From Sneathiella aquimaris (lineage in GTDB: Bacteria; Pseudomonadota; Alphaproteobacteria; Sneathiellales; Sneathiellaceae), in assembly GCF_026409565.1 (NCBI RefSeq), contig NZ_CP112881.1:3355501-3419500 (forward strand): a DNA stretch of 64,000 nt, read 5' to 3'. Every line of letters starts with the position of its first letter. The stretch's first letter is position 1. This document shows positions 1 through 64,000 of this stretch, piece after piece. Under the pieces are notes generated by a model. The model saw nothing but the letters and a program-made list of their open reading frames with translations, searched no databases and was not told the DNA's origin. Both the position numbers and the translations under genes were made by a program.

Positions 1-1
1 C

Positions 2-157
2 CCGGGTGAGGATGGCAGTGCGATATTAAATTTGATTTTCGCCGGAAACGCGGCCTTGCGACTTTCAGTAGAATGTATAGATATAGCCCTAACCGATGTT
101 GGAGCCCCATGGGAAACCGACAAAATCCCGGACCACGCTGAGACGGATAAAAATTAA
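2..157 (+). CDS. DUF2948 family protein, C-terminal part
   Basis: An open frame enters from the left edge and stops with TAA just before hisG. Its 51 visible residues include V-E-C-I-D, then T-D-V-G-A-P-W-E-T, ending in a short acidic tail. The V-E-C-I-(D/E) and G-x-x-W-E-T signatures fit the C-terminus of the DUF2948 family. In many alphaproteobacteria this family lies between murA and the his genes, and that position matches here. Its function is not known. The start lies outside the window. Confidence 0.75.
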   Translation, partial: PGEDGSAILNLIFAGNAALRLSVECIDIALTDVGAPWETDKIPDHAETDKN

Positions 158-223
158 TCGCCCTCAATGTGAACAACCAGAACAGAATGCCGGGCCCCCC
201 GGATAAAGGAACGGAGCAAACAC

Positions 224-886
224 GTGTCTTCGAGTGAAGAGTTGGTAATCGCCCTGCCAAAGGGCCGAATTTTGAAAGAAGTAATGCCCTTGGTGCGCGC
301 GACGGGAATTGAACCCGAAGCCGCCTTTGACGACCCGGCAAGCCGCCTCCTTCATTTCAAAACCAACCATCCAAATATTTCCATTATTCGGGTACGATCC
401 TTTGACGTTGCAACCTTTGTTGCTTTTGGCGCGGCTCAACTTGGCGTTGCCGGCAATGACGTTTTGCTGGAACATAATTACCCTGAAATCTATGCTCCCG
501 TTGACCTTGATATTGGACATTGTTATCTGGCTGTTGCCCAGCCAAAAAACATGGAGGACGATAAGGACCCCAGCCGGTGGAGCCATGTCCGGATTGCAAC
601 AAAATACCCCAACCTGACACACCAGTATTTTTCCTCACAAGGCATCCAGGCCGAGTGTATTAAACTGTCTGGCGCGATGGAACTTGCACCAGGCCTGGGC
701 CTCTGCAAGCGTATTGTGGATCTGGTTTCATCCGGTGCAACCCTTAAGGCAAACGGCTTGGTTGAAGTTGAAAAGATCCTCGACATTACCTCGCGTCTGG
801 TTGTAAACCGCGCGGCTTTGAAAACACGATCCGTTGAAATGAATGACTGGATCCAGAAGTTCAGGACTGTGGTCGATGCCCGTTAA
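224..886 (+). CDS. hisG: ATP phosphoribosyltransferase, short form
   Basis: Catalyses the first step of histidine synthesis, condensing ATP with PRPP in the cytoplasm. The 220-residue protein begins with the HisG signature I-A-L-P-K-G-R at about residues 9-15 and ends without the regulatory ACT-like domain, so it is the short HisGS form. HisGS normally needs a HisZ partner, which is not in this window. The start is GTG, preceded by a purine-rich AAGGAACGGAG. The 3' end overlaps the hisD start by 11 bases, suggesting coupled translation. Identification is secure. Confidence 0.95.
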
Positions 887-2177
887 ATTATCCGTTCAAG
901 ATCAGAATTTCGAGACCGCGTTTCAGGATCTGCTTCTTCAAAAGCGGGAGACCGATGCCGATGTAAGCGCAATTGTTAACGACATTCTCGCAGATGTGCG
1001 CAAAAATGGCGACAAGGCGGTCCTTAATTACACAAACAAGTTTGATCGCCTTTCCCTAACATCAGCCGATGAAATCAAAGTCACTGACGCCGAAATAGAG
1101 CACGCCCTGAAAAGCTGTGACGCCGAAACGCTGAACGCTTTGAAAATAGCAGCAGCGCGTATTGAAGCCTATCATCAGAAACAAAAACCGGATGATCTGT
1201 TTTATACGGATACAGACGGTATTGAGCTGGGTCACCGCTGGACTGCGATTGAAAATGTCGGACTGTATGTTCCGGGCGGCCTCGCCACCTACCCGTCTTC
1301 TGTTTTGATGAACGCCATTCCGGCAAAAGTCGCCGGGGCCGAGCGCCTTGTTATGGTTGTTCCAACACCAGATGGCGTTATCAACCCGCTTGTTTTGGCC
1401 GCCGCCAATTTGTGTGGCGTCACGGAAATCTATCGGGTTGGCGGTGCACAGGCCGTCGCGGCGCTTGCCTATGGCACGGAAACCATCGCCCCGGTTGATA
1501 AAATTGTTGGTCCCGGAAATGCCTTTGTTGCGACAGCAAAAAAACAGGTTTTTGGGACTGTTGGTATCGACATGATTGCCGGCCCGTCAGAAATTCTGGT
1601 GGTTGCCGACGGAAAAAATGATCCCGCCTGGATTGCCGCAGACCTCCTGTCACAGGCCGAACATGACCCTGTTGCCCAAAGCATCCTGATCACGGACAAT
1701 GCGGATTTTGCAAATTCGGTCGAGCAAGCGATTGCGCATATCTTGAAAACATTGTCACGCTGCGAAATAGCCACGGCAAGTTGGGAAAACTACGGCGCAA
1801 TTGTCGTTGTTAATTCGATCGACGATGCCATCCCCCTGGTTAACCGCATTGCGCCGGAACATCTGGAACTGTGCGTCGATGATCCGGAAACCTACGCTAA
1901 AAATATCCGTCATGCGGGTGCTATTTTCATGGGCCGTTATACACCGGAGGCTATTGGTGATTATATTGCCGGTCCAAACCACGTTCTGCCAACAGCAAGA
2001 ACGGCACGTTTTTCGTCAGGCCTGTCTACTCTGGACTTTATGAAACGATCCTCATTGATTAAACTGGACGCCGACGGGCTGGGTAAAATAGGACCGGATG
2101 CTGTCCGCCTGGCAAATTCGGAGGGACTGGGTGCACACGCACTGTCGGTTTCCATCCGAATGAATAAGCCGACCTAA
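876..2177 (+). CDS. hisD: histidinol dehydrogenase
   Basis: Performs the last two oxidations of histidine synthesis (L-histidinol to L-histidine, NAD and zinc dependent). Hallmarks are N-V-G-L-Y-V-P-G-G in the first third, the stretch [13 protein letters not shown], then [10 protein letters not shown], and I-A-P-E-H-L-E near the end, which holds the catalytic Glu-His pair. I place the start at the ATG inside the hisG end, giving 433 residues. An upstream in-frame ATG at 843 would add 11 residues that do not look conserved. It is the second gene of the his block. Confidence 0.94.
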
Positions 2178-2197
2178 CCTGGAAGAAAGTAGCTGCC

Positions 2198-2680
2198 ATG
2201 TCACCAGATCATCAGCGTATCGTCAATATAACTCTGGATGAAAAATCCGTTATAAGACGCAATCCCGATATCGAACATGAACAAAAGGTCGCTATTTTTG
2301 ATCTACTGGACCTGAACCAGTTTACCATCTGTGAACAGGCCGACGCAGGACCGTATTCCTTGCATCTCAGCATTGAAGATAACCGGCTGATTTTTGATAT
2401 TCGGGACGAAGAGGATACGCAAACCCTGCTCCGTCTTCCCCTTCCGGTTATTTCATTTAAACGTGTCATCAAAGATTATTTTCATATCTGCGAAAGCTAT
2501 TTTGATGCCATCAAATCAGCTTCCCCGTCTAAAATTGAAGCCATCGATATGGGTCGCCGGGGCCTTCACAATGAAGGAACCGAACTTCTTCTGGAACGAC
2601 TGAAAGGAAAGGTTGAAACCGATTTTGACACGGCACGCCGCCTTTTCACTCTGATTTGCGTCTTACATATTCGAGGGTGA
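2198..2680 (+). CDS. UPF0262 family protein
   Basis: A 160-residue cytoplasmic protein with no signal peptide or membrane segment. The N-terminal I-V-N-I-T-L-D-E-K and the central R-L-P-L-P-V-I-S-F-K-R-V-I-K-D-Y-F match UPF0262, a family found almost only in alphaproteobacteria, typically between hisD and a low-molecular-weight phosphatase gene as here. The biochemical role is unknown. It sits 20 bases after hisD and 7 bases before the next gene, so it is probably co-transcribed with both. Confidence 0.88.
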   Translation: MSPDHQRIVNITLDEKSVIRRNPDIEHEQKVAIFDLLDLNQFTICEQADAGPYSLHLSIEDNRLIFDIRDEEDTQTLLRLPLPVISFKRVIKDYFHICESYFDAIKSASPSKIEAIDMGRRGLHNEGTELLLERLKGKVETDFDTARRLFTLICVLHIRG

Positions 2681-2687
2681 TATCACC

Positions 2688-3155
2688 ATGGATACCGGAG
2701 CTTCTCCGGCCACTTTGCTCCAACCGACCAGCGTACTGTTCGCCTGCACCCATAACAGTATTCGCTCTCCTATGGCTGAATGCATCGCCAAAAGCCTTTT
2801 TGGACAGAAGATTTTTGTCGATAGCGCCGGCGTCAGGGCAACTGAAATTGACGGCTTTACCGTTGAGGTCCTCGATGAAATCGGTCTGGATGCCTCTGAT
2901 CATCTCTCCAAAAATTTAGATGAGCTGATGGATACCTCTTTTGACCTAATAATCGCCTTATCCCCTGAAGCCCGCACAAAAGCGGACGAGATCACACGAA
3001 CCACTGCTTGTGATGTGGAATACTGGCTGACACTTGACCCCTCCATTGCCGAGGGAAACCGTGAAATGCGGCTAAACGCCTACCGCCAGGTTCGCGATGA
3101 TCTTTACCAACATATCAAAACGCGCTTCGCAACTAATCCTGCCCCCCTTGTGTGA
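2688..3155 (+). CDS. low-molecular-weight phosphatase family protein
   Basis: A 155-residue protein of the low-molecular-weight protein tyrosine phosphatase/arsenate reductase fold. The P-loop C-x5-R is visible as C20-T-H-N-S-I-R26 followed by Ser. The late Asp-Pro that usually supplies the general acid appears as L-D-P-S near residue 127. A GAGGGTGA ribosome site lies before the ATG. Substrate cannot be told from sequence: it could be a protein phosphatase or an ArsC-like enzyme. The arsenite exporter in this window is 12 kb away, so a joint arsenic role is not supported. Confidence 0.83.
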   Translation: MDTGASPATLLQPTSVLFACTHNSIRSPMAECIAKSLFGQKIFVDSAGVRATEIDGFTVEVLDEIGLDASDHLSKNLDELMDTSFDLIIALSPEARTKADEITRTTACDVEYWLTLDPSIAEGNREMRLNAYRQVRDDLYQHIKTRFATNPAPLV

Positions 3156-3159
3156 ATTA

Positions 3160-3168
3160 TGGTATACT
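3160..3168 (+). promoter_or_regulatory. possible extended -10 promoter for infA
   Basis: The 132-base gap before infA begins with TGGTATACT, which fits an extended -10 element (TG, one base, TATACT). There is no convincing -35 hexamer 17 bases upstream. A start here would give infA a leader of about 110 bases. This is a tentative reading. Confidence 0.3.
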
Positions 3169-3287
3169 AAAGTGTATTCGTAGCACTCTAAACACAGTTT
3201 TATGCGATAAAATCAAACTAAAGCTTGCATTTTTAGAGAAGGCGTCTCATTTTGCACGCAAGTTTCAACAACTGAATTAGGAAATTC

Positions 3288-3506
3288 ATGGCTAAAGAAG
3301 AGCTTTTGGAGTTTGAAGGTACTGTAACGGAATGCTTACCCAACTCAACATTCCGCGTCAAACTTGACAATGATCACGAAGTGCTTGCCCACTCGGCAGG
3401 AAAGATACGCAAATTCCGTATCCGTATCATTCCCGGTGACCATGTTACCGTCGAAATGACACCATACGATCTGACCAAGGGCCGTATTAAGTTCCGTCAC
3501 AAATAA
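3288..3506 (+). CDS. infA: translation initiation factor IF-1
   Basis: A 72-residue OB-fold protein that binds the 30S A site during initiation. The whole sequence is typical: M-A-K-E-E at the N-terminus, [15 protein letters not shown] near residues 10-24, I-R-K-F-R-I-R-I in the middle, and G-R-I-K-F-R-H-K at the end. An AGGAA ribosome site precedes the ATG. It has its own upstream gap, so it probably starts a new transcript carrying maf, rng and yacG. Confidence 0.97.
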
Positions 3507-3533
3507 ACGTTTCGGAATTACGCGGAGACACGA

Positions 3534-4193
3534 TTGGCTGAAATCGACATGACACGCCCTGCGACGCCCGTTGTCTCTGCACAGACCCGCCCGCTTTTGG
3601 TGCTTGCCTCCGCATCCCCTCGGAGGAAAGAACTGCTTTCCCAAATTGGACTAGAACCGGACATCATTGATCCGGCTGATATTCCTGAAATTCCGATGCA
3701 GGCAGAAAAACCACGGCATTTTGCGGGTCGGTTGGCTGTAGAAAAAGCCGCTGCCGTCGCGGAACAGCACAAAAACGCCTTCGTTCTTGCCGCAGACACA
3801 GTGGTTGCTGTGGGACAGCGAATACTGGGAAAAGCTTCATCAGAAACAGAAGCGCGCCGTTTTCTTTCATTACTATCGGGCCGAAAACACGCCGTTTTTA
3901 CCGGCATCGCTCTGGTTTTACCAAATGGAACCGTTCGCCAGAAAACTGTAAAAAGCACCGTCATTTTCAAACCATTGGATGAGCATGATATTCAAAGCTA
4001 TTTGAATAGCGGAGAATGGCAAGGCAAGGCCGGGGCCTATGCCATACAGGGTCTGGGCAGTATTTTTACCGCCAAGATCCAGGGTTCATATTCTAATATT
4101 GTTGGCCTTCCCCTCCATGAAGTCGCGATGATGCTGGCGGGAAATGGCTTTAACGTCTGGCATCATTCAAGCTTGATGCCTAAAGGCGCATGA
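3534..4193 (+). CDS. maf: Maf-like nucleotide pyrophosphatase
   Basis: House-cleaning nucleoside triphosphate pyrophosphatase of the Maf/YhdE type, hydrolysing modified or excess dTTP/UTP-like nucleotides. Signatures are L-A-S-A-S-P-R-R-K-E-L-L near residue 23 and the metal-binding L-A-A-D-T-V-V. I accept the TTG start because CGGAGA sits 7 bases upstream; an internal ATG at 3549 is possible. The TGA stop overlaps the ATG of rng, so the two are translationally coupled. Confidence 0.9.
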   Translation: MAEIDMTRPATPVVSAQTRPLLVLASASPRRKELLSQIGLEPDIIDPADIPEIPMQAEKPRHFAGRLAVEKAAAVAEQHKNAFVLAADTVVAVGQRILGKASSETEARRFLSLLSGRKHAVFTGIALVLPNGTVRQKTVKSTVIFKPLDEHDIQSYLNSGEWQGKAGAYAIQGLGSIFTAKIQGSYSNIVGLPLHEVAMMLAGNGFNVWHHSSLMPKGA

Positions 4194-5578
4194 CCGCCAC
4201 CGTCCTTTTTGACGATAATGTACCGGGCCTGCGCGCGGCGGTTCTGGATGGTGAAACCCTTACTGATCTATTTGTCTTCCCTCACGGGAAAAGCTCAGAA
4301 ACAGGCAACGTGTATCTTGGGCGGATTGCGACCGTATCCAAGGAATTAGAGGCCGCATTTGTTGATTTAGGGGAAACAACGCCTGCCTTTTTAAAGTGGC
4401 GGGATATTCCTTCTGATATCCACCTGCATGAAGGGCTGAAACTGATTGTTCAGGTCATAAAAGACGCCCATGATAACAAACCAAAACAAATCAGTGCGTA
4501 TATTCGACTTGAAGGGCAATTCTCCGTTTTTGCACCGAACGGCACAACGCTCTCCTTTGCCAAACAGCTAAAAGATCCTGCATTTAGGGACGCGTTTATC
4601 CTCCAAGCAGAAGAGGCTGGCGTCTCTGGCGGGATTACCGTTCGTTCTGCCGCCCGGAATCATCCAATCGATACTACCATTTCCGAAATTGTGCATTTAC
4701 AGGAGATCTGGCAGGCCACCAATAAAGCCGCCAGGCAGGAGGCATCACCGCGGCTTCTTTTCAGCGGCGAGCCCCCGGAATGCCAAATTGCCAGAACAGC
4801 TGGCGGTTCCGACGCGCGCCTGATCACTAACAGTACCCGAATATACAAAAGCCTGAAACAGACCTTCCGTGAAGTAACCCTTTGGAGCCGCGCCGATCTT
4901 CTTTTTGATCACTTCAACATTGAAAGCCAGATTGACGACGCGTGCGAGGTTCGTCTTCCCCTTCCATCTGGCGGTTCTGTGACAATTGAAAAAACCGAAG
5001 CACTTATCGCGATCGACGTCAATTCCGGCGGAACAGCGACGTCAGCGCGCCAGACGGCTCACACATTGGCTCTTCAAACAAATAAGGAAGCTGCCGCGTT
5101 GATCACCGCTCAATTGCGCCTTCGCAATTTGGCTGGAATTATCATCATTGATTTTATCCAGATGAACAATAAACAGGCCATTAAAACACTGACACAGGAC
5201 CTCAAGCAACTTTGCCAGACCGACCCCAGCCCCGTTCGCGTTATTGGAATGACGGAGCTGGGTCTGATGCAATTGACACGTCAGCGCAAGAACGCCGATC
5301 TGCAGACACTTCTTTCCAGCCCTGCAGATCAACGCCAATCAACCCCATCCTTTTTCACTGCAACAAATTTGATAAATGACCTGATGCGGTTTTGGCACAA
5401 CGAGAAATCTGCCAGCCTGACAATCTTGTGTAGCCCGCAAATCGCGTCTTATCTGGCACTGACAAAAAAAGAGATTGAGGCCCATACAGCCCTTTCTGTA
5501 AAATGGACCGACGACCCGAATTCAAAGGATGACGCCTATATCATCCAGACCACAGCAAGAGACGAGACCATACAGTGA
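4190..5578 (+). CDS. ribonuclease E/G family protein lacking the zinc-link
   Basis: A 462-residue single-strand endoribonuclease of the RNase E/G family. An S1-like region covers about residues 37-110. The DNase-I-like catalytic part has D276 in I-D-V-N-S-G and D321 in I-I-D-F-I-Q-M, the two magnesium-binding aspartates. The zinc-link C-P-x-C-x-G motif that joins dimers in RNase E and G is absent, and there is no long disordered tail. This resembles the short second copy many alphaproteobacteria keep after maf. Likely roles are rRNA or mRNA processing. It overlaps both maf and yacG by 4 bases. Confidence 0.87.
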
Positions 5579-5757
5579 CAAAAAGTACAAAATCCGCAGG
5601 CAAATGCCCCCAGTGTGGCAAAGAAACAGTTCAAAAATACCGTCCCTTTTGCTCAATCCGCTGTCAGCAACTTGATCTGGGAAAGTGGTTTAATGAAAGT
5701 TATGTCATTCCCGGAGAAGAAGCCCTTTCCACCAATGACAATGAAGATGATTATTAA
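5575..5757 (+). CDS. yacG: DNA gyrase inhibitor YacG, zinc protein
   Basis: A 60-residue zinc-ribbon protein. The four ligands are C-P-Q-C-G-K at residues 11-16 and F-C-S-I-R-C at about 26-31, followed by L-G-K-W-F-N-E, all typical of YacG. In E. coli YacG binds GyrB and inhibits gyrase. The start is a GTG overlapping the rng stop (GTGA). The acidic C-terminus is normal for the family. Confidence 0.93.
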
Positions 5758-5839
5758 TCCCGGACAGCGCCGATAGGCAGACGAAAAGAGAAGATAAAAA
5801 CGCGCCACAAACCTTTTTAAAAAATTTGTTTAAAGGGTA

Positions 5840-5868
5840 TGGACAGCCCCGCGAATATCTTCTATAAC
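5840..5868 (+). promoter_or_regulatory. sigma70-type promoter of tRNA-Phe
   Basis: TGGACA at 5840-5845 and TATAAC at 5863-5868 are separated by exactly 17 bases, a near-consensus housekeeping promoter. Transcription would start near 5875, about 34 bases before the mature tRNA. It is the clearest promoter in the window. Confidence 0.75.
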
Positions 5869-5908
5869 CCAGCTTCCTCGCAGGCGCCATGTCCTGCAAG
5901 TGAAGGAT

Positions 5909-5984
<76 letters not shown>

Positions 5985-6240
5985 CTCTTTCCCAGAAAAT
6001 CCGAGTGTTTCCAGTCGCTTCAGCAAAGCATGCTTTTGTGTACCTCTGCGGTTTCCGCTTATGCACTCTTATGCAGTTGAATTTGCACCGGAATAACTAA
6101 CTGAATCCATTCAGAAAAACGTTAAAGCACATTCCCCCAAAACTCTACAGGCCGTTTTGTCATTGTTATAATTAGTACAACGCAATGAACCATTTCCATT
6201 GCTTCAAATACTTATTTTATAACAAGAAAAGACAAAATTT

Positions 6241-6402
6241 ATGCACAACACTCATTCAAGAAATTCAGCGCAAACTATCAAGGATAACGTCAATATATTC
6301 CTGCGCGATACCAGCCCATACTATTCCTGCCAAATCAAAAATCCTGACACAGGCAAGTAGGTACAACGTTCTACGAAAACCATTGATCAAGAAGATGAAT
6401 AG
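6241..6402 (+). pseudogene. decayed tyrosine-type integrase, N-terminal fragment
   Basis: Reading from the ATG at 6241, the frame gives N-I-F-L-R-D-T-S-P-Y-Y, then QIKNPDTGK, a TAG at 6358-6360, then VQRSTKTIDQEDE and a second TAG. This resembles the N-terminal arm-binding region of tyrosine recombinases, where G-K-W-V-x-R-S-T-K-T is common, so the first TAG probably replaces a TGG (Trp). Nothing of the core or catalytic domain remains. The 255 bases between tRNA-Phe and this fragment (5985-6240) are AT-rich and hold nothing I recognise. Confidence 0.7.
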
Positions 6403-6413
6403 CCCTTAGTTTT

Positions 6414-6655
6414 CTAAACGCCTTCGGTATTCATTTTCTGCTGCCGTTCGAATTCGATGGGCGACAACATCTCATTTGTTTCAGGTTTACGCTTCGGATT
6501 TCAAAGCATGTCGATGTAGTTGAACACATCCTGCCCGGCATCTTCTCTGGCTTTACAGGTCTTGCGTCGTATCCATTCACACTTGAGCCGGTAAAAAGGA
6601 TCTCTACAACAGCGTTGTCGTGACAGTTTCCGCGCCGTCCACTGTTATGTTCCAA
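6414..6655 (-). pseudogene. decayed IS3-type transposase, C-terminal fragment
   Basis: On the minus strand one frame reads RRGNCHDNAVVE, the conserved motif around the last catalytic Glu of IS3-family OrfB transposases. After about 18 residues the match shifts by one frame and continues as R-R-K-T-C-K-A-R-E-D-A-G-Q-D-V-F-N-Y-I-D-M, then an in-frame TGA where an aromatic residue is expected, then NPKRKPETNEMLSPIEFE and a TAG at 6414. So there is at least one frameshift and one nonsense codon. Its 3' end lies 11 bases from the integrase remnant. Bases 6656-6727 hold nothing recognisable. Confidence 0.85.
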
Positions 6656-6727
6656 GAAACCAGCTCGACATATACAAACTAAACTGCTTACAGTTCACAA
6701 TCATAACGGAACCTGAAACTTCATAAG

Positions 6728-8374
6728 TCAAGCGGCTTCAGGATTGTGTTTTCGGCAATAGCAAGACGCGCGGACCGGAACTGTTGTGCGCGCCATGGCC
6801 TGATCCAGCATCAACTTTATATGTTTGATTTCAACAGTTTCGCCGCGCCGGACCAGGCATTCGTGAAGGCCGTGCAAACTCCATACATTCCGAGGATGCT
6901 GGCAGGCCCGTGCCAGAGTATTATCAAGCCCCAAATCGGCGCGATACAGGGCCTCCGCCTCTTCAAAGTTCCCCACTTCCATCAAAAGGGCCCCCAAGGC
7001 ATGCCGCGTCGGCTGCATCCATCCCCATGGCTCATCATAAAGCAACCCATCGTCAAGCTGGACAGATCGCCGCAAATGATTAAGCCCCTCTTCAATATGC
7101 CCGGACTTAAAAGCGAGCTCCCCTTCCATCATGGTTTTTCCGATTTCCAGAACATCCTGACAGGTATTATTGAACACCATCCGCCCCTCCGGCACCCGTT
7201 TCGCGGCAGTTACGGCTAGCTGTCTTTCTTTTTCTGCTTCTTCAATTCGCCCCAGATTTGCAAGAGCGATCGTTCTCGCCTGATGCATGGCGGTCGTCGT
7301 GTAGCTATAAAGATCCTGATCGTCGGGAAAGGGTTCCTCCAGAATCTCACGCCATTGCCCAAAGCGAACCATGACGTGAATTTTCTTGCCGTAGAATGAT
7401 TCAAACAAATCCGGCATATAACGGACGACGTTTTCAGGCAACATTCTGATCAACTCCTCAGATGCTGCCAAGGCTACATCCGGCTGTCCCAAGAACATTG
7501 CGCCATATGCTTCAAAATGAACGTTATGTATTCGGTAAAGCGTATAGAAATTTTCAGCGCCCGCGACGACTTCGTATTTTTGATCGACCTTCGCCGCCCG
7601 ACTATTTCGATAGACGACATTCTGATATTCCCCGCACAAAACATCGATATGCGTCGCCATATGAACCAAATGACCGCTATCGGGTACAAGATCGACCAAT
7701 TGGTCCCCGTGACGAAGGGCTTTTTCCGGTGTTGGCGACATTTCCATTAAATGAACATACATATGCAGCAGGCCAGGATGCTCCCATGCCCCGGGTAATT
7801 CTGCAAAAGCTGTCTCAAGAACGGAACACGCTTCCAGCGTAGAAGCCCCTTCGGCAGGTTGACCGGATGGCAAATCCCACAACAACCAAGGGGTTCGGTT
7901 CATCAGGGCTTCGGCAAAAATGGTCGATACATCAAGATCATTCGGAAATTCGGCGTAAACTTTGCGCATGGAATCGGAAAATGCATCATTCCAAGGTGCG
8001 TAATCTTCGATTTCGGGATCGGTCGGAAACCTGTCCGCAAGGGCCTCTATCAACGCCGCCTCTACAGATGAAAGACTGTCCTGTAGCGCGGTTGCCCGCT
8101 TAATCGCCTCTTGAGCGCGCTTCAGAGTTTCAACACGCTCCTCTGGCTCGAAAAACTCCCACGGCTTGTTATAATTTGGGCCAATGGCATATGCGACCCC
8201 CCAATAAGCCATTCCACAATTGGGATCACTGGCAACCGCCTGCTCAAAACACCTCGCAGCCGCTTCGTGGTTATATCCAAACAGCCAAACCAACCCCTGA
8301 TCAAAAAGGGCCTTCGCTTTTGGTGATGCTGTAGTAATTTCACGTGTGTATGAACCCAAATCAAAGTCGGTCAT
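6728..8374 (-). CDS. tetratricopeptide repeat protein
   Basis: A 548-residue soluble helical protein. The N-terminal third has a classic TPR pair around A-L-F-D-Q-G-L-V-W-L-F-G-Y-N-H-E-A-A-A-R-C-F-E-Q-A, and more TPR-like helices follow, including G-N-F-E-E-A-E-A-L-Y-R-A-D-L near the C-terminus. A His-rich middle part (H-M-Y-V-H-L-M-E-M; H-L-V-H-M-A-T-H) is characteristic of this long family. I chose the ATG at 8374 because a GGGGG run precedes it; an in-frame start 31 codons upstream adds an unlikely hydrophobic leader. Partner unknown. It lies about 300 bases downstream of the Anbu operon on the same strand. Confidence 0.8.
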   Translation of the reverse strand: MTDFDLGSYTREITTASPKAKALFDQGLVWLFGYNHEAAARCFEQAVASDPNCGMAYWGVAYAIGPNYNKPWEFFEPEERVETLKRAQEAIKRATALQDSLSSVEAALIEALADRFPTDPEIEDYAPWNDAFSDSMRKVYAEFPNDLDVSTIFAEALMNRTPWLLWDLPSGQPAEGASTLEACSVLETAFAELPGAWEHPGLLHMYVHLMEMSPTPEKALRHGDQLVDLVPDSGHLVHMATHIDVLCGEYQNVVYRNSRAAKVDQKYEVVAGAENFYTLYRIHNVHFEAYGAMFLGQPDVALAASEELIRMLPENVVRYMPDLFESFYGKKIHVMVRFGQWREILEEPFPDDQDLYSYTTTAMHQARTIALANLGRIEEAEKERQLAVTAAKRVPEGRMVFNNTCQDVLEIGKTMMEGELAFKSGHIEEGLNHLRRSVQLDDGLLYDEPWGWMQPTRHALGALLMEVGNFEEAEALYRADLGLDNTLARACQHPRNVWSLHGLHECLVRRGETVEIKHIKLMLDQAMARTTVPVRASCYCRKHNPEAA

Positions 8375-8524
8375 CGCAGCCCCCTTCTGTTTAATGACAC
8401 ATCCCATTGCTGGAACATCAAAATACACGAATACTAGAATCATGACACAGTCTTTATAAACGGTCATAAAGCACTAAGCCGATTAGGGATCTAAGACGCA
8501 AACAAAGATTGCGAAGCGTTTTAG

Positions 8525-8543
8525 GGACCGCAATATACGGTCC
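8525..8543. terminator. possible terminator hairpin downstream of the Anbu gene
   Basis: GGACCG (8525-8530) and CGGTCC (8538-8543) form a perfect 6-bp stem with a 7-base AT-rich loop. It lies about 130 bases after the Anbu stop on the minus strand. The T-tract is weak (a short T run only on the plus side). The remaining gap (8375-8670) shows no credible gene. Confidence 0.35.
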
Positions 8544-8670
8544 TCTTTTGCGCGGCGCAGTATATCTGATGGGGAGTTCGAAGTAATTTTCTTTAGGGGC
8601 GCGAAATCCACATGCCCCCATGAGAAAACCCGCTTTTCTTGCGGCACGGCCACCAAACAAAAGTATTTCG

Positions 8671-9408
8671 TCAATCGTTGAATTCGAAATCCGGTAAAGA
8701 GAAAAACGCTGTGCGCAATGCTTCGCCCCAGCTATCGGAGATCAGGTTGTAATAGTCATCATTGGGCTCGACCCGAAATTCATGCCCAATCTCAAAGCTG
8801 TCCGTTTCATAGGTCTGTACATCTATTGGCAATCCGACAGACAAATTGGCCTTGATGGTAGAATCAAACGAAACCATTAACAGTTTGATCGCATCTTCAA
8901 ATTTCATATCCGGATCATAGGCCCGAACGATAATAGGTCGTCCGTACTTGGTTTCCCCGATCTGGAAAAACGGCGTATCAGTAGAGGCCTCAATGAAATT
9001 ACCCTCAGGATAGATCATAAACAGACGTGGTTCCCCCGTTTTGATCTGACCGCCCAGAATAAAAGTCGCGTGAAACGTCGTATCCGCGTTCTGCCCGCCA
9101 ACTGCATTGGACTGCACCACATCTCTGACAAGCTCACCGACAATTTGTGCGACCTGCACCATGGTCGGGGCTTCAAGGATTGACGGAAAGCGCTCAGCCA
9201 AGATTTTGGTCCGCTCCTCGAGCATAGAAACAACGGCTTGGGTCGTGGCCAGATTTCCTGCCGCCATTAGGGTAATGACACGCTCACCCGGTGTTGACCA
9301 GGTGCTCATTTTTCGAAAGGTTGCAATATTATCGACACCAGCATTGGTCCGTGTATCAGACATAAAGACCAAGCCACGATTCAGGCACATGCCCACGCAA
9401 TAAGTCAT
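8671..9408 (-). CDS. Anbu, proteasome-type protease
   Basis: A 245-residue N-terminal-nucleophile hydrolase of the Anbu (ancestral beta subunit) group, related to HslV and proteasome beta subunits. The start M-T-Y-C-V-G exposes Thr2 as nucleophile after Met removal. D18 (M-S-D-T-R-T-N-A-G) and K33 (F-R-K-M) match the catalytic Asp and Lys of the fold, and M-A-A-G-N-L-A-T-T-Q resembles the G-x-x-A core. HslV is much shorter (about 175 residues) and is paired with HslU, which is absent. It is the last gene of a four-gene operon, 33 bases after the transglutaminase gene. Substrate and any unfoldase partner are unknown. Confidence 0.92.
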   Translation of the reverse strand: MTYCVGMCLNRGLVFMSDTRTNAGVDNIATFRKMSTWSTPGERVITLMAAGNLATTQAVVSMLEERTKILAERFPSILEAPTMVQVAQIVGELVRDVVQSNAVGGQNADTTFHATFILGGQIKTGEPRLFMIYPEGNFIEASTDTPFFQIGETKYGRPIIVRAYDPDMKFEDAIKLLMVSFDSTIKANLSVGLPIDVQTYETDSFEIGHEFRVEPNDDYYNLISDSWGEALRTAFFSLPDFEFND

Positions 9409-9441
9409 ACTCAGGAAATCCGTGATACCAAAGGCGTTATC

Positions 9442-10242
9442 TTACTGTTGAACCTGCAAAGACACAATCATCGTTTCACCGCTACTACCGTACCGGACAC
9501 CGGATATCGGGGCGGCGTCCCGATAATCAAGGCCTGTTGCCACACGGACATAGCGCTCATCGGGGCAAATATTATTGGAAACATCAAAACCGACCCAGCC
9601 CAACTCTGGAAGGTAAGCTTCCGCCCATGCATGGGTGGCATCCTGATCAATACGATCATCCATCAGTAGATAGCCACTTACATACCGCGCCGGATACCCC
9701 ATCATACGGGCCGCAGCACTAAAAATGTGAGCGTGGTCCTGACAAACGCCATATTCACTTTTCAGCGCCTCTTCAACAGTCGTCGCGGCATGGGTTTCCC
9801 CCACCTTATAGGAAACCCGTTCTGAAATCAGGCGAGACAATGCATGCATACGCTCGATATCGCCTTCGAACCTGTCCCCCAGTGTTTTTATCAGTTTCTT
9901 CAGTTCCCCACCCGGTTGGGTAAGCTCTGTAGTACTTTTGAAATGCCAAAGTGGCGCATATCCACCATGTTTGCCAACAATCCCATGGGTATCGGTCGTC
10001 TCCACTTCACCCCATGAGTGAATGGAAATTTCTGATTCCCCCGCATTGAAGCTTATAAGATCAACATGGTTGTTATGCTGATCAATAAACTCCAGCTGTT
10101 TCTCTCCGCCCGTGATGGTCGTTTGCCAATTGACCACGCGCTGGTTTTGGTTTGATTTCGGGGTCAGACGAAGCTGGTGCAGGGAATACTGAACCGGTTC
10201 ATCATAATGATATTGCGTTGTATGAGATATATTTAAGAGCAT
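9442..10242 (-). CDS. transglutaminase-like cysteine protease/peptide hydrolase
   Basis: A 266-residue protein with an N-terminal beta-rich transglutaminase-associated region (about 1-75, beginning L-L-N-I-S-H-T-T-Q-Y-H-Y-D) and a papain-like transglutaminase core. The triad is visible: Cys167 in E-Y-G-V-C-Q-D-H-A-H, His204 in D-A-T-H-A-W-A-E, and Asp220 in G-W-V-G-F-D-V-S. No signal peptide, so it is cytoplasmic. Such proteins usually accompany alpha-E and ATP-grasp proteins and are thought to cut or transfer amide bonds. It is 3 bases downstream of the alpha-E gene. Confidence 0.92.
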   Translation of the reverse strand: MLLNISHTTQYHYDEPVQYSLHQLRLTPKSNQNQRVVNWQTTITGGEKQLEFIDQHNNHVDLISFNAGESEISIHSWGEVETTDTHGIVGKHGGYAPLWHFKSTTELTQPGGELKKLIKTLGDRFEGDIERMHALSRLISERVSYKVGETHAATTVEEALKSEYGVCQDHAHIFSAAARMMGYPARYVSGYLLMDDRIDQDATHAWAEAYLPELGWVGFDVSNNICPDERYVRVATGLDYRDAAPISGVRYGSSGETMIVSLQVQQ

Positions 10243-10245
10243 ACT

Positions 10246-11190
10246 TTATCCATCGAAACGGTAATCCTGTGCAATCTGATTGGCCAGCTGCGCATTACCG
10301 TCAATGAAATCAACAATAAATTCATGCAATCCCATATCAAAAATATCATCAATAGGTGTATTGCGTAAACGCTGGTAAAGGACGGCGGCCTGTTCGTGAC
10401 AGGGGAGTTCCAGATCATACCCTTCTGAAAGGTAATCCAGATTCTCGACAATCTGTTTGTAACAAAAGGCCAACGATCGGGGTAACCGCCTGTCACTGAT
10501 CAGAAAATCAGCGATAAAAACGGGGTTGATTTCACCAGCATTCAGCCAGCGATAAGCACTTAGTGCAGAAACCGACCGTAGGATGGATTCCCACTGGACA
10601 TTATCAAGGGACGAACCAACAAAAGACGCCGATGGTAAAAGGACATAATATTTCACATCCAGAATACGGGCTGTGTTATCTGCCCGCTCGACAAAGGTGC
10701 CAAGCCGCGCAAAATCATAGGCGTCATTGCGCAGCATTGTCCCGTGCAGCGCCCCGCGAACCAGAGAGCTCTGTTGACGTATCACCGCCAGAATATCCGG
10801 GAGTTCGCTGTCGCTGATCTTGCGATCCAATAGACCCTTGAGAGTGATGTAACATTCATTGGTCGCTTCCCATACCTCACGGGTCAGCGCTGTCCGAACA
10901 AGCCGCGCATTATTCCGGGCACTTGTGATCGTCGACATAACACTCGATGGATTAGTTGTATCGCGCAGCAGGAAATCGATGACCTGCGGTGCATTAAAGG
11001 TGTCATACTCTTCAGTGTAGAGCTGATACGTCCCGCTTGCCGAGACAACCGACGCCCACTCCCCTTCTGCAGCGGCAGAACGCGTAAGCGCCATACGGAA
11101 ACCGGCTTCCAGAAGTCGAGCGGTGTTTTCACTACGTTCGAGGTTTCGAAACATCCAGAAAAGACCACCTGCATTTTTACCAAGCAACAT
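10246..11190 (-). CDS. alpha-E domain protein
   Basis: A 314-residue all-helical protein of the alpha-E family (formerly DUF403). Typical features are the N-terminal L-L-G-K-N-A-G-G-L-F-W-M-F-R-N-L-E-R-S-E-N-T-A-R (read in two parts), the internal R-N-N-A-R-L-V-R, and F-V-E-R-A-D-N-T-A-R-I-L-D near residue 165. No enzymatic residues are established for the family; it is almost always beside a circularly permuted ATP-grasp protein and is presumed to be its partner. It starts 3 bases after the ATP-grasp gene ends. Confidence 0.93.
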   Translation of the reverse strand: MLLGKNAGGLFWMFRNLERSENTARLLEAGFRMALTRSAAAEGEWASVVSASGTYQLYTEEYDTFNAPQVIDFLLRDTTNPSSVMSTITSARNNARLVRTALTREVWEATNECYITLKGLLDRKISDSELPDILAVIRQQSSLVRGALHGTMLRNDAYDFARLGTFVERADNTARILDVKYYVLLPSASFVGSSLDNVQWESILRSVSALSAYRWLNAGEINPVFIADFLISDRRLPRSLAFCYKQIVENLDYLSEGYDLELPCHEQAAVLYQRLRNTPIDDIFDMGLHEFIVDFIDGNAQLANQIAQDYRFDG

Positions 11191-11193
11191 GAC

Positions 11194-12606
11194 CTATTCC
11201 TCCAGAACCCACGTATCTTTTGTACCGCCGCCCTGACTTGAATTAACAACCAGTGACCCTTCTTTCAACGCAACGCGTGTCAGACCACCGGGCGTTATAT
11301 TGATATTCTCCGGGGAGACCAGAACATAGGGCCGAAGATCCACGTGACGCGGTGCCAATCCTTTATTGGTTAGAATAGGCACGGTCGATAACGATAATGT
11401 TGGTTGAGCGATATAATTATCGGGCCGGGCTTTCAACTTGCTGCGGAACGATGCCAGCTCGCGTTTGCTCGCAGCCGGTCCAACGAGCATGCCATAACCA
11501 CCGGAACCATGAACTTCTTTAACGACCAGATCCTCAAGATTATCAAGGACATACGCCAAAGAATCCGCCTCAGAACATCGCCAGGTCGGAACGTTTTTAA
11601 GAATGGCCTTCTCGCCTGTATAAAATTCAACAATGTCCGGAATATACGAGTAAATTGCTTTATCATCCGCAATGCCTGTGCCGGGTGCATTGGCAATGGT
11701 AATGCCGCCTGCACGATACACATCCATAATACCGGGAACCCCCAGCATCGAGTCCGGGTTGAAATTCAGTGGATCGAGATATTCGTCATCAACGCGACGG
11801 TAAAGCACGTCAATAGCCTCATAGCCCCTCGTTGTCCGCATGGCAACGCGGCCATCGATCACGCGCAAATCGTGACTTTCAACAAGCTCAGCCCCCATCT
11901 GTTCAGCCAGAAAGGAGTGTTCGAAATACGCTGAATTGTAAATACCGGGCGTCAAGACAGCAACAACAGGCCTGCCTGTACAGGCTTTCGGCGCACAAGC
12001 GCTTAGGCTTCGCCGCAGGTTACGGGGGTAATTACTAACAGGTTGCACCTTGATCTTGGCAAACAACTCCGGAAACATGTGTAGCATTGTTTCCCTGTTT
12101 TCCAACATATACGACACCCCGGAAGGCGTTCGAGCGTTGTCTTCGAGGACATAAAACTCGTCTTCCCCGGTACGAACGATATCAGTCCCGACGATATGCG
12201 TATAAACATTGCCGGGAGGCGACACACCCAGCATTTGAGGCAAAAAAGCTTCATTTTTTGTGATAAGTTCAGCCGGAATGCGCCCTGCGCGCAATATTTC
12301 CTGTCGGTGATAAATATCATGCAAGAAAGCATTTATGGCACGGACCCGTTGCTCGATCCCGCGGGACAGACGGCTCCACTCTCTCTCCGAAATAATCCGG
12401 GGGATGATGTCAAAAGGGATTAACCTTTCTGACGCCTCCTCGCGGCCATAAACATTAAAAGTAATTCCAGTACGACGGAAAAACGCTTCTGATGCGGCCT
12501 GCTTTTTTTTCAGCCGAGCCGGCTTTTCCGAAATCATCCATTTTTGATAATCTTGATAAGGTTCTCTGACCTTATCATCTGGACCTGACATCTCATTGAA
12601 GAACAT
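11194..12606 (-). CDS. circularly permuted ATP-grasp protein
   Basis: A protein of about 470 residues (former DUF404/DUF407) predicted to ligate a carboxylate to an amine with ATP, probably making a peptide or peptide tag. Family marks are F-F-R-R-T-G-I-T-F-N-V-Y-G near the N-terminus, F-L-P-Q-M-L-G-V-S-P-P-G-N, E-D-N-A-R-T-P-S-G-V-S-Y-M-L-E-N-R, V-V-K-E-V-H-G-S-G-G-Y-G-M-L-V-G (nucleotide loop) and the terminal S-S-Q-G-G-G-T-K-D-T-W-V-L. I favour the ATG at 12606 since M-F-F-N-E-M-S-G resembles family N-termini and GGAAA lies upstream; an ATG at 12621 is also possible. First gene of the Anbu operon. Confidence 0.92.
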   Translation of the reverse strand: MFFNEMSGPDDKVREPYQDYQKWMISEKPARLKKKQAASEAFFRRTGITFNVYGREEASERLIPFDIIPRIISEREWSRLSRGIEQRVRAINAFLHDIYHRQEILRAGRIPAELITKNEAFLPQMLGVSPPGNVYTHIVGTDIVRTGEDEFYVLEDNARTPSGVSYMLENRETMLHMFPELFAKIKVQPVSNYPRNLRRSLSACAPKACTGRPVVAVLTPGIYNSAYFEHSFLAEQMGAELVESHDLRVIDGRVAMRTTRGYEAIDVLYRRVDDEYLDPLNFNPDSMLGVPGIMDVYRAGGITIANAPGTGIADDKAIYSYIPDIVEFYTGEKAILKNVPTWRCSEADSLAYVLDNLEDLVVKEVHGSGGYGMLVGPAASKRELASFRSKLKARPDNYIAQPTLSLSTVPILTNKGLAPRHVDLRPYVLVSPENINITPGGLTRVALKEGSLVVNSSQGGGTKDTWVLEE

Positions 12607-12619
12607 GTTTTTATTTTCC

Positions 12620-12799
12620 ATGGCTAACAACTTAACAAAAAGCAGTGATAATTCAACCACCCCTCCCTCCAACAAAGAGGACACACTGTCACCTTATCAG
12701 CCTGAGACAGCATCAAAATCATGGAGCCAGGCACGCTATTGGCACAACTGCCGTACCAATCCTTACTGGCGCGAAACGACCGACAAAAAACGTCATTAG
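12620..12799 (+). CDS. small uncharacterised protein, doubtful
   Basis: A 59-residue frame divergent from the ATP-grasp gene. The first part is rich in Ser, Thr and Pro; the end carries R-Y-W-H-N-C-R-T-N-P-Y-W-R, an unusually aromatic and basic stretch, then D-K-K-R-H. I do not recognise it. No ribosome site is evident and its 5' end abuts or overlaps the ATP-grasp start, so it may not be expressed. Confidence 0.25.
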   Translation: MANNLTKSSDNSTTPPSNKEDTLSPYQPETASKSWSQARYWHNCRTNPYWRETTDKKRH

Positions 12800-12967
12800 C
12801 GCACTGATTTAATGCACTAATTTATAGAATCAAACATAAAGAAAAGAAGAGATCCGCACGCCTTTAAACGAGGTTTTCCGGCAGCATAAATTTCCGGTCA
12901 CAGTTCAAAATCCGCGACGCAGAAATAATTTTAAACAAGGCTGAATTTTCGCGATTAAAGACGAAAC

Positions 12968-13354
12968 GTGATTGCCAACCAAAGAAATTTTTCAAAGACA
13001 GCGACGAAAAACTGGTTCCTTTTCAGATCCAAAACAAGGGATCCCGCCATCAGCAATGCATCTTCAGGTTTTGGACGGGATACCCTTAAAAGCTGGAACC
13101 TGAAAAACGACAAAGACCTGTTGGCAGAACAAAGTTGGGATCACTTCGCCATTAAACCAATACCCCTGACCAGCGCCATGAAGGTGAGCACAGGCGCAGA
13201 TTTGCACGGCTTCTCAAAGTATCTATTCAATCCTTCTTTACCCAGAGGAATTCGTCAAAATTCAGCCGCGGAATATCAACTCGCTGAAGCCTGGTTTATA
13301 TTTGGCGCTACCGATATTTGGCTAATATCTTGTCGTAAGTGCCATCTTTTTTAA
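12968..13354 (+). CDS. unrecognised reading frame, doubtful
   Basis: A 128-codon frame with a GTG start in the otherwise gene-poor stretch 12800-13307. It has no recognisable motif and no ribosome site, and its 3' end runs 47 bases into the convergent binding-protein gene. Composition is mixed with many Asn, Lys and Ser. It may be non-coding or the relic of a gene. Nothing else was seen in this 500-base stretch. Confidence 0.2.
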   Translation: MIANQRNFSKTATKNWFLFRSKTRDPAISNASSGFGRDTLKSWNLKNDKDLLAEQSWDHFAIKPIPLTSAMKVSTGADLHGFSKYLFNPSLPRGIRQNSAAEYQLAEAWFIFGATDIWLISCRKCHLF

Positions 13355-14096
13355 TTTCGGCAAGTCCTGCATTAAATTGCTTTAGCAACGTTTTTGAGCC
13401 ATTGGCCGACTTGCTGAAACAGGAGTAATAATTCGTAAAAGAAAGTTCATGATAAACAACCTCTTTCGATTTATTTTGCTGTCCCAGATAGTATCGAGTA
13501 GGGGCTTCATAGGTATAGTAAAAATCAATACGACCGTTCAGCAGAACTTTTAATCCCTGCTGCTCATCGGACAATTCGATGATATTTGGAACATTCGCTT
13601 CTTTCAGGTTCTCTATGATATTGTAGCCGCGCACAACACCAACCGGGCGCGTGCCAATTTCATCGACTGTTTTTAATTTAGGAAAGTTATTTTTCGTTAA
13701 ACTGAAAACGCCTGACGAAGCTTTTCCCAAAGGGTCCGAAAAATACAAAAACTCCGTTCTTTCCTTGGTCTGAGAACAGCTACAAACGCCGTTAACGCGC
13801 CCTTGCCGGGCTTCTTCCAGGGCCCGTTTCCACGGCATATACTGAATTTTTAGATCCACCCCCACTCGTTTGAAAGACTGCCTCAGGAATTCAACGTCAA
13901 AACCAGATAAACCGGAGTCACTATTTTCCATTTTATACGGCGGAAATTCGTTACAAGCGAAAACGACAGGCTCATCAGAAAAAGCGGGGTTTCCTGATAA
14001 AAGCCACAGAAAAATCAAACAACTCAATACTCTAAAAATTTGAGCCAATAGGCCCTCCAACGAGTTAAGCCGAAATATACCAAAGACTATTGCCAA
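13308..14096 (-). CDS. periplasmic substrate-binding protein, amino-acid type
   Basis: A 262-residue protein of the bacterial extracellular solute-binding family 3. A hydrophobic leader (about residues 15-40, ending N-P-A-F-S-D-E) indicates export. The mature part begins V-V-F-A-C-N-E-F-P-P-Y-K, and has G-L-S-G-F-D-V-E-F-L, P-W-K-R-A-L-E-E-A-R-Q-G-R, and F-S-D-P-L-G, all typical of polar amino-acid binders. No permease or ATPase genes adjoin, so it is an orphan binder or a sensor-type protein. The ligand is not predictable. Confidence 0.82.
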   Translation of the reverse strand: MAIVFGIFRLNSLEGLLAQIFRVLSCLIFLWLLSGNPAFSDEPVVFACNEFPPYKMENSDSGLSGFDVEFLRQSFKRVGVDLKIQYMPWKRALEEARQGRVNGVCSCSQTKERTEFLYFSDPLGKASSGVFSLTKNNFPKLKTVDEIGTRPVGVVRGYNIIENLKEANVPNIIELSDEQQGLKVLLNGRIDFYYTYEAPTRYYLGQQNKSKEVVYHELSFTNYYSCFSKSANGSKTLLKQFNAGLAEIKKDGTYDKILAKYR

Positions 14097-14249
14097 ATTA
14101 CAGTGGCACCCTAACGAACAAGCGCCTTACATATGCGAACATTAGCATACCAAAAATAATTTTTAATTAATAGGGCGAACAAAGTAAGGTCATTTCACAA
14201 TCGCTGATATCCGGCCCTTCCCGTTCGGCTCTCTATTGATACCCCATCA

Positions 14250-14273
14250 TTTGGACGCAATAGGTCGTCCAAA
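14250..14273. other. perfect inverted repeat upstream of DUF2189 gene
   Basis: TTTGGACG (14250-14257) and CGTCCAAA (14266-14273) form an 8-bp perfect stem with an 8-base loop. It sits 93 bases upstream of the DUF2189 gene in a 270-base gap between divergent genes. There is no T-tract, so it could be an operator or a leader hairpin rather than a terminator. Confidence 0.35.
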
Positions 14274-14366
14274 AATCTTCTACACCCGTGTATTTCAAGA
14301 GACTTTACTATGTCCGGGATTGCTCTTAAGCTTTAGCAAAACGCATGCCTGTGCGCGGAGAGAGAC

Positions 14367-15257
14367 ATGACGCAGACAAACAAAACGCCCCCTGTAAAGG
14401 ACGCACCAATCAGCAGATCAACGACACAGAATCCGCAAAGACCGCTTTTCCTGATCAAGGAAATGGCCTTGGTCGAAAGGGTCGGAACAGAGGATGTTTG
14501 GTCATGGCTGGCCGCAGGCTGGGCAGACCTGAAGTCCAACATGACGACAAGTGTTCCCTATGCTGGCCTTTTTATCCTTGTGGGTATCGCAATCTCGTTT
14601 GGTTTCTATTTTATGGGCTGGCCATATCTGATTTTGCCTGCGTTAAGCGGATTTCTGCTTGTTGGCCCTGCTGTCGGTATTGGCTTCTATGAAATCAGTC
14701 GACGGCAAGCCTCTGGCAGTAAGGCCTCGCTTTGGGACGCGATAACCGCAGCGCGGTACAATAAACTGGGTATTTTTGGCTTTGGCGTTGCCCTTACCTT
14801 CATTTTTCAAGTGTGGATCCGTCTTTCTTTCACTGTTTTTGCCCTGAATTTTCCGGGCATCATGCCGGAATGGGACGTTATTCTGTTGCGCAGCTTCAGC
14901 ATGGAAGGCATCTATTTCGGAATTTCGATTTCCCTCGTTGGAGCCGTTTTCGCTACCGGTATCTTTTTCGTTGGCGCTTTTTCCATGCCAATGATGATGG
15001 ACCGAAAATCAATGCTGTTGCCGTCGATTATCACCAGCGCTTATGCCGTTTCCCAAAATCGCAATGCCATGCTGTTATGGGCGGCGATCATTGTCATCTT
15101 TACCGGTATTGGACTGGTCACCGCAGGAATTGGACTTATGGTAACACTTCCGCTTATCGGGCATGCCACCTGGCACGCCTATAAACAGGTAATGTCTGGC
15201 GACCTGCCTGACGGAGAAACACACGCAGCCGGAACCCTTGCATCTAAAAACGAATGA
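14367..15257 (+). CDS. DUF2189 family membrane protein
   Basis: A 296-residue inner-membrane protein with a polar N-terminal stretch of about 50 residues followed by roughly six hydrophobic segments, for example A-G-L-F-I-L-V-G-I-A-I-S-F-G and a late glycine-rich segment G-I-G-L-V-T-A-G-I-G-L. The start of the family motif, W-L-A-A-G-W-A-D-L, and the loop G-I-G-F-Y-E-I-S-R-R are typical of DUF2189. A GGAGAGAG ribosome site precedes the ATG. Function unknown. It stands alone. Confidence 0.87.
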   Translation: MTQTNKTPPVKDAPISRSTTQNPQRPLFLIKEMALVERVGTEDVWSWLAAGWADLKSNMTTSVPYAGLFILVGIAISFGFYFMGWPYLILPALSGFLLVGPAVGIGFYEISRRQASGSKASLWDAITAARYNKLGIFGFGVALTFIFQVWIRLSFTVFALNFPGIMPEWDVILLRSFSMEGIYFGISISLVGAVFATGIFFVGAFSMPMMMDRKSMLLPSIITSAYAVSQNRNAMLLWAAIIVIFTGIGLVTAGIGLMVTLPLIGHATWHAYKQVMSGDLPDGETHAAGTLASKNE

Positions 15258-15347
15258 CAACCGACAAACCAAATGTCCACCGGCGAGAAAGCACGCGATA
15301 AAGACCCGTTCAAAAGAGGATAAAAAAGCTTCTTTCCGCCGTCATCC

Positions 15348-15394
15348 GGACAGGAAGGCCACTAACGGGGCGGCTCCTCCACTTTAGCCTGTCC
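15348..15394. other. possible structured leader upstream of ACR3 gene
   Basis: GGACAGG (15348-15354) pairs perfectly with CCTGTCC (15388-15394) around a 33-base GC-rich interior that can fold further. It lies about 120 bases upstream of the arsenite exporter start, in a 257-base gap. It does not match a riboswitch class I can name, and it could equally be a terminator remnant. Confidence 0.25.
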
Positions 15395-15514
15395 TCTCTC
15401 ACTGCGCCCCAAGTACCACTGAAAATCAGAAAATAGGGGAAATGCAGACAACCCAGTATTTTTCAGTATTTTCTGAAAAAAAGTGAAATCTTGATTTTAA
15501 AGAGTAATTCGACA

Positions 15515-16537
15515 ATGGGACGATTTGAACGATATCTATCCGTATGGGTTGCCCTCTGCATTGGCGGCGGCGTTCTTTTGGGAAGCTTTTCACCCGTGAC
15601 ATTTCAATGGGTGGCAACACTCGAATATGCCAATGTTAATTTTATCGTTGCGATCTTTATCTGGATCATGATTTTCCCCATGATGGTCAACGTCAATTTC
15701 AATTCGTTGAAAGATGTTGGCAGGAAACCCAAGGGGCTGTGCATTACCCTTGTCATTAACTGGCTGGTCAAGCCCTTTACGATGGCTGCCCTCGGTATAC
15801 TTTTTTTCGAGCATGTCTTTGCTGGCCTCGTCATGCCGGAAACGGCAAAAGAGTACATAGCGGGTATGATCCTTTTGGGGGTTGCCCCCTGTACAGCCAT
15901 GGTTTTTGTCTGGAGTCAGCTGGTCAAGGGGGATGCAAATTATACGCTGGTACAGGTTTCCATCAATGATGTGATCATGATTTTCGCGTTCGCCCCCATT
16001 GCGGCCCTGCTTTTGGGGGTCACCGATGTTGTCGTTCCATGGGAGACTTTGGTCCTGTCGGTTATTTTGTACGTAGCCACCCCCTTGACCGCGGGCTACC
16101 TTACCCGGAGAGCCCTGTCGAGCGGCGGTGATACCGATCGTGTTGCCCGCTTCACCCAGTCCTTGAAACCTTTTTCTATTATTGGACTTTTGGCAACAGT
16201 CGTTCTTCTTTTCGGTTTTCAGGCTGAAACCATTTTAACCAAGCCCATTGTTATTGCGCTGATCGCGGTTCCGCTTCTTATTCAAAGCTACGGTATTTTC
16301 CTACTGGCCTATACCTGGGCTTATCTGTGGCGTGTTCCGTTTTCCACCGCTGCACCAGCCGCATTAATAGGAACCTCCAATTTTTTTGAACTTGCTGTGG
16401 CCGTCGCCATAAGTCTTTTTGGTTTAAACTCGGGAGCCGCTCTGGCGACAGTTGTTGGTGTTCTGGTTGAAGTGCCCGTCATGTTATCGCTCGTTGCCAT
16501 TGCAAATAAAACCCGGGGCTATTTTCAAGAGGACTGA
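15515..16537 (+). CDS. ACR3-family arsenite efflux transporter
   Basis: A 340-residue inner-membrane carrier with about ten transmembrane helices that exports arsenite. Identifying stretches are [15 protein letters not shown] (helix 2), [11 protein letters not shown], and the essential-cysteine region [13 protein letters not shown]. The ATG at 15515 follows AAAGAG; an in-frame TTG at 15491 is less likely. No ArsR, ArsC or ArsH gene lies beside it, so it is not in a standard ars operon. Confidence 0.92.
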
Positions 16538-16666
16538 TGCACGGACAGAACACTACACGATTTAAATCTACTTCAGCGTGTTTCAATTAAACCCGCGAAC
16601 GCACGCGTCTTATTTGCCAAGCCATATTTCAAGGACTATACTCGATCAAAAAAAAGGATCAGTTCA

Positions 16667-17893
16667 ATGTCCACCCTCACCTCCCTTCGGCCCGTTTTGC
16701 CTATTCTCATTGCGGCGTCGGTCATGCTGACAATCAGTTTTGGACTAAGGCAAAGCCTCGGATTGTTCATGCCTGCCATCACACAAGACATAGCCGTCAC
16801 AGTCACTGATTTTACCGCGGCGATCGCCCTGCAAAATCTTGTTTGGGGATTTTGTCAGCCTGTTGCTGGCATTGCAGCCGACAAATGGGGCTTTCGCCCT
16901 GTCATGGTCTTTGGTGCCCTTTCCTATGCGTCTGGCATGCTGATACTGGCAACCGCTGAGAGCGTATTTGGGGTCATCCTTGGTGCCGGCATTTGTGTCG
17001 GCGTTGGCATGGCCTGCGCCTCTTTTGCAATGACCCTATCCGTCACTTCCCGTTTGGTCCCCCTTTCCATTCGAAGCACGGCTTTGGGCGTTGTTTCTGC
17101 AGCAGGCTCGATCGGCGCGATGATTACCGCCCCATATGCCCAGTTTCTGGAGACCGCATTTGACTGGCGTTTCGCCCTCTTCGGGCTAACTGTCCTCGCC
17201 GCCCTGATTATTCCGGCGGCCTGGATCGCCGGTAAAGTTGACAAATCTGCGCCACTTGTCCTTTCCGCAAATAATTCGGACCGACTATCGGCGGGCGCTG
17301 CCGTCAAAACAGCTTTTCAGAATTCATCCTTTGTTGTTATGGCAATCGCCTATTTTGTGTGTGGAATGCAATTGGTTTTTTTAACCACCCACTTGCCGTC
17401 ATATCTGCAAATCTGTGGCATGGATCCCATGCTTGGTGCTTCTGCAATCGGGATCATTGGAGGGTTTAACATTGTTGGCAGCCTGTTTTTTGGCTGGGCT
17501 GGAGGAAAATGGTCCAAACAGGTGTTGCTGGGAATTATCTATTGCGCGCGTTCGCTTGTTCTTGCGTGGTATTTCATTCTTCCTCCTTCGCCAGAAAGTA
17601 CTATTCTATTTGCAGCCTTGATGGGTTTTCTATGGTTAGGCGTGTCTCCCCTCGTTGCCGGCTCCGTTATTGAAATGTTTGGATTACGCTGGCAAGCGAT
17701 GATCCAGGGCCTAGCCTTTTTCAGCCATCAGTTTGGGAGTTTTTTGGGCGCTTTTGGCGGCGGCTGGCTATTCTCCAGATTTGGATCCTATGACTTAGCC
17801 CTGACCATTGGTATTTCCATGGGCCTGAGTGCTGGCATCATTCAGATCCTCTTCGCCCTATACAAAACACCCGCAAAACCATTGCCCGTATAG
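16667..17893 (+). CDS. MFS transporter
   Basis: A 408-residue major facilitator with twelve predicted helices. It has the loop 2-3 pattern G-I-A-A-D-K-W-G-F-R-P-V in the N-half, as in the oxalate/formate-like and CynX-like branches, and a repeat of this loop (G-W-A-G-G-K-W-S-K-Q) in the C-half. AGGA lies upstream of the ATG. The substrate is not predictable; it may import an organic anion. It precedes the sulfite dehydrogenase genes by about 100 bases, which could hint at an anion export role, but this is only context. Confidence 0.85.
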   Translation: MSTLTSLRPVLPILIAASVMLTISFGLRQSLGLFMPAITQDIAVTVTDFTAAIALQNLVWGFCQPVAGIAADKWGFRPVMVFGALSYASGMLILATAESVFGVILGAGICVGVGMACASFAMTLSVTSRLVPLSIRSTALGVVSAAGSIGAMITAPYAQFLETAFDWRFALFGLTVLAALIIPAAWIAGKVDKSAPLVLSANNSDRLSAGAAVKTAFQNSSFVVMAIAYFVCGMQLVFLTTHLPSYLQICGMDPMLGASAIGIIGGFNIVGSLFFGWAGGKWSKQVLLGIIYCARSLVLAWYFILPPSPESTILFAALMGFLWLGVSPLVAGSVIEMFGLRWQAMIQGLAFFSHQFGSFLGAFGGGWLFSRFGSYDLALTIGISMGLSAGIIQILFALYKTPAKPLPV

Positions 17894-17999
17894 AGATGTA
17901 AAAAACCCTAAGAAAAAATGGAATAAAATACAGCCCTCATCCGTTAGTTAAAACAAGGTAGGTAATTAAACCTACTTCAATAAACGGATGGGGAGCGGA

Positions 18000-19310
18000 A
18001 TGAACGATCATACCAGCAAGAAAATTACCAAACAATCCATACTTGAAGCATATGAAGAAAATCCAGAAAAGGCCGACCTTGAGATCTTTGGCCGCCGCCC
18101 CCATAAAGACCGGCGCGGTTTTCTAAAAGGTGCAGGACTAGCAACCATGGGCGCAATGCTTGGCGCCTCCATTCCTTTTCACAGAAATTTCCCGTCCGGC
18201 CTGATCCCGGTTGCCATGGCCGATGACGCAAATGTGTTGGCAGGTAAAGAGGGGCTGACCCTCTTGAACGACCGTCCTGTAAATGCGGAAACACCCCCTC
18301 ACCTTTTGGATGATGCCATTACGCCTACAAAACGGCATTTTATCCGGAATAACGGCATCCCACCCGAAAGCATGGATCCAGACAGTTGGACCCTGACGAT
18401 TGATGGTCTTGTTGATAATCCAATGGAACTGTCCATTGCCGATCTTAAATCAAAGTTTGAAGTGGTCACAATGGCCCTCACAATCGAATGTGGCGGCAAT
18501 GGCCGGGCCTTCTTCAATCCACCCGCAAAAGGCAATCAATGGACTTACGGTGCGGTTGCATGTTCCAATTGGACAGGCGTGCGACTAAAAGATGTTCTTG
18601 AGGCTGCGGGTGTAAAAAGCAATGCAATTTACACGGCTCATGTTGGTGCAGACAGCCACCTGTCCGGTAAGGAAGGTAAGCTGCCAATCTCACGCGGAAT
18701 GCCAATTGAGAAAGCACTGACAGACAATATTCTCATCGCGTTTGAACAAAACGGAGAGGCCCTTCATCCGATGAACGGTGCCCCGCTTCGCCTTGTTGTG
18801 CCGGGATGGCCAGGATCATGTTCCCAAAAATGGCTAAAACGGATTTATCTGCGCGATATCGTCCATGATGGTCCAAAAATGACTGGAACAGCTTATCGTG
18901 TTCCAAACAGGCCTGTTTCCGCTGGTGAGAAAGTCGAAAAGAAAGACTTTGTTATTATTGAAAGAATGCCTGTCAAAGCGTTGGTAACCGCGCCTGCAAC
19001 AGGTGCAACACTAGAGGCTGGAAGTGTTGATGTTCGCGGCCATGCCTGGTCTGGGGACCGCGAAATATCCAAGGTCGAGGTATCGATTGATTTTGGCGCA
19101 ACCTGGCAGGCAACAGAGCTCGACAAACCTGTCAATTCAGGTGCCTGGCAAAATTGGCGGACCAAGGTCTCTCTCCCCCTAAAAGGATATTATGAAATTT
19201 GGGCTCGGGCCGTGGACGATGCTGGAGAAGGCCAACCGCAGGCGATCAGCTGGAACCCAAAAGGGTATCTGAACAACAGCGTTCATCGTGTTGCAGTTCG
19301 ATATTCCTGA
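18000..19310 (+). CDS. molybdenum sulfite dehydrogenase (SorA/SoxC-like), Tat-exported
   Basis: A 436-residue periplasmic sulfite oxidase-family enzyme that would oxidise sulfite to sulfate. A twin-arginine motif D-R-R-G-F-L-K at residues 37-43 is followed by a hydrophobic stretch, and the mature protein starts near A-M-A-D-D. The Mo-cofactor domain has the ligand Cys164 in T-I-E-C-G-G-N-G-R, and A-W-S-G-D-R-E-I-S-K-V-E-V-S marks the C-terminal dimerisation domain. I chose the ATG at 18000 after GGGGAGCGG. No haem domain is present. A cytochrome gene follows after a hairpin, the usual electron acceptor arrangement. The extra N-terminal 35 residues before the twin arginines are longer than usual. 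Confidence 0.9.
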   Translation: MNDHTSKKITKQSILEAYEENPEKADLEIFGRRPHKDRRGFLKGAGLATMGAMLGASIPFHRNFPSGLIPVAMADDANVLAGKEGLTLLNDRPVNAETPPHLLDDAITPTKRHFIRNNGIPPESMDPDSWTLTIDGLVDNPMELSIADLKSKFEVVTMALTIECGGNGRAFFNPPAKGNQWTYGAVACSNWTGVRLKDVLEAAGVKSNAIYTAHVGADSHLSGKEGKLPISRGMPIEKALTDNILIAFEQNGEALHPMNGAPLRLVVPGWPGSCSQKWLKRIYLRDIVHDGPKMTGTAYRVPNRPVSAGEKVEKKDFVIIERMPVKALVTAPATGATLEAGSVDVRGHAWSGDREISKVEVSIDFGATWQATELDKPVNSGAWQNWRTKVSLPLKGYYEIWARAVDDAGEGQPQAISWNPKGYLNNSVHRVAVRYS

Positions 19311-19319
19311 TCCTTATTC

Positions 19320-19343
19320 CTGAGCGGTGCCCGCACCGCTCAG
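19320..19343 (+). other. intercistronic hairpin between sulfite dehydrogenase and cytochrome genes
   Basis: CTGAGCGGTG (19320-19329) and CACCGCTCAG (19334-19343) make a perfect 10-bp stem with a CCCG loop. No T-tract follows, so it is more likely an mRNA-stabilising or attenuating hairpin that sets the enzyme-to-cytochrome ratio than a full terminator. Confidence 0.6.
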
Positions 19344-19367
19344 TCCTGACCCTTTCGGAGAGTAAGA

Positions 19368-20066
19368 ATGAAAGTAATGTTTACCGCCCTTTTCGGGGGC
19401 GTTTTGTTATGTACCTACCCGGTTGCTGCCGATGAGGCGCTGCTTGAAAAGATCGCCACCGCTGACACCCAAAAAGGCGAAAAAGTCTTTAAAAAATGCA
19501 AGGCCTGCCACACCGTCGAAAAAGGGGGGAAAGCCAAAACTGGACCCAATCTGTGGGGCATTCTCAATAAAGATGTCGCCAGCAGTGACGGCTATACCAA
19601 ATATAGTAAAGGCCTGAAAAATTACGGTGGGATCTGGAGCGCCGAGCGGTTGAACGCTTTTTTGAAGAAGCCCAAATCTGAAGTTAAAAAAACAAAGATG
19701 ACATTTGCGGGCCTGAAAAAAGAGAAAGACCGTCTCAACCTCATTGCATATTTAGGCACTCAATCTGACACACCTGTTGCCTCCACCACAGGCACCGACA
19801 GTACTGAGCAGGAACCAGCCTCTGCTGACGAATATGGACTTCTGGTAAACAAGCCCGGCGCCGAAGAAACGTTTAATTACTGTACAGCCTGTCACTCAGA
19901 AAGGATTGTCGCACAACAGGGATTGACGGAAGCCGGCTGGGAAGAGCTTTTGGACTGGATGGTCGACGAACAGGGAATGGATCCGATAGACGAACCTGAT
20001 CGGTCGATGATCATTAAATACTTAACGGAACACTATAATCTGGATAGACCTAACTTTCCGAGGTAG
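19368..20066 (+). CDS. two-haem c-type cytochrome, sulfite dehydrogenase partner
   Basis: A 232-residue secreted cytochrome. A signal peptide covers about residues 1-21 (ends P-V-A-A-D-E). The first domain is c550/c2-like: C44-K-A-C47-H48 with a likely axial Met111 in T-K-M-T-F. The second has C172-T-A-C175-H176 and W-E-E-L-L-D-W-M, resembling SorB-type subunits. A Thr/Ser-rich linker joins them. GGAGAG precedes the ATG. It probably takes electrons from the upstream molybdenum enzyme to the respiratory chain. The two-domain architecture is larger than the single-haem SorB of Starkeya. Confidence 0.88.
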   Translation: MKVMFTALFGGVLLCTYPVAADEALLEKIATADTQKGEKVFKKCKACHTVEKGGKAKTGPNLWGILNKDVASSDGYTKYSKGLKNYGGIWSAERLNAFLKKPKSEVKKTKMTFAGLKKEKDRLNLIAYLGTQSDTPVASTTGTDSTEQEPASADEYGLLVNKPGAEETFNYCTACHSERIVAQQGLTEAGWEELLDWMVDEQGMDPIDEPDRSMIIKYLTEHYNLDRPNFPR

Positions 20067-20074
20067 ATTTCAGT

Positions 20075-20851
20075 TCACGCGCAGGGACGGGCGTTTTTAT
20101 AGCTTTCAAGCATTGCCATTTGCAAGGCATCAAGTCGATCGACCGTCCCTTTAGTCTCCTCAAAGACATAGGCTGCAATTGCCCGGAACCTGCTTTCATC
20201 CATACCGTTCGCCAATACTGAAAACTCGTACCCCTTATACGACCAGGTACGCTTCAGCAAACCCGCTGACTTATAAAATTCCACAGCAGGCTCATTTTCG
20301 TCCAGCGCCATACCAATGACGGTGAGTTGGCAACCATTTTGCCCCCGGTAATGCATTGCAAACGCGTCACGGCCCGACAGTGGCTGAGTGACAACATCGA
20401 CAAGTGTCAGAGATGACAACGAAAGATCTGGAATTTGCAGCAGTCCAATACGCGTTGTTGAAACCGCAGATTTGCGAATATTCTCGTCAATGATATAGGT
20501 GTTCGACGACAGACCACGATGAAGGTCTAAAGCTGCTAGTGTTCTGTTCGGACTTAAATCCGTCCAAAACACAGCGCCGATACTGATAAAGCCTGCCAAT
20601 AATGTTGCGGCAAGCAAGGCACCGATCATCCTTTTTTTCGTCCTCGGGATTTCCTGCGTTTCAGCTTCCAGGCTTTCTTGCACTGATTTAAGACCACGCA
20701 AAGACGCCTTTAACGAGATCAGACGTTGATACTCTTTCTGAAGTTCCGCGTTTGAAGACAAACGCTGTTCGAATTGGGCAGCCTCTTCCTCTGGCAACTC
20801 ACCGTCCAGAAAGCTATTTAATTTTTCCCAATCAAGATCACTAACAGTCAT
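20075..20851 (-). CDS. anti-sigma factor, membrane-bound
   Basis: A 258-residue protein with the N-terminal anti-sigma pattern D-W-E-K-L-N-S-F-L-D-G-E-L-P-E-E-E-A and a zinc-free start (no His-x3-Cys-x2-Cys), a single membrane segment at about residues 72-93, and a periplasmic C-domain with two Cys. It starts 4 bases after the ECF sigma stop. It likely holds the sigma factor at the membrane and releases it on an envelope signal. The signal is unknown. Its end is 8 bases from the cytochrome gene stop. Confidence 0.82.
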   Translation of the reverse strand: MTVSDLDWEKLNSFLDGELPEEEAAQFEQRLSSNAELQKEYQRLISLKASLRGLKSVQESLEAETQEIPRTKKRMIGALLAATLLAGFISIGAVFWTDLSPNRTLAALDLHRGLSSNTYIIDENIRKSAVSTTRIGLLQIPDLSLSSLTLVDVVTQPLSGRDAFAMHYRGQNGCQLTVIGMALDENEPAVEFYKSAGLLKRTWSYKGYEFSVLANGMDESRFRAIAAYVFEETKGTVDRLDALQMAMLESYKNARPCA

Positions 20852-20855
20852 TTTT

Positions 20856-21359
20856 CTAAACTTTACTTCTAAAGGGCGTAACGTTGGATTGCTCGACTTT
20901 CGTCAACAACGCTCGACGTGCCCGACTAATGCGACTCATAATGGTTCCTTCAGGAACGCTTAAAACAATCGCTGCTTCAGAATATTTAAACTCAAGAACA
21001 TCAATAAGATACAATATTTCCCGTTCGACCGCGTTGAGTTGAGTCAACGCCTCCCGGACCAGAATTTCTTCAAGAACCACTGGATAAAAGCCCGCACCGT
21101 CGTTTAGCAATTTTTCCTGTTCCAGGGAGTAGTCACGTTGGATTTTTTCTCGCCTTAGCGAGTCTATATGCACATTTCGCACGATGCGGAACAACCAAGG
21201 GCGCAAGCCCTGTAAATCGTCGGGTATTTTCTTCGCTTGCAGGGCACGGGCAATCGCCTCCTGAACAAGATCCTCTGCAATATGGGATCCATTCACCAAT
21301 GCATTGGCATAGGCTTTCAGCTCTGGAAACAGCTTTTTAATTCGTTGCCGTGTCGACAT
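20856..21359 (-). CDS. ECF-type RNA polymerase sigma factor
   Basis: A 167-residue group 4 sigma factor. Region 2 shows A-E-D-L-V-Q-E-A-I-A-R-A-L and L-R-P-W-L-F-R-I-V-R-N; region 4 shows L-N-A-V-E-R-E-I-L-Y-L and V-P-E-G-T-I-M-S-R-I-S-R-A-R-R-A-L-L, the promoter -35 reader. I chose the ATG at 21359 because it gives the natural N-terminus S-T-R-Q-R-I-K-K-L; in-frame ATGs at 21407 and 21431 are possible. It is followed by its anti-sigma. Target genes are not visible, but the divergent dehalogenase and convergent sulfite genes are candidates. Confidence 0.87.
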   Translation of the reverse strand: MSTRQRIKKLFPELKAYANALVNGSHIAEDLVQEAIARALQAKKIPDDLQGLRPWLFRIVRNVHIDSLRREKIQRDYSLEQEKLLNDGAGFYPVVLEEILVREALTQLNAVEREILYLIDVLEFKYSEAAIVLSVPEGTIMSRISRARRALLTKVEQSNVTPFRSKV

Positions 21360-21608
21360 GCTAAGGAAGAAACCGCATTTCAGGAAAGCACCTTTATTTA
21401 AACCCATGAACACTCTGTCTCTTAATAGCATATTTGTTCAATTACGCTACTAACTGACGATTGTTTTTGTGCACTTTTTGTCCCTAACGCAATCAACCAC
21501 CTTATCCCCTGAAAATTTTTCAAAGGTCCGCCGTTGTGAACACGACCACTCCTGTGCAAAATGATAAGATCAGGCGCAACCCTTTATGCTTCAACGATCG
21601 GAAGAAGA

Positions 21609-22328
21609 ATGACAAAACCGACACAAGCTCTTTGCTTCGATGTTTTTGGGACAGTGACCGACTGGTATGGCTCAATTCTGAAAGAAGCGCAAAGCCTGCC
21701 TCAAACGCGACAGCTTAACATTCCCTGGGATGCCTTTATTCTGAAATGGCGCCGGGATGGCTATTTGGCCAGCCTGAAAAAAATTGTTGCGGGCGAAATG
21801 GACTTGATGGCCACCGCAGAAATCAACAAACGAAAGCTACTGGAACTCCTTCAGGAATACGACATACAGGGTCTTTCACCGGGGGAAATCGATCACTTCA
21901 ATCTCTCATGGAACCGGTTGGAGGCATGGGAGGATGTGGTTGCTGGCCTTCACCAGCTCAAGGAAGATTTTCTCATCATGCCTTTTTCAAACGGGGATTA
22001 TCGCTGCCTGTTGGACATTTCGAAACGAAACAATCTTCCATGGGATGGGATCATTTCAGCCGACTTCTTCAAAAAAATCAAACCCGACCCGACAATCTAT
22101 AAAGAGGCAATTGATCTTCTTCAAATGGCCCCGGAAAATGTAATGATGGTTGCCTGTCATGCGCATGATTTAAACGCTGCGAAAAAGGCCGGGATGAAAA
22201 CTGCTTATGTAAACAGACCGCTGGAATTTGGGGGCCATGACGCAGCGGATGCAGTCAAGGCAGCCTATGATATTGAAGCAACCGATTTCGTCGACCTTGC
22301 ACGGCAGCTAAAAGAGACTAAGCTTTAA
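21609..22328 (+). CDS. haloacid dehalogenase type II-like hydrolase
   Basis: A 239-residue HAD-superfamily protein. The nucleophile is Asp11 in F-D-V-F-G-T-V-T-D-W; motif III is K-I-K-P-D-P-T-I-Y and motif II is the S-N-G-D stretch. This matches L-2-haloacid dehalogenases (halide release from 2-haloalkanoates) but related members are phosphatases. The ATG at 21609 follows GGAAGAAG; a start 16 codons upstream is less likely. It shares a 44-base gap with the SDR gene and may be co-transcribed. Confidence 0.85.
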   Translation: MTKPTQALCFDVFGTVTDWYGSILKEAQSLPQTRQLNIPWDAFILKWRRDGYLASLKKIVAGEMDLMATAEINKRKLLELLQEYDIQGLSPGEIDHFNLSWNRLEAWEDVVAGLHQLKEDFLIMPFSNGDYRCLLDISKRNNLPWDGIISADFFKKIKPDPTIYKEAIDLLQMAPENVMMVACHAHDLNAAKKAGMKTAYVNRPLEFGGHDAADAVKAAYDIEATDFVDLARQLKETKL

Positions 22329-22372
22329 AACAAAAACCGCCATCATAAGAACTCATAAAAAAGGAAAAACAA

Positions 22373-23125
22373 ATGACGCGTTTAAATGGACAGATCGGTT
22401 GGGTTACAGGCGGGGGTTCCGGCATTGGCGCGGCAGGGGCAAAAAAATTGGCCCGCGAGGGAATGCATGTCATTTTGTCAGGACGGCGAACAGCACCACT
22501 CGAAAAATTAGCACAGTCAATTCGGGATGATGGTGGCTCCGCGGAAATTGCGCCCTTGGATGTGACCGATCAAAATAGCGTTGAGGAAGTCGCAAAAGAT
22601 ATCATCAAAAGGTTTGGCCGCCTGAATCTACTCGTCAACAGTGCCGGTCTGAATGTCAAAGAGCGAAGCTGGGAGCAGGTGAATGCAGAGGGTTGGAACC
22701 GTGTCGTCAATGCGGATTTAAATGGTGCATTTTATTGCTGCGCCGCCGTTTTACCGACAATGCGGCAACAAAAGGAAGGACTGATCATCAATGTTTCCTC
22801 TTGGGCGGGGGTCCACCCTTCCCGTCTGACAGGTCCGGCCTATACCGCAGCAAAACATGGCATGGTTGCAATGAATGAAAGCCTGAATATCGAAGAAGGT
22901 ATCAACGGCATTCGGGCCTGTGCGTTATGTCCGGGGGAAGTGGCAACAGAAATTCTGGACGCGCGGCCGATACCACCGTCCCAGGAAGACCGGGACCGAA
23001 TGCTGCAGGATGAAGATTTGGGTGACACAATCTTATTCGTGGCAACACTTCTTGCTCGAGCATGCGTCAACACGCTCATTATCAGTCCAACCTGGAACCG
23101 CTCTTACATTCACAAAGATCTTTGA
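22373..23125 (+). CDS. SDR family NAD(P)-dependent oxidoreductase
   Basis: A 250-residue short-chain dehydrogenase with nucleotide loop T-G-G-G-S-G-I-G at residues 12-19, N-S-A-G in place of N-x-A-G, and the catalytic Ser-Tyr-Lys set in N-V-S-S-W-A-G and P-A-Y-T-A-A-K-H-G. Cofactor preference is not clear. The Arg pair after beta-2 (S-G-R-R) suggests NADP. Substrate unknown; probably an alcohol or ketone. It follows the HAD gene in the same direction. Confidence 0.88.
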   Translation: MTRLNGQIGWVTGGGSGIGAAGAKKLAREGMHVILSGRRTAPLEKLAQSIRDDGGSAEIAPLDVTDQNSVEEVAKDIIKRFGRLNLLVNSAGLNVKERSWEQVNAEGWNRVVNADLNGAFYCCAAVLPTMRQQKEGLIINVSSWAGVHPSRLTGPAYTAAKHGMVAMNESLNIEEGINGIRACALCPGEVATEILDARPIPPSQEDRDRMLQDEDLGDTILFVATLLARACVNTLIISPTWNRSYIHKDL

Positions 23126-23176
23126 GTGAGCGGCACGCAGGGCGGAGCGGGTCCGCCTTGCAAGCCGACAGGTAAA

Positions 23177-23926
23177 TCAGAGTTTCAGATTGCGGTCGAA
23201 TAGAGCCAGCATTCGTTCCCAATGGCGCTCTGCCGCAGGCTTCACATAGGCTGCCCTTTCCGGAAAAGCAAAACCATGGCCTGTGCCGGGGTAGATTTCC
23301 ATGCGATAGTTTACACCAGACTTATCCATCTCTTCGGGGATGGATTTCAGCAGGCTTGGCGGCACATACTCGTCTTCTTCGGCAAAGGCCAGATAAAGTT
23401 CGCCCTTGATCAGATGAGCACTCAGATGCGGTGACTGCTTGTCTTCCGTTTGAATGCCCACACCATAATATGAGGCGATGGCCTTGAACCGATCTGGATA
23501 GGTTGCCCCAACCTGCACGACATATTTACCACTCATACAGTATCCCACACACCCAATCGCGTCGGACCTGGCGTTCGGATCACTGTCCAAAAAGGCAAGG
23601 ATCGCTCTCGTATCGTCGACAATTTTTTCCGTTGTTGCAGCGTTCATCAGCCCGAACATTTTCTCGCGCTCTTCATCCTTTATGCGGATCTGGCTTAATT
23701 CAAAGCCATATGCCCCTTCGCGTCCCCAGCGATAATAAAGGTTTGGCAAAATCACATAATATCCGGCTGTTCCAATGCGCCGAGCCATATCACGCAACTC
23801 TTCTCTGATACCGGGCGCATCCATATACAGTACAATCGCAGGGAACGGCCCGCCCTCTTCCGGATAGCAGATAAAGGCATCCAGTTGACCATCAGATGTT
23901 TCAATAATTATCTGGTTTTCTATCAC
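23177..23926 (-). CDS. dienelactone hydrolase family protein
   Basis: A 249-residue alpha/beta hydrolase. The nucleophile is Cys130 in V-G-Y-C-M-S-G, as in dienelactone hydrolase, with His in G-T-G-H-G-F-A-F near residue 217 and an Asp in E-E-D-E-Y-V. Dienelactone hydrolase acts on the ring-cleavage intermediates of chloroaromatics, but most family members hydrolyse other esters. It stands alone between divergent and convergent genes. Substrate unknown. Confidence 0.87.
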   Translation of the reverse strand: MIENQIIIETSDGQLDAFICYPEEGGPFPAIVLYMDAPGIREELRDMARRIGTAGYYVILPNLYYRWGREGAYGFELSQIRIKDEEREKMFGLMNAATTEKIVDDTRAILAFLDSDPNARSDAIGCVGYCMSGKYVVQVGATYPDRFKAIASYYGVGIQTEDKQSPHLSAHLIKGELYLAFAEEDEYVPPSLLKSIPEEMDKSGVNYRMEIYPGTGHGFAFPERAAYVKPAAERHWERMLALFDRNLKL

Positions 23927-24182
23927 TACGCTCTCTTCCTCGCACGCTGGTGGTCACGCCATGATGCGTTGCGCATTCTTCACATGACTTTGCAAAGATG
24001 CACCCTAGCACAACCCGTCTTTTCCATGTGCCCGGAAAACAAAACCATGTTCCAAAAAACGACAAAACTTGTGACAAATATCAGATAGAGCAAAGATGAT
24101 AGTTGTTTCTTCTCCGATTTTCGTCAAAATATCGCTCCATGTGGGGCGCCGCATCAAAGAAAATCAATGAATGGAGCCATAA

Positions 24183-25061
24183 ATGAGTAACGAAGCAGCC
24201 TATACACCCCCTAAAGTTTGGAAATGGGAAGGCGAAAGTGGCGGTCGTTTCGCTAATATTAACCGCCCGATTTCTGGCTCGACACATGAGAAGGATCTGC
24301 CGGTTGGCAAGCATCCCCTGCAACTTTACTCGCTGGCCACACCGAACGGTGTAAAGGTTACAGTTATGCTGGAAGAACTGTTAGCTGCGGGCCATGCCGG
24401 CGCTGAATACGATGCCTGGCTTGTAAACATCATGGAAGGCGATCAGTTTGGTAGCGGGTTCGTTGCAGCCAACCCAAACTCGAAAATTCCAGCCCTGATG
24501 GATCATAGTTCAGGGTCCCCTGTCCGCGTGTTTGAATCTGGTGCCATCCTTTTGCATCTGGCGGAAAAATTTAATGCCTTTTTACCCACGGACCCGGCCA
24601 AGCGCCCCGAGCTGCTCTCGTGGTTATTCTGGCAAATGGGAAGCGCCCCCTATCTTGGTGGTGGTTTCGGCCATTTTTACGCATATGCTCCTGAAAAAAT
24701 CGAATATTGCATTAATCGATTTGCGATGGAGGTAAAACGTCAGCTGGATGTGCTCGATAAACAGTTGGCCCAAAACCAGTTCATTTGCGGTGATGAATAC
24801 ACCATTGCCGATATTGCCATCTGGCCCTGGTACGGCGCACTGGTAAATAACGCGGTGTATGAAGCCGCTGAATTCCTGGACGCGGCAAGCTATAAGAATA
24901 TGAACCGGTGGGCAAAAGAAATTGGTGAGCGTCCTGCTGTTAAACGTGGACGGATGGTCAACAGGACTTCTGGCCCTCTCGAAAAACAGTTAAGAGAACG
25001 CCATGATGCCAGCGATTTTGAGAACCGCACTCAAGATAAACTGGAACCCGCTGAAGACTAA
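24183..25061 (+). CDS. yghU: YghU-type glutathione transferase (disulfide-bond reductase)
   Basis: A 292-residue Nu-class glutathione transferase. The long N-terminal extension (T-P-P-K-V-W-K-W, N-I-N-R-P-I-S-G-S-T-H-E) before the thioredoxin-like domain is diagnostic of YghU, as are the S-N-P-x-G-V-K-V-T-V-M-L-E-E-L helix and F-E-S-G-A-I-L-L-H-L-A. YghU binds two glutathione molecules and reduces disulfide-linked substrates. It ends at a strong bidirectional terminator. Confidence 0.92.
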   Translation: MSNEAAYTPPKVWKWEGESGGRFANINRPISGSTHEKDLPVGKHPLQLYSLATPNGVKVTVMLEELLAAGHAGAEYDAWLVNIMEGDQFGSGFVAANPNSKIPALMDHSSGSPVRVFESGAILLHLAEKFNAFLPTDPAKRPELLSWLFWQMGSAPYLGGGFGHFYAYAPEKIEYCINRFAMEVKRQLDVLDKQLAQNQFICGDEYTIADIAIWPWYGALVNNAVYEAAEFLDAASYKNMNRWAKEIGERPAVKRGRMVNRTSGPLEKQLRERHDASDFENRTQDKLEPAED

Positions 25062-25080
25062 CTGACTGGTGAGACACTAG

Positions 25081-25111
25081 AAAACCGGTGCTTTTTGGCA
25101 CCGGTTTTTTT
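25081..25111. terminator. intrinsic terminator between yghU and the deformylase-like gene
   Basis: AACCGGTGC (25083-25091) pairs with GCACCGGTT (25098-25106), a 9-bp stem with a 6-base loop, then a T-run to 25111. The minus strand also ends in TTTT, so it serves both convergent genes. Confidence 0.9.
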
Positions 25112-25116
25112 GAGGA

Positions 25117-25629
25117 TCAAGCACGCGATGATCGTCGTAATTTCTTATACCGCCGCAATAGACCATCTTTCTTCACACGCGACAAATGATCCAAAAATGT
25201 TCGCCCTTCCAGATAATCCATCTCATGTTGAATGACCGAGGCAAGAAACCCGTCGGCGTCCAGAACCTGCCGCCCCCCTTGTGGGTCAAGATATTCTACG
25301 GAGATTTTTGCAGGGCGTGTGACTTCCGCTGAAATCCCGGGAAAACTCAATGATGCTTCCTCAAATGTTTGCATAGCTGATGACCGTTTCAAAACCATCG
25401 GATTGATCATTGCGATTGGATCTGGTTTACCCTCTTTTTTCACATCCATGACAATGATCTGTTTCAAAACACCCACCATGTTCGCACCGAGACCCGCGCC
25501 CTGCTCGCGGTAGAGAGTGTCAAACATGGCGGTCACAAGGCGCCGAATATCCTCATCGACCTTTTCGACCTTGGCGGCCTTTTTCCTGAAGATCGGATCA
25601 GGCGCATAAACGAGGGGCAAAAGGGGCAT
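25117..25629 (-). CDS. peptide-deformylase-like protein with altered metal site
   Basis: A 170-residue protein of the deformylase fold. Canonical motif 1 (G-x-G-L-A-A-x-Q) reads G-A-G-L-G-A-N-M-V-G here (residues 44-53), losing the catalytic Gln. Motif 2 (E-G-C-L-S) reads E-A-S-L-S, so the metal ligand Cys is Ser93. Motif 3 (H-E-x-D-H) reads H135-E136-M-D-Y139, so the second His ligand is Tyr. Two of three metal ligands are gone, so ordinary deformylase activity is unlikely. AGGAAGACC precedes the ATG. A true def gene should lie elsewhere. It could be a regulator or bind peptides. It is not a recent pseudogene: the frame is intact. Confidence 0.85.
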   Translation of the reverse strand: MPLLPLVYAPDPIFRKKAAKVEKVDEDIRRLVTAMFDTLYREQGAGLGANMVGVLKQIIVMDVKKEGKPDPIAMINPMVLKRSSAMQTFEEASLSFPGISAEVTRPAKISVEYLDPQGGRQVLDADGFLASVIQHEMDYLEGRTFLDHLSRVKKDGLLRRYKKLRRSSRA

Positions 25630-25767
25630 GGTCTTCCTATCTGTCTTTCAACAATTTCTAAATGCACATACCATACTCAACCAAAAAACCATTGGATTTT
25701 ATGCGTGAAACTGGTCTAGCGTCTTTCAACCAAATTTGACAAAAGACAACCGTTCAGGAAGCAAACC

Positions 25768-26889
25768 ATGGATAAAACCGCCATAAAAGAAGCGGACCTT
25801 CTCGAAAAAGTGGAAGACTTTGCAAAAACCGTTATTTTCCCGCAACGCGAAACACTTATTCGCAGTCCCATCTTTCCGGAAACTCTGTGGCGCTCTTTTA
25901 TCGACTATGGACTTGCCGGTCTAAGCATCCCCGCAGATTACGGAGGGCAAGGCGCGAGTTTTCAGACCATCGCGCAGGCCGGATATCTTTTGAACCGATA
26001 TGGTGGTGTGCCCGGCGTCAACCTGACACTTTGTTCACACTGGACCCTTGCCCGCCTGCATTTATTAAAGGGCACATCAGAGCAGCTCAAGGAAAAATAT
26101 CTGCCCGCTATTGCTGAAGGGACAGAAATACTGAGTGTAGCCATCTCTGAACCTGGTGCAGGCGCTCATCCAAAGAAACTCGGCACAACTGCCATCCGAA
26201 ATGAGGGCCGTTTTCTTTTAAACGGCGAAAAAGCCTTTCTGACCAATGGGCCATTAGCCACGGCATATCTTGTTCTGGCCATTACCAGCGAAGAAAAAGG
26301 GCGGCGGGCTTTCAGCACTTTTTTAATTCCATCAAAAACAGAAGGGCTGGAAAAAACCGCTGGCGTCGAACTGGACTTTCTTCATCCCTGCCCGCATGGC
26401 GGGGTACGACTGCAAAACTGTTCCATCAAAGAAGAAAATATGATCGGTGAAGAAGGAACTGCTTTTGAAAGAACATCCCTAAGAATGCGCGCGGTTGAAG
26501 ACGCCCTTGGTGCGGCCAGCCTACTGGGAACGTTAAGCCATCTTTTATATCATTTCGCCCGAAACGCCCCTCTTTCTACCGCCAGTCAGATCGGCGCGAT
26601 CGAGACACAGTTACAATCCTTGAAAATAGTCGCAGCCCATCTGGCAAACCAGGCTGAAGAGCAATCGGACGCCCTGAATACCCTTCTGTCATTGTATCTC
26701 GGTTTTCGGCAGCAAAGCAAAACCTGCCTGACCGCAATCAGGGACTTGTATGAGACGAGCCCCACTGACCCCTCTGAATATATCAGCCTCCTGTTAAGAG
26801 ATGTGCTAAAATATAGCTCAATTGCAGGTTCTGCGCATAATAGCCGCTTGTCAAAGGTCGGTCTTTCAATCCTTGGTTCCAACACATAA
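25768..26889 (+). CDS. acyl-CoA dehydrogenase family protein
   Basis: A 373-residue FAD-dependent dehydrogenase. N-terminal helices, then the beta domain with A-I-S-E-P-G-A-G-A and G-E-K-A-F-L-T-N-G-P, then the C-terminal helical domain with R-M-R-A-V-E-D-A-L-G-A-A. The last part lacks the usual G-G-x-G-Y glycine stretch and has A-G-S-A-H-N-S-R instead, so it is a divergent member. AGGAAG precedes the ATG. Its substrate is uncertain, and the next gene starts 10 bases after its stop, suggesting an operon with the DUF2804 gene. Confidence 0.82.
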   Translation: MDKTAIKEADLLEKVEDFAKTVIFPQRETLIRSPIFPETLWRSFIDYGLAGLSIPADYGGQGASFQTIAQAGYLLNRYGGVPGVNLTLCSHWTLARLHLLKGTSEQLKEKYLPAIAEGTEILSVAISEPGAGAHPKKLGTTAIRNEGRFLLNGEKAFLTNGPLATAYLVLAITSEEKGRRAFSTFLIPSKTEGLEKTAGVELDFLHPCPHGGVRLQNCSIKEENMIGEEGTAFERTSLRMRAVEDALGAASLLGTLSHLLYHFARNAPLSTASQIGAIETQLQSLKIVAAHLANQAEEQSDALNTLLSLYLGFRQQSKTCLTAIRDLYETSPTDPSEYISLLLRDVLKYSSIAGSAHNSRLSKVGLSILGSNT

Positions 26890-26899
26890 AAGCAATAAA

Positions 26900-27940
26900 A
26901 TGACAATAAACACCAATCAGACTTTTGTTTTACCCGATGGGTCTGTTTCTTTTGGATTTTTTGAAAACTCTGTCGGACGCCTGAATTACGAAGATTTTTC
27001 TTTACGCTCCCCCTGCCGTGAACAACTTCCCACAGACGAAAGACTTCGCCGGTTTGTTCACTTTAATTTCATGGGATTTACATCTGACCGATTTATCTCT
27101 GGCTGTTCTTTATCCTACGCAAACAAGCAAACAACCGTATTTTTCTACGTTTTCGACAGACATAAAAAAACCATCCTGAAACGAGGTTGTCGTGCCCGAA
27201 GCGGGGACATCACCGACATAAATTTATCACCCGATGATGGTATTTCTCACATCATGGGAAAAGGCATGGATGTGCAGTTCATCTCGTCGCCGGGCAACCG
27301 GGAAAAAACCCTTATTGTTAAGCTCGATGGATCGGACGTCTTAACGCTTTCATTTCAGGAACAGGAACCGCCTTTTGACACCTTACGCCTGTGTACGCCG
27401 GTTGGCCCAAACGGGTGGAGTTATTGCCAGAAAGTGGCAGGGCTAAAAGCCAGTGGGACATTAACGCTGGATGGTGAAGAACATGACCTTCGTCACCAGA
27501 ACGCCTATGCCCATCATGACTTTACCGGTGGCTATCTAAGGCAGGATACATTTTGGAACTGGGCGTGCTTTACAGGGCAGGGCGACCACGGGAAGGCTCT
27601 GGGACTGAACCTGTCCAACGGTGTCAACGAAACTGGTCATTCAGAAAATGTGATCTGGCGCGACGGGAAAAGACAATCATTGGGATTGGCCACATTCGCC
27701 TATGACCCTAATGACTTAACAAAGAAATGGACAATTAGAACAGCCGATCTGGGGGTTGATCTTACCTTCCTGCCAGATGGTCAATATGCCGCTTTTCAGC
27801 CCGACGGTCCCACTCCGGTCGATTTCACACAACTGTTTGGAACCTTCAATGGCCGCGTGACGCTTGCGGACGGTGAGACAGTTTCCGTTCGACAAATACC
27901 CGGATTTTGCGAACGCCAATATTCCGTTTGGTACCCGTAA
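26900..27940 (+). CDS. DUF2804 family protein
   Basis: A 346-residue cytoplasmic protein with no membrane segments. Diagnostic parts are F-N-F-M-G-F-T-S-D near residue 55, Y-C-Q-K-V-A-G-L-K-A-S-G-T and H-H-D-F-T-G-G-Y-L-R near residue 212, then W-N-W-A-C-F, and the terminal G-F-C-E-R-Q-Y-S-V-W. DUF2804 proteins are related by fold to lipocalin-like/tocopherol-cyclase-like barrels and have no known activity. The start is the ATG 10 bases after the previous stop, with no clear ribosome site. It probably shares a transcript with the acyl-CoA dehydrogenase. Confidence 0.85.
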   Translation: MTINTNQTFVLPDGSVSFGFFENSVGRLNYEDFSLRSPCREQLPTDERLRRFVHFNFMGFTSDRFISGCSLSYANKQTTVFFYVFDRHKKTILKRGCRARSGDITDINLSPDDGISHIMGKGMDVQFISSPGNREKTLIVKLDGSDVLTLSFQEQEPPFDTLRLCTPVGPNGWSYCQKVAGLKASGTLTLDGEEHDLRHQNAYAHHDFTGGYLRQDTFWNWACFTGQGDHGKALGLNLSNGVNETGHSENVIWRDGKRQSLGLATFAYDPNDLTKKWTIRTADLGVDLTFLPDGQYAAFQPDGPTPVDFTQLFGTFNGRVTLADGETVSVRQIPGFCERQYSVWYP

Positions 27941-27980
27941 CGAATTCTAGAATTTGACACTCCTGTCCGGTTAGAGGATC

Positions 27981-28928
27981 ATGGTGTTCAATATACCAAA
28001 AGGAACCTCAGTGTCCGTTATAACAATAATACGGGAAAACCGTACAATTCAGGGTGTATGCTGGATGATATTAACCAGCTTCCTCTTTGTCGCAATGACC
28101 GGCATTGTCCGTCATTTGGGCTCAGATATGCCCGCAATGGAAGCAGCCTTCATCCGCTATTTTCTTGGCTGTCTTCTCATTGCACCACTTTTCTTCAAAA
28201 ACCGACCCAAGAAATTTGAGCCTGGAATTCTGAAACTCTACGGCATACGCGGATTTGTGCACGGAATTGGCGTTATTCTCTGGTTTTATGCCATGGCACG
28301 CATTCCTATTGCGGAAGTGACCGCCATCGGATACGTCGCACCTATTTTCGTTACTCTTGGCGCTGCGATTTTCCTTGGCGAAAAACTTCGGATACGCCGG
28401 ATAATGGGCGTTGGATGCGGCTTTGTCGGTGCCCTTATTATTCTTCGGCCAGGGTTTCAGGACGTCAATCTTGGGCAATTGGCTCAGCTTTGCGCAACAC
28501 CGCTTTTCGCGTGTTCATTTTTAATCGCCAAACGGCTTACTGACACGCAAAACCCATCTTTTATTGTTGGCATGCTTTCGATAGGCTGCACGATCACCCT
28601 GTTACCGGGCGCCATATATCAGTGGCGAACCCCGACGGCTGAAGAAATCGGCTGGTTATCCCTGACCGCCGTTTTCGCAACGATCGGCCATGTTACCTTA
28701 ACGAAAGCGTTTCAGGCCGCACCGATTACGGTCACTCAACCCTTGGGCTTCTTACAACTCGTTTGGGCGGCGCTGCTTGGCATTCTTGTTTTCAACGAAG
28801 CCTTGGATCCGTTTGTCTTTGCCGGCGGCGGCCTGATCATTGCGGCAACCACCTATATCTCTCATCGTGAGATGCAGGCCAGTCGCGATACGGCTCGTCT
28901 TGAAAAGGCACGTCTGTCAGAACTTTAG
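27981..28928 (+). CDS. EamA/DMT-family exporter
   Basis: A 315-residue inner-membrane protein with ten predicted helices in two EamA repeats (about residues 28-160 and 170-300). Marks are M-T-G-I-V-R-H-L-G near the start and F-L-G-E-K-L-R-I-R-R-I-M-G at the end of repeat 1. Drug/metabolite exporters of this type move amino acids, nucleosides or other small molecules. AGAGGAT precedes the ATG. Substrate unknown. Confidence 0.88.
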   Translation: MVFNIPKGTSVSVITIIRENRTIQGVCWMILTSFLFVAMTGIVRHLGSDMPAMEAAFIRYFLGCLLIAPLFFKNRPKKFEPGILKLYGIRGFVHGIGVILWFYAMARIPIAEVTAIGYVAPIFVTLGAAIFLGEKLRIRRIMGVGCGFVGALIILRPGFQDVNLGQLAQLCATPLFACSFLIAKRLTDTQNPSFIVGMLSIGCTITLLPGAIYQWRTPTAEEIGWLSLTAVFATIGHVTLTKAFQAAPITVTQPLGFLQLVWAALLGILVFNEALDPFVFAGGGLIIAATTYISHREMQASRDTARLEKARLSEL

Positions 28929-29021
28929 CTTTGTGGCTCTGTCTATCTGATTTGAAAGAACCATGGAAACGAGCGTATAATAGGCATAACAAAAACAAAA
29001 AAAGAGACGCAGGAGGGACCA

Positions 29022-29924
29022 ATGTCTGACTATAAAACAATAACTGTTGAGCCCATTACAGGCACGATCGGCGCAGAAATTTCTGGTGTTGATCTGTGTA
29101 ATTTGAACGATCAAAACGTCGCAGAAATAAGACAGGCCTTTCTGAAGCATCTTGTTGTTTTTTTCCGGGATCAGGAAATGGATATTCCCGCTTACAAGGC
29201 GTTCGCCTCAAAATTCGGCCCATTCGGAACAGAGCCTTTTGTAAAAACAATGGACGAACATCCGGAAGTGATCACTGTCTTAAAGGAAGCCCACGAAACC
29301 AATACAATTAATTTTGGGGGTCAATGGCATTCCGACTGGTCCTTTTTAAAAACACCCCCTATGGCAACTATCCTGCATGGCATTGATATCCCACCTTTCG
29401 GAGGGGATACGGTTTTTGCGAACAGTTATCTTGCCTATGAGACCCTGTCAGATGGCATGAAACGCATAGTCGACCCCTTGGTCGCCGTCCATTCAGCCCG
29501 CCGTCCCTACGGCACAGGAAAAAGCATTTTGGGCGATACTTCCAAAAAATCCATGACCATCATCCGAAGCGAAGAAGCCCATGAAGAAGTAGAACACCCC
29601 CTTGTTCGTATCCATCCTGAAACAGGCAAAAAAGTCTTGTTCGTCAATCCGGTTTACACGGTGCGGCTAAAGGATATGACCGAAAGAGACAGTCGGGAAA
29701 TTCTTGATAAGCTTTTCACACACTCGATTTCAGAAGTGTTTACCTGTCGCTTCAGATGGCGCAGGAACTCGGTCGCCATGTGGGATAACCGATGCGCCAT
29801 GCATTTAGCGCTGAACGACTATGACGGCTACCGAAGAGAGTTGAGGCGGGTTACCATTGCAGGCGACATTCCGTATGGGGCAGCAAAGCCCGGACCAGAC
29901 CCGTTAGCGATGGCCAACGGCTGA
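29022..29924 (+). CDS. TauD/TfdA-type Fe(II)/2-oxoglutarate dioxygenase
   Basis: A 300-residue dioxygenase. Iron ligands are H103 and D105 in Q-W-H-S-D-W-S-F, with the distal His in A-M-H-L-A-L-N-D-Y near residue 263 and the 2-oxoglutarate-binding Arg in E-L-R-R near 277. The start T-V-E-P-I-T-G-T-I-G-A-E is typical of taurine, alkylsulfate or 2,4-D dioxygenases. A strong AGGAGGG ribosome site precedes the ATG. No sulfonate transporter adjoins, so the substrate is open. Its end overlaps the LysR gene by 21 bases. Confidence 0.9.
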   Translation: MSDYKTITVEPITGTIGAEISGVDLCNLNDQNVAEIRQAFLKHLVVFFRDQEMDIPAYKAFASKFGPFGTEPFVKTMDEHPEVITVLKEAHETNTINFGGQWHSDWSFLKTPPMATILHGIDIPPFGGDTVFANSYLAYETLSDGMKRIVDPLVAVHSARRPYGTGKSILGDTSKKSMTIIRSEEAHEEVEHPLVRIHPETGKKVLFVNPVYTVRLKDMTERDSREILDKLFTHSISEVFTCRFRWRRNSVAMWDNRCAMHLALNDYDGYRRELRRVTIAGDIPYGAAKPGPDPLAMANG

Positions 29925-30809
29925 AAGTTTCCCTTCATAAAGCGGAGCCTTTTGCAGGACAGCACGGGTAATGTGATCTTTAAATATTCTCATTCGGGCA
30001 GTTTCTTTCAAGTCCGGGTGAGACAAAATCCACATATCAAAATAAGGATGGCTGATACTGCCGGGCAACCGCACTAAATTCGGGTCTCGATCTGCGGCAA
30101 AACACGGTAGAGACGCCATCCCCAACCCTGCCCTGACGGCTTGCAACTGCATCATGCCGTTCGCTAGATTATGACGTCCTGTTACTTCGGGATAAAGACT
30201 ATCCTTTATCCAGGATGGAGATTTCTCGCGTTCGTCCCATCGGATCCAATGCGCTGGACCGTCCTTCTGGTCCAGATCATGCTCTTGTAAAAACTGGCGA
30301 GAGGCGTAATGCGCATAATGGATCGTCGCCAGCTTTCGACCAATAAGATGGGGTGGCGGCAGAGAACCGCATCGCATGGATCGCAAGGCAATATCTGCTT
30401 CACGTTTTGATAAATCAAAGACCCGGTAAGATAGAACCAGCTCCAAATTGATTTCAGAATATTCGCGTGAGAAAGTAACAATATCTGGCATCAGAATGTC
30501 TGATGTAAGCGAGTCGGGGAAGGTAATGCGTATATCCCCCTCCAAACGACCATCCTGCCCTAATAAACGGCGTTCCAGCGCGTTCATATCCAATTCCATT
30601 TGGTTTGCTGTTTCAATCATATCCTCGCCAGCGACAGTCAAAACATACCCCAATGGCGTCCGGTCAAACAGCCGAACCCCGATTTGTTGCTCAAACTGTT
30701 CAACACGGCGTGCGACTGTTGAATGACTGACTTGCAGCAACACGCCCGCCCCCCGAATAGAGCCCGCCCGTGCCAACGCCAAAAAAAACCGAACATCATC
30801 CCAATCCAT
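29904..30809 (-). CDS. LysR-family transcriptional regulator
   Basis: A 301-residue regulator. The winged helix-turn-helix is at residues 1-60 (D-D-V-R-F-F-L-A-L-A-R-A-G-S, then S-H-S-T-V-A-R-R-V), followed by the substrate-binding region, with short domain S-R-Q-F-L-Q-E-H. AGGTGG precedes the ATG. It is divergent from egtD across a 166-base gap, and convergent with the TauD-type gene. The divergent geometry makes the ergothioneine genes the more likely targets, but either is possible. Confidence 0.9.
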   Translation of the reverse strand: MDWDDVRFFLALARAGSIRGAGVLLQVSHSTVARRVEQFEQQIGVRLFDRTPLGYVLTVAGEDMIETANQMELDMNALERRLLGQDGRLEGDIRITFPDSLTSDILMPDIVTFSREYSEINLELVLSYRVFDLSKREADIALRSMRCGSLPPPHLIGRKLATIHYAHYASRQFLQEHDLDQKDGPAHWIRWDEREKSPSWIKDSLYPEVTGRHNLANGMMQLQAVRAGLGMASLPCFAADRDPNLVRLPGSISHPYFDMWILSHPDLKETARMRIFKDHITRAVLQKAPLYEGKLSAVGHR

Positions 30810-30975
30810 CGTGAATCCACCTGTTTCATTTTTCGACCAGCTAGTTCCAATTTCAGGACCTACCGGACCGATTTCGCTACATTATATCGCTTATATACGG
30901 CAGAGCTTTCTAAAATAAACGTGATCACAAACATGCGGGAAAGTCTGTTCCAACCTTTTTGCGGGAGCCGCCAAT

Positions 30976-31944
30976 ATGTCAGGGAAGATTGCTGCGTTTC
31001 ACGACTTTGAACCAATTCAGGACGATTTTAGAACTGCCGTTCTGAACGGACTTTCAAGCCCACAGAAATCTATCCCCAGCAAATTTTTTTACGATGAAAA
31101 AGGATCGGGGTTATTTGACAGGATTTGTCATCTTGAAGAATATTACCCAACCCGCACAGAACTTGGCATTCTTCAAAAATACGGAAAAGAAATTGCCCAT
31201 TTTACAGGGGAACGAACGCACCTGATCGAGTTTGGAAGCGGATCCAGCACGAAAATACAAACCTTACTGGATGCGATAAATAAGCCCTTGAGCTATATCC
31301 CCATGGACATTTCTAAAGAACATTTACTTGAAGCCGCGAAAAACCTGGCCGCGCGCTTCCCCGAAATCCCGGTAATTGCCATTTGCGCCGATTATACGTC
31401 TGACTTTCAATTCCCCGCACTGGTACCTGGCAAACGCACAGGCTTTTTTCCAGGCTCAACCATTGGAAATTTTGCCCCGAAAGAAGCCGCGGATTTTCTA
31501 AAACAAACGCGGCAACTGCTGAACGGGGGCAATCTTCTTATTGGCGTTGACCTTGTAAAAGATCATAACGTTCTTTTTCAGGCCTACAACGATCAGGAAG
31601 GCGTTACAGCTCAATTCAATCTGAACATCCTTGCCCGGTGCAACGCAGAATTATCCGCCAATTTTGTTATCGACAATTTCGAACACCACGCCCCGTATAA
31701 CGAAACACAAAACCGCATCGAAATGCATCTCGTTTCTAAAACGGATCAAATTGTCTCGGTCGGGGGAAACACCTTTTCATTCAAGGCGGGCGAAAGCATC
31801 CATACTGAAAACTCCTATAAATATACGATTGAAGGCTTTCAAAAACTCGCATCAGATGCGGGCTACAAATCCAGCAAGGCCTGGATAGACGAACAATCCC
31901 TGTTCAGTGTTCACTTTTTAAGTTCTTCGGAAGAACCATCATGA
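30976..31944 (+). CDS. egtD: L-histidine N-alpha-methyltransferase
   Basis: Makes hercynine from histidine and three S-adenosylmethionine molecules, the first step of ergothioneine synthesis. The 322-residue sequence carries the family marks P-S-K-F-F-Y-D-E-K-G-S-G-L-F-D, E-E-Y-Y-P-T-R-T-E and the SAM loop I-E-F-G-S-G-S-S-T-K. GGGAG precedes the ATG. Its stop overlaps the egtB start (ATGA), so the two are translationally coupled. Confidence 0.95.
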   Translation: MSGKIAAFHDFEPIQDDFRTAVLNGLSSPQKSIPSKFFYDEKGSGLFDRICHLEEYYPTRTELGILQKYGKEIAHFTGERTHLIEFGSGSSTKIQTLLDAINKPLSYIPMDISKEHLLEAAKNLAARFPEIPVIAICADYTSDFQFPALVPGKRTGFFPGSTIGNFAPKEAADFLKQTRQLLNGGNLLIGVDLVKDHNVLFQAYNDQEGVTAQFNLNILARCNAELSANFVIDNFEHHAPYNETQNRIEMHLVSKTDQIVSVGGNTFSFKAGESIHTENSYKYTIEGFQKLASDAGYKSSKAWIDEQSLFSVHFLSSSEEPS

Positions 31945-33230
31945 CACATACCCTGATCCCGGCCCAAAACCAGATGTCCTGCACGGACGACCTGCTGGCA
32001 CATTTTCATGAGATACGAACATGCACGGGAAAATTGGCGGCGCCACTATCTGACGCTGATGCGACGGTGCAGTCCATGCCGGATGCCAGTCCGGCAAAAT
32101 GGCATCTGGGTCATACAAGCTGGTTCTTTGAAACCCTTATCCTGACACCATACAAAGAGGGCTATCCCTGTTTCGATCAGCGGTATGCCTTTCTTTTCAA
32201 TTCCTATTACGAATCCCTCGGTCCGCGCCAGCCAAGGCCGCAACGAGGCATGCTCACCCGCCCCTCACTTGCTGAAATCACCGAATATCGTCAGCATGTT
32301 GATCGGCATATGACTGAATTTTTGTCACAGACCCAACGGGACACAAAAATACTCGACCTTGTTGAATTGGGCCTGAACCATGAAATGCAGCATCAGGAAC
32401 TGCTGCTAACGGACTTACTTCATCTGTTCGCACAAAACCCGATCAAGCCCGTCTATCACGCCTCAGAACCTTTACCCGTAGAAAATACACCCCTACCTGC
32501 CACTCCTGACTGGACGAGCTATGATGGTGGACTGGTTGACGTCGGACATGATCAATCGGGATTTTCGTTTGATTGTGAAACACCAAAACATCAGCAGATA
32601 CTTCGACCCTTTAAATTGGCAAATACACCAATAAACAATCGCGACTGGATAGAATTCATTGACGATGGCGGATATCAAAACCCGCTGTTATGGCTTTCGG
32701 ATGGATGGTCGACAGTCCAAACAGAAGGCTGGCATGCGCCCCTTTACTGGGGACAGCGCGATGATATGTGGTGGTCGATGACGTTACGGGGGTTTCAGCC
32801 GATTGTTCTGGACAGCCCGGTATGCCATATCAGCTACTATGAGGCTGATGCGTTCGCCCGGTGGCGGGGGCATCGCCTGCCGACTGAATTTGAATGGGAA
32901 ATTGCAGCACAACAACAGGCGATAGAGGGAAACTTTCTGGAAAGCGAAGAGTATCGACCACGCACACCTCCTCGTTCCAAATCCAAAATGATACAGCTAT
33001 ATGGGGATGTCTGGGAATGGACGAGCAGCCCCTATATCTCCTATCCCGGCTTCAAACCGGCGGAGGGGGCCGTGGCCGAGTATAACGGCAAGTTCATGTC
33101 CGGCCAGTTTGTCCTGAGAGGCGGCGCTTGCACCACACCGATCCGGCAGATGCGCCCGACTTATCGGAACTTCTTTTATCCCCATCAGCGTTGGCAAGTC
33201 ACAGGCCTTCGTCTCGCTGCCGATTTTTAA
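31941..33230 (+). CDS. egtB: hercynine oxygenase / sulfoxide synthase
   Basis: A 429-residue non-haem iron enzyme joining hercynine and a thiol donor (gamma-glutamylcysteine or cysteine) with O2. The N-terminal DinB-like domain shows iron ligands H58 (H-L-G-H-T-S-W-F-F-E) with H147 and H151 in N-H-E-M-Q-H-Q-E. The C-terminal formylglycine-generating-enzyme-like domain ends G-D-V-W-E-W-T-S-S and R-N-F-F-Y-P-H-Q-R-W. No egtE C-S lyase or egtA/egtC lies in the window, so the last step is encoded elsewhere or differs. Confidence 0.95.
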   Translation: MTHTLIPAQNQMSCTDDLLAHFHEIRTCTGKLAAPLSDADATVQSMPDASPAKWHLGHTSWFFETLILTPYKEGYPCFDQRYAFLFNSYYESLGPRQPRPQRGMLTRPSLAEITEYRQHVDRHMTEFLSQTQRDTKILDLVELGLNHEMQHQELLLTDLLHLFAQNPIKPVYHASEPLPVENTPLPATPDWTSYDGGLVDVGHDQSGFSFDCETPKHQQILRPFKLANTPINNRDWIEFIDDGGYQNPLLWLSDGWSTVQTEGWHAPLYWGQRDDMWWSMTLRGFQPIVLDSPVCHISYYEADAFARWRGHRLPTEFEWEIAAQQQAIEGNFLESEEYRPRTPPRSKSKMIQLYGDVWEWTSSPYISYPGFKPAEGAVAEYNGKFMSGQFVLRGGACTTPIRQMRPTYRNFFYPHQRWQVTGLRLAADF

Positions 33231-33234
33231 GCCG

Positions 33235-33615
33235 TCAGGAAGCGATTTTATCCGACTGATTTTCCAGTGAGTCCCGTTTCAACTTGATCTTGTGTCCCAC
33301 ATTGGCAATCGCCTCAATCGCGGGCATCAATTCTTTTCCAAATCCGGTCAAAGAATACTCCACGGATGGCGGCGACGTAGGCTTCACTTCCCGGAAAATA
33401 ATAAAACGATCTTCCAGTTCCCTTAGCCGGGTCGTCAGCATTTTTGCGGACACATGCGGAATGTCCAGGCGCAGCTCGCTAAACCGTCTTGCTCCCCCCT
33501 TTAACGCCCATAAAATATTTGGAGTCCACGCCCCTCCAATTACAGCCATACATTCAGTAAGCGGGCAATTGTTCGGCAGGGACGGGCTCTTGTTTTTTCT
33601 CACTTTTAAAGCCAT
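33235..33615 (-). CDS. HxlR-family transcriptional regulator
   Basis: A 126-residue winged-helix regulator. Typical parts are C-P-L-T-E-C-M-A-V-I-G-G-A-W-T near residues 17-31, the winged helix at about 30-90 (L-W-A-L-K-G-G-A-R-R-F-S-E-L, then M-L-T-T-R-L-R-E-L-E), and Y-S-L-T-G-F-G-K-E-L. HxlR members often sense electrophiles through cysteines; here Cys residues are near the N-terminus. It is divergent from gstA across a 135-base gap, and convergent with egtB (4 bases apart). Confidence 0.9.
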   Translation of the reverse strand: MALKVRKNKSPSLPNNCPLTECMAVIGGAWTPNILWALKGGARRFSELRLDIPHVSAKMLTTRLRELEDRFIIFREVKPTSPPSVEYSLTGFGKELMPAIEAIANVGHKIKLKRDSLENQSDKIAS

Positions 33616-33679
33616 GGTTTTTCCAGTTACTTTAAGTTACCAATCGGAAACGTCATAATTAGATAACATAAAGTTCTAT

Positions 33680-33696
33680 GGTTTACAAATGTAACC
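33680..33696. promoter_or_regulatory. possible HxlR operator in the gstA intergenic region
   Basis: GGTTTACA-AA-TGTAACC is a near-perfect inverted repeat (one extra T on the left arm) 54 bases upstream of gstA. A GTTAC direct pair 40 to 55 bases to the left, near the HxlR start, adds a second related site. This layout is what a divergently acting regulator would need. The assignment is inference. Confidence 0.45.
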
Positions 33697-33750
33697 TCAG
33701 TTTCTAAGTCTTCCATTGTCTTAAGTGTTAAACCAAGAAAGAAGATTATT

Positions 33751-34365
33751 ATGAAACTCTACTTTAAACCCGGTGCCTGCTCTCTTGCCTCTCATATCGT
33801 GCTCAATGAAATTGGCTCTTCCTTCGACATTGAAGCCGTCGATACAGCAAAAGGGAAAACAGCATCAGGAGCCGATTACAGAACAATCAACCCACTTGGT
33901 TATGTTCCCGCCCTTGAAATTGATCCAGAAAATATTCTGGTAGAAGGTGCCGCTATCCTACAATATCTTGCTGATCAGAACCCAACCCATGCCCTCGCCC
34001 CACAGAACGGCACGCTGGAAAGGGCGAAGCTTCAGCAGTATCTAAATTTTATCTCTGCTGAGCTACATAAATCTTTTGGACTGTTCTTTTCCGGCCGTGA
34101 CTTAACCGCAAGTGAGCGGGAAACAGGCACCTCAAGGGTTTATGATAAGCTGAGATATTTTGAAAATATCCTTTCTGATGGACGCACATTCCTTTTGGGA
34201 GACAAATTCAGCGTGGCAGATGCCTATCTGTTCGTGGTGACCTCTTGGACTGGTTTCGTCAATATCGACATTAGCGGGTTTCCGAAGCTGACCGCATTTT
34301 TGGGACAGGTTGCCTCGCGGCCAGCCGTACAGACATCCATGAAAGCCGAAGGCCTTCTTAATTAA
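33751..34365 (+). CDS. gstA: glutathione S-transferase, beta-class-like
   Basis: A 204-residue transferase conjugating glutathione to electrophiles. The start M-K-L-Y-F-K-P-G-A-C-S-L-A-S-H carries the Cys10 typical of bacterial beta-class enzymes, followed by N-P-L-G-Y-V-P-A-L and the C-terminal L-L-G-D-K-F-S-V-A-D-A-Y-L. It is the first gene of a group transcribed away from hxlR. A hairpin separates it from the next genes. Confidence 0.92.
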   Translation: MKLYFKPGACSLASHIVLNEIGSSFDIEAVDTAKGKTASGADYRTINPLGYVPALEIDPENILVEGAAILQYLADQNPTHALAPQNGTLERAKLQQYLNFISAELHKSFGLFFSGRDLTASERETGTSRVYDKLRYFENILSDGRTFLLGDKFSVADAYLFVVTSWTGFVNIDISGFPKLTAFLGQVASRPAVQTSMKAEGLLN

Positions 34366-34370
34366 TCCAA

Positions 34371-34390
34371 ATGGGGGCAATCGCCCCCAT
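34371..34390 (+). other. hairpin after gstA
   Basis: ATGGGGGC (34371-34378) and GCCCCCAT (34383-34390) form a perfect 8-bp stem with an AATC loop. There is no T-tract, and the next gene's GGGAGG ribosome site follows at once, so partial termination or attenuation is more likely than a complete stop. Confidence 0.6.
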
Positions 34391-34405
34391 ATCCGGGAGG
34401 AAAAT

Positions 34406-34780
34406 ATGTCTTCTGAACATGTTCAAATCGGAAACCTGATCAACCAGTATTATGAAGGCCTGTTCACGTGCGATGTACCACTGTTGCAGTCAGTTTTTCA
34501 TCCAAAAGCGCAGTATTACACCCGCAAAAACGACGATTTACTGCACTATGATATGGATGAATATTTTGATGTTATTCGCAAAAGAACACCGCCCTCAAAG
34601 CAGGGGGAACAGAGGTATCTTAGTGTTGGGAGCATTGATATCACCGGCGCGGATACCGCCATGGTGAAACTCAACTGCCATATGATGAACACAGACTATA
34701 CGGATTATCTTTCTCTAATTCGGATTAACGAAAGATGGCAAATCGTTGCCAAGACATTTCATGCAACCCCCATTGAATAA
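34406..34780 (+). CDS. NTF2-like/lumazine-binding-type protein
   Basis: A 124-residue cone-fold protein of the nuclear transport factor 2 superfamily. The pattern L-I-N-Q-Y-Y-E-G-L, F-H-P-K-A-Q-Y, then S-L-I-R-I-N-E-R-W-Q-I-V-A-K-T-F matches PF12893-like proteins. Some members are hydratases or isomerases, others only bind ligands. GGGAGGAA precedes the ATG. It is followed after 12 bases by the tautomerase gene. Confidence 0.8.
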   Translation: MSSEHVQIGNLINQYYEGLFTCDVPLLQSVFHPKAQYYTRKNDDLLHYDMDEYFDVIRKRTPPSKQGEQRYLSVGSIDITGADTAMVKLNCHMMNTDYTDYLSLIRINERWQIVAKTFHATPIE

Positions 34781-34792
34781 TCGAGGACCATC

Positions 34793-34999
34793 ATGCCTTA
34801 TGTAAATATAAAAATAACCCGTGAAGGCGGGACAACTGCCGCGCAAAAAGCCGAACTGATTGCGGGTGTCACCAACCTTCTGTCTGAAACACTCAACAAA
34901 AACCCGTCCACCACATTCGTTGTCATTGATGAAGTTGATCTGGATAACTGGGGTATCGGCGGATTACCAGTAGAGGATTATCGCAAAAAACACACCTGA
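34793..34999 (+). CDS. 4-oxalocrotonate tautomerase family protein
   Basis: A 68-residue tautomerase. M-P-Y-V-N-I-K-I-T-R-E-G places the catalytic Pro at position 1 after Met removal, and the protein carries the expected length and the mid-region E-L-I-A-G-V-T. The usual Arg at about residue 11 is present as R10-E-G. Probable substrates are enol/keto acids. It is part of the same short cluster. Confidence 0.88.
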   Translation: MPYVNIKITREGGTTAAQKAELIAGVTNLLSETLNKNPSTTFVVIDEVDLDNWGIGGLPVEDYRKKHT

Positions 35000-35061
35000 A
35001 GATACGATTTCCTTTTCTTGTCTGCGCAAGCCTGCCAGAATTGACGGAAAAGGAGAAGTCC

Positions 35062-35760
35062 ATGGATTTGGCAAAGCAGCATCTGGATATCGGTCTTTAC
35101 ACAAACAACAAAGACGCAATGCTGGAATTCTGGCAGCAGGAAATTGGCCTGCCATTCGATCATCTGGGTAAGCTGGGCGGGGGTATTCATCAACATCGTC
35201 ATTTTCTAGGCGATGGCCCGACCGGTCCGATCCTGAAAATCAATCATGCCAGGGGGACGCTTGAAAATAATCGGCCCTCTGGCATCAGGGGTCTTTATAT
35301 CGCACGGCGGGATCTTTCCGAACCAGTCGAAAAGACAGACCCTGACGGCAACAAAGTCTGGGGTGTGCCTCATGGATTTCTGGGAATTACAGATACAGCG
35401 ATTGAACTGCATGTTCGAAAACGCAACCAGTTTGAAGACCATTATGGGCGTGTTTTATCCCTTCCGTCCGAGGAAACCGAAAAAGGAACCGCTTTTCGGT
35501 GCGGACGAACTTTGTTATTTGCCGTAGAAGACCCCACCATGCTGCCAACAGGGGACCATGTTGCAAAAGGATACCGCTACCTGACGGCCCAAATTCATTC
35601 AGCAAACAAAGAGCATGCTCACATCCTACAGGAAGGCGGCCTTGAAGGCATGGCCCCAAAAACATTGGGCACGACCGTCCGCTATAGCTTTGTCCGCGAT
35701 CTTGATGGCAACTGGATGGAACTATCCCAGCGGGCCAGCTTAACAGGGTCATTGGATTGA
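35062..35760 (+). CDS. VOC-superfamily protein (glyoxalase/dioxygenase fold)
   Basis: A 232-residue protein with two vicinal-oxygen-chelate halves: A-K-Q-H-L-D-I-G-L-Y-T at the start and Y-R-Y-L-T-A-Q-I-H-S-A-N around residue 171, ending F-V-R-D-L-D-G-N-W-M-E-L. Candidate metal ligands are the first His and the terminal Glu of each half. The ATG at 35062 follows AGGAG. Ring-cleavage dioxygenases and glyoxalases share this architecture. The neighbouring tautomerase suggests an aromatic or enol substrate. Substrate unknown. Confidence 0.83.
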   Translation: MDLAKQHLDIGLYTNNKDAMLEFWQQEIGLPFDHLGKLGGGIHQHRHFLGDGPTGPILKINHARGTLENNRPSGIRGLYIARRDLSEPVEKTDPDGNKVWGVPHGFLGITDTAIELHVRKRNQFEDHYGRVLSLPSEETEKGTAFRCGRTLLFAVEDPTMLPTGDHVAKGYRYLTAQIHSANKEHAHILQEGGLEGMAPKTLGTTVRYSFVRDLDGNWMELSQRASLTGSLD

Positions 35761-35815
35761 CCCTGCAAGCCCCTCGGAATGAATTCAGGGGGCATTACGC
35801 TCTTCAATCAGAGAG

Positions 35816-36412
35816 TCAGACCGTAGCGGTTTCGCTGTTCTTGTAGATTGATTGACGTGGTTTTGCGAGAACCCGGCGAACCATAGGCTCGAAAAAGCTT
35901 AAAGGCTTGGCTTCGTAATCTTTATCGAACGCATTCTGATCATATTTTTCGCAAAATTCAGCGCAGGCACCAAAATAAGGGTGATCTTTATATTGATCGC
36001 GTAGATTGGGATCCAAACCAATATGCTGAAAGAAATAGTATCCTTGAAAAATCCCGTGGTTTTTCACGATCCAGTAATTTTCGTCAGACAGGAAGGGCTG
36101 AAGAATAGCGGCCGCAATGTCCGCATGGTTGTAGGATCCCAGCGTATCACCGATGTCATGGAGTAGTGCCATGACAACATATTCTTCATCCCGGCCATCC
36201 AGATGGGCTCGCGTCGCTGATTGCAAAGAATGCTGCAGGCGATCTATCGGAAAGCCCCCAAAATCGCCGTCCAGCAACTTTAAGTGCGTTAGCACCCGGT
36301 CCGGCAGATCTTTTGAATATTTCCGAAAGTTATCAGAAATTATAACGTAATCGTCGGCGGTCGCTCCCGTCATTGCTCGAAACGAGGCCCGCTCTGGCGT
36401 TTGTCCGCTCAT
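35816..36412 (-). CDS. HD-domain protein of the PhnZ-like group
   Basis: A 198-residue metal protein. Conserved ligands are H61 (L-Q-H-S-L-Q-S-A), H85-D86 (A-L-L-H-D-I-G-D), H96 and H119 (K-N-H-G), and D158 (K-Y-D-Q-N-A-F). The L-x-H-x-L-x-S-A start and the late K-Y-D-Q-x-A-F match the group that includes PhnZ and TmpB, which are di-iron oxygenases, better than ordinary HD phosphohydrolases. AGGTG precedes the ATG. Its substrate is unknown. No phosphonate genes lie nearby, but a 2-oxoglutarate oxygenase gene is two genes away. Confidence 0.8.
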   Translation of the reverse strand: MSGQTPERASFRAMTGATADDYVIISDNFRKYSKDLPDRVLTHLKLLDGDFGGFPIDRLQHSLQSATRAHLDGRDEEYVVMALLHDIGDTLGSYNHADIAAAILQPFLSDENYWIVKNHGIFQGYYFFQHIGLDPNLRDQYKDHPYFGACAEFCEKYDQNAFDKDYEAKPLSFFEPMVRRVLAKPRQSIYKNSETATV

Positions 36413-36611
36413 ATTGACACCTTTTTGTTATTTTTTCGCATTTAAGCAATTTCTGCTCAATGGCATCTTCGAAAATCAGTTTTCCTTACTTTTCCCAAAA
36501 GGTCCAGCGCCCTTTTTAGTTCTCCATCCTTTGCTAATTGATGGAGGTCAATGAAAGGGGCTGAAAATTGGTTCTAGACTGTCTCATCAACACTAAAGAA
36601 TGGATGGAAAA

Positions 36612-36857
36612 ATGTCTCACGTTGCCCATGAATTAAATGAAGAGTTTCCTGCGGAGAAAGAAAAAATTCAGCAGTTGAACCAAAGCAATAATCATTTTGC
36701 TAAACTCACTGAAGAATATCATACAGTGAACCGGGAAATACATCGTATTGAAACCAATGTAGCTCCTGCGGACGAGGGCTATGAAAAGCAGCTTCGCCGC
36801 CAGCGCCTTGCCTTGAAAGATGAAATCAGTTTAATGCTGAAACAAGAAAACGCTTAA
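36612..36857 (+). CDS. YdcH/DUF465 small coiled-coil protein
   Basis: An 81-residue helical protein with heptad-like spacing and the family pattern S-H-V-A-H-E-L-N-E-E-F, then N-N-H-F-A-K-L-T-E-E-Y-H-x-V-N-R-E-I-H-R-I-E (in parts), ending L-K-D-E-I-S. DUF465 proteins are widespread and of unknown function. Its end overlaps the convergent oxygenase gene by 4 bases. Confidence 0.88.
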   Translation: MSHVAHELNEEFPAEKEKIQQLNQSNNHFAKLTEEYHTVNREIHRIETNVAPADEGYEKQLRRQRLALKDEISLMLKQENA

Positions 36858-37588
36858 CGAATCGCGCGATTTTTTGCCTTACCCGGGTGAGGCGGAATCC
36901 CCACGCTTTCGGACGCGGATCTCTTGGGTAGCGCCTTATCATTTATATTCCAGGCAATTGTTATCCTTGGTTTGTTCCCTTGATAAGGCGTCACCATATG
37001 CACGACGGTTGATGGAAAAACGATCATCGAACCTGCTTTAAAGCCCGGCATGAAATTATTGCTCATATAGTTCCTGTCAGCCTGACAGCAAACGCCCAGT
37101 CGCGGGTCCGAAATAACAAACTTCCCTGACATTGGATCAAGGTCATCCTCATCCCCCATGGACACAACATACACCAGTGATCCGGTCGAACGGGAATGCG
37201 CATGGGGAAGAATATAATCGCCCTTTTGGTATATATTGGCCCAGCTTAAATCGACGACAGATGTTTGCAAACCTGTAATAGCACGGAAAAAAGCCTGCGC
37301 CCGTTGATCAATAAACTGAGCTGAGGGAATATCCCAGGCATCCACATGATGGATTTTTGTACTTTTTGCCGAAGACTGCTTGCCCTCCACCGACAGCTTC
37401 TCTGACGCTTTCTCCACCAAATACGCTTCCAGTTCCTGATTCATTTCCTCCATATCGGGGAAATCCGTCATCGCAATATGCTTTTCAGGCGTTGTTACAT
37501 GTTGCCCAAAAGGAAGAAGACTCTTCCCCATAAACTTCTGCTTCGTTGGATCTTTCTTCACGCCAATATCGTCCTGTCTAGCCCGCAA
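36854..37588 (-). CDS. 2-oxoglutarate/Fe(II) oxygenase-like protein
   Basis: About 244 residues with a jelly-roll oxygenase core. The iron-binding motif is P-H-A-H-S-R-S-T-G-S-L-V-Y, with the distal His in F-P-S-T-V-V-H-M-V-T-P-Y and a likely 2-oxoglutarate-binding Arg in P-R-I-T-I-A-W-N. It resembles the putative 2OG-Fe(II) oxygenase family PF13759. The TTG at 37588 lacks a good ribosome site; in-frame alternatives are a GTG at 37561 and an ATG at 37531. Substrate unknown. Confidence 0.8.
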   Translation of the reverse strand: MRARQDDIGVKKDPTKQKFMGKSLLPFGQHVTTPEKHIAMTDFPDMEEMNQELEAYLVEKASEKLSVEGKQSSAKSTKIHHVDAWDIPSAQFIDQRAQAFFRAITGLQTSVVDLSWANIYQKGDYILPHAHSRSTGSLVYVVSMGDEDDLDPMSGKFVISDPRLGVCCQADRNYMSNNFMPGFKAGSMIVFPSTVVHMVTPYQGNKPRITIAWNINDKALPKRSASESVGIPPHPGKAKNRAIR

Positions 37589-37708
37589 TCCGGACCACTA
37601 TAAAACACATGGATAAAATGTACATTGCTCCTGTTCGTATCAGAGGGATGACAGCGTGAAAAGAATTCTTCATACTGACCTATCAATAATAAAAACATTA
37701 GGTGTCAC

Positions 37709-39124
37709 GTGTCCGTTCTCAACATGACAGCAACAGAGCTCTCCAAGGCTTATTCTGAACAATCAACCTCCCCTCTAGAGGTCACCAATCAGGTACTCAG
37801 CCATGCAGCCAAACTTGAGCCTGATCTGAATGCATTTCGTGTCATTGATACAGAAACAGCAATAACGCAGGCCAAAAGGTCAGAGGCCCGTTGGCAAAAG
37901 GGTGTCCCTTCAGGCCCTCTTGATGGTATCCCCATCAGTATAAAAGACATCGTGGCCGTAAAAGGCCATGCATGCCTGAGTGGTTCGAAAACCAATGATC
38001 CGGATCTTGTTTTAGAGCAGGACTGTCCCAGCGTTGCACGACTGCGAGAAAGTGGTGCCATCTTGTTTGGCCTCACCCATACACCTGAATTTGGATGGAA
38101 AGGGATCACCGACAGCCCTCAGAACGGCTATACCCGAAACCCATGGAATACAAAACACTCACCGGGTGGATCTAGCGGGGGTGCGGCAGCGGCCGTCGCC
38201 TCGGGAAGCGGACCCCTTGCCCTCGGCACCGATGGCGGCGGGTCAGTACGCATCCCGTCCAGTTATTGTGGTCTCTATGGCATTAAACCTACCTTTGGAC
38301 GGGTTCCTCATACGCCCAATGAGAGCCCTTATGCCACCCTTGTCAGTAATGGCCCCCTCAGCAGATCCGTGCAGGATGCCGCCCTGATGCTGAATGTGAT
38401 GGCACAACCGGATGCGCGGGACTGGTATGCCGCCGCCGACCAGAAGCTGGATTTTACCAAAGGGATCAATGGCGGCATCGAAGGAATGAAAATCGCCTAC
38501 AGCCCAACCCTGGGTGGGGCGAACCCCTCTTCAGAGGTAAGGGAGATCATCGACAACGCAGTTGATAAATTTCGTGATCTGGGCGCAAATGTAACCCTTG
38601 TTGACGACATTTTCCCTCCGCTTCGCCCTCTGTTCGAGGATTATTGGAAAGCCGGGTTTGGCTACATCTTAAAACAAATTCCACGACGCAAATGGGCCGA
38701 TTTGGATCCAGGTTTTTTAGCGCTGGCAGAACAGGGACTATCAGTTTCCTTAGGCAGTTATTACGCCGCGCATTCAGAGAGGGTTCGATTGGGCGGAAAA
38801 ATGGGACAGTTTTTTACCCAGTATGACCTGTTGCTGACCCCCACCATGCCGTCTACTTCCCCGCTTGCAGAAACAGTTTATCATACCGAAGACTATGATC
38901 GCTGGGACGATGCGACACCCTACACGGTTCCGTTTAACCTGACCGGGCATCCTGCTGCCTCAATTCCGGCAGGCCGCTCAGCTTCAGGATTGCCGATCGG
39001 CCTGCAGATTGTCGGCGCCCGGTATGATGAACCAACGATCCTCAAAGCGTCGAGGGCTTTTGAAGCCGCAATGCCATTTGACACTGCATTGAAAGACTTA
39101 ATTGAAAGAATGGAAGATCGATGA
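37709..39124 (+). CDS. amidase signature family enzyme
   Basis: A 471-residue amidase. The catalytic triad is K79 in P-I-S-I-K-D-I, S155 in G-G-S-S-G-G, and the nucleophile S179 in [13 protein letters not shown]. It starts with GTG, and the purine-rich region before it is weak. Family members cut aryl-acylamides, urea-like or short-chain amides and the GatA substrate. It overlaps the ureohydrolase gene by 4 bases (ATGA), so the two share translation and probably a pathway. Confidence 0.92.
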
Positions 39125-40050
39125 GAACGGAACGCGAGGGGCTTTTCGTATCGCCCCTATCCTTTGCCAGATTACCTTTTTCGCAGGATTTCCAACACGC
39201 TGATATTGCCATTTTGGGTCTGCCGTTCGATTGTGGAAGCCACCCGACCAGACTGGGAGCCCGCCTCGGCCCGAACGCCATTCGGGAACAATCTGTGTTG
39301 TCGTTAGAACTGATCGAGGACGCCCGCAATGATCCCCTCCAAAAACAATCGGTTATCGACGCGGGCGACGTCAATTTTTCCGGTGGGGGTCTATCCGCTA
39401 TTAACGAATTCTACGCCAGGACAGAGCAGGCAATCACATCAATTTTGGACAATAACTGTACGCCTGTTTCCTTAGGCGGAGACGGCGCTGTTTTCCTGCC
39501 TCAAATCAGGTCCGTTCATCAAAAATTTTCGGATATCACCGTTTTGCATTTTGATGCACATACGGATTGTTATCCGCTTCGGAGCAATGACCATTTTGAC
39601 AACGCCACGCCATTTACCCATGCGGCAAATGAAGGGGTATTGGATATTGCCAATTCTGTCCATGTGGGAACAAGAGCACCGGTAAACGCCGATAAAAGCA
39701 TCGCCTTTACTGAACAGATGGGATATCGCGTGCTGCCTTGGGCAAAGCTGGCACACATGCCTGTCGAACAGGCCAGTACCCTGATCCGCTCCAGCCTTGA
39801 AGGGAGGCCCGTCTATCTGTGTTTTGACATGGACTTCTTTGATCCGTCCGCAGCACCAGGCGTTGCCACACCAACACCTGGCGGTCCCACCACATTTGAA
39901 GGACTGACCCTTTTAAGGGCCATGAAGGGCCTGAATATTGTTGCCTGCGACATCAACACGGTCAGCCCCCCCTATGATATCAACGGGATAACGGCTCAAT
40001 TGGCGGCGGCGATCGTGTTGGAATGTATAAGCCTGATCGACGCAAGATAA
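39121..40050 (+). CDS. ureohydrolase-fold protein with altered active site
   Basis: A 309-residue arginase/agmatinase fold. Manganese ligands D145, H147 and D149 are present in H-F-D-A-H-T-D, and D236, D238 in F-D-M-D-F-F-D. However, the G-G-D-H motif reads G-G-D-G (residue 122), losing the first manganese ligand, and the conserved Glu of I-V-E-V-S-P-P-Y-D is T280 (I-N-T-V-S-P-P-Y-D), losing the guanidinium-contacting residue. So hydrolysis of a guanidino compound is doubtful; it may act on a different substrate. It is coupled to the amidase and ends 1 base before the convergent livF. Confidence 0.85.
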   Translation: MRTEREGLFVSPLSFARLPFSQDFQHADIAILGLPFDCGSHPTRLGARLGPNAIREQSVLSLELIEDARNDPLQKQSVIDAGDVNFSGGGLSAINEFYARTEQAITSILDNNCTPVSLGGDGAVFLPQIRSVHQKFSDITVLHFDAHTDCYPLRSNDHFDNATPFTHAANEGVLDIANSVHVGTRAPVNADKSIAFTEQMGYRVLPWAKLAHMPVEQASTLIRSSLEGRPVYLCFDMDFFDPSAAPGVATPTPGGPTTFEGLTLLRAMKGLNIVACDINTVSPPYDINGITAQLAAAIVLECISLIDAR

Positions 40051-40051
40051 A

Positions 40052-40753
40052 TCAAACGGCGAGATAAGCATCCCGGATTTCCGGATGTTCTTCCAGTTCC
40101 TGAATACTGCCTTGATATTGCACGCTCCCTTTTTCAAGAATGACCGCGCGATCCGAGACCAGTTTGGCAAAATGCAGGTTCTGTTCTGACAATAAAACCG
40201 CCAAACCTTCTGATTTGAGGGCCGAAATCGTAATCGCCATTTGCTCAACAATAACAGGGGCAATCCCTTCCGATGGCTCATCGAGTAAAATAGCCGCAGG
40301 ATTTCCCATCAACGTGCGTGCAATTGACAGCATTTGCTGTTCACCACCGCTCATCTGTCCACCCGGACGGTTCTTCATCTCACCAAGATTGGGAAAGAGT
40401 TCAAACAGCTTCTCCGCAGTCCAGAACGGCGCCCCTTCTCGTTTATCCTGACGGCCGACTTCCAGATTTTCCATGACCGAAAGTTCCGTAAAAATCCGTC
40501 GTTCTTCGGGAACGTAGCCAAGACCCTGCTGGCAAATATTATGACTGGGAAGGTTCTTTATTGAACTGTTGTTAAACCGGACATCCCCCTCTGTGGAGCG
40601 GACCATCCCCATCAGGGTTTTCATGGTTGTTGACTTCCCCGCACCGTTCCGGCCCAGCAACGCAACCACTTCGCCTGCATTAACCGAAAAGGAAACATCC
40701 TCAAGAATTTGAGCCTGCCCGTAAAAAGCGTTGATACCATTAATATCAAGCAT
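40052..40753 (-). CDS. livF: ABC transporter ATPase, LivF-type
   Basis: A 233-residue ATPase of branched-chain-amino-acid-type importers. Walker A is G-R-N-G-A-G-K-S-T; the signature is M-S-G-G-E-Q-Q-M-L; Walker B is A-I-L-L-D-E-P-S-E. I chose the ATG at 40753, one base after the livG stop, preceded by GAGG. It probably shares one transcript with livG, the fused permease and the binding protein. Confidence 0.92.
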   Translation of the reverse strand: MLDINGINAFYGQAQILEDVSFSVNAGEVVALLGRNGAGKSTTMKTLMGMVRSTEGDVRFNNSSIKNLPSHNICQQGLGYVPEERRIFTELSVMENLEVGRQDKREGAPFWTAEKLFELFPNLGEMKNRPGGQMSGGEQQMLSIARTLMGNPAAILLDEPSEGIAPVIVEQMAITISALKSEGLAVLLSEQNLHFAKLVSDRAVILEKGSVQYQGSIQELEEHPEIRDAYLAV

Positions 40754-40754
40754 T

Positions 40755-41525
40755 CTATGCGACCTCACCTGTTGTATCAAAAGTACTTCCGCCGCCGAGA
40801 TAGACCTCTTTCACAAGATCGTTCTTGCGGATTTCTTCAGCGGTCCCGGTTGCAATAATTTCACCCCGGTTCAAAACCATCAGACGATCGGAATGCGCAA
40901 ACACAACATCCATATCATGCTCTGTAAACAAAACACTCACACCTGTACTTTGTGCGATCGAAGCGACAAGTTCCATAAGGGAAATCCGCTCTTTGGGCGC
41001 CATACCAGCAGTAGGTTCATCCATGAGCAACAACTTGGGGCCGTGTGCAAGGGCAATGGCAAGCTCTAACCGTTTTAGATCCCCATAAGCCAGCACACCG
41101 CAGGCTCTGTGTGCTTGGTGAAGCATTCCCACACGATCCAGCAACGCATCCGCTTCAGCCCGATAGCGAATTTCAGCCCGCCCCCATAAAGAAAAAATCT
41201 TCTTATGGTGAGACAAAAGAGCCATCTGGACATTTTCCCGCACCGTCATGGAAGCGAAGGTCGCCGTAATCTGGAACGTACGTCCAATTCCCATCCGCCA
41301 TATCTCTCGCGGGTTTAAGGACAGAAGTTCTTCTCCGTTATACAGAACAGTACCGGCATCCGCCTTCAACTGACCGTTCAACATATTAAAGCAGGTTGTT
41401 TTCCCGGCACCATTAGGACCGATAAGAGCCAGCATTTCACCCACGGCCAATTCAAAAGTGACATCATTGACGGCTTTCACACCGCCAAAAGATTTGGTCA
41501 GGCCCTGTACTTTCAATAAACTCAT
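40755..41525 (-). CDS. livG: ABC transporter ATPase, LivG-type
   Basis: A 256-residue ATPase. Walker A is G-P-N-G-A-G-K-T-T, then the typical F-N-M-L-N-G insert, Walker B L-L-L-M-D-E-P-T-A-G-M, and the switch F-T-E-H-D-M-D-V-V. A strong AGGAGGG precedes the ATG, which overlaps the permease stop (ATGA). Confidence 0.93.
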   Translation of the reverse strand: MSLLKVQGLTKSFGGVKAVNDVTFELAVGEMLALIGPNGAGKTTCFNMLNGQLKADAGTVLYNGEELLSLNPREIWRMGIGRTFQITATFASMTVRENVQMALLSHHKKIFSLWGRAEIRYRAEADALLDRVGMLHQAHRACGVLAYGDLKRLELAIALAHGPKLLLMDEPTAGMAPKERISLMELVASIAQSTGVSVLFTEHDMDVVFAHSDRLMVLNRGEIIATGTAEEIRKNDLVKEVYLGGGSTFDTTGEVA

Positions 41526-43387
41526 ACTCGACCCTCCTGTTCTTTTTTGCCGGTGAGTGCCTTTGGCAGGACACGCCGCGCAAACCCTGCCAGTCCTTCA
41601 GGTGCGATGACCACTATAAACAGGATGACACCCCCAAATATAATCCGCCAATAATCCAGACGGGTGACCAAATCCTCCAGCATGGTAAAACTGACAGCAC
41701 CAACAATAGGTCCAATCAGTGAATGGATCCCGCCCAACAAAACCATCACCAGCCCATCTACCGATCTGGATATTGCTAATTCGTCCGGGAAAATACTTCC
41801 CTTTGAATACACATAAAGACCACCCGCAACGCCGGCAAAGATGCCCGCGATCACAAACGCCATCCATTGCTGGGTCTTTAAGTTAATGCCGATTGCTTCA
41901 ACACGAAGCTGGGAATCCCGCCCTGCCCGCATGGCATATCCAAAAGGCGCATAAACAATCCGACGAATAAAATACACGCCCGCCAGAACCAGCGTCAGTG
42001 TCAGATAGTAATAAGCCGCTTTTTCAGATGCCCACTCGGCGGGCCAAACACCTAGAATTCCGTCATCGCCGCCCGTGACTTCTTGCCACTGAAAAGCGAC
42101 TGACCAGGTAATCTGTGCTGCGGCAAGGGTCAGCATGGCAAGATAAACACCACTGAGTCGAACGCAGAACCAGCCAAAGATAAGAGCCCCAAGCCCGGCA
42201 GCGACCGGCGCTAAAACCAATCCCCCCAACATGTCGACGCCAAAATATTTCACAGCCAGCGCCGCCCCATACGCGCCAAGACCAAAATAAGCCGCATGCC
42301 CGAAAGACACCAGTCCGCCGGGGCCCATTATGAAGTGCAGACTGACTGCAAACAAAACGAAAATCAGAATATCGGTCAGCAGAACAATGGCAAATTCATC
42401 AAACAGAACAGGCGCAAGGACCAAAATCAGAACGAGTCCCAAAATCATTTTCAACGACAGCGGGGTCATTAATTTCAAAGGCTGCTCGGGCGGCCCGTCC
42501 GCCCCGCGCAACACGGCGTCGGGTTTTCCAAGCAATCCCCAAGGCCGCACAACCAGGACGACAGCCATAACAAGAAAGGCCAGCACCAAGGTAATTTCTG
42601 GAAACACCAAAATCCCGAAGGCATTTAGCTCGCCGATCAGAACGGATGCTAAAAATGCACCTGGAACACTCCCCATTCCGCCAATAACAACAACAACAAA
42701 CGCTTCGCCAATAACGTTGAGATCCATCAACAGGTTTGCGGCCTCCCGCGGTAGCTGCACCGCGCCGCCGAGCCCGGCAAGGGTTGAGCCCACAAAAAAC
42801 ACACTTGTAAAAAGCCAGCTTTGATTGACCCCCAATGCACTGACCATTTCGCGATCCTGCGTCGCGGCACGGACCAGAGTCCCCCAGCGGGTTTTGTTAA
42901 ATAACAGCCAGACACCCAGCAGAACCGCAGGACCCAAAACGATAAGCGCGAGATCATATTCAGGAATAGGCTCCCCCAATATTCGAACAGCTCCTTCCAG
43001 ACCCGGTGCCCTTGGACCGAACAGGTCTTCCGCCCCCCATATCCATAAGGCAAGATCCTGAATGACAAGAACAACGCCAAAGGTTGCAACCAGCTGAAAA
43101 AGTTCAGGAGCTTTATAAATTCGGCGAAATAAAGTTACTTCCAGCAGAACACCGATCACGCCAACAGCCAGCGAGGCCGCCAGAACAGACCCCCAGAAGC
43201 CCAAAATACCATGAGGCATAAGATCGACGAAAGTATAGGCAAGGTAAGCCCCCAACATAAAGAAGGATCCATGCGCAAAATTTACGATGCGGGTAACGCC
43301 AAAAATGATGGATAAGCCGGACGCCACCAGAAAAAGTGACGACGCGCTCGCCAGTCCTGTCAGGAACTGAGCCAGGTAAAAACCCAT
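41522..43387 (-). CDS. fused LivH-LivM ABC permease
   Basis: A 621-residue membrane protein in which the two permeases of a branched-chain-type importer are joined in one chain. The LivH half (about 1-285) begins F-L-T-G-L-A-S-A-S-S-L and has V-N-F-A-H-G-S-F-F-M-L-G-A-Y; the LivM half (about 310-621) has G-L-V-S-F-G-H-A-A-Y-F-G-L-G-A-Y and G-R-D-S-Q-L-R-V-E-A-I-G. Both halves carry the EAA-type loops. The fusion is uncommon; family members of this layout are often urea, amide or amino-acid importers. GAGGAG precedes the ATG. Confidence 0.92.
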   Translation of the reverse strand: MGFYLAQFLTGLASASSLFLVASGLSIIFGVTRIVNFAHGSFFMLGAYLAYTFVDLMPHGILGFWGSVLAASLAVGVIGVLLEVTLFRRIYKAPELFQLVATFGVVLVIQDLALWIWGAEDLFGPRAPGLEGAVRILGEPIPEYDLALIVLGPAVLLGVWLLFNKTRWGTLVRAATQDREMVSALGVNQSWLFTSVFFVGSTLAGLGGAVQLPREAANLLMDLNVIGEAFVVVVIGGMGSVPGAFLASVLIGELNAFGILVFPEITLVLAFLVMAVVLVVRPWGLLGKPDAVLRGADGPPEQPLKLMTPLSLKMILGLVLILVLAPVLFDEFAIVLLTDILIFVLFAVSLHFIMGPGGLVSFGHAAYFGLGAYGAALAVKYFGVDMLGGLVLAPVAAGLGALIFGWFCVRLSGVYLAMLTLAAAQITWSVAFQWQEVTGGDDGILGVWPAEWASEKAAYYYLTLTLVLAGVYFIRRIVYAPFGYAMRAGRDSQLRVEAIGINLKTQQWMAFVIAGIFAGVAGGLYVYSKGSIFPDELAISRSVDGLVMVLLGGIHSLIGPIVGAVSFTMLEDLVTRLDYWRIIFGGVILFIVVIAPEGLAGFARRVLPKALTGKKEQEGRV

Positions 43388-43423
43388 TGACTACTCCTCA
43401 GTCAAGGTAGGAAAAGTGAAAAG

Positions 43424-43451
43424 CCTCTCGGTAACATGCGTCACCGAGAGG
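43424..43451 (-). other. intercistronic hairpin between binding protein and permease genes
   Basis: CCTCTCGGT (43424-43432) and ACCGAGAGG (43443-43451) make a 9-bp stem with a 10-base loop in the 75-base gap after the binding-protein gene. A T-rich stretch follows on the minus strand but is interrupted. Such hairpins commonly give the binding protein a higher message level than the membrane parts. Confidence 0.7.
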
Positions 43452-43462
43452 TAGAGGTAGAC

Positions 43463-44680
43463 TTATTGAGCCGCGCGAAGCATTTTGGTTTTTTCAGGTC
43501 CTGGCAGATAGTCATTTCCATCTGCATAGAACCAGTCAACCATGATGCCTTTACCGTCTTTAACGGCTGTCCGTCCAACCCAGGCACCCATCGTTGACTG
43601 ATGGTCGATCGCCCGATATTTAACGCTTCCAGAAGGGCTGTCGAATGTCAGGTCCTTCATCGCAGCAAGGAGTTTATCACGATCTGTGCTGCCTGCTTTT
43701 TCAATTGCTGCGGCGATTGTCAAAATGGTGTTATAGCCAACCAACGATCCCGTTTTTGGCAATTCAGAGAATTTTGCCTCATAGGCCGCAACATAATCAC
43801 TATGGACTTTATCCTTGATAAAATCACGAGGATAACCGGTGACAATCCAGCCTTCTGGTGCTTCTGCTTTAAGCGGGTCCAGATATTCAGGCTCGCCCGT
43901 CAACAAACTGGCAACTTCCCGACCTTCAAATAGTCCGCGAATAGACCCTTCGCGCACAAATTTGGCGAGATCGCCACCAAAAGTTACATTGTAGATCGCA
44001 TCTGGTTTGGCTGCTTCCAGCGCCCGGACGGTTGCACCCGCATCGATTTTGAACAGGGCGGGCCATTGTTCTTCGACGAACTCAACATCAGGCTTCAGTT
44101 CTTTCAGAACAGATTTAAACGCGGCAACGGCATCCTTGCCATATGCATAGTTTGGCGCAACGGTCGCCCATTTTTTTGCAGGTAATTTCGCAGCTTCTTT
44201 TGCCAGCATAGCAGACTGCATGTAAGTGGAGGGACGTAAGCGGAACGTGTAATCATTTCCTTTTGACCAAACGATCGCATCGCTGAGAGGCTCGGACGCG
44301 ATGAACAAAACCTTTTTCTGTTTTGCATAGTCAGTCACCGCCAGACCAATATGCGAAAAGAAAGTGCCCGCCAGAAGAGCGACTTTTTCCTTGGATACCA
44401 GCTCTTCAGCAATTTTTACGGCATTTCCGGGCTTCCCGGCATCATCCCGTGAGATCACTTCCAGTTTTTTCCCAAGCACGCCGCCGTTGTTATTAATCTG
44501 CTCAACCGCCAGTTCCCAACCCTTTTTGTAAGGCTCGGTAAATGCAGGCAAACGAGTGTAGCTGTTAATCTCACCGATCTTGATCGTCTCACTTGCCTGT
44601 GCGGCGAACGAGGATCCCAGAATTGCCGCCAGCACAGCGCCGGCCAACGTTTTTGTAACTAAACCTCTTCTTGAAATCAT
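43463..44680 (-). CDS. periplasmic branched-chain-type substrate-binding protein
   Basis: A 405-residue binding protein of the LivJ/LivK type (peripla_BP_6). A signal peptide with N-terminal R-R-G-L-V-T-K-T-L and cleavage after A-Q-A leads into S-E-T-I-K-I-G-E-I. It has V-E-Q-I-N-N-N-G-G-V-L-G-K-K and I-A-E-E-L-V as expected. R-R near the start is followed by G-L-V and may be a Tat or Sec leader. The ligand is unknown; given the amidase and ureohydrolase neighbours, an amide, urea or amino acid is plausible. GGGAG precedes the ATG. Confidence 0.9.
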   Translation of the reverse strand: MISRRGLVTKTLAGAVLAAILGSSFAAQASETIKIGEINSYTRLPAFTEPYKKGWELAVEQINNNGGVLGKKLEVISRDDAGKPGNAVKIAEELVSKEKVALLAGTFFSHIGLAVTDYAKQKKVLFIASEPLSDAIVWSKGNDYTFRLRPSTYMQSAMLAKEAAKLPAKKWATVAPNYAYGKDAVAAFKSVLKELKPDVEFVEEQWPALFKIDAGATVRALEAAKPDAIYNVTFGGDLAKFVREGSIRGLFEGREVASLLTGEPEYLDPLKAEAPEGWIVTGYPRDFIKDKVHSDYVAAYEAKFSELPKTGSLVGYNTILTIAAAIEKAGSTDRDKLLAAMKDLTFDSPSGSVKYRAIDHQSTMGAWVGRTAVKDGKGIMVDWFYADGNDYLPGPEKTKMLRAAQ

Positions 44681-44892
44681 GACTCACGCTCCCTTCAGCT
44701 CTTTAAACACCGAAACAGAATGCCCGATGTAACTCCCATTTTAAACAGTGCGCCACGTATTATTAGGGTTCTCTCATGGCTGCTTGTTTACTGTTTGATA
44801 AAAATCATGCCCCCATATTTCAGATTTCTCAAGCATTTTATTCGTATACATACAAAATAAACCGAATCCGATCCTGTTAGATTACGGATTGA

Positions 44893-45975
44893 TCAATCCA
44901 GTTGCCGAATAAACGCCTCGATCAAAGCGACCCCTTCTTTGTCGATCATCGACCGCCCTGTTTCGGGCATCATAATGCCAGGGTCGTTGCTCTTCATCCG
45001 GAAGACAAGAATGGATTTTTCGGGATGTCCCGGATCAATATCAACCAGCAGACCACCTGACCCACGCCCCGCAGCAACCGGGGGCTTTTCGAGTCCCCAA
45101 TGAACCTCGCGCTTTTCGAGATACCCAAGATATAAACCACTTGTATCAGCGGCCCGTCCGGGGGCATGGCAGTGGGCACAATTCCCATCCAGGTAAGATC
45201 GGGCACGATCGACCAGTGCCCCCTCCTCCGAATTAAAGGGGAAAGGTACTTTTGGCATGTCCCCGGTGTCTCGCTTTGGACCTTCAATATAGTCTCTATC
45301 AATCAGGTCATGAACTTGATTGCCGGATCCGCTCTGGCTTGTTTTGTTTAAGTTTCGGATTTTTGGGCCGATAGGGGCCAACCGCTTTTCTTTGTCGCCG
45401 TGGCAGCCCTTACATTGATTTTTATTTGGAACCGCATATGAAATGACGTCTTTTTCACCGTTTTTCCAGATCACATCGACTTTTAAACGCTTGCCTGCCA
45501 GCTTCAACACGGCATCGGTTTGATCGTCATTCCATACATAAGGGTAGCCCACCCAACCCGTTTCCTTATGGATGAGCAATCTGGTTTCAATCTTTCTTAC
45601 TGGGCTCTGCGGATCCTTAAAACTTTCCGGATAGGAAAATGTCTTGACCAAAACGCTACCCACCGGAAAATCCAACACGCCTTCCGTTTGATAGGTGGCT
45701 GGCTTCGCTTCGATCGGCAGATAGAGAAACCGATCCTTTAAGGCATAATCGGTAAACAACGGATTGCTGATCGTATAACGGACAACCCGCTCGTCAGGCC
45801 GTTCCAGCCCTGGTCCTGTAAACAACCCATAGTCAGATAACCGGGCCGCTGGCTTCTGCCCCATCAGCAAACGATCCTTCACCTGTGACGCGCCCAAAGT
45901 GGTACCTGCGAACAACGCGCAAAGCACCAATCCGAAGAACAGGGAAACAAAACGGCTGATCAAAAAAGCGTTCAT
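44893..45975 (-). CDS. SO2930-type dihaem cytochrome c
   Basis: A 360-residue secreted cytochrome. A signal peptide covers about residues 1-29. Two haem motifs are visible: C-K-G-C-H-G near residue 190 and C-A-H-C-H-A near 268. The family also has the P-L-F-T-D-Y-A-L-K-D-R-F and G-S-V-L-V-K-T-F stretches. Family members lie beside a beta-helix protein, as here (10 bases apart). The role is unknown; electron transfer or a peroxidase-like function is possible. AGGGG precedes the ATG. Confidence 0.87.
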   Translation of the reverse strand: MNAFLISRFVSLFFGLVLCALFAGTTLGASQVKDRLLMGQKPAARLSDYGLFTGPGLERPDERVVRYTISNPLFTDYALKDRFLYLPIEAKPATYQTEGVLDFPVGSVLVKTFSYPESFKDPQSPVRKIETRLLIHKETGWVGYPYVWNDDQTDAVLKLAGKRLKVDVIWKNGEKDVISYAVPNKNQCKGCHGDKEKRLAPIGPKIRNLNKTSQSGSGNQVHDLIDRDYIEGPKRDTGDMPKVPFPFNSEEGALVDRARSYLDGNCAHCHAPGRAADTSGLYLGYLEKREVHWGLEKPPVAAGRGSGGLLVDIDPGHPEKSILVFRMKSNDPGIMMPETGRSMIDKEGVALIEAFIRQLD

Positions 45976-45985
45976 CCGGCCGCCC

Positions 45986-47269
45986 CTACTGAACCAGGCT
46001 CTCGGCCGGTTTACCGCGGATGGTGACCGTCACCGGCGGCAAAGACGGGTAGGATTTTTGATACGCCGAAGCGTCAAAATCCGGGCTGTGCAGAAACGGC
46101 GCCAAAACATGCATGATCATATTCGCGTTTCCATACGGGCGTACGCCGTCAGAATGTTCGTTATCGTGAATTGCGAGCTGATCGTCTTCGTCCTGGCCAA
46201 AAAACAGGTAATCGACAATCGGCAGAACGCCATCCCAAATAATGTCCGGGCTTGGCGCACCTACGGTTTCCTTGACGATGGTTCCAAATTCACCGGTATC
46301 ATGTTTCATTCCGGATTTGCCAAATTTATTATGATGAATATGGATTTTTCGAGGCGTTGGTTGATAATGTTCGTCGTCGAAATCATCTACATAACTGGCA
46401 ACAACAATGTTCATCGTATCATTATCAGAAAATTCATTTTCAAAGATCTCTACATTTTCGTTCGCCATGACAATCATGCCGGTTCCGCGCGGGACAATCC
46501 CGACAATGTTACCTTCCGGCGCAAAATTATCAGTGTTATTCCCATAGGACCTGTTTCGAAAAAACCGAACATTGTGCCCACCCTGCTGTGGCAGATTGGG
46601 CAGATCAAAAACCAGTAAACCGCCTGTATTATTCGTCATGACATTATCAAAAACATCCGCATTATAGCTGTTTTCGATCTCTAGCCCCGCAACATTAAAC
46701 TCCCCGCGACTGTTGCGAACGATGATCTTATCGCTTTGTCCTACATAGATACCAGCATCAGACGCCCCAATGGCGACAGCACCATCGATATAAACATTTT
46801 TTGATTGCACCGGATACAACCCATACGCGCCGTTGGTCGCTTTGGGGCCGCCCGTCCATTCAGTGCGAACCCGGATCATGGCAATGCCGTCTACGCCTTT
46901 TGCTTTAATGGCATCGCCTTTTGAATCTTCAACAGCAAAGTCCTTCAACACGACACCATCGGATGTGATCAGCAGACCTTCTGAACCACCTTCCTGATTT
47001 TTAAAAGAAAGAACGGACTTATCCATTCCCATTCCCTGTACTGTTACATCTTTCACATCCAGGGAAAGGCCATCCGTTAGCGAATAAACCCCTTCAGATA
47101 ACTCTATCGTTTGCCCCGGTTCTGCTAGAATAAGGGCCTCTTGCAGGCGCTCCTGCGCATTATCTCCGGCAGGCACCTGAATAATGTCATTGGCGAAGGC
47201 TGCGGCAGGCGTCAAAAATGCCACAACCACAAACCCAATCAACACATTGATAATATTATAATTTTTCAA
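45986..47269 (-). CDS. secreted parallel beta-helix protein
   Basis: About 427 residues with a signal peptide (to about residue 25-30) and many right-handed beta-helix coils seen as repeated N-x-G, D-N and I-x-V steps, for example I-D-G-A-V-A-I-G-A-S-D-A-G-I and V-F-D-N-V-M-T-N-N-T-G-G. It matches the family paired with the dihaem cytochrome. The TTG at 47281 has a ribosome site too close; the TTG at 47269 is better placed after GGAGG and G-rich sequence. Likely carbohydrate-binding or enzymatic, but no activity is shown. Confidence 0.85.
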   Translation of the reverse strand: MKNYNIINVLIGFVVVAFLTPAAAFANDIIQVPAGDNAQERLQEALILAEPGQTIELSEGVYSLTDGLSLDVKDVTVQGMGMDKSVLSFKNQEGGSEGLLITSDGVVLKDFAVEDSKGDAIKAKGVDGIAMIRVRTEWTGGPKATNGAYGLYPVQSKNVYIDGAVAIGASDAGIYVGQSDKIIVRNSRGEFNVAGLEIENSYNADVFDNVMTNNTGGLLVFDLPNLPQQGGHNVRFFRNRSYGNNTDNFAPEGNIVGIVPRGTGMIVMANENVEIFENEFSDNDTMNIVVASYVDDFDDEHYQPTPRKIHIHHNKFGKSGMKHDTGEFGTIVKETVGAPSPDIIWDGVLPIVDYLFFGQDEDDQLAIHDNEHSDGVRPYGNANMIMHVLAPFLHSPDFDASAYQKSYPSLPPVTVTIRGKPAESLVQ

Positions 47270-47432
47270 TTTACCCCCCAAACCTCCTCAATAAAAGGAA
47301 GATATAAATCATATTTTTTTATTGAATTTAGTACAAACACCACTAAGAGCTTATCGCATGTTTGGTTTTTGATCGCCGTTGGTCAAGCTTAACCTGAATT
47401 TTTTTCACATTGTGCGTAGTATTGTTTGTCAT

Positions 47433-48059
47433 ATGAAAAACGCAAAAATGAGCAACCGGAAAGTGCCGCTACAGTCCCGGTCAAAGGAACGGGTCGAGAA
47501 AATTATTAGCTGTGCCGAAACATTACTCAAAACAACAGAGCTCTCAAAGGTAACAACCAGCAGAATAGCCGAAGAAGCCGCAGTTCCTGTTGGTTCGATT
47601 TATCAATATTTCAAAGACCGTGATGAGATCTTGCTCGCGCTTGGGGAACAAATTCTTGAAAGAGAAAACAACCTCCTGACCGCCACCTTTGAAGAGCTGG
47701 CACCGAAAGCCCACTGGCGCCGCATTGTCGCCGCCTTAATGGAAAACCTTACTGATCTTGTAGCCGGTGACGAAATCCGATATCGGCTGGATATCGCCTT
47801 GTCTGGGCATGATGAATGGCAATTGGCAAATTTGGCGTCAGAAAACCAGATGGTTCATCTGTTTGCCGGATATCCGCGTTTTTCGGAGATCGGATATTCC
47901 CGAAAACAGGCGGAAGCCGTCGCCAGAACCATCATTGTCTGTGTCAAAGCGATGGTTTTACGGCGCCCGCCAAATTATCCTCTTGGTTATTCAACGGATT
48001 TGGCTATAGAAGCAGAAAAAGTTGCGATCGCCTACCTTGCTTCCATCTTTGGAGACTAG
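47433..48059 (+). CDS. TetR-family transcriptional regulator
   Basis: A 208-residue repressor-type regulator. The helix-turn-helix is at about residues 15-60 (A-E-T-L-L-K-T-T, then [18 protein letters not shown]). I chose the ATG at 47433; no good ribosome site precedes it, and an ATG at 47448 is possible. It is divergent from the beta-helix and cytochrome genes across a 163-base gap, so it probably regulates them. It touches the SDR gene on the other strand by 4 bases. Confidence 0.88.
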
Positions 48060-48805
48060 CCTCGGCCAATGAACGGCATCTTTGTCGCCATTACTGTCAT
48101 AAACTGGACATTTGCATCCAGTGACAGACTGTCCATATAGACGATCGCAGACGCGACATTTTCCACATCCATCACAGGCTCTGGTTTGATTTCAAGATTG
48201 GCTTGAGGCACCCCTTTTTGCATGACCTCTGTCATCGGTGTTGCTGCGTTTCCAATATCAATCTGCCCGCAGGCGATATCGTACGGCCGACCATCCAGAG
48301 ACAGACATTTCGTCAGTCCGGAAATCGCATGCTTGGTCGCTGTATAGGGGGCACTGAAAGGCCGGGGAGTTTGTGCAGAGATCGATCCATTATTGATAAT
48401 TCGCCCGCCTCTTGGTGACTGCCGACGCATCAAAGAAAACGCGGCCCTGGCACAATAAAAGGCACCGTTCAAGTTGGTGTTGACGGCAGCATGCCAATCA
48501 TCCAGTGAAAGCGCATCCACCGTAACCGGCGGGGCCCCGATACCGGCATTGTTAAACAACAGGTCCAGCCGCCCGAAACGGGTTTCCGTTTCCCTAAAAA
48601 GAGCATCCACACTTTCCGGATCAGTGACATCTGTTGCAACAGCAAGCGCTCGCTCTTTGGATGATCCGGCCAGTTCTCTTGTTTCCTGCAGTTTTTCACT
48701 GGAACGCCCGGCCAGAACAACCTTATACCCCTTTTCAAGCAGGGCCAAAGAAACCGCCCGGCCAATGCCTGCGCTCGCGCCCGTTACGATTGCTGTTTTT
48801 GTCAT
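48056..48805 (-). CDS. SDR family oxidoreductase
   Basis: A 249-residue short-chain dehydrogenase. T-G-A-S-A-G-I-G at residues 8-15, N-N-A-G at about 87, S-I-S-A-Q-T and Y-T-A-T-K-H-A hold the catalytic set. L-A-G-R-S-S suggests NADP. AAGGATT precedes the ATG. It is 17 bases from the MFS gene stop and may share a transcript with it. Confidence 0.88.
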
Positions 48806-48822
48806 GTCGAATAATCCTTTTC

Positions 48823-50190
48823 CTATACGCCGTCCCGGTCTGTCACAATTGACGCTGCGCGTTTTTCCGCCTGCCCTGCAACCAACCTCCTTTTTCGGGG
48901 AGCCGTCATCCAGACAGAGAAGATTGAAACAAGGCAGATAGCAAAGGCAAGCCAGAATGCCGCCCGATAATTACCGTTCAGATCGTATAAATATCCGGTT
49001 ACATAAGGACCGATCCCTCCGCCCATCAATGCGATTAAACTAACAACACCTAAAATTTCGCCATATCGCCGCCCTTGAAACAGGTCAGCAGGCATCGAGC
49101 CGAAAATCGCCGCCAACGCATACCCCAGCCCGCCCTGTACAATGACCATGGCATACAACAGGGCCGAATGGCTGTTATCCTCCATCACCAACAACAACAG
49201 GTAACATAGTGCAAAGCCGGAGCTTGCCAGCGTCCAGACCCATTCACGCCCGATACGGTCTGACAAGTGACCAAAATAAATTTGCCCCAGAATACCGGCG
49301 AACCCGACAAAACCCAGTGCAAAAGACGCCTCCAATGGTGAAATGCCCGTTTCAATTAGATATTTTGTTTGATGGATCTGCACGGCATACCACGCATAAA
49401 GCCCGCTACTACAGGTCAGGCACAGCCACCAAAATGACCCGGTTTTCATGGCCTTTTTTAACGTCCAGTCAGTTTGGGTCCATTCCAAATCGACGATCGC
49501 ATCGGCGATCACACGGACGGTCTGTCCCGTTAAAACATCCTGTTCTTCTCCGTCTGGTTTCAAACCAAGCTCATCCGGGCTTTTGCGTTGCAGGATCAGG
49601 TTCAACGGCACCACAACGACAACCAAAAGAACAGCCATCAAAAGGCAGGCAGACCGCCATCCACTCTCTGAAATCGTGCTTTGCAGAATTGGCATCAGAA
49701 AGACGGATCCAATCCCGACGCCAGAAAAAGCGAGCCCGATTGCAAGGCCCCGTTTCTGCTCAAACCAGTTGGGTAAAAACATCGAATGCCCAACATACGT
49801 CATAACGACGCCCGTCCCGATCATCATGACACCCAGCGTCAGATAGATATGCCATGGTTCCGTCGCATAAATCGATAAGACAAGACCTGCGCTAACCATC
49901 AATGCCGATGCTGACAATAGATAGCGCGGCGCTGAAAAATCCATAATCCGTCCAATGATCGGAGAAAAGGCACCCGCGCTGATAAAGCCAACAGTAAAGG
50001 CCGCAGCGGTCGTCGCCCGGTCCCAGCCAAATTCTTGCAGAATGGACGGATAAAGAAGAGAAAAAGAGGTCCGAACATTAACCCCAATGCCCATCGTAAT
50101 GAAAACAATGGCAACCACAATCCAGCCATAAAAGATAGGAATTTTCTTTAAGTGAGCATCCAGACCGGTGATATTATTATTGTTTGACAT
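48823..50190 (-). CDS. MFS transporter, OFA-like
   Basis: A 455-residue major facilitator with twelve helices. N-terminal half has [14 protein letters not shown] and [13 protein letters not shown]-half has [12 protein letters not shown]. Members of the OFA-like group exchange organic acids. A cytoplasmic loop of about 50 residues in the middle is usual. It probably supplies or exports the substrate of the SDR. Confidence 0.85.
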
Positions 50191-50434
50191 TTTGTCTCTT
50201 TTTTAAGTTTGGACGCTCTGTCGGCGTTCATTTTCTTTCAGGGTAGCGCAAACATTACGACATTAGAAACAAGAATTGACCATAGATAGATAAACAGTAT
50301 ACTCCCGGCAGGTTTCGCTAGGGACGCCTGCCCGCCAAAGATGGATTCACCCTAAATAAGAATGTATTTGTAACCAAATCTTTTCTTTCATGTTGGCTTT
50401 GCGGGATGCCACAGAAAACCTGAAGGAAATTGAA

Positions 50435-50968
50435 ATGGCACGAACTGATACGGCCCCTGTTTCAGAACTAAAAATCAAATCACAATTATTGAAAAAATCC
50501 TTCCGGCGCGAGCCGACAGGGTTCCATAACTGGATGCAATCCCTGCCCACTCCGGAACTCTGGTCCAATACGCCTCCTAAATTACAGGAGGTGCAGGACT
50601 TTATCGCAAAAAAAGCAGGGTTTCATAATTGGCGTCACGCAGTCAATTATCTGAGCGGAGGATGGCATCCCGGAGAAGACGCCGGGACCTTTTGGTATAG
50701 CAACCGCTGCACCCCTCTCTTAAACATCTGGTGCCGCAACGAAGAAGAGGCAAAAGCGGAACACCGGAAAATGCCTCACCTCTTGATCCTGCCCTATAAA
50801 AAGCAGTTTATTCTGGCGAACGATGATTATTTGACCGCGATCGGAATACAGTCAGTCTGGCAGCAGAAAAAAAAGGCGATTGCAGCCGAAAAATCCATCC
50901 GGTATATGGACCCGGATTGGCAGGATCTTAGCTTGGCGCGAATTCGGACCCTGTTCGAAAACCTTTAA
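50435..50968 (+). CDS. hypothetical protein with repeated G-F-H-N-W motif
   Basis: A 177-residue soluble protein that I do not recognise. G-F-H-N-W occurs twice, at residues 29-33 and 62-66, in similar contexts (T-G-F-H-N-W and A-G-F-H-N-W-R-H-A), suggesting a duplicated small helical unit. Cys and Trp are frequent. GAAGGAAA precedes the ATG at 50435; an ATG 15 codons upstream is less likely. It faces the methyltransferase gene with an 10-base gap. Confidence 0.7.
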   Translation: MARTDTAPVSELKIKSQLLKKSFRREPTGFHNWMQSLPTPELWSNTPPKLQEVQDFIAKKAGFHNWRHAVNYLSGGWHPGEDAGTFWYSNRCTPLLNIWCRNEEEAKAEHRKMPHLLILPYKKQFILANDDYLTAIGIQSVWQQKKKAIAAEKSIRYMDPDWQDLSLARIRTLFENL

Positions 50969-50978
50969 ATATACAAGG

Positions 50979-51707
50979 CTATTGGCTCTTTTCTATAGCA
51001 CTGGAGATTCTCACTTTTGGCCCGGGTAAAATGAGCCCGGGGCAATTGTGAATATAGGAGGTTGACTTCTTTTTTTGCCCTTCAAACGTTTTTCTGGTTT
51101 CTTCAAAAGCAAGACAATGTGACCGCCCGGGATACCGCTCGTTTGCCCGTTTAAAAAGGGTCACCCACCAGCGTTTTGATTTTCTCACAACACGGGCATT
51201 TTCTCCGCTTGGCAGATTGAACGGCGCCCCAAATCCAGCCACATTGCAGAAAACGAACTTTTCCGCCCGTTCGAACAGGGTGTCCACGACCCAGGGAAGA
51301 TCTTCTTCAGGAATAAGATCGATCACATTTGTCGCTATGACACCATCAAACCGAATTTTCCGCGACAAAAACTGACGGTTTATCGCCGGATCATAACACG
51401 TAATCTCCCGAACATTCCAGAAATCATGCAACGATGTCGCCAGGACGGTACCGTCTCGCGTCAGTTCTTCAGAATATTGCTGCCCCTTACCACTTCCATA
51501 ATCCAGAATTGTCCTGGATTTGGTGGCACGAATGATCCCCCGAATAGAATAGACAAACCGTTTCACATCGAAACCATTGAACGTGTTTTCCGGCGCAATC
51601 TTGACGAGATCATCACCGACGCGGCGATGATATCCCTGCTCATGCATCAAACGATAATGGCCAAGCAACTGTCGGTATCTGGGACTGGGATTTGAAGATG
51701 AATACAT
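50979..51707 (-). CDS. class I SAM-dependent methyltransferase-like protein
   Basis: A 242-residue protein. The SAM loop is I-L-D-Y-G-S-G-K-G-Q-Q-Y, and the acidic loop D-L-I-P-E-E-D-L-P follows. The N-terminus S-S-N-P-S-P-R-Y-R-Q-L has no leader. Substrate unknown; it may methylate a small molecule. It is convergent with the G-F-H-N-W protein gene. Confidence 0.8.
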   Translation of the reverse strand: MYSSSNPSPRYRQLLGHYRLMHEQGYHRRVGDDLVKIAPENTFNGFDVKRFVYSIRGIIRATKSRTILDYGSGKGQQYSEELTRDGTVLATSLHDFWNVREITCYDPAINRQFLSRKIRFDGVIATNVIDLIPEEDLPWVVDTLFERAEKFVFCNVAGFGAPFNLPSGENARVVRKSKRWWVTLFKRANERYPGRSHCLAFEETRKTFEGQKKKSTSYIHNCPGLILPGPKVRISSAIEKSQ

Positions 51708-51838
51708 ACCGGAATAAGACTACGGGGAGCGCGGCTTGTCAATTGATCCGAACGGGGGACAAAATAATATTGGAATGGCATCCTAAATAGCGTTAGAAAG
51801 GTCACTGACCCACGCGGCAATTGTTCTTGCCTGACTGA

Positions 51839-53083
51839 ATGCATGCTTTCCCAGATGCGGAGTTTCAATTGACATCTCAAACCGGCAAACCGGCAATCGG
51901 CTACGTCGAACAGGTTATCCTGCTGGCCCTTCTCTCTTCGTTGATAGCCCTGTCAATCGATGCCATGCTTCCGGCTCTTTCACATATCGAGAAAGATCTT
52001 TCGATCAAAGATCCAAACGACCGCCAGTATATTGTCAGCACGCTTTTTGCCGGCATGGCAGTTGGCATGCTTCTGTATGGGCCGATTTCCGATAGTATTG
52101 GGCGTAAAAAACCGATCTATATAGGCTTTTCCATCTTTCTGATTGGCTGCCTTCTGTCGATTTATGCAACAGACTTTCCAACAATGCTTGCCGGACGCTT
52201 TTTACAAGGGTTGGGTGCCGCCGGACCGCGCGTTGTCTCGATGGCACTGATCCGTGATCAGTATAAAGGCCGCGAAATGGCGAGCTTTATGTCATTGGTA
52301 ATGACCGTCTTTATTCTAGTGCCTGTTCTGGCACCGGGATTAGGCCAGATTGTTTTGTATTTTGCCAGCTGGAAAGCAATATTTGGCGCCATGTTTGCTC
52401 TTGGCACCACGGCGTTCATCTGGTTTGCCTTTCGCCAACGCGAAACCCTTGAAAAAGCGAGACGCCACAAATTTTCTGTCAAGCGTCTCCTACTGGCTTC
52501 AAAAGAGGTGGTAACCACCCCTTTATCCTTCGGATATACGATCCTGGCCGGGTTTGTTTTCAGTGGTTTTCTTAGCTATCTGTCTATGTCACAGCAAATC
52601 TTTCAGGACCAGTACGGGGTCGGAGACCTGTTCCCGGTTTATTTTGGTGTTCTCGCCCTCGCCATAGGAGGAGCATCCATGGTGAATTCGTCACTGGTCA
52701 TTCGGCTGGGAATGCAAAACCTTATCAAGAAGGCTCTTTGGGGTTTAACAACGATCTCGGCGATATTTGTCGCCATCAGCTTTATGCTGAACGGTCAACC
52801 TCCTTTGTGGAGTTTGATGATTTTTCTTCTGATGACCTTCTTCTGTTTTGGTATTTTATTTGGCAACATTAACGCCGTTGCAATGGAACCTCTTGGTCAT
52901 ATCGCCGGGGTAGGATCCGCAATCGTTACCGCCTTTTCCACGTTTCAAGCATCCATAATCGGTTCATTGATTGCACAGACCTATAACGGAACCATTCTGC
53001 CACTGGTAATAAGTTTTGCTGGATTTGGCGCTATTTCATTGGTCGTGATGTATTTCACTAACTCTATCAGCAAAGAAAGTTAG
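51839..53083 (+). CDS. Bcr/CflA-type MFS transporter
   Basis: A 414-residue major facilitator with twelve helices. D-A-M-L-P-A-L helix 1, G-P-I-S-D-S-I-G-R-K-K-P-I at loop 2-3, and G-R-F-L-Q-G-L-G-A-A-G-P-R in helix 4 are Bcr/CflA drug/H+ antiporter marks. The ATG at 51839 lacks a ribosome site; a TTG at 51869 after GCGGAG is a good alternative. It abuts the next MFS gene with no gap. Confidence 0.87.
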   Translation: MHAFPDAEFQLTSQTGKPAIGYVEQVILLALLSSLIALSIDAMLPALSHIEKDLSIKDPNDRQYIVSTLFAGMAVGMLLYGPISDSIGRKKPIYIGFSIFLIGCLLSIYATDFPTMLAGRFLQGLGAAGPRVVSMALIRDQYKGREMASFMSLVMTVFILVPVLAPGLGQIVLYFASWKAIFGAMFALGTTAFIWFAFRQRETLEKARRHKFSVKRLLLASKEVVTTPLSFGYTILAGFVFSGFLSYLSMSQQIFQDQYGVGDLFPVYFGVLALAIGGASMVNSSLVIRLGMQNLIKKALWGLTTISAIFVAISFMLNGQPPLWSLMIFLLMTFFCFGILFGNINAVAMEPLGHIAGVGSAIVTAFSTFQASIIGSLIAQTYNGTILPLVISFAGFGAISLVVMYFTNSISKES

Positions 53084-54340
53084 ATGCTGAATACCGCAAA
53101 ATCTGTCGCTTCGCTATTGCTCAGCTATGGCCTCTTGTTGCTGGCAAATGGCATGTTCGGAACTCTGTTGGGTTTGCGCAGTAAACTGGAAGGCTTTTCC
53201 ACGGAAATTACCGGCCTGATCATGGCGGCCTATTTCATCGGGATGCTTCTGGGAGCCATGAACGCAGCACGGGTTGTTGCAAGTGCCGGACATATTCGGT
53301 CCTTCGCGGCCTTTGCCTCGATCATGTCCGTCGCCGTCCTTGCCCATCTTCTTATCCTCAACCCCATTTCCTGGATTATCCTGCGGGCGATCTGCGGTTT
53401 TTGTATGGCTGGCATGGTAATGATCGTGGAAAGCTGGTTGAACGAACGATCGACAAATGAAAATAGGGGACGCGTTTTATCCCTTTACATGATGACCAGT
53501 TATCTGGGCGGCGGATTGGGTCAGCTTATACTGCCTCTGGCGGATCCCGCTTCGTTTGAATTATTCTCCGTAGCCTCGATTATCTTTTCGATCGCCCTGG
53601 TGCCAATTCTGCTAACGCGATCCGCAGCTCCCAAACCCACAAAACCGGAACGTATGAGCCTAAAGGCCCTGTACAGCATTTCCCCGGTTGGTGTTATTGG
53701 AACCTTTACAGCCGGCCTTTCAAACAGTTCAATCAACAGTATGGGTCCGGTTTTTGCGAAATCGATCGATATGACGATTGCAGAAATCTCGTTTTTCATG
53801 GCCTCCATCCTGCTTGGCGGAATGCTCCTGCAATTTCCTGTCGGCCGTCTTTCAGATCTCTTCGATCGACGCACGGTCATGATTGTTGTCTCAATCCTGA
53901 CAACAGTAGCAAGCCTTGCTATTGTTTGGGCAAGTGGTGAACAGAATATCACATTCCTCTACTTGACGGCTTTAATTTATGGGGGCGTTGCCTACACAAT
54001 TTATCCCATGTCATCGGCACAAGCAAACGATCTGGTCGATAAAGAACGGCTTGTTCAGGTATCGGGCAGCCTTCTGTTCGCCTATGGCCTGGGGGCCAGC
54101 AGCGGTCCGATTATCACTTCTCAGTTTATGGCCTATTTCGGTCCAGAAACCCTGTTTCTCTGCATTGCAGGCGGCACTTCTTTCCTGACATTATTTGTCA
54201 TGTTGCGTATCGTTCAACGTCCTGCCGGGACAAAGAAATCCCGGTTTCTACCGCTCGCTGGACTTGGCGCATCTAGTAAACAGCTTTACACAAGCGTGCA
54301 AAAAACATTTGTTAAAAAACGACCAAAAAAGAGTGAATAG
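53084..54340 (+). CDS. YcaD-like MFS transporter
   Basis: A 418-residue major facilitator with twelve helices. N-terminal L-L-S-Y-G-L-L-L-L-A-N-G, and V-E-S-W-L-N-E-R-S-T-N-E-N-R-G-R in loop 4-5 are typical of the YcaD/DUF-type branch. It starts directly after the previous stop, so the two transporters are one translational unit. Substrates unknown. The aminotransferase gene follows 74 bases later. Confidence 0.85.
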   Translation: MLNTAKSVASLLLSYGLLLLANGMFGTLLGLRSKLEGFSTEITGLIMAAYFIGMLLGAMNAARVVASAGHIRSFAAFASIMSVAVLAHLLILNPISWIILRAICGFCMAGMVMIVESWLNERSTNENRGRVLSLYMMTSYLGGGLGQLILPLADPASFELFSVASIIFSIALVPILLTRSAAPKPTKPERMSLKALYSISPVGVIGTFTAGLSNSSINSMGPVFAKSIDMTIAEISFFMASILLGGMLLQFPVGRLSDLFDRRTVMIVVSILTTVASLAIVWASGEQNITFLYLTALIYGGVAYTIYPMSSAQANDLVDKERLVQVSGSLLFAYGLGASSGPIITSQFMAYFGPETLFLCIAGGTSFLTLFVMLRIVQRPAGTKKSRFLPLAGLGASSKQLYTSVQKTFVKKRPKKSE

Positions 54341-54414
54341 CTTCACAAAAGTTGCCAATCAGGAAATGTTCAGTAAACTTACTTTTTAAATCATTCAAAA
54401 TAAGGAAAACCCTT

Positions 54415-55602
54415 ATGAGCGTGCGTACTGGTCGCGAATTCCTAAGCATCCCTGGACCAACAAATATTCCAGATTCCGTGCTCAGTGCAATGCACCAACC
54501 CGCCATTGATATTTACGAAAAAGACTTCCCTCCGCTTACAGACAGCCTTCTTACTGACTTGAAGCGACTGTTCAAAACAGCTGGAAAGACCTTTATTTAT
54601 ATCGCCAATGGTCATGGCGCATGGGAAGCAGCCCTAAGCAATGTTCTTAGTCGAGGCGACAAAGTGCTCGTTCTTGAAAGCGGGCAATTTGCGAACGGAT
54701 GGGGCGCGACGGGGGGAACGCTTGGGCTGGATGTTGAGATCCTGCCCGGCTCCTGGAGGGAGGCGGTAAAACCAGACGCCGTTGCAGAACGCCTCAAGCA
54801 GGATACCCGCCATGAAATAAAGGCGATACTAATGGTGCAGGTTGATACGGCATCCAGTGTGGTCAATGATGTAGAAGCCGTTGGCAAAGCCATTCGTTCA
54901 ACCGGGCATCCTGCCCTGTTTATGGTGGATACAATTGCCTCTCTTGGAACCATGGAATTCTCGATGGATGACTGGGGGGTCGATGTCGCGGTCGCAGCGG
55001 CCCAAAAAGGCCTGATGTCACCACCAGGGCTCAGTTTCAACGCCGCAAGTCCAAGGGCGATGGAACTTCACCAGAAAGCCAATCTCAGGACCGCTTACTG
55101 GGACTGGACGGCTCGGATGGGCAAAGTTCACTATCAGAAATATGCAGGCACACCGCCGGAACACCTTTTATTTGCCCTTCGCCAATCGATGAATCTGCTT
55201 TTTGAAGAAACACTGGAAGCCGCCATTCACCGACATTCCCTTCTCGCAGGAGCAACGGCCGCGGCTGTTTCCAAATGGTCTGAGCCCGGTGTTCTACAGT
55301 TTAATATTACCAATGCAGAAGAGCGCGCTTCCGCTGTCACAACGGTTTTATTCGAAAAAGGGTATTCGCCTGATCCCCTGCGCGAATATTGCGATAAAAA
55401 ATGCGGTGTGGTTGTTGGTATCACCATCGGTGCGCTTGAGGGTCAGGGTATTCGTATTGCCCATATGGGATATGCCAATGCCCCGATGGTATTGGGCACC
55501 TTATCGGTTATAGAAATGGGACTGAAGGCCCTGAATATCCCTCACGGCGCAGGGGGTACGCAGGCCGCGATTGAATATCTTGCCTCAAATGTCCTCCCTT
55601 AG
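54415..55602 (+). CDS. class V aminotransferase, serine/alanine-glyoxylate type
   Basis: A 395-residue PLP enzyme. S-I-P-G-P-T-N-I-P at the start, V-D-T-I-A-S-L-G-T at about 180, and the PLP-lysine in A-A-A-Q-K-G-L-M near residue 200 match serine-glyoxylate aminotransferase. AAGGA precedes the ATG at 54415, and an in-frame start 21 codons upstream is unlikely. It could serve in glyoxylate or C1 metabolism. It is not the EgtE type of PLP lyase. Confidence 0.9.
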   Translation: MSVRTGREFLSIPGPTNIPDSVLSAMHQPAIDIYEKDFPPLTDSLLTDLKRLFKTAGKTFIYIANGHGAWEAALSNVLSRGDKVLVLESGQFANGWGATGGTLGLDVEILPGSWREAVKPDAVAERLKQDTRHEIKAILMVQVDTASSVVNDVEAVGKAIRSTGHPALFMVDTIASLGTMEFSMDDWGVDVAVAAAQKGLMSPPGLSFNAASPRAMELHQKANLRTAYWDWTARMGKVHYQKYAGTPPEHLLFALRQSMNLLFEETLEAAIHRHSLLAGATAAAVSKWSEPGVLQFNITNAEERASAVTTVLFEKGYSPDPLREYCDKKCGVVVGITIGALEGQGIRIAHMGYANAPMVLGTLSVIEMGLKALNIPHGAGGTQAAIEYLASNVLP

Positions 55603-55613
55603 GGAACACTGGT

Positions 55614-56099
55614 TTGAACCAAATTAATGAAAACAAAGAGCAGAAAGATAATGCGGGTGTAAAAATTCCACCCCCCCTTTGTTTTTTGTTTTTTTTGGTC
55701 TTTGGCATCCTTTTCAACTCATACTGGATCAACGGAACCTTGGGGCCAGCACGACAGATCTTTATTGGATTTGGAATTGTAATAGTGGCTCTTGTTTTTG
55801 TGTTCATAATTGCACGTTCCCACCAAAAATCCGGCTCTAATGTAGAACCTTGGAAACCAACGACCGTTGTTTTAAAAAAAGGCTTTTACAGATTTTCCAG
55901 AAACCCGATTTATGTATTTATGACAGTTGGTTACGTCGGGTTTTCCATCGCTGCCGGATCATGGCTGGCCTTAGCTTTACTGCCCGGTGCCCTGCTGATA
56001 ATTCGGTACCATGTGATTGCTCGTGAAGAAAGATATCTTGAAGAAAAGTTCGGGGATGAATATCTGTCGTACAAGGCTACTGTCAGGCGCTGGTTATAA
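55614..56099 (+). CDS. ICMT/PEMT-type membrane methyltransferase
   Basis: A 161-residue integral membrane protein with four or five helices. The C-terminal signature F-S-R-N-P-I-Y, then R-Y-H-V-I-A-R-E-E-R-Y-L-E-E-K-F-G, matches the isoprenylcysteine methyltransferase/phospholipid methyltransferase group. The start is TTG, with AGGGA about 10 bases upstream. Bacterial substrates are mostly unknown. Confidence 0.85.
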   Translation: MNQINENKEQKDNAGVKIPPPLCFLFFLVFGILFNSYWINGTLGPARQIFIGFGIVIVALVFVFIIARSHQKSGSNVEPWKPTTVVLKKGFYRFSRNPIYVFMTVGYVGFSIAAGSWLALALLPGALLIIRYHVIAREERYLEEKFGDEYLSYKATVRRWL

Positions 56100-56149
56100 C
56101 CGGCGAGACTCACCCTGCTGAGCTCATCCTTATACCCGGGGAGGTAAAG

Positions 56150-56497
56150 ATGGACGACAAGACTGAAAACAACCTGAAATCCAAAAAAACCTGGAAGAGG
56201 TTGATCTATATCATTCTCTATGCAATCTGTTTTAACGTTGCCGAAATTGTGCTCGCGGCCATTGCCGTTGTTCAATTTTTCAGCACTCTGTTCACAGGCG
56301 CGCCTCTCAACCAGCTACAACGATTTGGAACAGCGTTGGGTCAGTATATCCATGAGCTTGTTGATTTTCTCACTCAGGCGTCTGATGATAAACCCTTTCC
56401 GATTGGAAACTGGCCTGAAGAAAAAGTGGTACCCTCCACAAACGAGGACTCTGATGACGACAGTACGATCGTTGTCACGCCCGCCCCTCCCAAATAA
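56150..56497 (+). CDS. DUF4389 membrane protein
   Basis: A 115-residue protein with two hydrophobic segments (L-I-Y-I-I-L-Y-A-I-C-F-N-V-A-E-I, then A-A-I-A-V-V-Q-F-F) and an acidic C-terminal tail. L-N-Q-L-Q-R-F-G-T-A-L-G-Q-Y matches DUF4389. GGGGAGGT precedes the ATG. Function unknown. Neighbours suggest a loose transcript with the genes on either side. Confidence 0.88.
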   Translation: MDDKTENNLKSKKTWKRLIYIILYAICFNVAEIVLAAIAVVQFFSTLFTGAPLNQLQRFGTALGQYIHELVDFLTQASDDKPFPIGNWPEEKVVPSTNEDSDDDSTIVVTPAPPK

Positions 56498-56512
56498 GGC
56501 ACGGAGCCGATT

Positions 56513-57007
56513 ATGATTGGACATTACCGGGATTTATCCGGATATAATACATGGGCGAACCAACGCCTGTTTAATGCAATTCAGGCCCTGTCGGACGCCC
56601 AGCAAAACATGGATGTTGGTGGTTTCTTTGGGTCCCTCAATGGCACCTTAAATCATATTCTTGTGGGCGATCTTTTGTGGCTCGAACGCCTGGAAGGAAA
56701 GGGAGAAAAACCAGCCTCTCTGGATGCTGTCCTGCATGGACGGCTGGATGATCTGTGGCGCCATAGACGAAACGTCGATCATAGGCTAGAGCATTATTGT
56801 TCAGTCCTGACAGATGATAAACTGAACAGCTTTCTAGATTACAAGACGTCTGCAGGCATTCCCTGTCACGACAATGTTGCAAAGATATTGACCCATATCT
56901 TTAACCATCAGACCCATCACCGGGGGCAATGCCATCACATGCTTGGGCAGCTTGATATCGCACCGCCCCCTTTGGATATAATTTACTATTTCAGGGAAAA
57001 TCCCTGA
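56513..57007 (+). CDS. DinB-family metal protein
   Basis: A 164-residue four-helix protein. The three metal ligands are H48 (L-N-H-I-L), H132 and H136 (F-N-H-Q-T-H-H-R-G-Q). DinB-like proteins include bacillithiol/mycothiol and other thiol-dependent transferases. CGGAG precedes the ATG. No specific substrate can be named. It converges on the next gene. Confidence 0.9.
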   Translation: MIGHYRDLSGYNTWANQRLFNAIQALSDAQQNMDVGGFFGSLNGTLNHILVGDLLWLERLEGKGEKPASLDAVLHGRLDDLWRHRRNVDHRLEHYCSVLTDDKLNSFLDYKTSAGIPCHDNVAKILTHIFNHQTHHRGQCHHMLGQLDIAPPPLDIIYYFRENP

Positions 57008-57017
57008 AGAGCGGTGG

Positions 57018-57647
57018 TCAGGCCTTGGCGCTTGGCCGGGCTGAGACGGATGCATACCACCGGAGCAGATCCTGATATTCTTCCGGCACTTCCTTACCCG
57101 CCATTTTTGCAAAATCAATAGCGATCATTGCGCTAATATCCGCAACAGTGAAAGTTGATCCTGCAATAAAATCGCGCCCCTTCAAGTGGGCATTCAAATC
57201 TTCAAAATAAAAGTCGATCCGTTTTTTGCCCCGCTCTGCCAATTCGGCTATTTGAGCGACATTTCGGGAACCGGTTATCGCCCGGTTTTCAAATCTTGGC
57301 ACAGAATTCCGGACCACTTCAGCAACGGCACTAAAGCCGTCCAGATCAGTTATATGGAGCCAATTATTAACAACCGCCCGCTCTTCCGGAGACTGACCAA
57401 ATAAAGGTTTTTCAGGAAATTTTTCTTCAAGATACCGGAGGATCGCATCCCCCTCCGTCAAAACCACGCCGTTATCCATCTCTAAAGCCGGAATTGTACA
57501 GCGAGGATTAATAGCTTGATATTCTGGTTTCAGATGCTCTCCCTCGCGCGTATCAATTGTCACGGTGTCAATCTCAACGCCTTTTTCAGCAAGAAAAATG
57601 CGAATGCGCCGCGGGCTCGGTGGGCCCACTAAATCGTAGAGTTTCAT
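57018..57647 (-). CDS. glutathione S-transferase
   Basis: A 209-residue transferase. N-terminal domain Y-D-L-V-G-P-P-S-P-R-R-I-R-I-F, then N-P-R-C-T-I-P-A-L-E and L-T-E-G-D-A-I-L-R-Y-L; C-terminal domain F-T-V-A-D-I-S-A-M. Catalytic residue is uncertain: no N-terminal Ser or Cys stands out, Ser12 is possible. GAGAGG precedes the ATG. Confidence 0.88.
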   Translation of the reverse strand: MKLYDLVGPPSPRRIRIFLAEKGVEIDTVTIDTREGEHLKPEYQAINPRCTIPALEMDNGVVLTEGDAILRYLEEKFPEKPLFGQSPEERAVVNNWLHITDLDGFSAVAEVVRNSVPRFENRAITGSRNVAQIAELAERGKKRIDFYFEDLNAHLKGRDFIAGSTFTVADISAMIAIDFAKMAGKEVPEEYQDLLRWYASVSARPSAKA

Positions 57648-57733
57648 TATAGCCTCTCAAACAGGTTTTGCGCGCCTTGCCCTCGTATAACATACTAATA
57701 ACAGGCCTGCGATACGAATAATATCGCTAACGG

Positions 57734-58345
57734 TTATTTGAAATCAGGCGGGTTCCAGCCAGCTTTCCATTGGCTCAAAGGGATAATATCCGCCCGTTGG
57801 CCGCTGTCCCTAAACCACGAGTCGACCGCATAGGTCATGTCTGTTTTCCTCTCGCGGATTGTCGATGAAAAATGCGGCCAGTCAAAGGCGCCGCCCCGAC
57901 CCGCGGTTCCCTCCAGGTCATGAAAATCAAGCAGGCCTTCTGCCGATATCATCATAAGAAAAACAGTAGTGTTCAGGCTCTCATCAATACAGTCCAACTG
58001 TTGGCTATTGCGCATACCGGTTCTCGCGCGATCTGCAGAAGTGCCGGCCCGTTTTGCAACAACTCTTTCAAAATTGCCGACGCTGACCGCAAGCGCCTCT
58101 CTTTCCTTTGCAGCTGTCCCCGCCCCGCCCTTAAGGGGTGAAATAATGCCCTGCCATTCACGGCCGGATAAGGAAATGGATGTTTTGTTCAGGCAATCAT
58201 GATCACTGCAATAAATAAATGCATCCGGAGCTGGAGGCGTAAGACCATATTGAGCAATGAAGGATCCGGGGTTTATTACCGGTTGGTTTCCTGCGCATCC
58301 CGACAGGGCCAACAGAAAAACCCCATATAGTCCAAACCAGCGCAT
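57734..58345 (-). CDS. hypothetical lipoprotein
   Basis: A 203-residue protein with a signal peptide ending in a lipobox L-A-L-S-G-C, lipidated on Cys17. Several Cys pairs (C-S-D-H-D-C) suggest disulfides. I do not recognise the rest. AAAGGA precedes the ATG. It stands alone between two metabolic genes. Confidence 0.75.
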   Translation of the reverse strand: MRWFGLYGVFLLALSGCAGNQPVINPGSFIAQYGLTPPAPDAFIYCSDHDCLNKTSISLSGREWQGIISPLKGGAGTAAKEREALAVSVGNFERVVAKRAGTSADRARTGMRNSQQLDCIDESLNTTVFLMMISAEGLLDFHDLEGTAGRGGAFDWPHFSSTIRERKTDMTYAVDSWFRDSGQRADIIPLSQWKAGWNPPDFK

Positions 58346-58433
58346 AAAAGTTCCTTTAGACCTAAAGACCGGACGTAAAATACACGATGACGCCCCTGGA
58401 TAGCAACCAAAGGAAACAAGCCAGCGCTACATT

Positions 58434-59285
58434 TTACACATCAAATCGGAAACGATCTTCACCATCCGCTTTAATATGTCCGGCGGTTGGCGTTGCAAAA
58501 TGGGTTCCAATGACCAGCACATCCCTTTCAGACAACGCCTTCAACATTGCCAAGCGTGTTGAGCGCGCTTCCTCCGGATCGACATCAGCTGCACTCGACC
58601 AATCTGTTCTGGCCATTTGACAGGGATGATGAATGGAATCGCCTGTAATCCACGCTTCTTGGCCTTTCGACGTGATCTGCACACTTACATGCCCGGGGGT
58701 GTGCCCCGGCGTTGGTACCAGCGCAACGCCTTCGCAGACCTGTTCGTCCATATCCACGAACCGCGCCAATCCCGCTGCAATGATCGGCTCAACAGAATCT
58801 TCGATCACCGAGCCATAATGATCCTGATCTTCCTGCTGCCAATGTTCCCATTCACGACGCCCGAATAAATATTCAGCGTTCGGGAAAGTAGGAACCCACT
58901 GATCACCTTGAAGCATGGTGTTCCACCCCACATGATCAACATGCAAATGGGTACATAAAACCATGTCGATACTGTCGCGCGGATATCCAGCCAGTTCCAA
59001 ATCTTCCAGAAACCGCGTCTGCAATTTGTTCCAGCTAGGCACGACCCTTTCTTTATCATTTCCAATACAGGTATCGACAATTATGCGGGTCGTTCCTGTA
59101 TCAACAACCAACGCATGGATACTCATCGTCAGCTTGCCGTCTTCCGTCATGAAATGGGGGGCCAGCCAAGTGATCGGAAGGACATTTTCAGGTGTTGCAT
59201 CCGGGAGAATAAAACGGGTTCCGCCAGAGGTTTCAATTTCCACAATCCGGGAGATCTTGATATCTCCAATTTGCCAAACATTCAT
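58434..59285 (-). CDS. metallo-beta-lactamase-fold hydrolase
   Basis: A 283-residue protein. The H-x-H-x-D-H motif is C-T-H-L-H-V-D-H-V-G; later ligands are in T-P-G-H-T-P-G-H and V-I-G-T-H-F. It resembles the lactonase/AHL-lactonase-like branch of the fold. No signal peptide. AAAGG precedes the ATG. It shares a 157-base divergent gap with the FAH gene, so they may be co-regulated. Substrate unknown. Confidence 0.87.
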   Translation of the reverse strand: MNVWQIGDIKISRIVEIETSGGTRFILPDATPENVLPITWLAPHFMTEDGKLTMSIHALVVDTGTTRIIVDTCIGNDKERVVPSWNKLQTRFLEDLELAGYPRDSIDMVLCTHLHVDHVGWNTMLQGDQWVPTFPNAEYLFGRREWEHWQQEDQDHYGSVIEDSVEPIIAAGLARFVDMDEQVCEGVALVPTPGHTPGHVSVQITSKGQEAWITGDSIHHPCQMARTDWSSAADVDPEEARSTRLAMLKALSERDVLVIGTHFATPTAGHIKADGEDRFRFDV

Positions 59286-59442
59286 ATTGCACCTTTGTTT
59301 TTTCTTCTTATTGTGCCCGCAGACCAGAAAGGACCCACTATCTTAGGGATCTTTTCCACAAGAATGCAACTAAGCTGTTTGAAAGATCAATGGTCTGGGA
59401 TTACTCTACCGGAAACTTCCTCCATCTTCTGGAATATCAATA

Positions 59443-60129
59443 ATGCCCTATTTGTTTGAACCGGCCGCTGTCCCTGCTCTTCCCATCCTTGGTCAGGATA
59501 CTCTTTTTCCTGTTCACAGAATTTATTGTGTGGGACGTAATTATGCGGAACACACGAAAGAAATGGGCGGGGACCCGACGCGGGAAGCTCCCTTTTTCTT
59601 TTCGAAACCGGCCGATGCGATTGTGCAAAACCGGTCAACAATTGACTATCCGGCCGCCACAGAAAATCTGCATTTCGAAATGGAACTTGTGCTGGCCATC
59701 GGAAAAAAGGGCCGGAATATCTCGGTGGACGCGGCGCCCGGTTTTATTCTCGGGTATGCCTGCGGTATAGATCTGACCCGCCGTGATCTTCAGGCAGCCG
59801 CCAAGCAAAAGGGGCGCCCATGGGATTGTGCCAAAGGGTTTGACCAATCCGCGCCCTGTAGCGCCATCCGCCTGAAATCGGAAACCAGCAATCTGGCATC
59901 TTCCAGAATATGGCTGGACGTCAATCAAAGCCGAAAGCAGGAAGCCCTTATCTCTGACATGATCTGGTCCCCCGCAGAAGTAACGGCTCATCTTTCCTGT
60001 TTCTACGAACTGGTGCCAGGCGACCTGATTTTTACGGGAACCCCTGCGGGTGTAGGAGCTATCAAATCTGGGGATCATATTGTTGGCGGCATCGAAGGGC
60101 TGGAAACCGTAGAGCTGAACATTCGATAA
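59443..60129 (+). CDS. fumarylacetoacetate hydrolase family protein
   Basis: A 228-residue FAH-fold enzyme. Metal ligands are in F-E-M-E-L and C-G-I-D-L-T-R-R-D; C-V-G-R-N-Y and G-T-P-A-G-V-G-A are also typical. Substrates include fumarylpyruvate or acylpyruvates. No signal peptide. The ATG has no clear ribosome site. It is divergent from the metallo-hydrolase. Confidence 0.88.
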   Translation: MPYLFEPAAVPALPILGQDTLFPVHRIYCVGRNYAEHTKEMGGDPTREAPFFFSKPADAIVQNRSTIDYPAATENLHFEMELVLAIGKKGRNISVDAAPGFILGYACGIDLTRRDLQAAAKQKGRPWDCAKGFDQSAPCSAIRLKSETSNLASSRIWLDVNQSRKQEALISDMIWSPAEVTAHLSCFYELVPGDLIFTGTPAGVGAIKSGDHIVGGIEGLETVELNIR

Positions 60130-60210
60130 CAGAAAATTCACGCGCCTGATTGACCAATTGAAACGCCGACATATCTAATAAGAATAGGCTGTTATAGTGA
60201 AAATCAGACC

Positions 60211-60567
60211 ATGAACCGATATATCCGCCCTCTTTTTTTTGGTTATTTAGCCATTGCCAACCTTAATCTGGCAATGGCCGCATCCCTGCAATCAGAAATC
60301 GCTGCCTACACAGCAGAAGATTGCGCTCCAGTCGTGCAACAACACATGACCGAGGTCGGGATTGATCCCAAACATGTTGAAAAAATCGACTATCTTACGA
60401 TCCATAAGAATCCAGGCGATAACGCAGGAGAGGATTATGAGTTCCAAAGCTGGATCAACTTTTCCAGTTGTCAGGGGAACTATGTGATCATGCTCGATCG
60501 AAGCTGCTTTATCCAGCAAAGCTACTTCTACGGCCGATGCACGCCAAAGCAGACAATGAAGCAATAA
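60211..60567 (+). CDS. small secreted cysteine-containing protein
   Basis: A 118-residue protein with a signal peptide (about residues 1-23, A-M-A-A-S). Four Cys (E-D-C-A, S-S-C-Q, R-S-C-F, G-R-C-T) suggest two disulfides in the periplasm. I do not recognise it. Neighbours give no clear role. Confidence 0.72.
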   Translation: MNRYIRPLFFGYLAIANLNLAMAASLQSEIAAYTAEDCAPVVQQHMTEVGIDPKHVEKIDYLTIHKNPGDNAGEDYEFQSWINFSSCQGNYVIMLDRSCFIQQSYFYGRCTPKQTMKQ

Positions 60568-60723
60568 AAACGTTATAAAGGTTAATGAATAAGGTTAACG
60601 AAAAATAAATTCAATAAATCTTCATCCCAGTGTTTTCAACAAGATTAATCTGATTTACACTGCCCGCGACTTGCACCCAAAAAGGGTTAAGTCAGGGTTT
60701 TTGGGGGACACGTTACGCGACAT

Positions 60724-61515
60724 ATGAATTTCGTCAGCAAAAAATTGAAAAATCAATATTCTAACGTATCGGAACTGTCCGACCGCGAACGGAAGTTGCT
60801 TGCCGAAAATAAAAAGCTGAAGCGTAAAAACAAGCGATTAAGTACGGCTATGTTGTATTTGGTTGATCAGATTGAAACGCGCCTCCCCCTGTTTACTGCA
60901 CAAAAACCACCAAAGGTGCTGCCAAAAAAAGAGCCAGATCCTATCCCTAGCCCCGCGAAGACCCGGCTTAAAAGAAATGTTTCTTCCATAACGTGGACAC
61001 CTGAAAAACTGGACGACAGCCAGCGGCCTCAACGGCGGAGAACGCCACTAAGCATGCAACAGATCTTTGCATCAAAAAATAGTGAAAAATCGCTAACGCC
61101 TCCTGAACGCGCTGACGATCGGAAAACCGCTGAAAGCCCTCTAGCCAAAAAGACCCCTCTGGCAGAAAAACAGGCATCACTTGCTGCCAAGCTGAAACCA
61201 GAAGTGCCGGCAGAAACCATTCAAACGCCAGACCTTGCGCCCGAAGAAATGAGTTTGTTAGCCTCTCCAACCAAAGAACGGCCAAAGGATCTCACCAAAA
61301 TACAACCCACTGAAGTATTTGTGAAATTGGAACAGAAAACAGTTAGTGCCCTTGAAGCCTCGCAATCCTACAGGGCCGTTTCAATTGCTTCTGCGCCTGT
61401 GCCGGATGTAAAAACGGCAGAAGATGAAGAGGACGAAGCTGAAAAGAAACTTCTCCGTCAGAACAATATGATGCGCGAGGCAATGTTAAGACGGGTCAAT
61501 CGCCTTCGTTGGTAA
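60724..61515 (+). CDS. hypothetical low-complexity protein with N-terminal coiled coil
   Basis: A 263-residue protein. Residues about 15-55 (L-S-D-R-E-R-K-L-L-A-E-N-K-K-L-K) suggest a basic coiled coil. The middle is rich in Lys, Pro, Glu and Ala with no fold visible. The C-terminus has another charged helical part, E-D-E-E-D-E-A-E-K-K-L-L-R-Q. No signal peptide. Function unknown; it could be a scaffold or nucleic-acid-binding protein. The ATG follows GACAT with no clear ribosome site. Confidence 0.68.
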   Translation: MNFVSKKLKNQYSNVSELSDRERKLLAENKKLKRKNKRLSTAMLYLVDQIETRLPLFTAQKPPKVLPKKEPDPIPSPAKTRLKRNVSSITWTPEKLDDSQRPQRRRTPLSMQQIFASKNSEKSLTPPERADDRKTAESPLAKKTPLAEKQASLAAKLKPEVPAETIQTPDLAPEEMSLLASPTKERPKDLTKIQPTEVFVKLEQKTVSALEASQSYRAVSIASAPVPDVKTAEDEEDEAEKKLLRQNNMMREAMLRRVNRLRW

Positions 61516-61584
61516 CCTGACAGGTCTTTACAGGCTCAGGGATTTGAATTAGGTGATACTTATCCCAAGTAACGAACTGATCAA

Positions 61585-62283
61585 ATGGCTTCTTTGAAAA
61601 ACAGCGAAAATACCTCAGAAATTCCTGTTTTATACAGTTTCCGGCGGTGTCCGTACGCCATGCGTGCGCGCATGGCAATTTTCTTTTCAGGCCAGACGGT
61701 CGAACTCCGGGATATCCTGCTGAAAAACAAACCACAGGAAATGCTGGATGCCAGTCCAAAAGCAACCGTCCCGGTTCTGATTCTGCAGGATGGAACGGTC
61801 CTTGAAGAAAGCAGAGACATTCTTTACTGGGCGCTTGAAACGTCTGATCCAAAAAATATTCATCCAGATGCCCCTGAACAGCAAGCAGAACTGGCGCAGT
61901 TGATTGACGAAACTGACGGGCCGTTCAAGTCTGCACTGGACAAGTACAAATACCATGTCCGTTTCCCTGAAAACAGCCGCGAGGCCTATCGAGAAGAAGG
62001 GGAGCGTTTCCTGCAAAAACTTGAAAATCGACTTTGTTCGCATTCTTTTTTGATGTCGGATCAGCCGTCATCTGCGGATATTGCAGTTTTCCCGTTCGTC
62101 CGGCAGTTTGCGAATAGTGACCGCAGCTGGTTTGATAATGCCCCGTACCCTGCCGTTCAGAAATGGCTGGAATACTGGGTCACATCGGCCCCGTTTAAAA
62201 CCATTATGGCGAAACGCGCTGAATGGGTTCCAGGGGAACCCGGCCCGGTTTTTCCAGATTTTACTCAAAGGACATGCCTGTAA
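61585..62283 (+). CDS. glutathione S-transferase, thioredoxin-fold start with R-R-C-P-Y
   Basis: A 232-residue transferase. The start L-Y-S-F-R-R-C-P-Y-A-M-R-A-R-M-A has Cys in the C-P-Y position of the omega/Gto class, which reduces glutathione disulfides or acts as a dehydroascorbate-type reductase. P-K-A-T-V-P-V-L and S-R-D-I-L-Y-W-A-L follow. Its TAA overlaps the next ATG. No clear ribosome site precedes the ATG. Confidence 0.87.
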   Translation: MASLKNSENTSEIPVLYSFRRCPYAMRARMAIFFSGQTVELRDILLKNKPQEMLDASPKATVPVLILQDGTVLEESRDILYWALETSDPKNIHPDAPEQQAELAQLIDETDGPFKSALDKYKYHVRFPENSREAYREEGERFLQKLENRLCSHSFLMSDQPSSADIAVFPFVRQFANSDRSWFDNAPYPAVQKWLEYWVTSAPFKTIMAKRAEWVPGEPGPVFPDFTQRTCL

Positions 62284-62780
62284 TGGACGCCCGGTTTTTT
62301 AAAGAGAGTGGCGCGGATTTTAGCGACTGTGATACCTATCGTTATCGGCTCTGGCGGCGATGGGATGATGGACCAGCTGTTTCCTTTTTAATGCTGAACC
62401 CGTCAACCGCGGATGCATCGCGAAATGATCCAACGGTTGAGCGATGTCACCGCCGTGCCATATCCATGGGCTTTGGTGCGTTGGAAGTGATTAATATATT
62501 TGGCTTTCGCGCCACGGATCCTAAAGATCTGAAACGGGCGTCAGATCCTGTCGGCCCGGCAAATGATGACGTCCTCATTGAGAGCATTTCACGGGCGGAC
62601 ATGACCATCTGTGCGTGGGGCAGCCATGGGGATCATCAGGATCGGCATCTGGCGGTTCGTAAGATGCTCAGAGACAATGCCTTAAATGTACATGTCCTCG
62701 CGTTGACATCAAAGGGACAACCAAAACACCCCTTATACATACCGTATTCCGAAACACCGAAACCCTGGAACGACATCTAG
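62283..62780 (+). CDS. DUF1643 family protein
   Basis: A 165-residue protein. Diagnostic parts are R-Y-R-L-W-R-R-W-D, F-L-M-L-N-P-S-T-A-D-A, R-N-D-P-T-V-E-R-C, and L-T-K/S-x-G-Q-P-K-H-P-L-Y. DUF1643 has no known function; it is widespread in bacteria and phages. The ATG at 62283 overlaps the previous stop by one base. An ATG at 62274 is also in frame. Confidence 0.88.
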   Translation: MDARFFKESGADFSDCDTYRYRLWRRWDDGPAVSFLMLNPSTADASRNDPTVERCHRRAISMGFGALEVINIFGFRATDPKDLKRASDPVGPANDDVLIESISRADMTICAWGSHGDHQDRHLAVRKMLRDNALNVHVLALTSKGQPKHPLYIPYSETPKPWNDI

Positions 62781-62783
62781 ATC

Positions 62784-63365
62784 ATGGCGAAACTATATTT
62801 CTATTATTCAACAATGAACGCCGGAAAATCCACGACGTTGCTGCAATCCAGCTTCAACTATGAAGAGCGCGGAATGCAAACGCTGCTGCTGACCGCAGCA
62901 TTTGACGACCGGTACGGCCAAGGAAAAATCACATCTCGTATTGGACTTGAAGCAGAAGCCAGCCTTTTTTCTGACGACACTGACTTGCTGGAACTGGTCA
63001 CGAACACCCTCAAAGACAGGCAAATAGACTGTGTTATGGTGGACGAAAGCCAGTTTCTGTCCCGTGATCAGGTATTTCAACTCTCAGAGGTCGCTGACCA
63101 GCTCAAGATCCCGGTCCTCTGCTATGGACTTCGAACTGATTTTCAGGGCAATCTTTTTGAAGGCAGCCGCCATTTACTGGCCTGGGCCGACGAATTAAAG
63201 GAACTTAAAACCATCTGTTTTTGTGGCAGCAAGGCGACGATGGTGATCCGCGTCGACGAAAATGGCGACCCTATTCGGGAAGGGGCCCAAAAAGAAGTGG
63301 GCGGCAATGATCGTTACGTTGCCTTATGCCGCAAGCATTTCAAACAATATACCTACGGCGATTAA
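62784..63365 (+). CDS. tdk: thymidine kinase, type II
   Basis: A 193-residue kinase that phosphorylates thymidine for salvage. P-loop S-T-M-N-A-G-K-S-T, the D-E-S-Q-F-L Walker-B-like site, the F-E-G-S-R-H-L-L loop, and the zinc site C-F-C-G-S-K with C-R-K-H are typical of the type II enzyme. It lies 3 bases after the DUF1643 gene. Converges with the DUF423 gene with a 4-base overlap. Confidence 0.95.
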
Positions 63366-63742
63366 TCTTTCCTGACGTTCAGAAAGCCGCCGATTGCAAG
63401 GAAAAGCCATCCCGCAATCATGAGGATACCGCCGGTTGGTGTTATATAAAAGCCAATGGCTTCCCCGGTGAAGGAACGCACATACAAGGAACCGGAGAAG
63501 AAAAGAACTCCAAGTGTCAGAAGGCTTGCGGACAGGTGAAAGTATCTGTGCCCTTTTGACACTTTTCCGGTCAGCAAACCGATTACCAATATTGGCGATA
63601 TTGTCACCATATGAAACAGTAATGCCGTGTTGTGAAACCGCCCGACAACAACCTCTTCTGCGGGAAGATGGGCACCAAGCGCGCCCAGAATAATGGCAGC
63701 GGCGCCTAATATTGCGCCAACAGAAATCCAAGGGAAAGTCAT
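63362..63742 (-). CDS. DUF423 membrane protein
   Basis: A 126-residue inner-membrane protein with four helices. [15 protein letters not shown] and G-G-I-L-M-I-A-G-W match DUF423 (YgdD-like). Two adjacent ATGs start the frame; the second (63742) is better spaced from AGGAA. Function unknown. Confidence 0.9.
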
Positions 63743-63753
63743 CATTTCCTCAC

Positions 63754-63781
63754 AAAAAAGCTGGAGAAAATCTCCAGCTTT
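63754..63781 (-). terminator. intrinsic terminator of the acyl-CoA dehydrogenase gene
   Basis: On the minus strand AAAGCTGGAGA, TTT loop, TCTCCAGCTTT is an 11-bp perfect stem, followed by TTTG after further T. It lies 24 bases after the dehydrogenase stop and before the DUF423 start. Confidence 0.88.
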
Positions 63782-63804
63782 ATAATATGGGTGCCTTTAA
63801 TCGT

Positions 63805-64000
63805 CTAAGACAAGTCTGAATAACGGCTCAGATGATAATCTGTGTTCCCGAAAAGCATTTCCAGTGTCGATAAACGCTTGAAGTAATGCCCGATAGAATA
63901 TTCATCAGTCATCCCCATGCCACCATGAAGCTGCACAGATTGCTGACCAATAAACTTGGCCGCCTTACCGATTTGAGCTTTTGTCGCAGAAACAGCCTTC
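63805..64000 (-). CDS. acyl-CoA dehydrogenase, C-terminal part
   Basis: A 64-residue C-terminal part of an acyl-CoA dehydrogenase, cut by the right edge. It reads G-K-A-A-K-F-I-G-Q-Q-S-V-Q-L-H-G-G-M-G-M-T-D-E-Y in its first half, the glycine-rich stretch near the flavin and acyl-binding site, and ends H-L-S-R-Y-S-D-L-S. It is a separate gene from the one at 25768 and is a more typical family member. The start is outside the window. Confidence 0.88.
   Translation of the reverse strand, partial: KAVSATKAQIGKAAKFIGQQSVQLHGGMGMTDEYSIGHYFKRLSTLEMLFGNTDYHLSRYSDLS

Follow-up and report, generated by a model that had tools for sequence, protein, structure and literature searches.

Can a protein with the whole fold of a peptide deformylase (PDF) but with two of the three metal ligands replaced still act as a deformylase, and if not, why is it kept? 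The question is raised by a gene of the marine bacterium Sneathiella aquimaris, located at positions 25117–25629 on the reverse strand of the 64,000-nucleotide stretch of DNA that was analysed (the window). Its frame is intact, encoding 170 aa from an ATG start with no internal stop, and is preceded by a ribosome-binding-site-like AGGAAG three bases upstream of the ATG (AGGAAG-ACC-ATG, read from the sequence; 25630–25641, reverse strand). Between this gene and a convergent YghU-like gene lies a bidirectional terminator-like hairpin (25079–25110, both strands), which is far more stable than shuffled sequences (folding z = -5.9 on the forward and -6.6 on the reverse strand); it was not reported by a generic terminator scan. 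The open frame, ribosome site and terminator of the original prediction are thus all recovered.

That prediction also held that the protein had lost the Gln of motif 1, the metal-ligand Cys of motif 2 and the second His of motif 3, and alignment to solved PDFs with HMMER bears this out at each position. Motif 1 (residues 44–53, GAGLGANMVG; 25471–25500, reverse strand) has Met51 opposite the conserved Gln50 (E. coli numbering). Motif 2 (residues 91–98, EASLSFPG; 25336–25359, reverse strand) has Ser93, encoded by TCA at 25351–25353 (reverse strand), in place of metal Cys90, preceded by Ala92 for Gly. Motif 3 (residues 134–142, QHEMDYLEG; 25204–25230, reverse strand) retains His135, the first metal His, and Glu136, and has Tyr139 (codon 25213–25215, reverse strand) opposite the second metal His136. 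Two of the three metal ligands are therefore gone, and no re-alignment to solved PDFs recovers either of them. Set against the residues expected of the enzyme, the protein lacks the Cys of EGCLS, the second metal His of HExxH and the Gln of GLAAxQ, and keeps the catalytic Glu of HExxH. Family models nevertheless recognise it: Pfam PF01327 covers residues 5–154 with 158.6 bits (cut-off 22.8), and the NCBIfam equivalog TIGR00079 (pept_deformyl) matches with 138.6 bits (cut-off 103.95). On the strength of the latter the product would be annotated as peptide deformylase, yet its active-site residues argue against activity.

The predicted structure is that of a complete PDF. An AlphaFold2 model (pLDDT 93.0) superimposes on E. 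coli PDF with Z 27.5 and rmsd 1.4, and on PDFs in the PDB with Z 25–27 and TM 0.92; for the E. coli and Burkholderia multivorans (5J46) enzymes the matches are nearly full length (Z 27, rmsd 1.3–1.6, 40–43% identity). In common with these canonical type 1 PDFs the protein has the first metal His, the catalytic Glu and, in the model, a C-terminal alpha helix (residues 151–169; 25123–25179, reverse strand). This basic helix is the counterpart of the ribosome-binding helix of E. coli PDF, whose C-terminal tail binds the ribosome according to a review of PDFs (PMC12690207).

The gene is not an isolated case, and it is not a duplicate in decay. A group of 25 sequences, which we refer to as family A, has one common set of changes: ten are from Sneathiella and fifteen from elsewhere, with hosts including Kordiimonas marina, a Parvibaculaceae genome, other Alphaproteobacteria and several Rickettsiales, among them a Ca. 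Megaira symbiont. (One carrier, a metagenome-assembled genome of ~1.4 Mb labelled Rickettsia typhi isolate ZH-03apr19-290 (L062), probably has the wrong species label.) Family A was found in seven members of a sample of 385 alphaproteobacterial genomes, in which its profile separates members (249–270 bits) from canonical PDFs (at most 205 bits) by a clean gap. Phylogeny of the variants, with the trait columns removed from the alignment, places family A in a single clade with support 98/95. Met51, Ala92, Ser93, His135, Glu136, Asp138 and Tyr139 are invariant in all 25 members, and at the motif 1 position the contrast is complete, with Met in 25/25 family A sequences and Gln in 59/59 canonical rows compared. 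Recurrence of the same changes in 25 sequences is more than chance.

Differences from canonical PDFs are concentrated in the motifs: there are 11 positions that are fixed in family A and different in canonical PDFs, and six fall inside the 24 motif residues that the original prediction had named beforehand (p = 0.0012). The net charge of the C-terminal tail is canonical-like (+6.9 in family A vs +7.0 in canonical PDFs). From these sequences family A would seem to have a remodelled active site, with the body and the anchor preserved.

That the variant is maintained, as was originally proposed, agrees with the signs of purifying selection. The invariant residues recur across the clade, every one of the 25 frames is open, and dN/dS is ~0.08–0.15, a range that comes from the three pairs with computable dS (two of them with dS near 1.7), since dS is saturated in most pairs. 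A recent duplicate drifting toward loss of function would account for the patchy distribution within the genus, where the gene is found in 10/24 Sneathiella genomes (some of them incomplete) and is missing from many. The open frames, the low dN/dS of the three pairs and the persistence of an invariant replacement signature across orders, even in Rickettsiales genomes of 1.3–2.4 Mb, contradict decay, and we give this explanation almost no credence.

Whether the cell needs this protein for deformylation can be judged from its other PDF genes. The S. aquimaris genome has three, the PDF-like gene and two canonical ones. The first of these, with fmt directly after it, has the motifs GLAAIQ, EEGCLS and QHEMDH; the second, more distant, has GLAAPQ, EGCLS and HECDH. 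The cell should therefore not depend on the PDF-like gene for deformylation. Other hosts have such a gene too, a PDF containing GLAAxQ and E[GA]CLS being present in all 14 further genomes searched; motif 3 reads HExDH in the canonical PDF of 13, and the fourteenth was not recovered by the pattern used. In Salmonella PDF the single change of Cys90 to Ser abolishes activity (PMC7683392). By analogy with that mutant, in which one of these substitutions is sufficient, and with the second His and the Gln gone as well, canonical deformylation by the PDF-like protein is very unlikely. The original suggestion of a likely non-deformylase thus gains support from both the canonical def genes and the inactive mutant.

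Family A is not the only such group. Among the second and third PDFs of other Alphaproteobacteria there are two further groups in which Ser replaces the metal Cys, families B and C. Family B (L123–L134) is the second PDF of Rhizobiales-like genomes, with the motifs GITAPHIG, EGSVSMPG and HEIDQ; it is of the kind that UniProt names 'peptide deformylase-like'. In common with family A it has the Cys-to-Ser change, has lost the motif 1 Gln and the second His, and keeps the basic tail; it differs in forming a separate clade, in having His for the Gln and Gln for the His, and in encoding the Ser with AGC rather than TCN. A search pattern for family B gave no matches in 190 genomes because it was written with a TCN Ser. 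When a family B member was searched against the PDB, the top-ranking structure, whose alignment was the one inspected, was a canonical PDF.

Family C (L064 2800–4400, L117, L118, L120) is one member of a cluster of three PDFs in Rhodobacterales, a cluster described in PMC12690207; another accessory member of the cluster retains all ligands. It shares with family A the Cys-to-Ser change, EEAS in most members and PG after motif 2 (EEASPNLPG or EEGSPNLPG), and differs in that both His are kept and the catalytic Glu is replaced by Gln (QHQIDH), as well as in being clustered with two other PDFs. Each family has thus lost the metal Cys together with a different second element, which is the second His in A (to Tyr, with Gln to Met) and in B (to Gln, with Gln to His), and the catalytic Glu in C.

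These families probably did not arise once. In the tree, which contains alphaproteobacterial PDFs only and omits the trait columns, B and C are also supported clades (100/100 and 100/99); B sits next to canonical PDFs (93/88), some of which come from the genomes that also carry B, and C falls within the Rhodobacterales cluster. The Ser codon is TCN in 25/25 family A members vs AGC in 10/10 of family B, and these are two different one-step routes from TGY. A common origin of all three families was considered and is disfavoured, in that a tree forcing them together is 26 lnL units worse, although the AU test (p = 0.175) does not reject a single origin; for A and B the Ser codons argue against it as well. 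From the tree placement and the different codons we consider the Cys-to-Ser change in A and B to be probably of independent origin, with at least two origins supported but not strictly proven.

The comparison with B and C bears on whether family A could still be a deformylase. Its metal site might have been rebuilt in a harder form, in which Ser93, His135, Tyr139 and water hold another metal or oxidation state and the enzyme works when oxidants or nitric oxide damage the Cys-ligated iron enzyme. It is Cys90 of PDF that NO nitrosylates (PMC7683392), PMC12690207 suggests that type 3 PDFs may turn to other metals when under oxidative stress, and His135, Glu136 and Tyr139 are invariant in family A. 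This proposal has to contend with the inactivation of Salmonella PDF by C90S alone (PMC7683392) and with the loss of the conserved motif 1 Gln. It would also not lead one to expect that the Tyr is absent from B, which has Gln, and from C, which has lost the catalytic Glu; such different second-site changes argue against one common new metal chemistry. We regard a redox-hardened deformylase as unlikely.

A hydrolase that has dispensed with the metal is a second way in which the old pocket could be active, with Ser93 as nucleophile acting together with His135 (and Glu136 or Tyr139) on a formyl or acyl substrate. All three families conserve Ser and His at neighbouring former ligand positions, and the Ser was gained through different codon routes in A and B; but of the one-step changes that empty a metal site Cys-to-Ser is also the mildest, and family C has no conserved Glu with which to complete a triad. 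Such an enzyme seems very improbable. A wider proposition is rather improbable too. It would have the former metal pocket turned into a catalytic site of Ser and His without metal, or into one that holds an unusual metal through Ser, His and Tyr; such a site would have been invented more than once in alphaproteobacterial PDFs and would serve a new substrate or operate under new conditions.

The surroundings of the gene indicate no partner or pathway, as the neighbours are not conserved; all-against-all clustering of the neighbours at 24 loci revealed in common only scattered, widespread enzyme families. In the window the gene is divergent from an acyl-CoA dehydrogenase-like gene (25768–26889), to which Pfam matches the N and M domains only, its last ~170 residues being without the C-terminal dehydrogenase domain; a few relatives (L045, L046, L068, L069) have similar genes, encoding 374–388 aa, close to the PDF-like gene. 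The DUF2804 gene at 26822–27940 is listed with a TTG start that overlaps the upstream gene; translation probably begins at an ATG (MTINTNQ...) near 26900. Origins of the PDF-like gene from mobile elements were also considered and rejected: viral contigs contain no relative, and the best plasmid matches are 45% identical, are annotated as def where annotated, and are not near enough for family A.

The absence of a conserved link to translation genes would be expected if the PDF fold had merely been reused as a scaffold or partner outside N-terminal processing, for example as a peptide-binding or hetero-oligomer subunit, and the family-specific substitutions outside the active site (F14, L39, I58, G98 and L157) point the same way. 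The charge of the basic ribosome-binding tail is unchanged, however, and the residues of the cleft motifs are among the most conserved in family A. A role unconnected with N-terminal processing accordingly has a small share of our expectation.

The retained fold, cleft and helix, the active-looking paralogue and the separately arisen counterparts are best read together as a pseudo-deformylase of the tunnel exit, and the gene has probably been retained because the dead protein is useful, as a regulator or as a binding protein. In the specific form that we favour, with modest confidence, the protein is catalytically dead and tethered to the ribosome, where its binding to nascent chains with N-formyl-Met, or to the site at which PDF docks, tunes deformylation. 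A type 1 PDF paralogue would have lost its metal centre and catalysis and retained the fold, substrate cleft and basic C-terminal helix. By analogy with the E. coli helix it would sit at the ribosomal tunnel exit, binding to the docking site, to the N-formyl-Met nascent chain or to both, with no hydrolysis taking place. By competing with or assisting the active PDF it may set the timing and choice of the N-termini that are deformylated. Selection for a dead scaffold would be expected to leave just this trace, inactivation more than once and by different routes. Counting against a pseudo-deformylase are the patchy occurrence in Sneathiella, the unconserved neighbours, the AU p of 0.175 and the altered type 3 PDFs of trypanosomes, which are reported active (cited in PMC12690207). 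In family A, moreover, His135 and Glu136 are invariant, which one would not expect of a site that is completely dead; some residual or altered chemistry is conceivable.

Type 3 PDFs are the nearest described relatives in kind. In PMC12690207 they comprise accessory PDFs of S. aureus and S. pneumoniae, trypanosomes and archaea, with substitutions in motifs I and II, and the bacterial ones are reported as weakly active or inactive. The PDF-like protein is likewise an accessory PDF with both motifs changed (GLGANM and EASLS). It differs in that this description covers motifs I and II, whereas the protein is also without the second His of HExxH, and in that family A groups with alphaproteobacterial type 1 PDFs, in a tree of alphaproteobacterial PDFs only, type 3 being compared by description. 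From canonical type 1 PDFs it is set apart by the fixed pattern in which two of three metal ligands and the motif 1 Gln are replaced.

Deviations from the motifs in many accessory PDFs, and a lack of activity in some, are already known, as the available part of PMC12690207 relates; that part contains no description of the family A clade by name or motif, and a literature search found no paper on it. Family A sharpens the earlier statement that accessory PDFs may be inactive. The same source notes that bacteria cannot do without PDF, that the enzyme is a target of antibiotics, and that roughly half of bacterial genomes have additional copies. Automatic annotation (TIGR00079, PF01327) names proteins such as this one deformylases, so that both PDF targets and presumed accessory resistance genes are overcounted. 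Given a clade whose metal site is empty and which selection maintains, and given that such a site was probably emptied independently more than once within a single bacterial class, that statement would become a testable claim, that bacteria repeatedly evolve dead deformylases as regulators.
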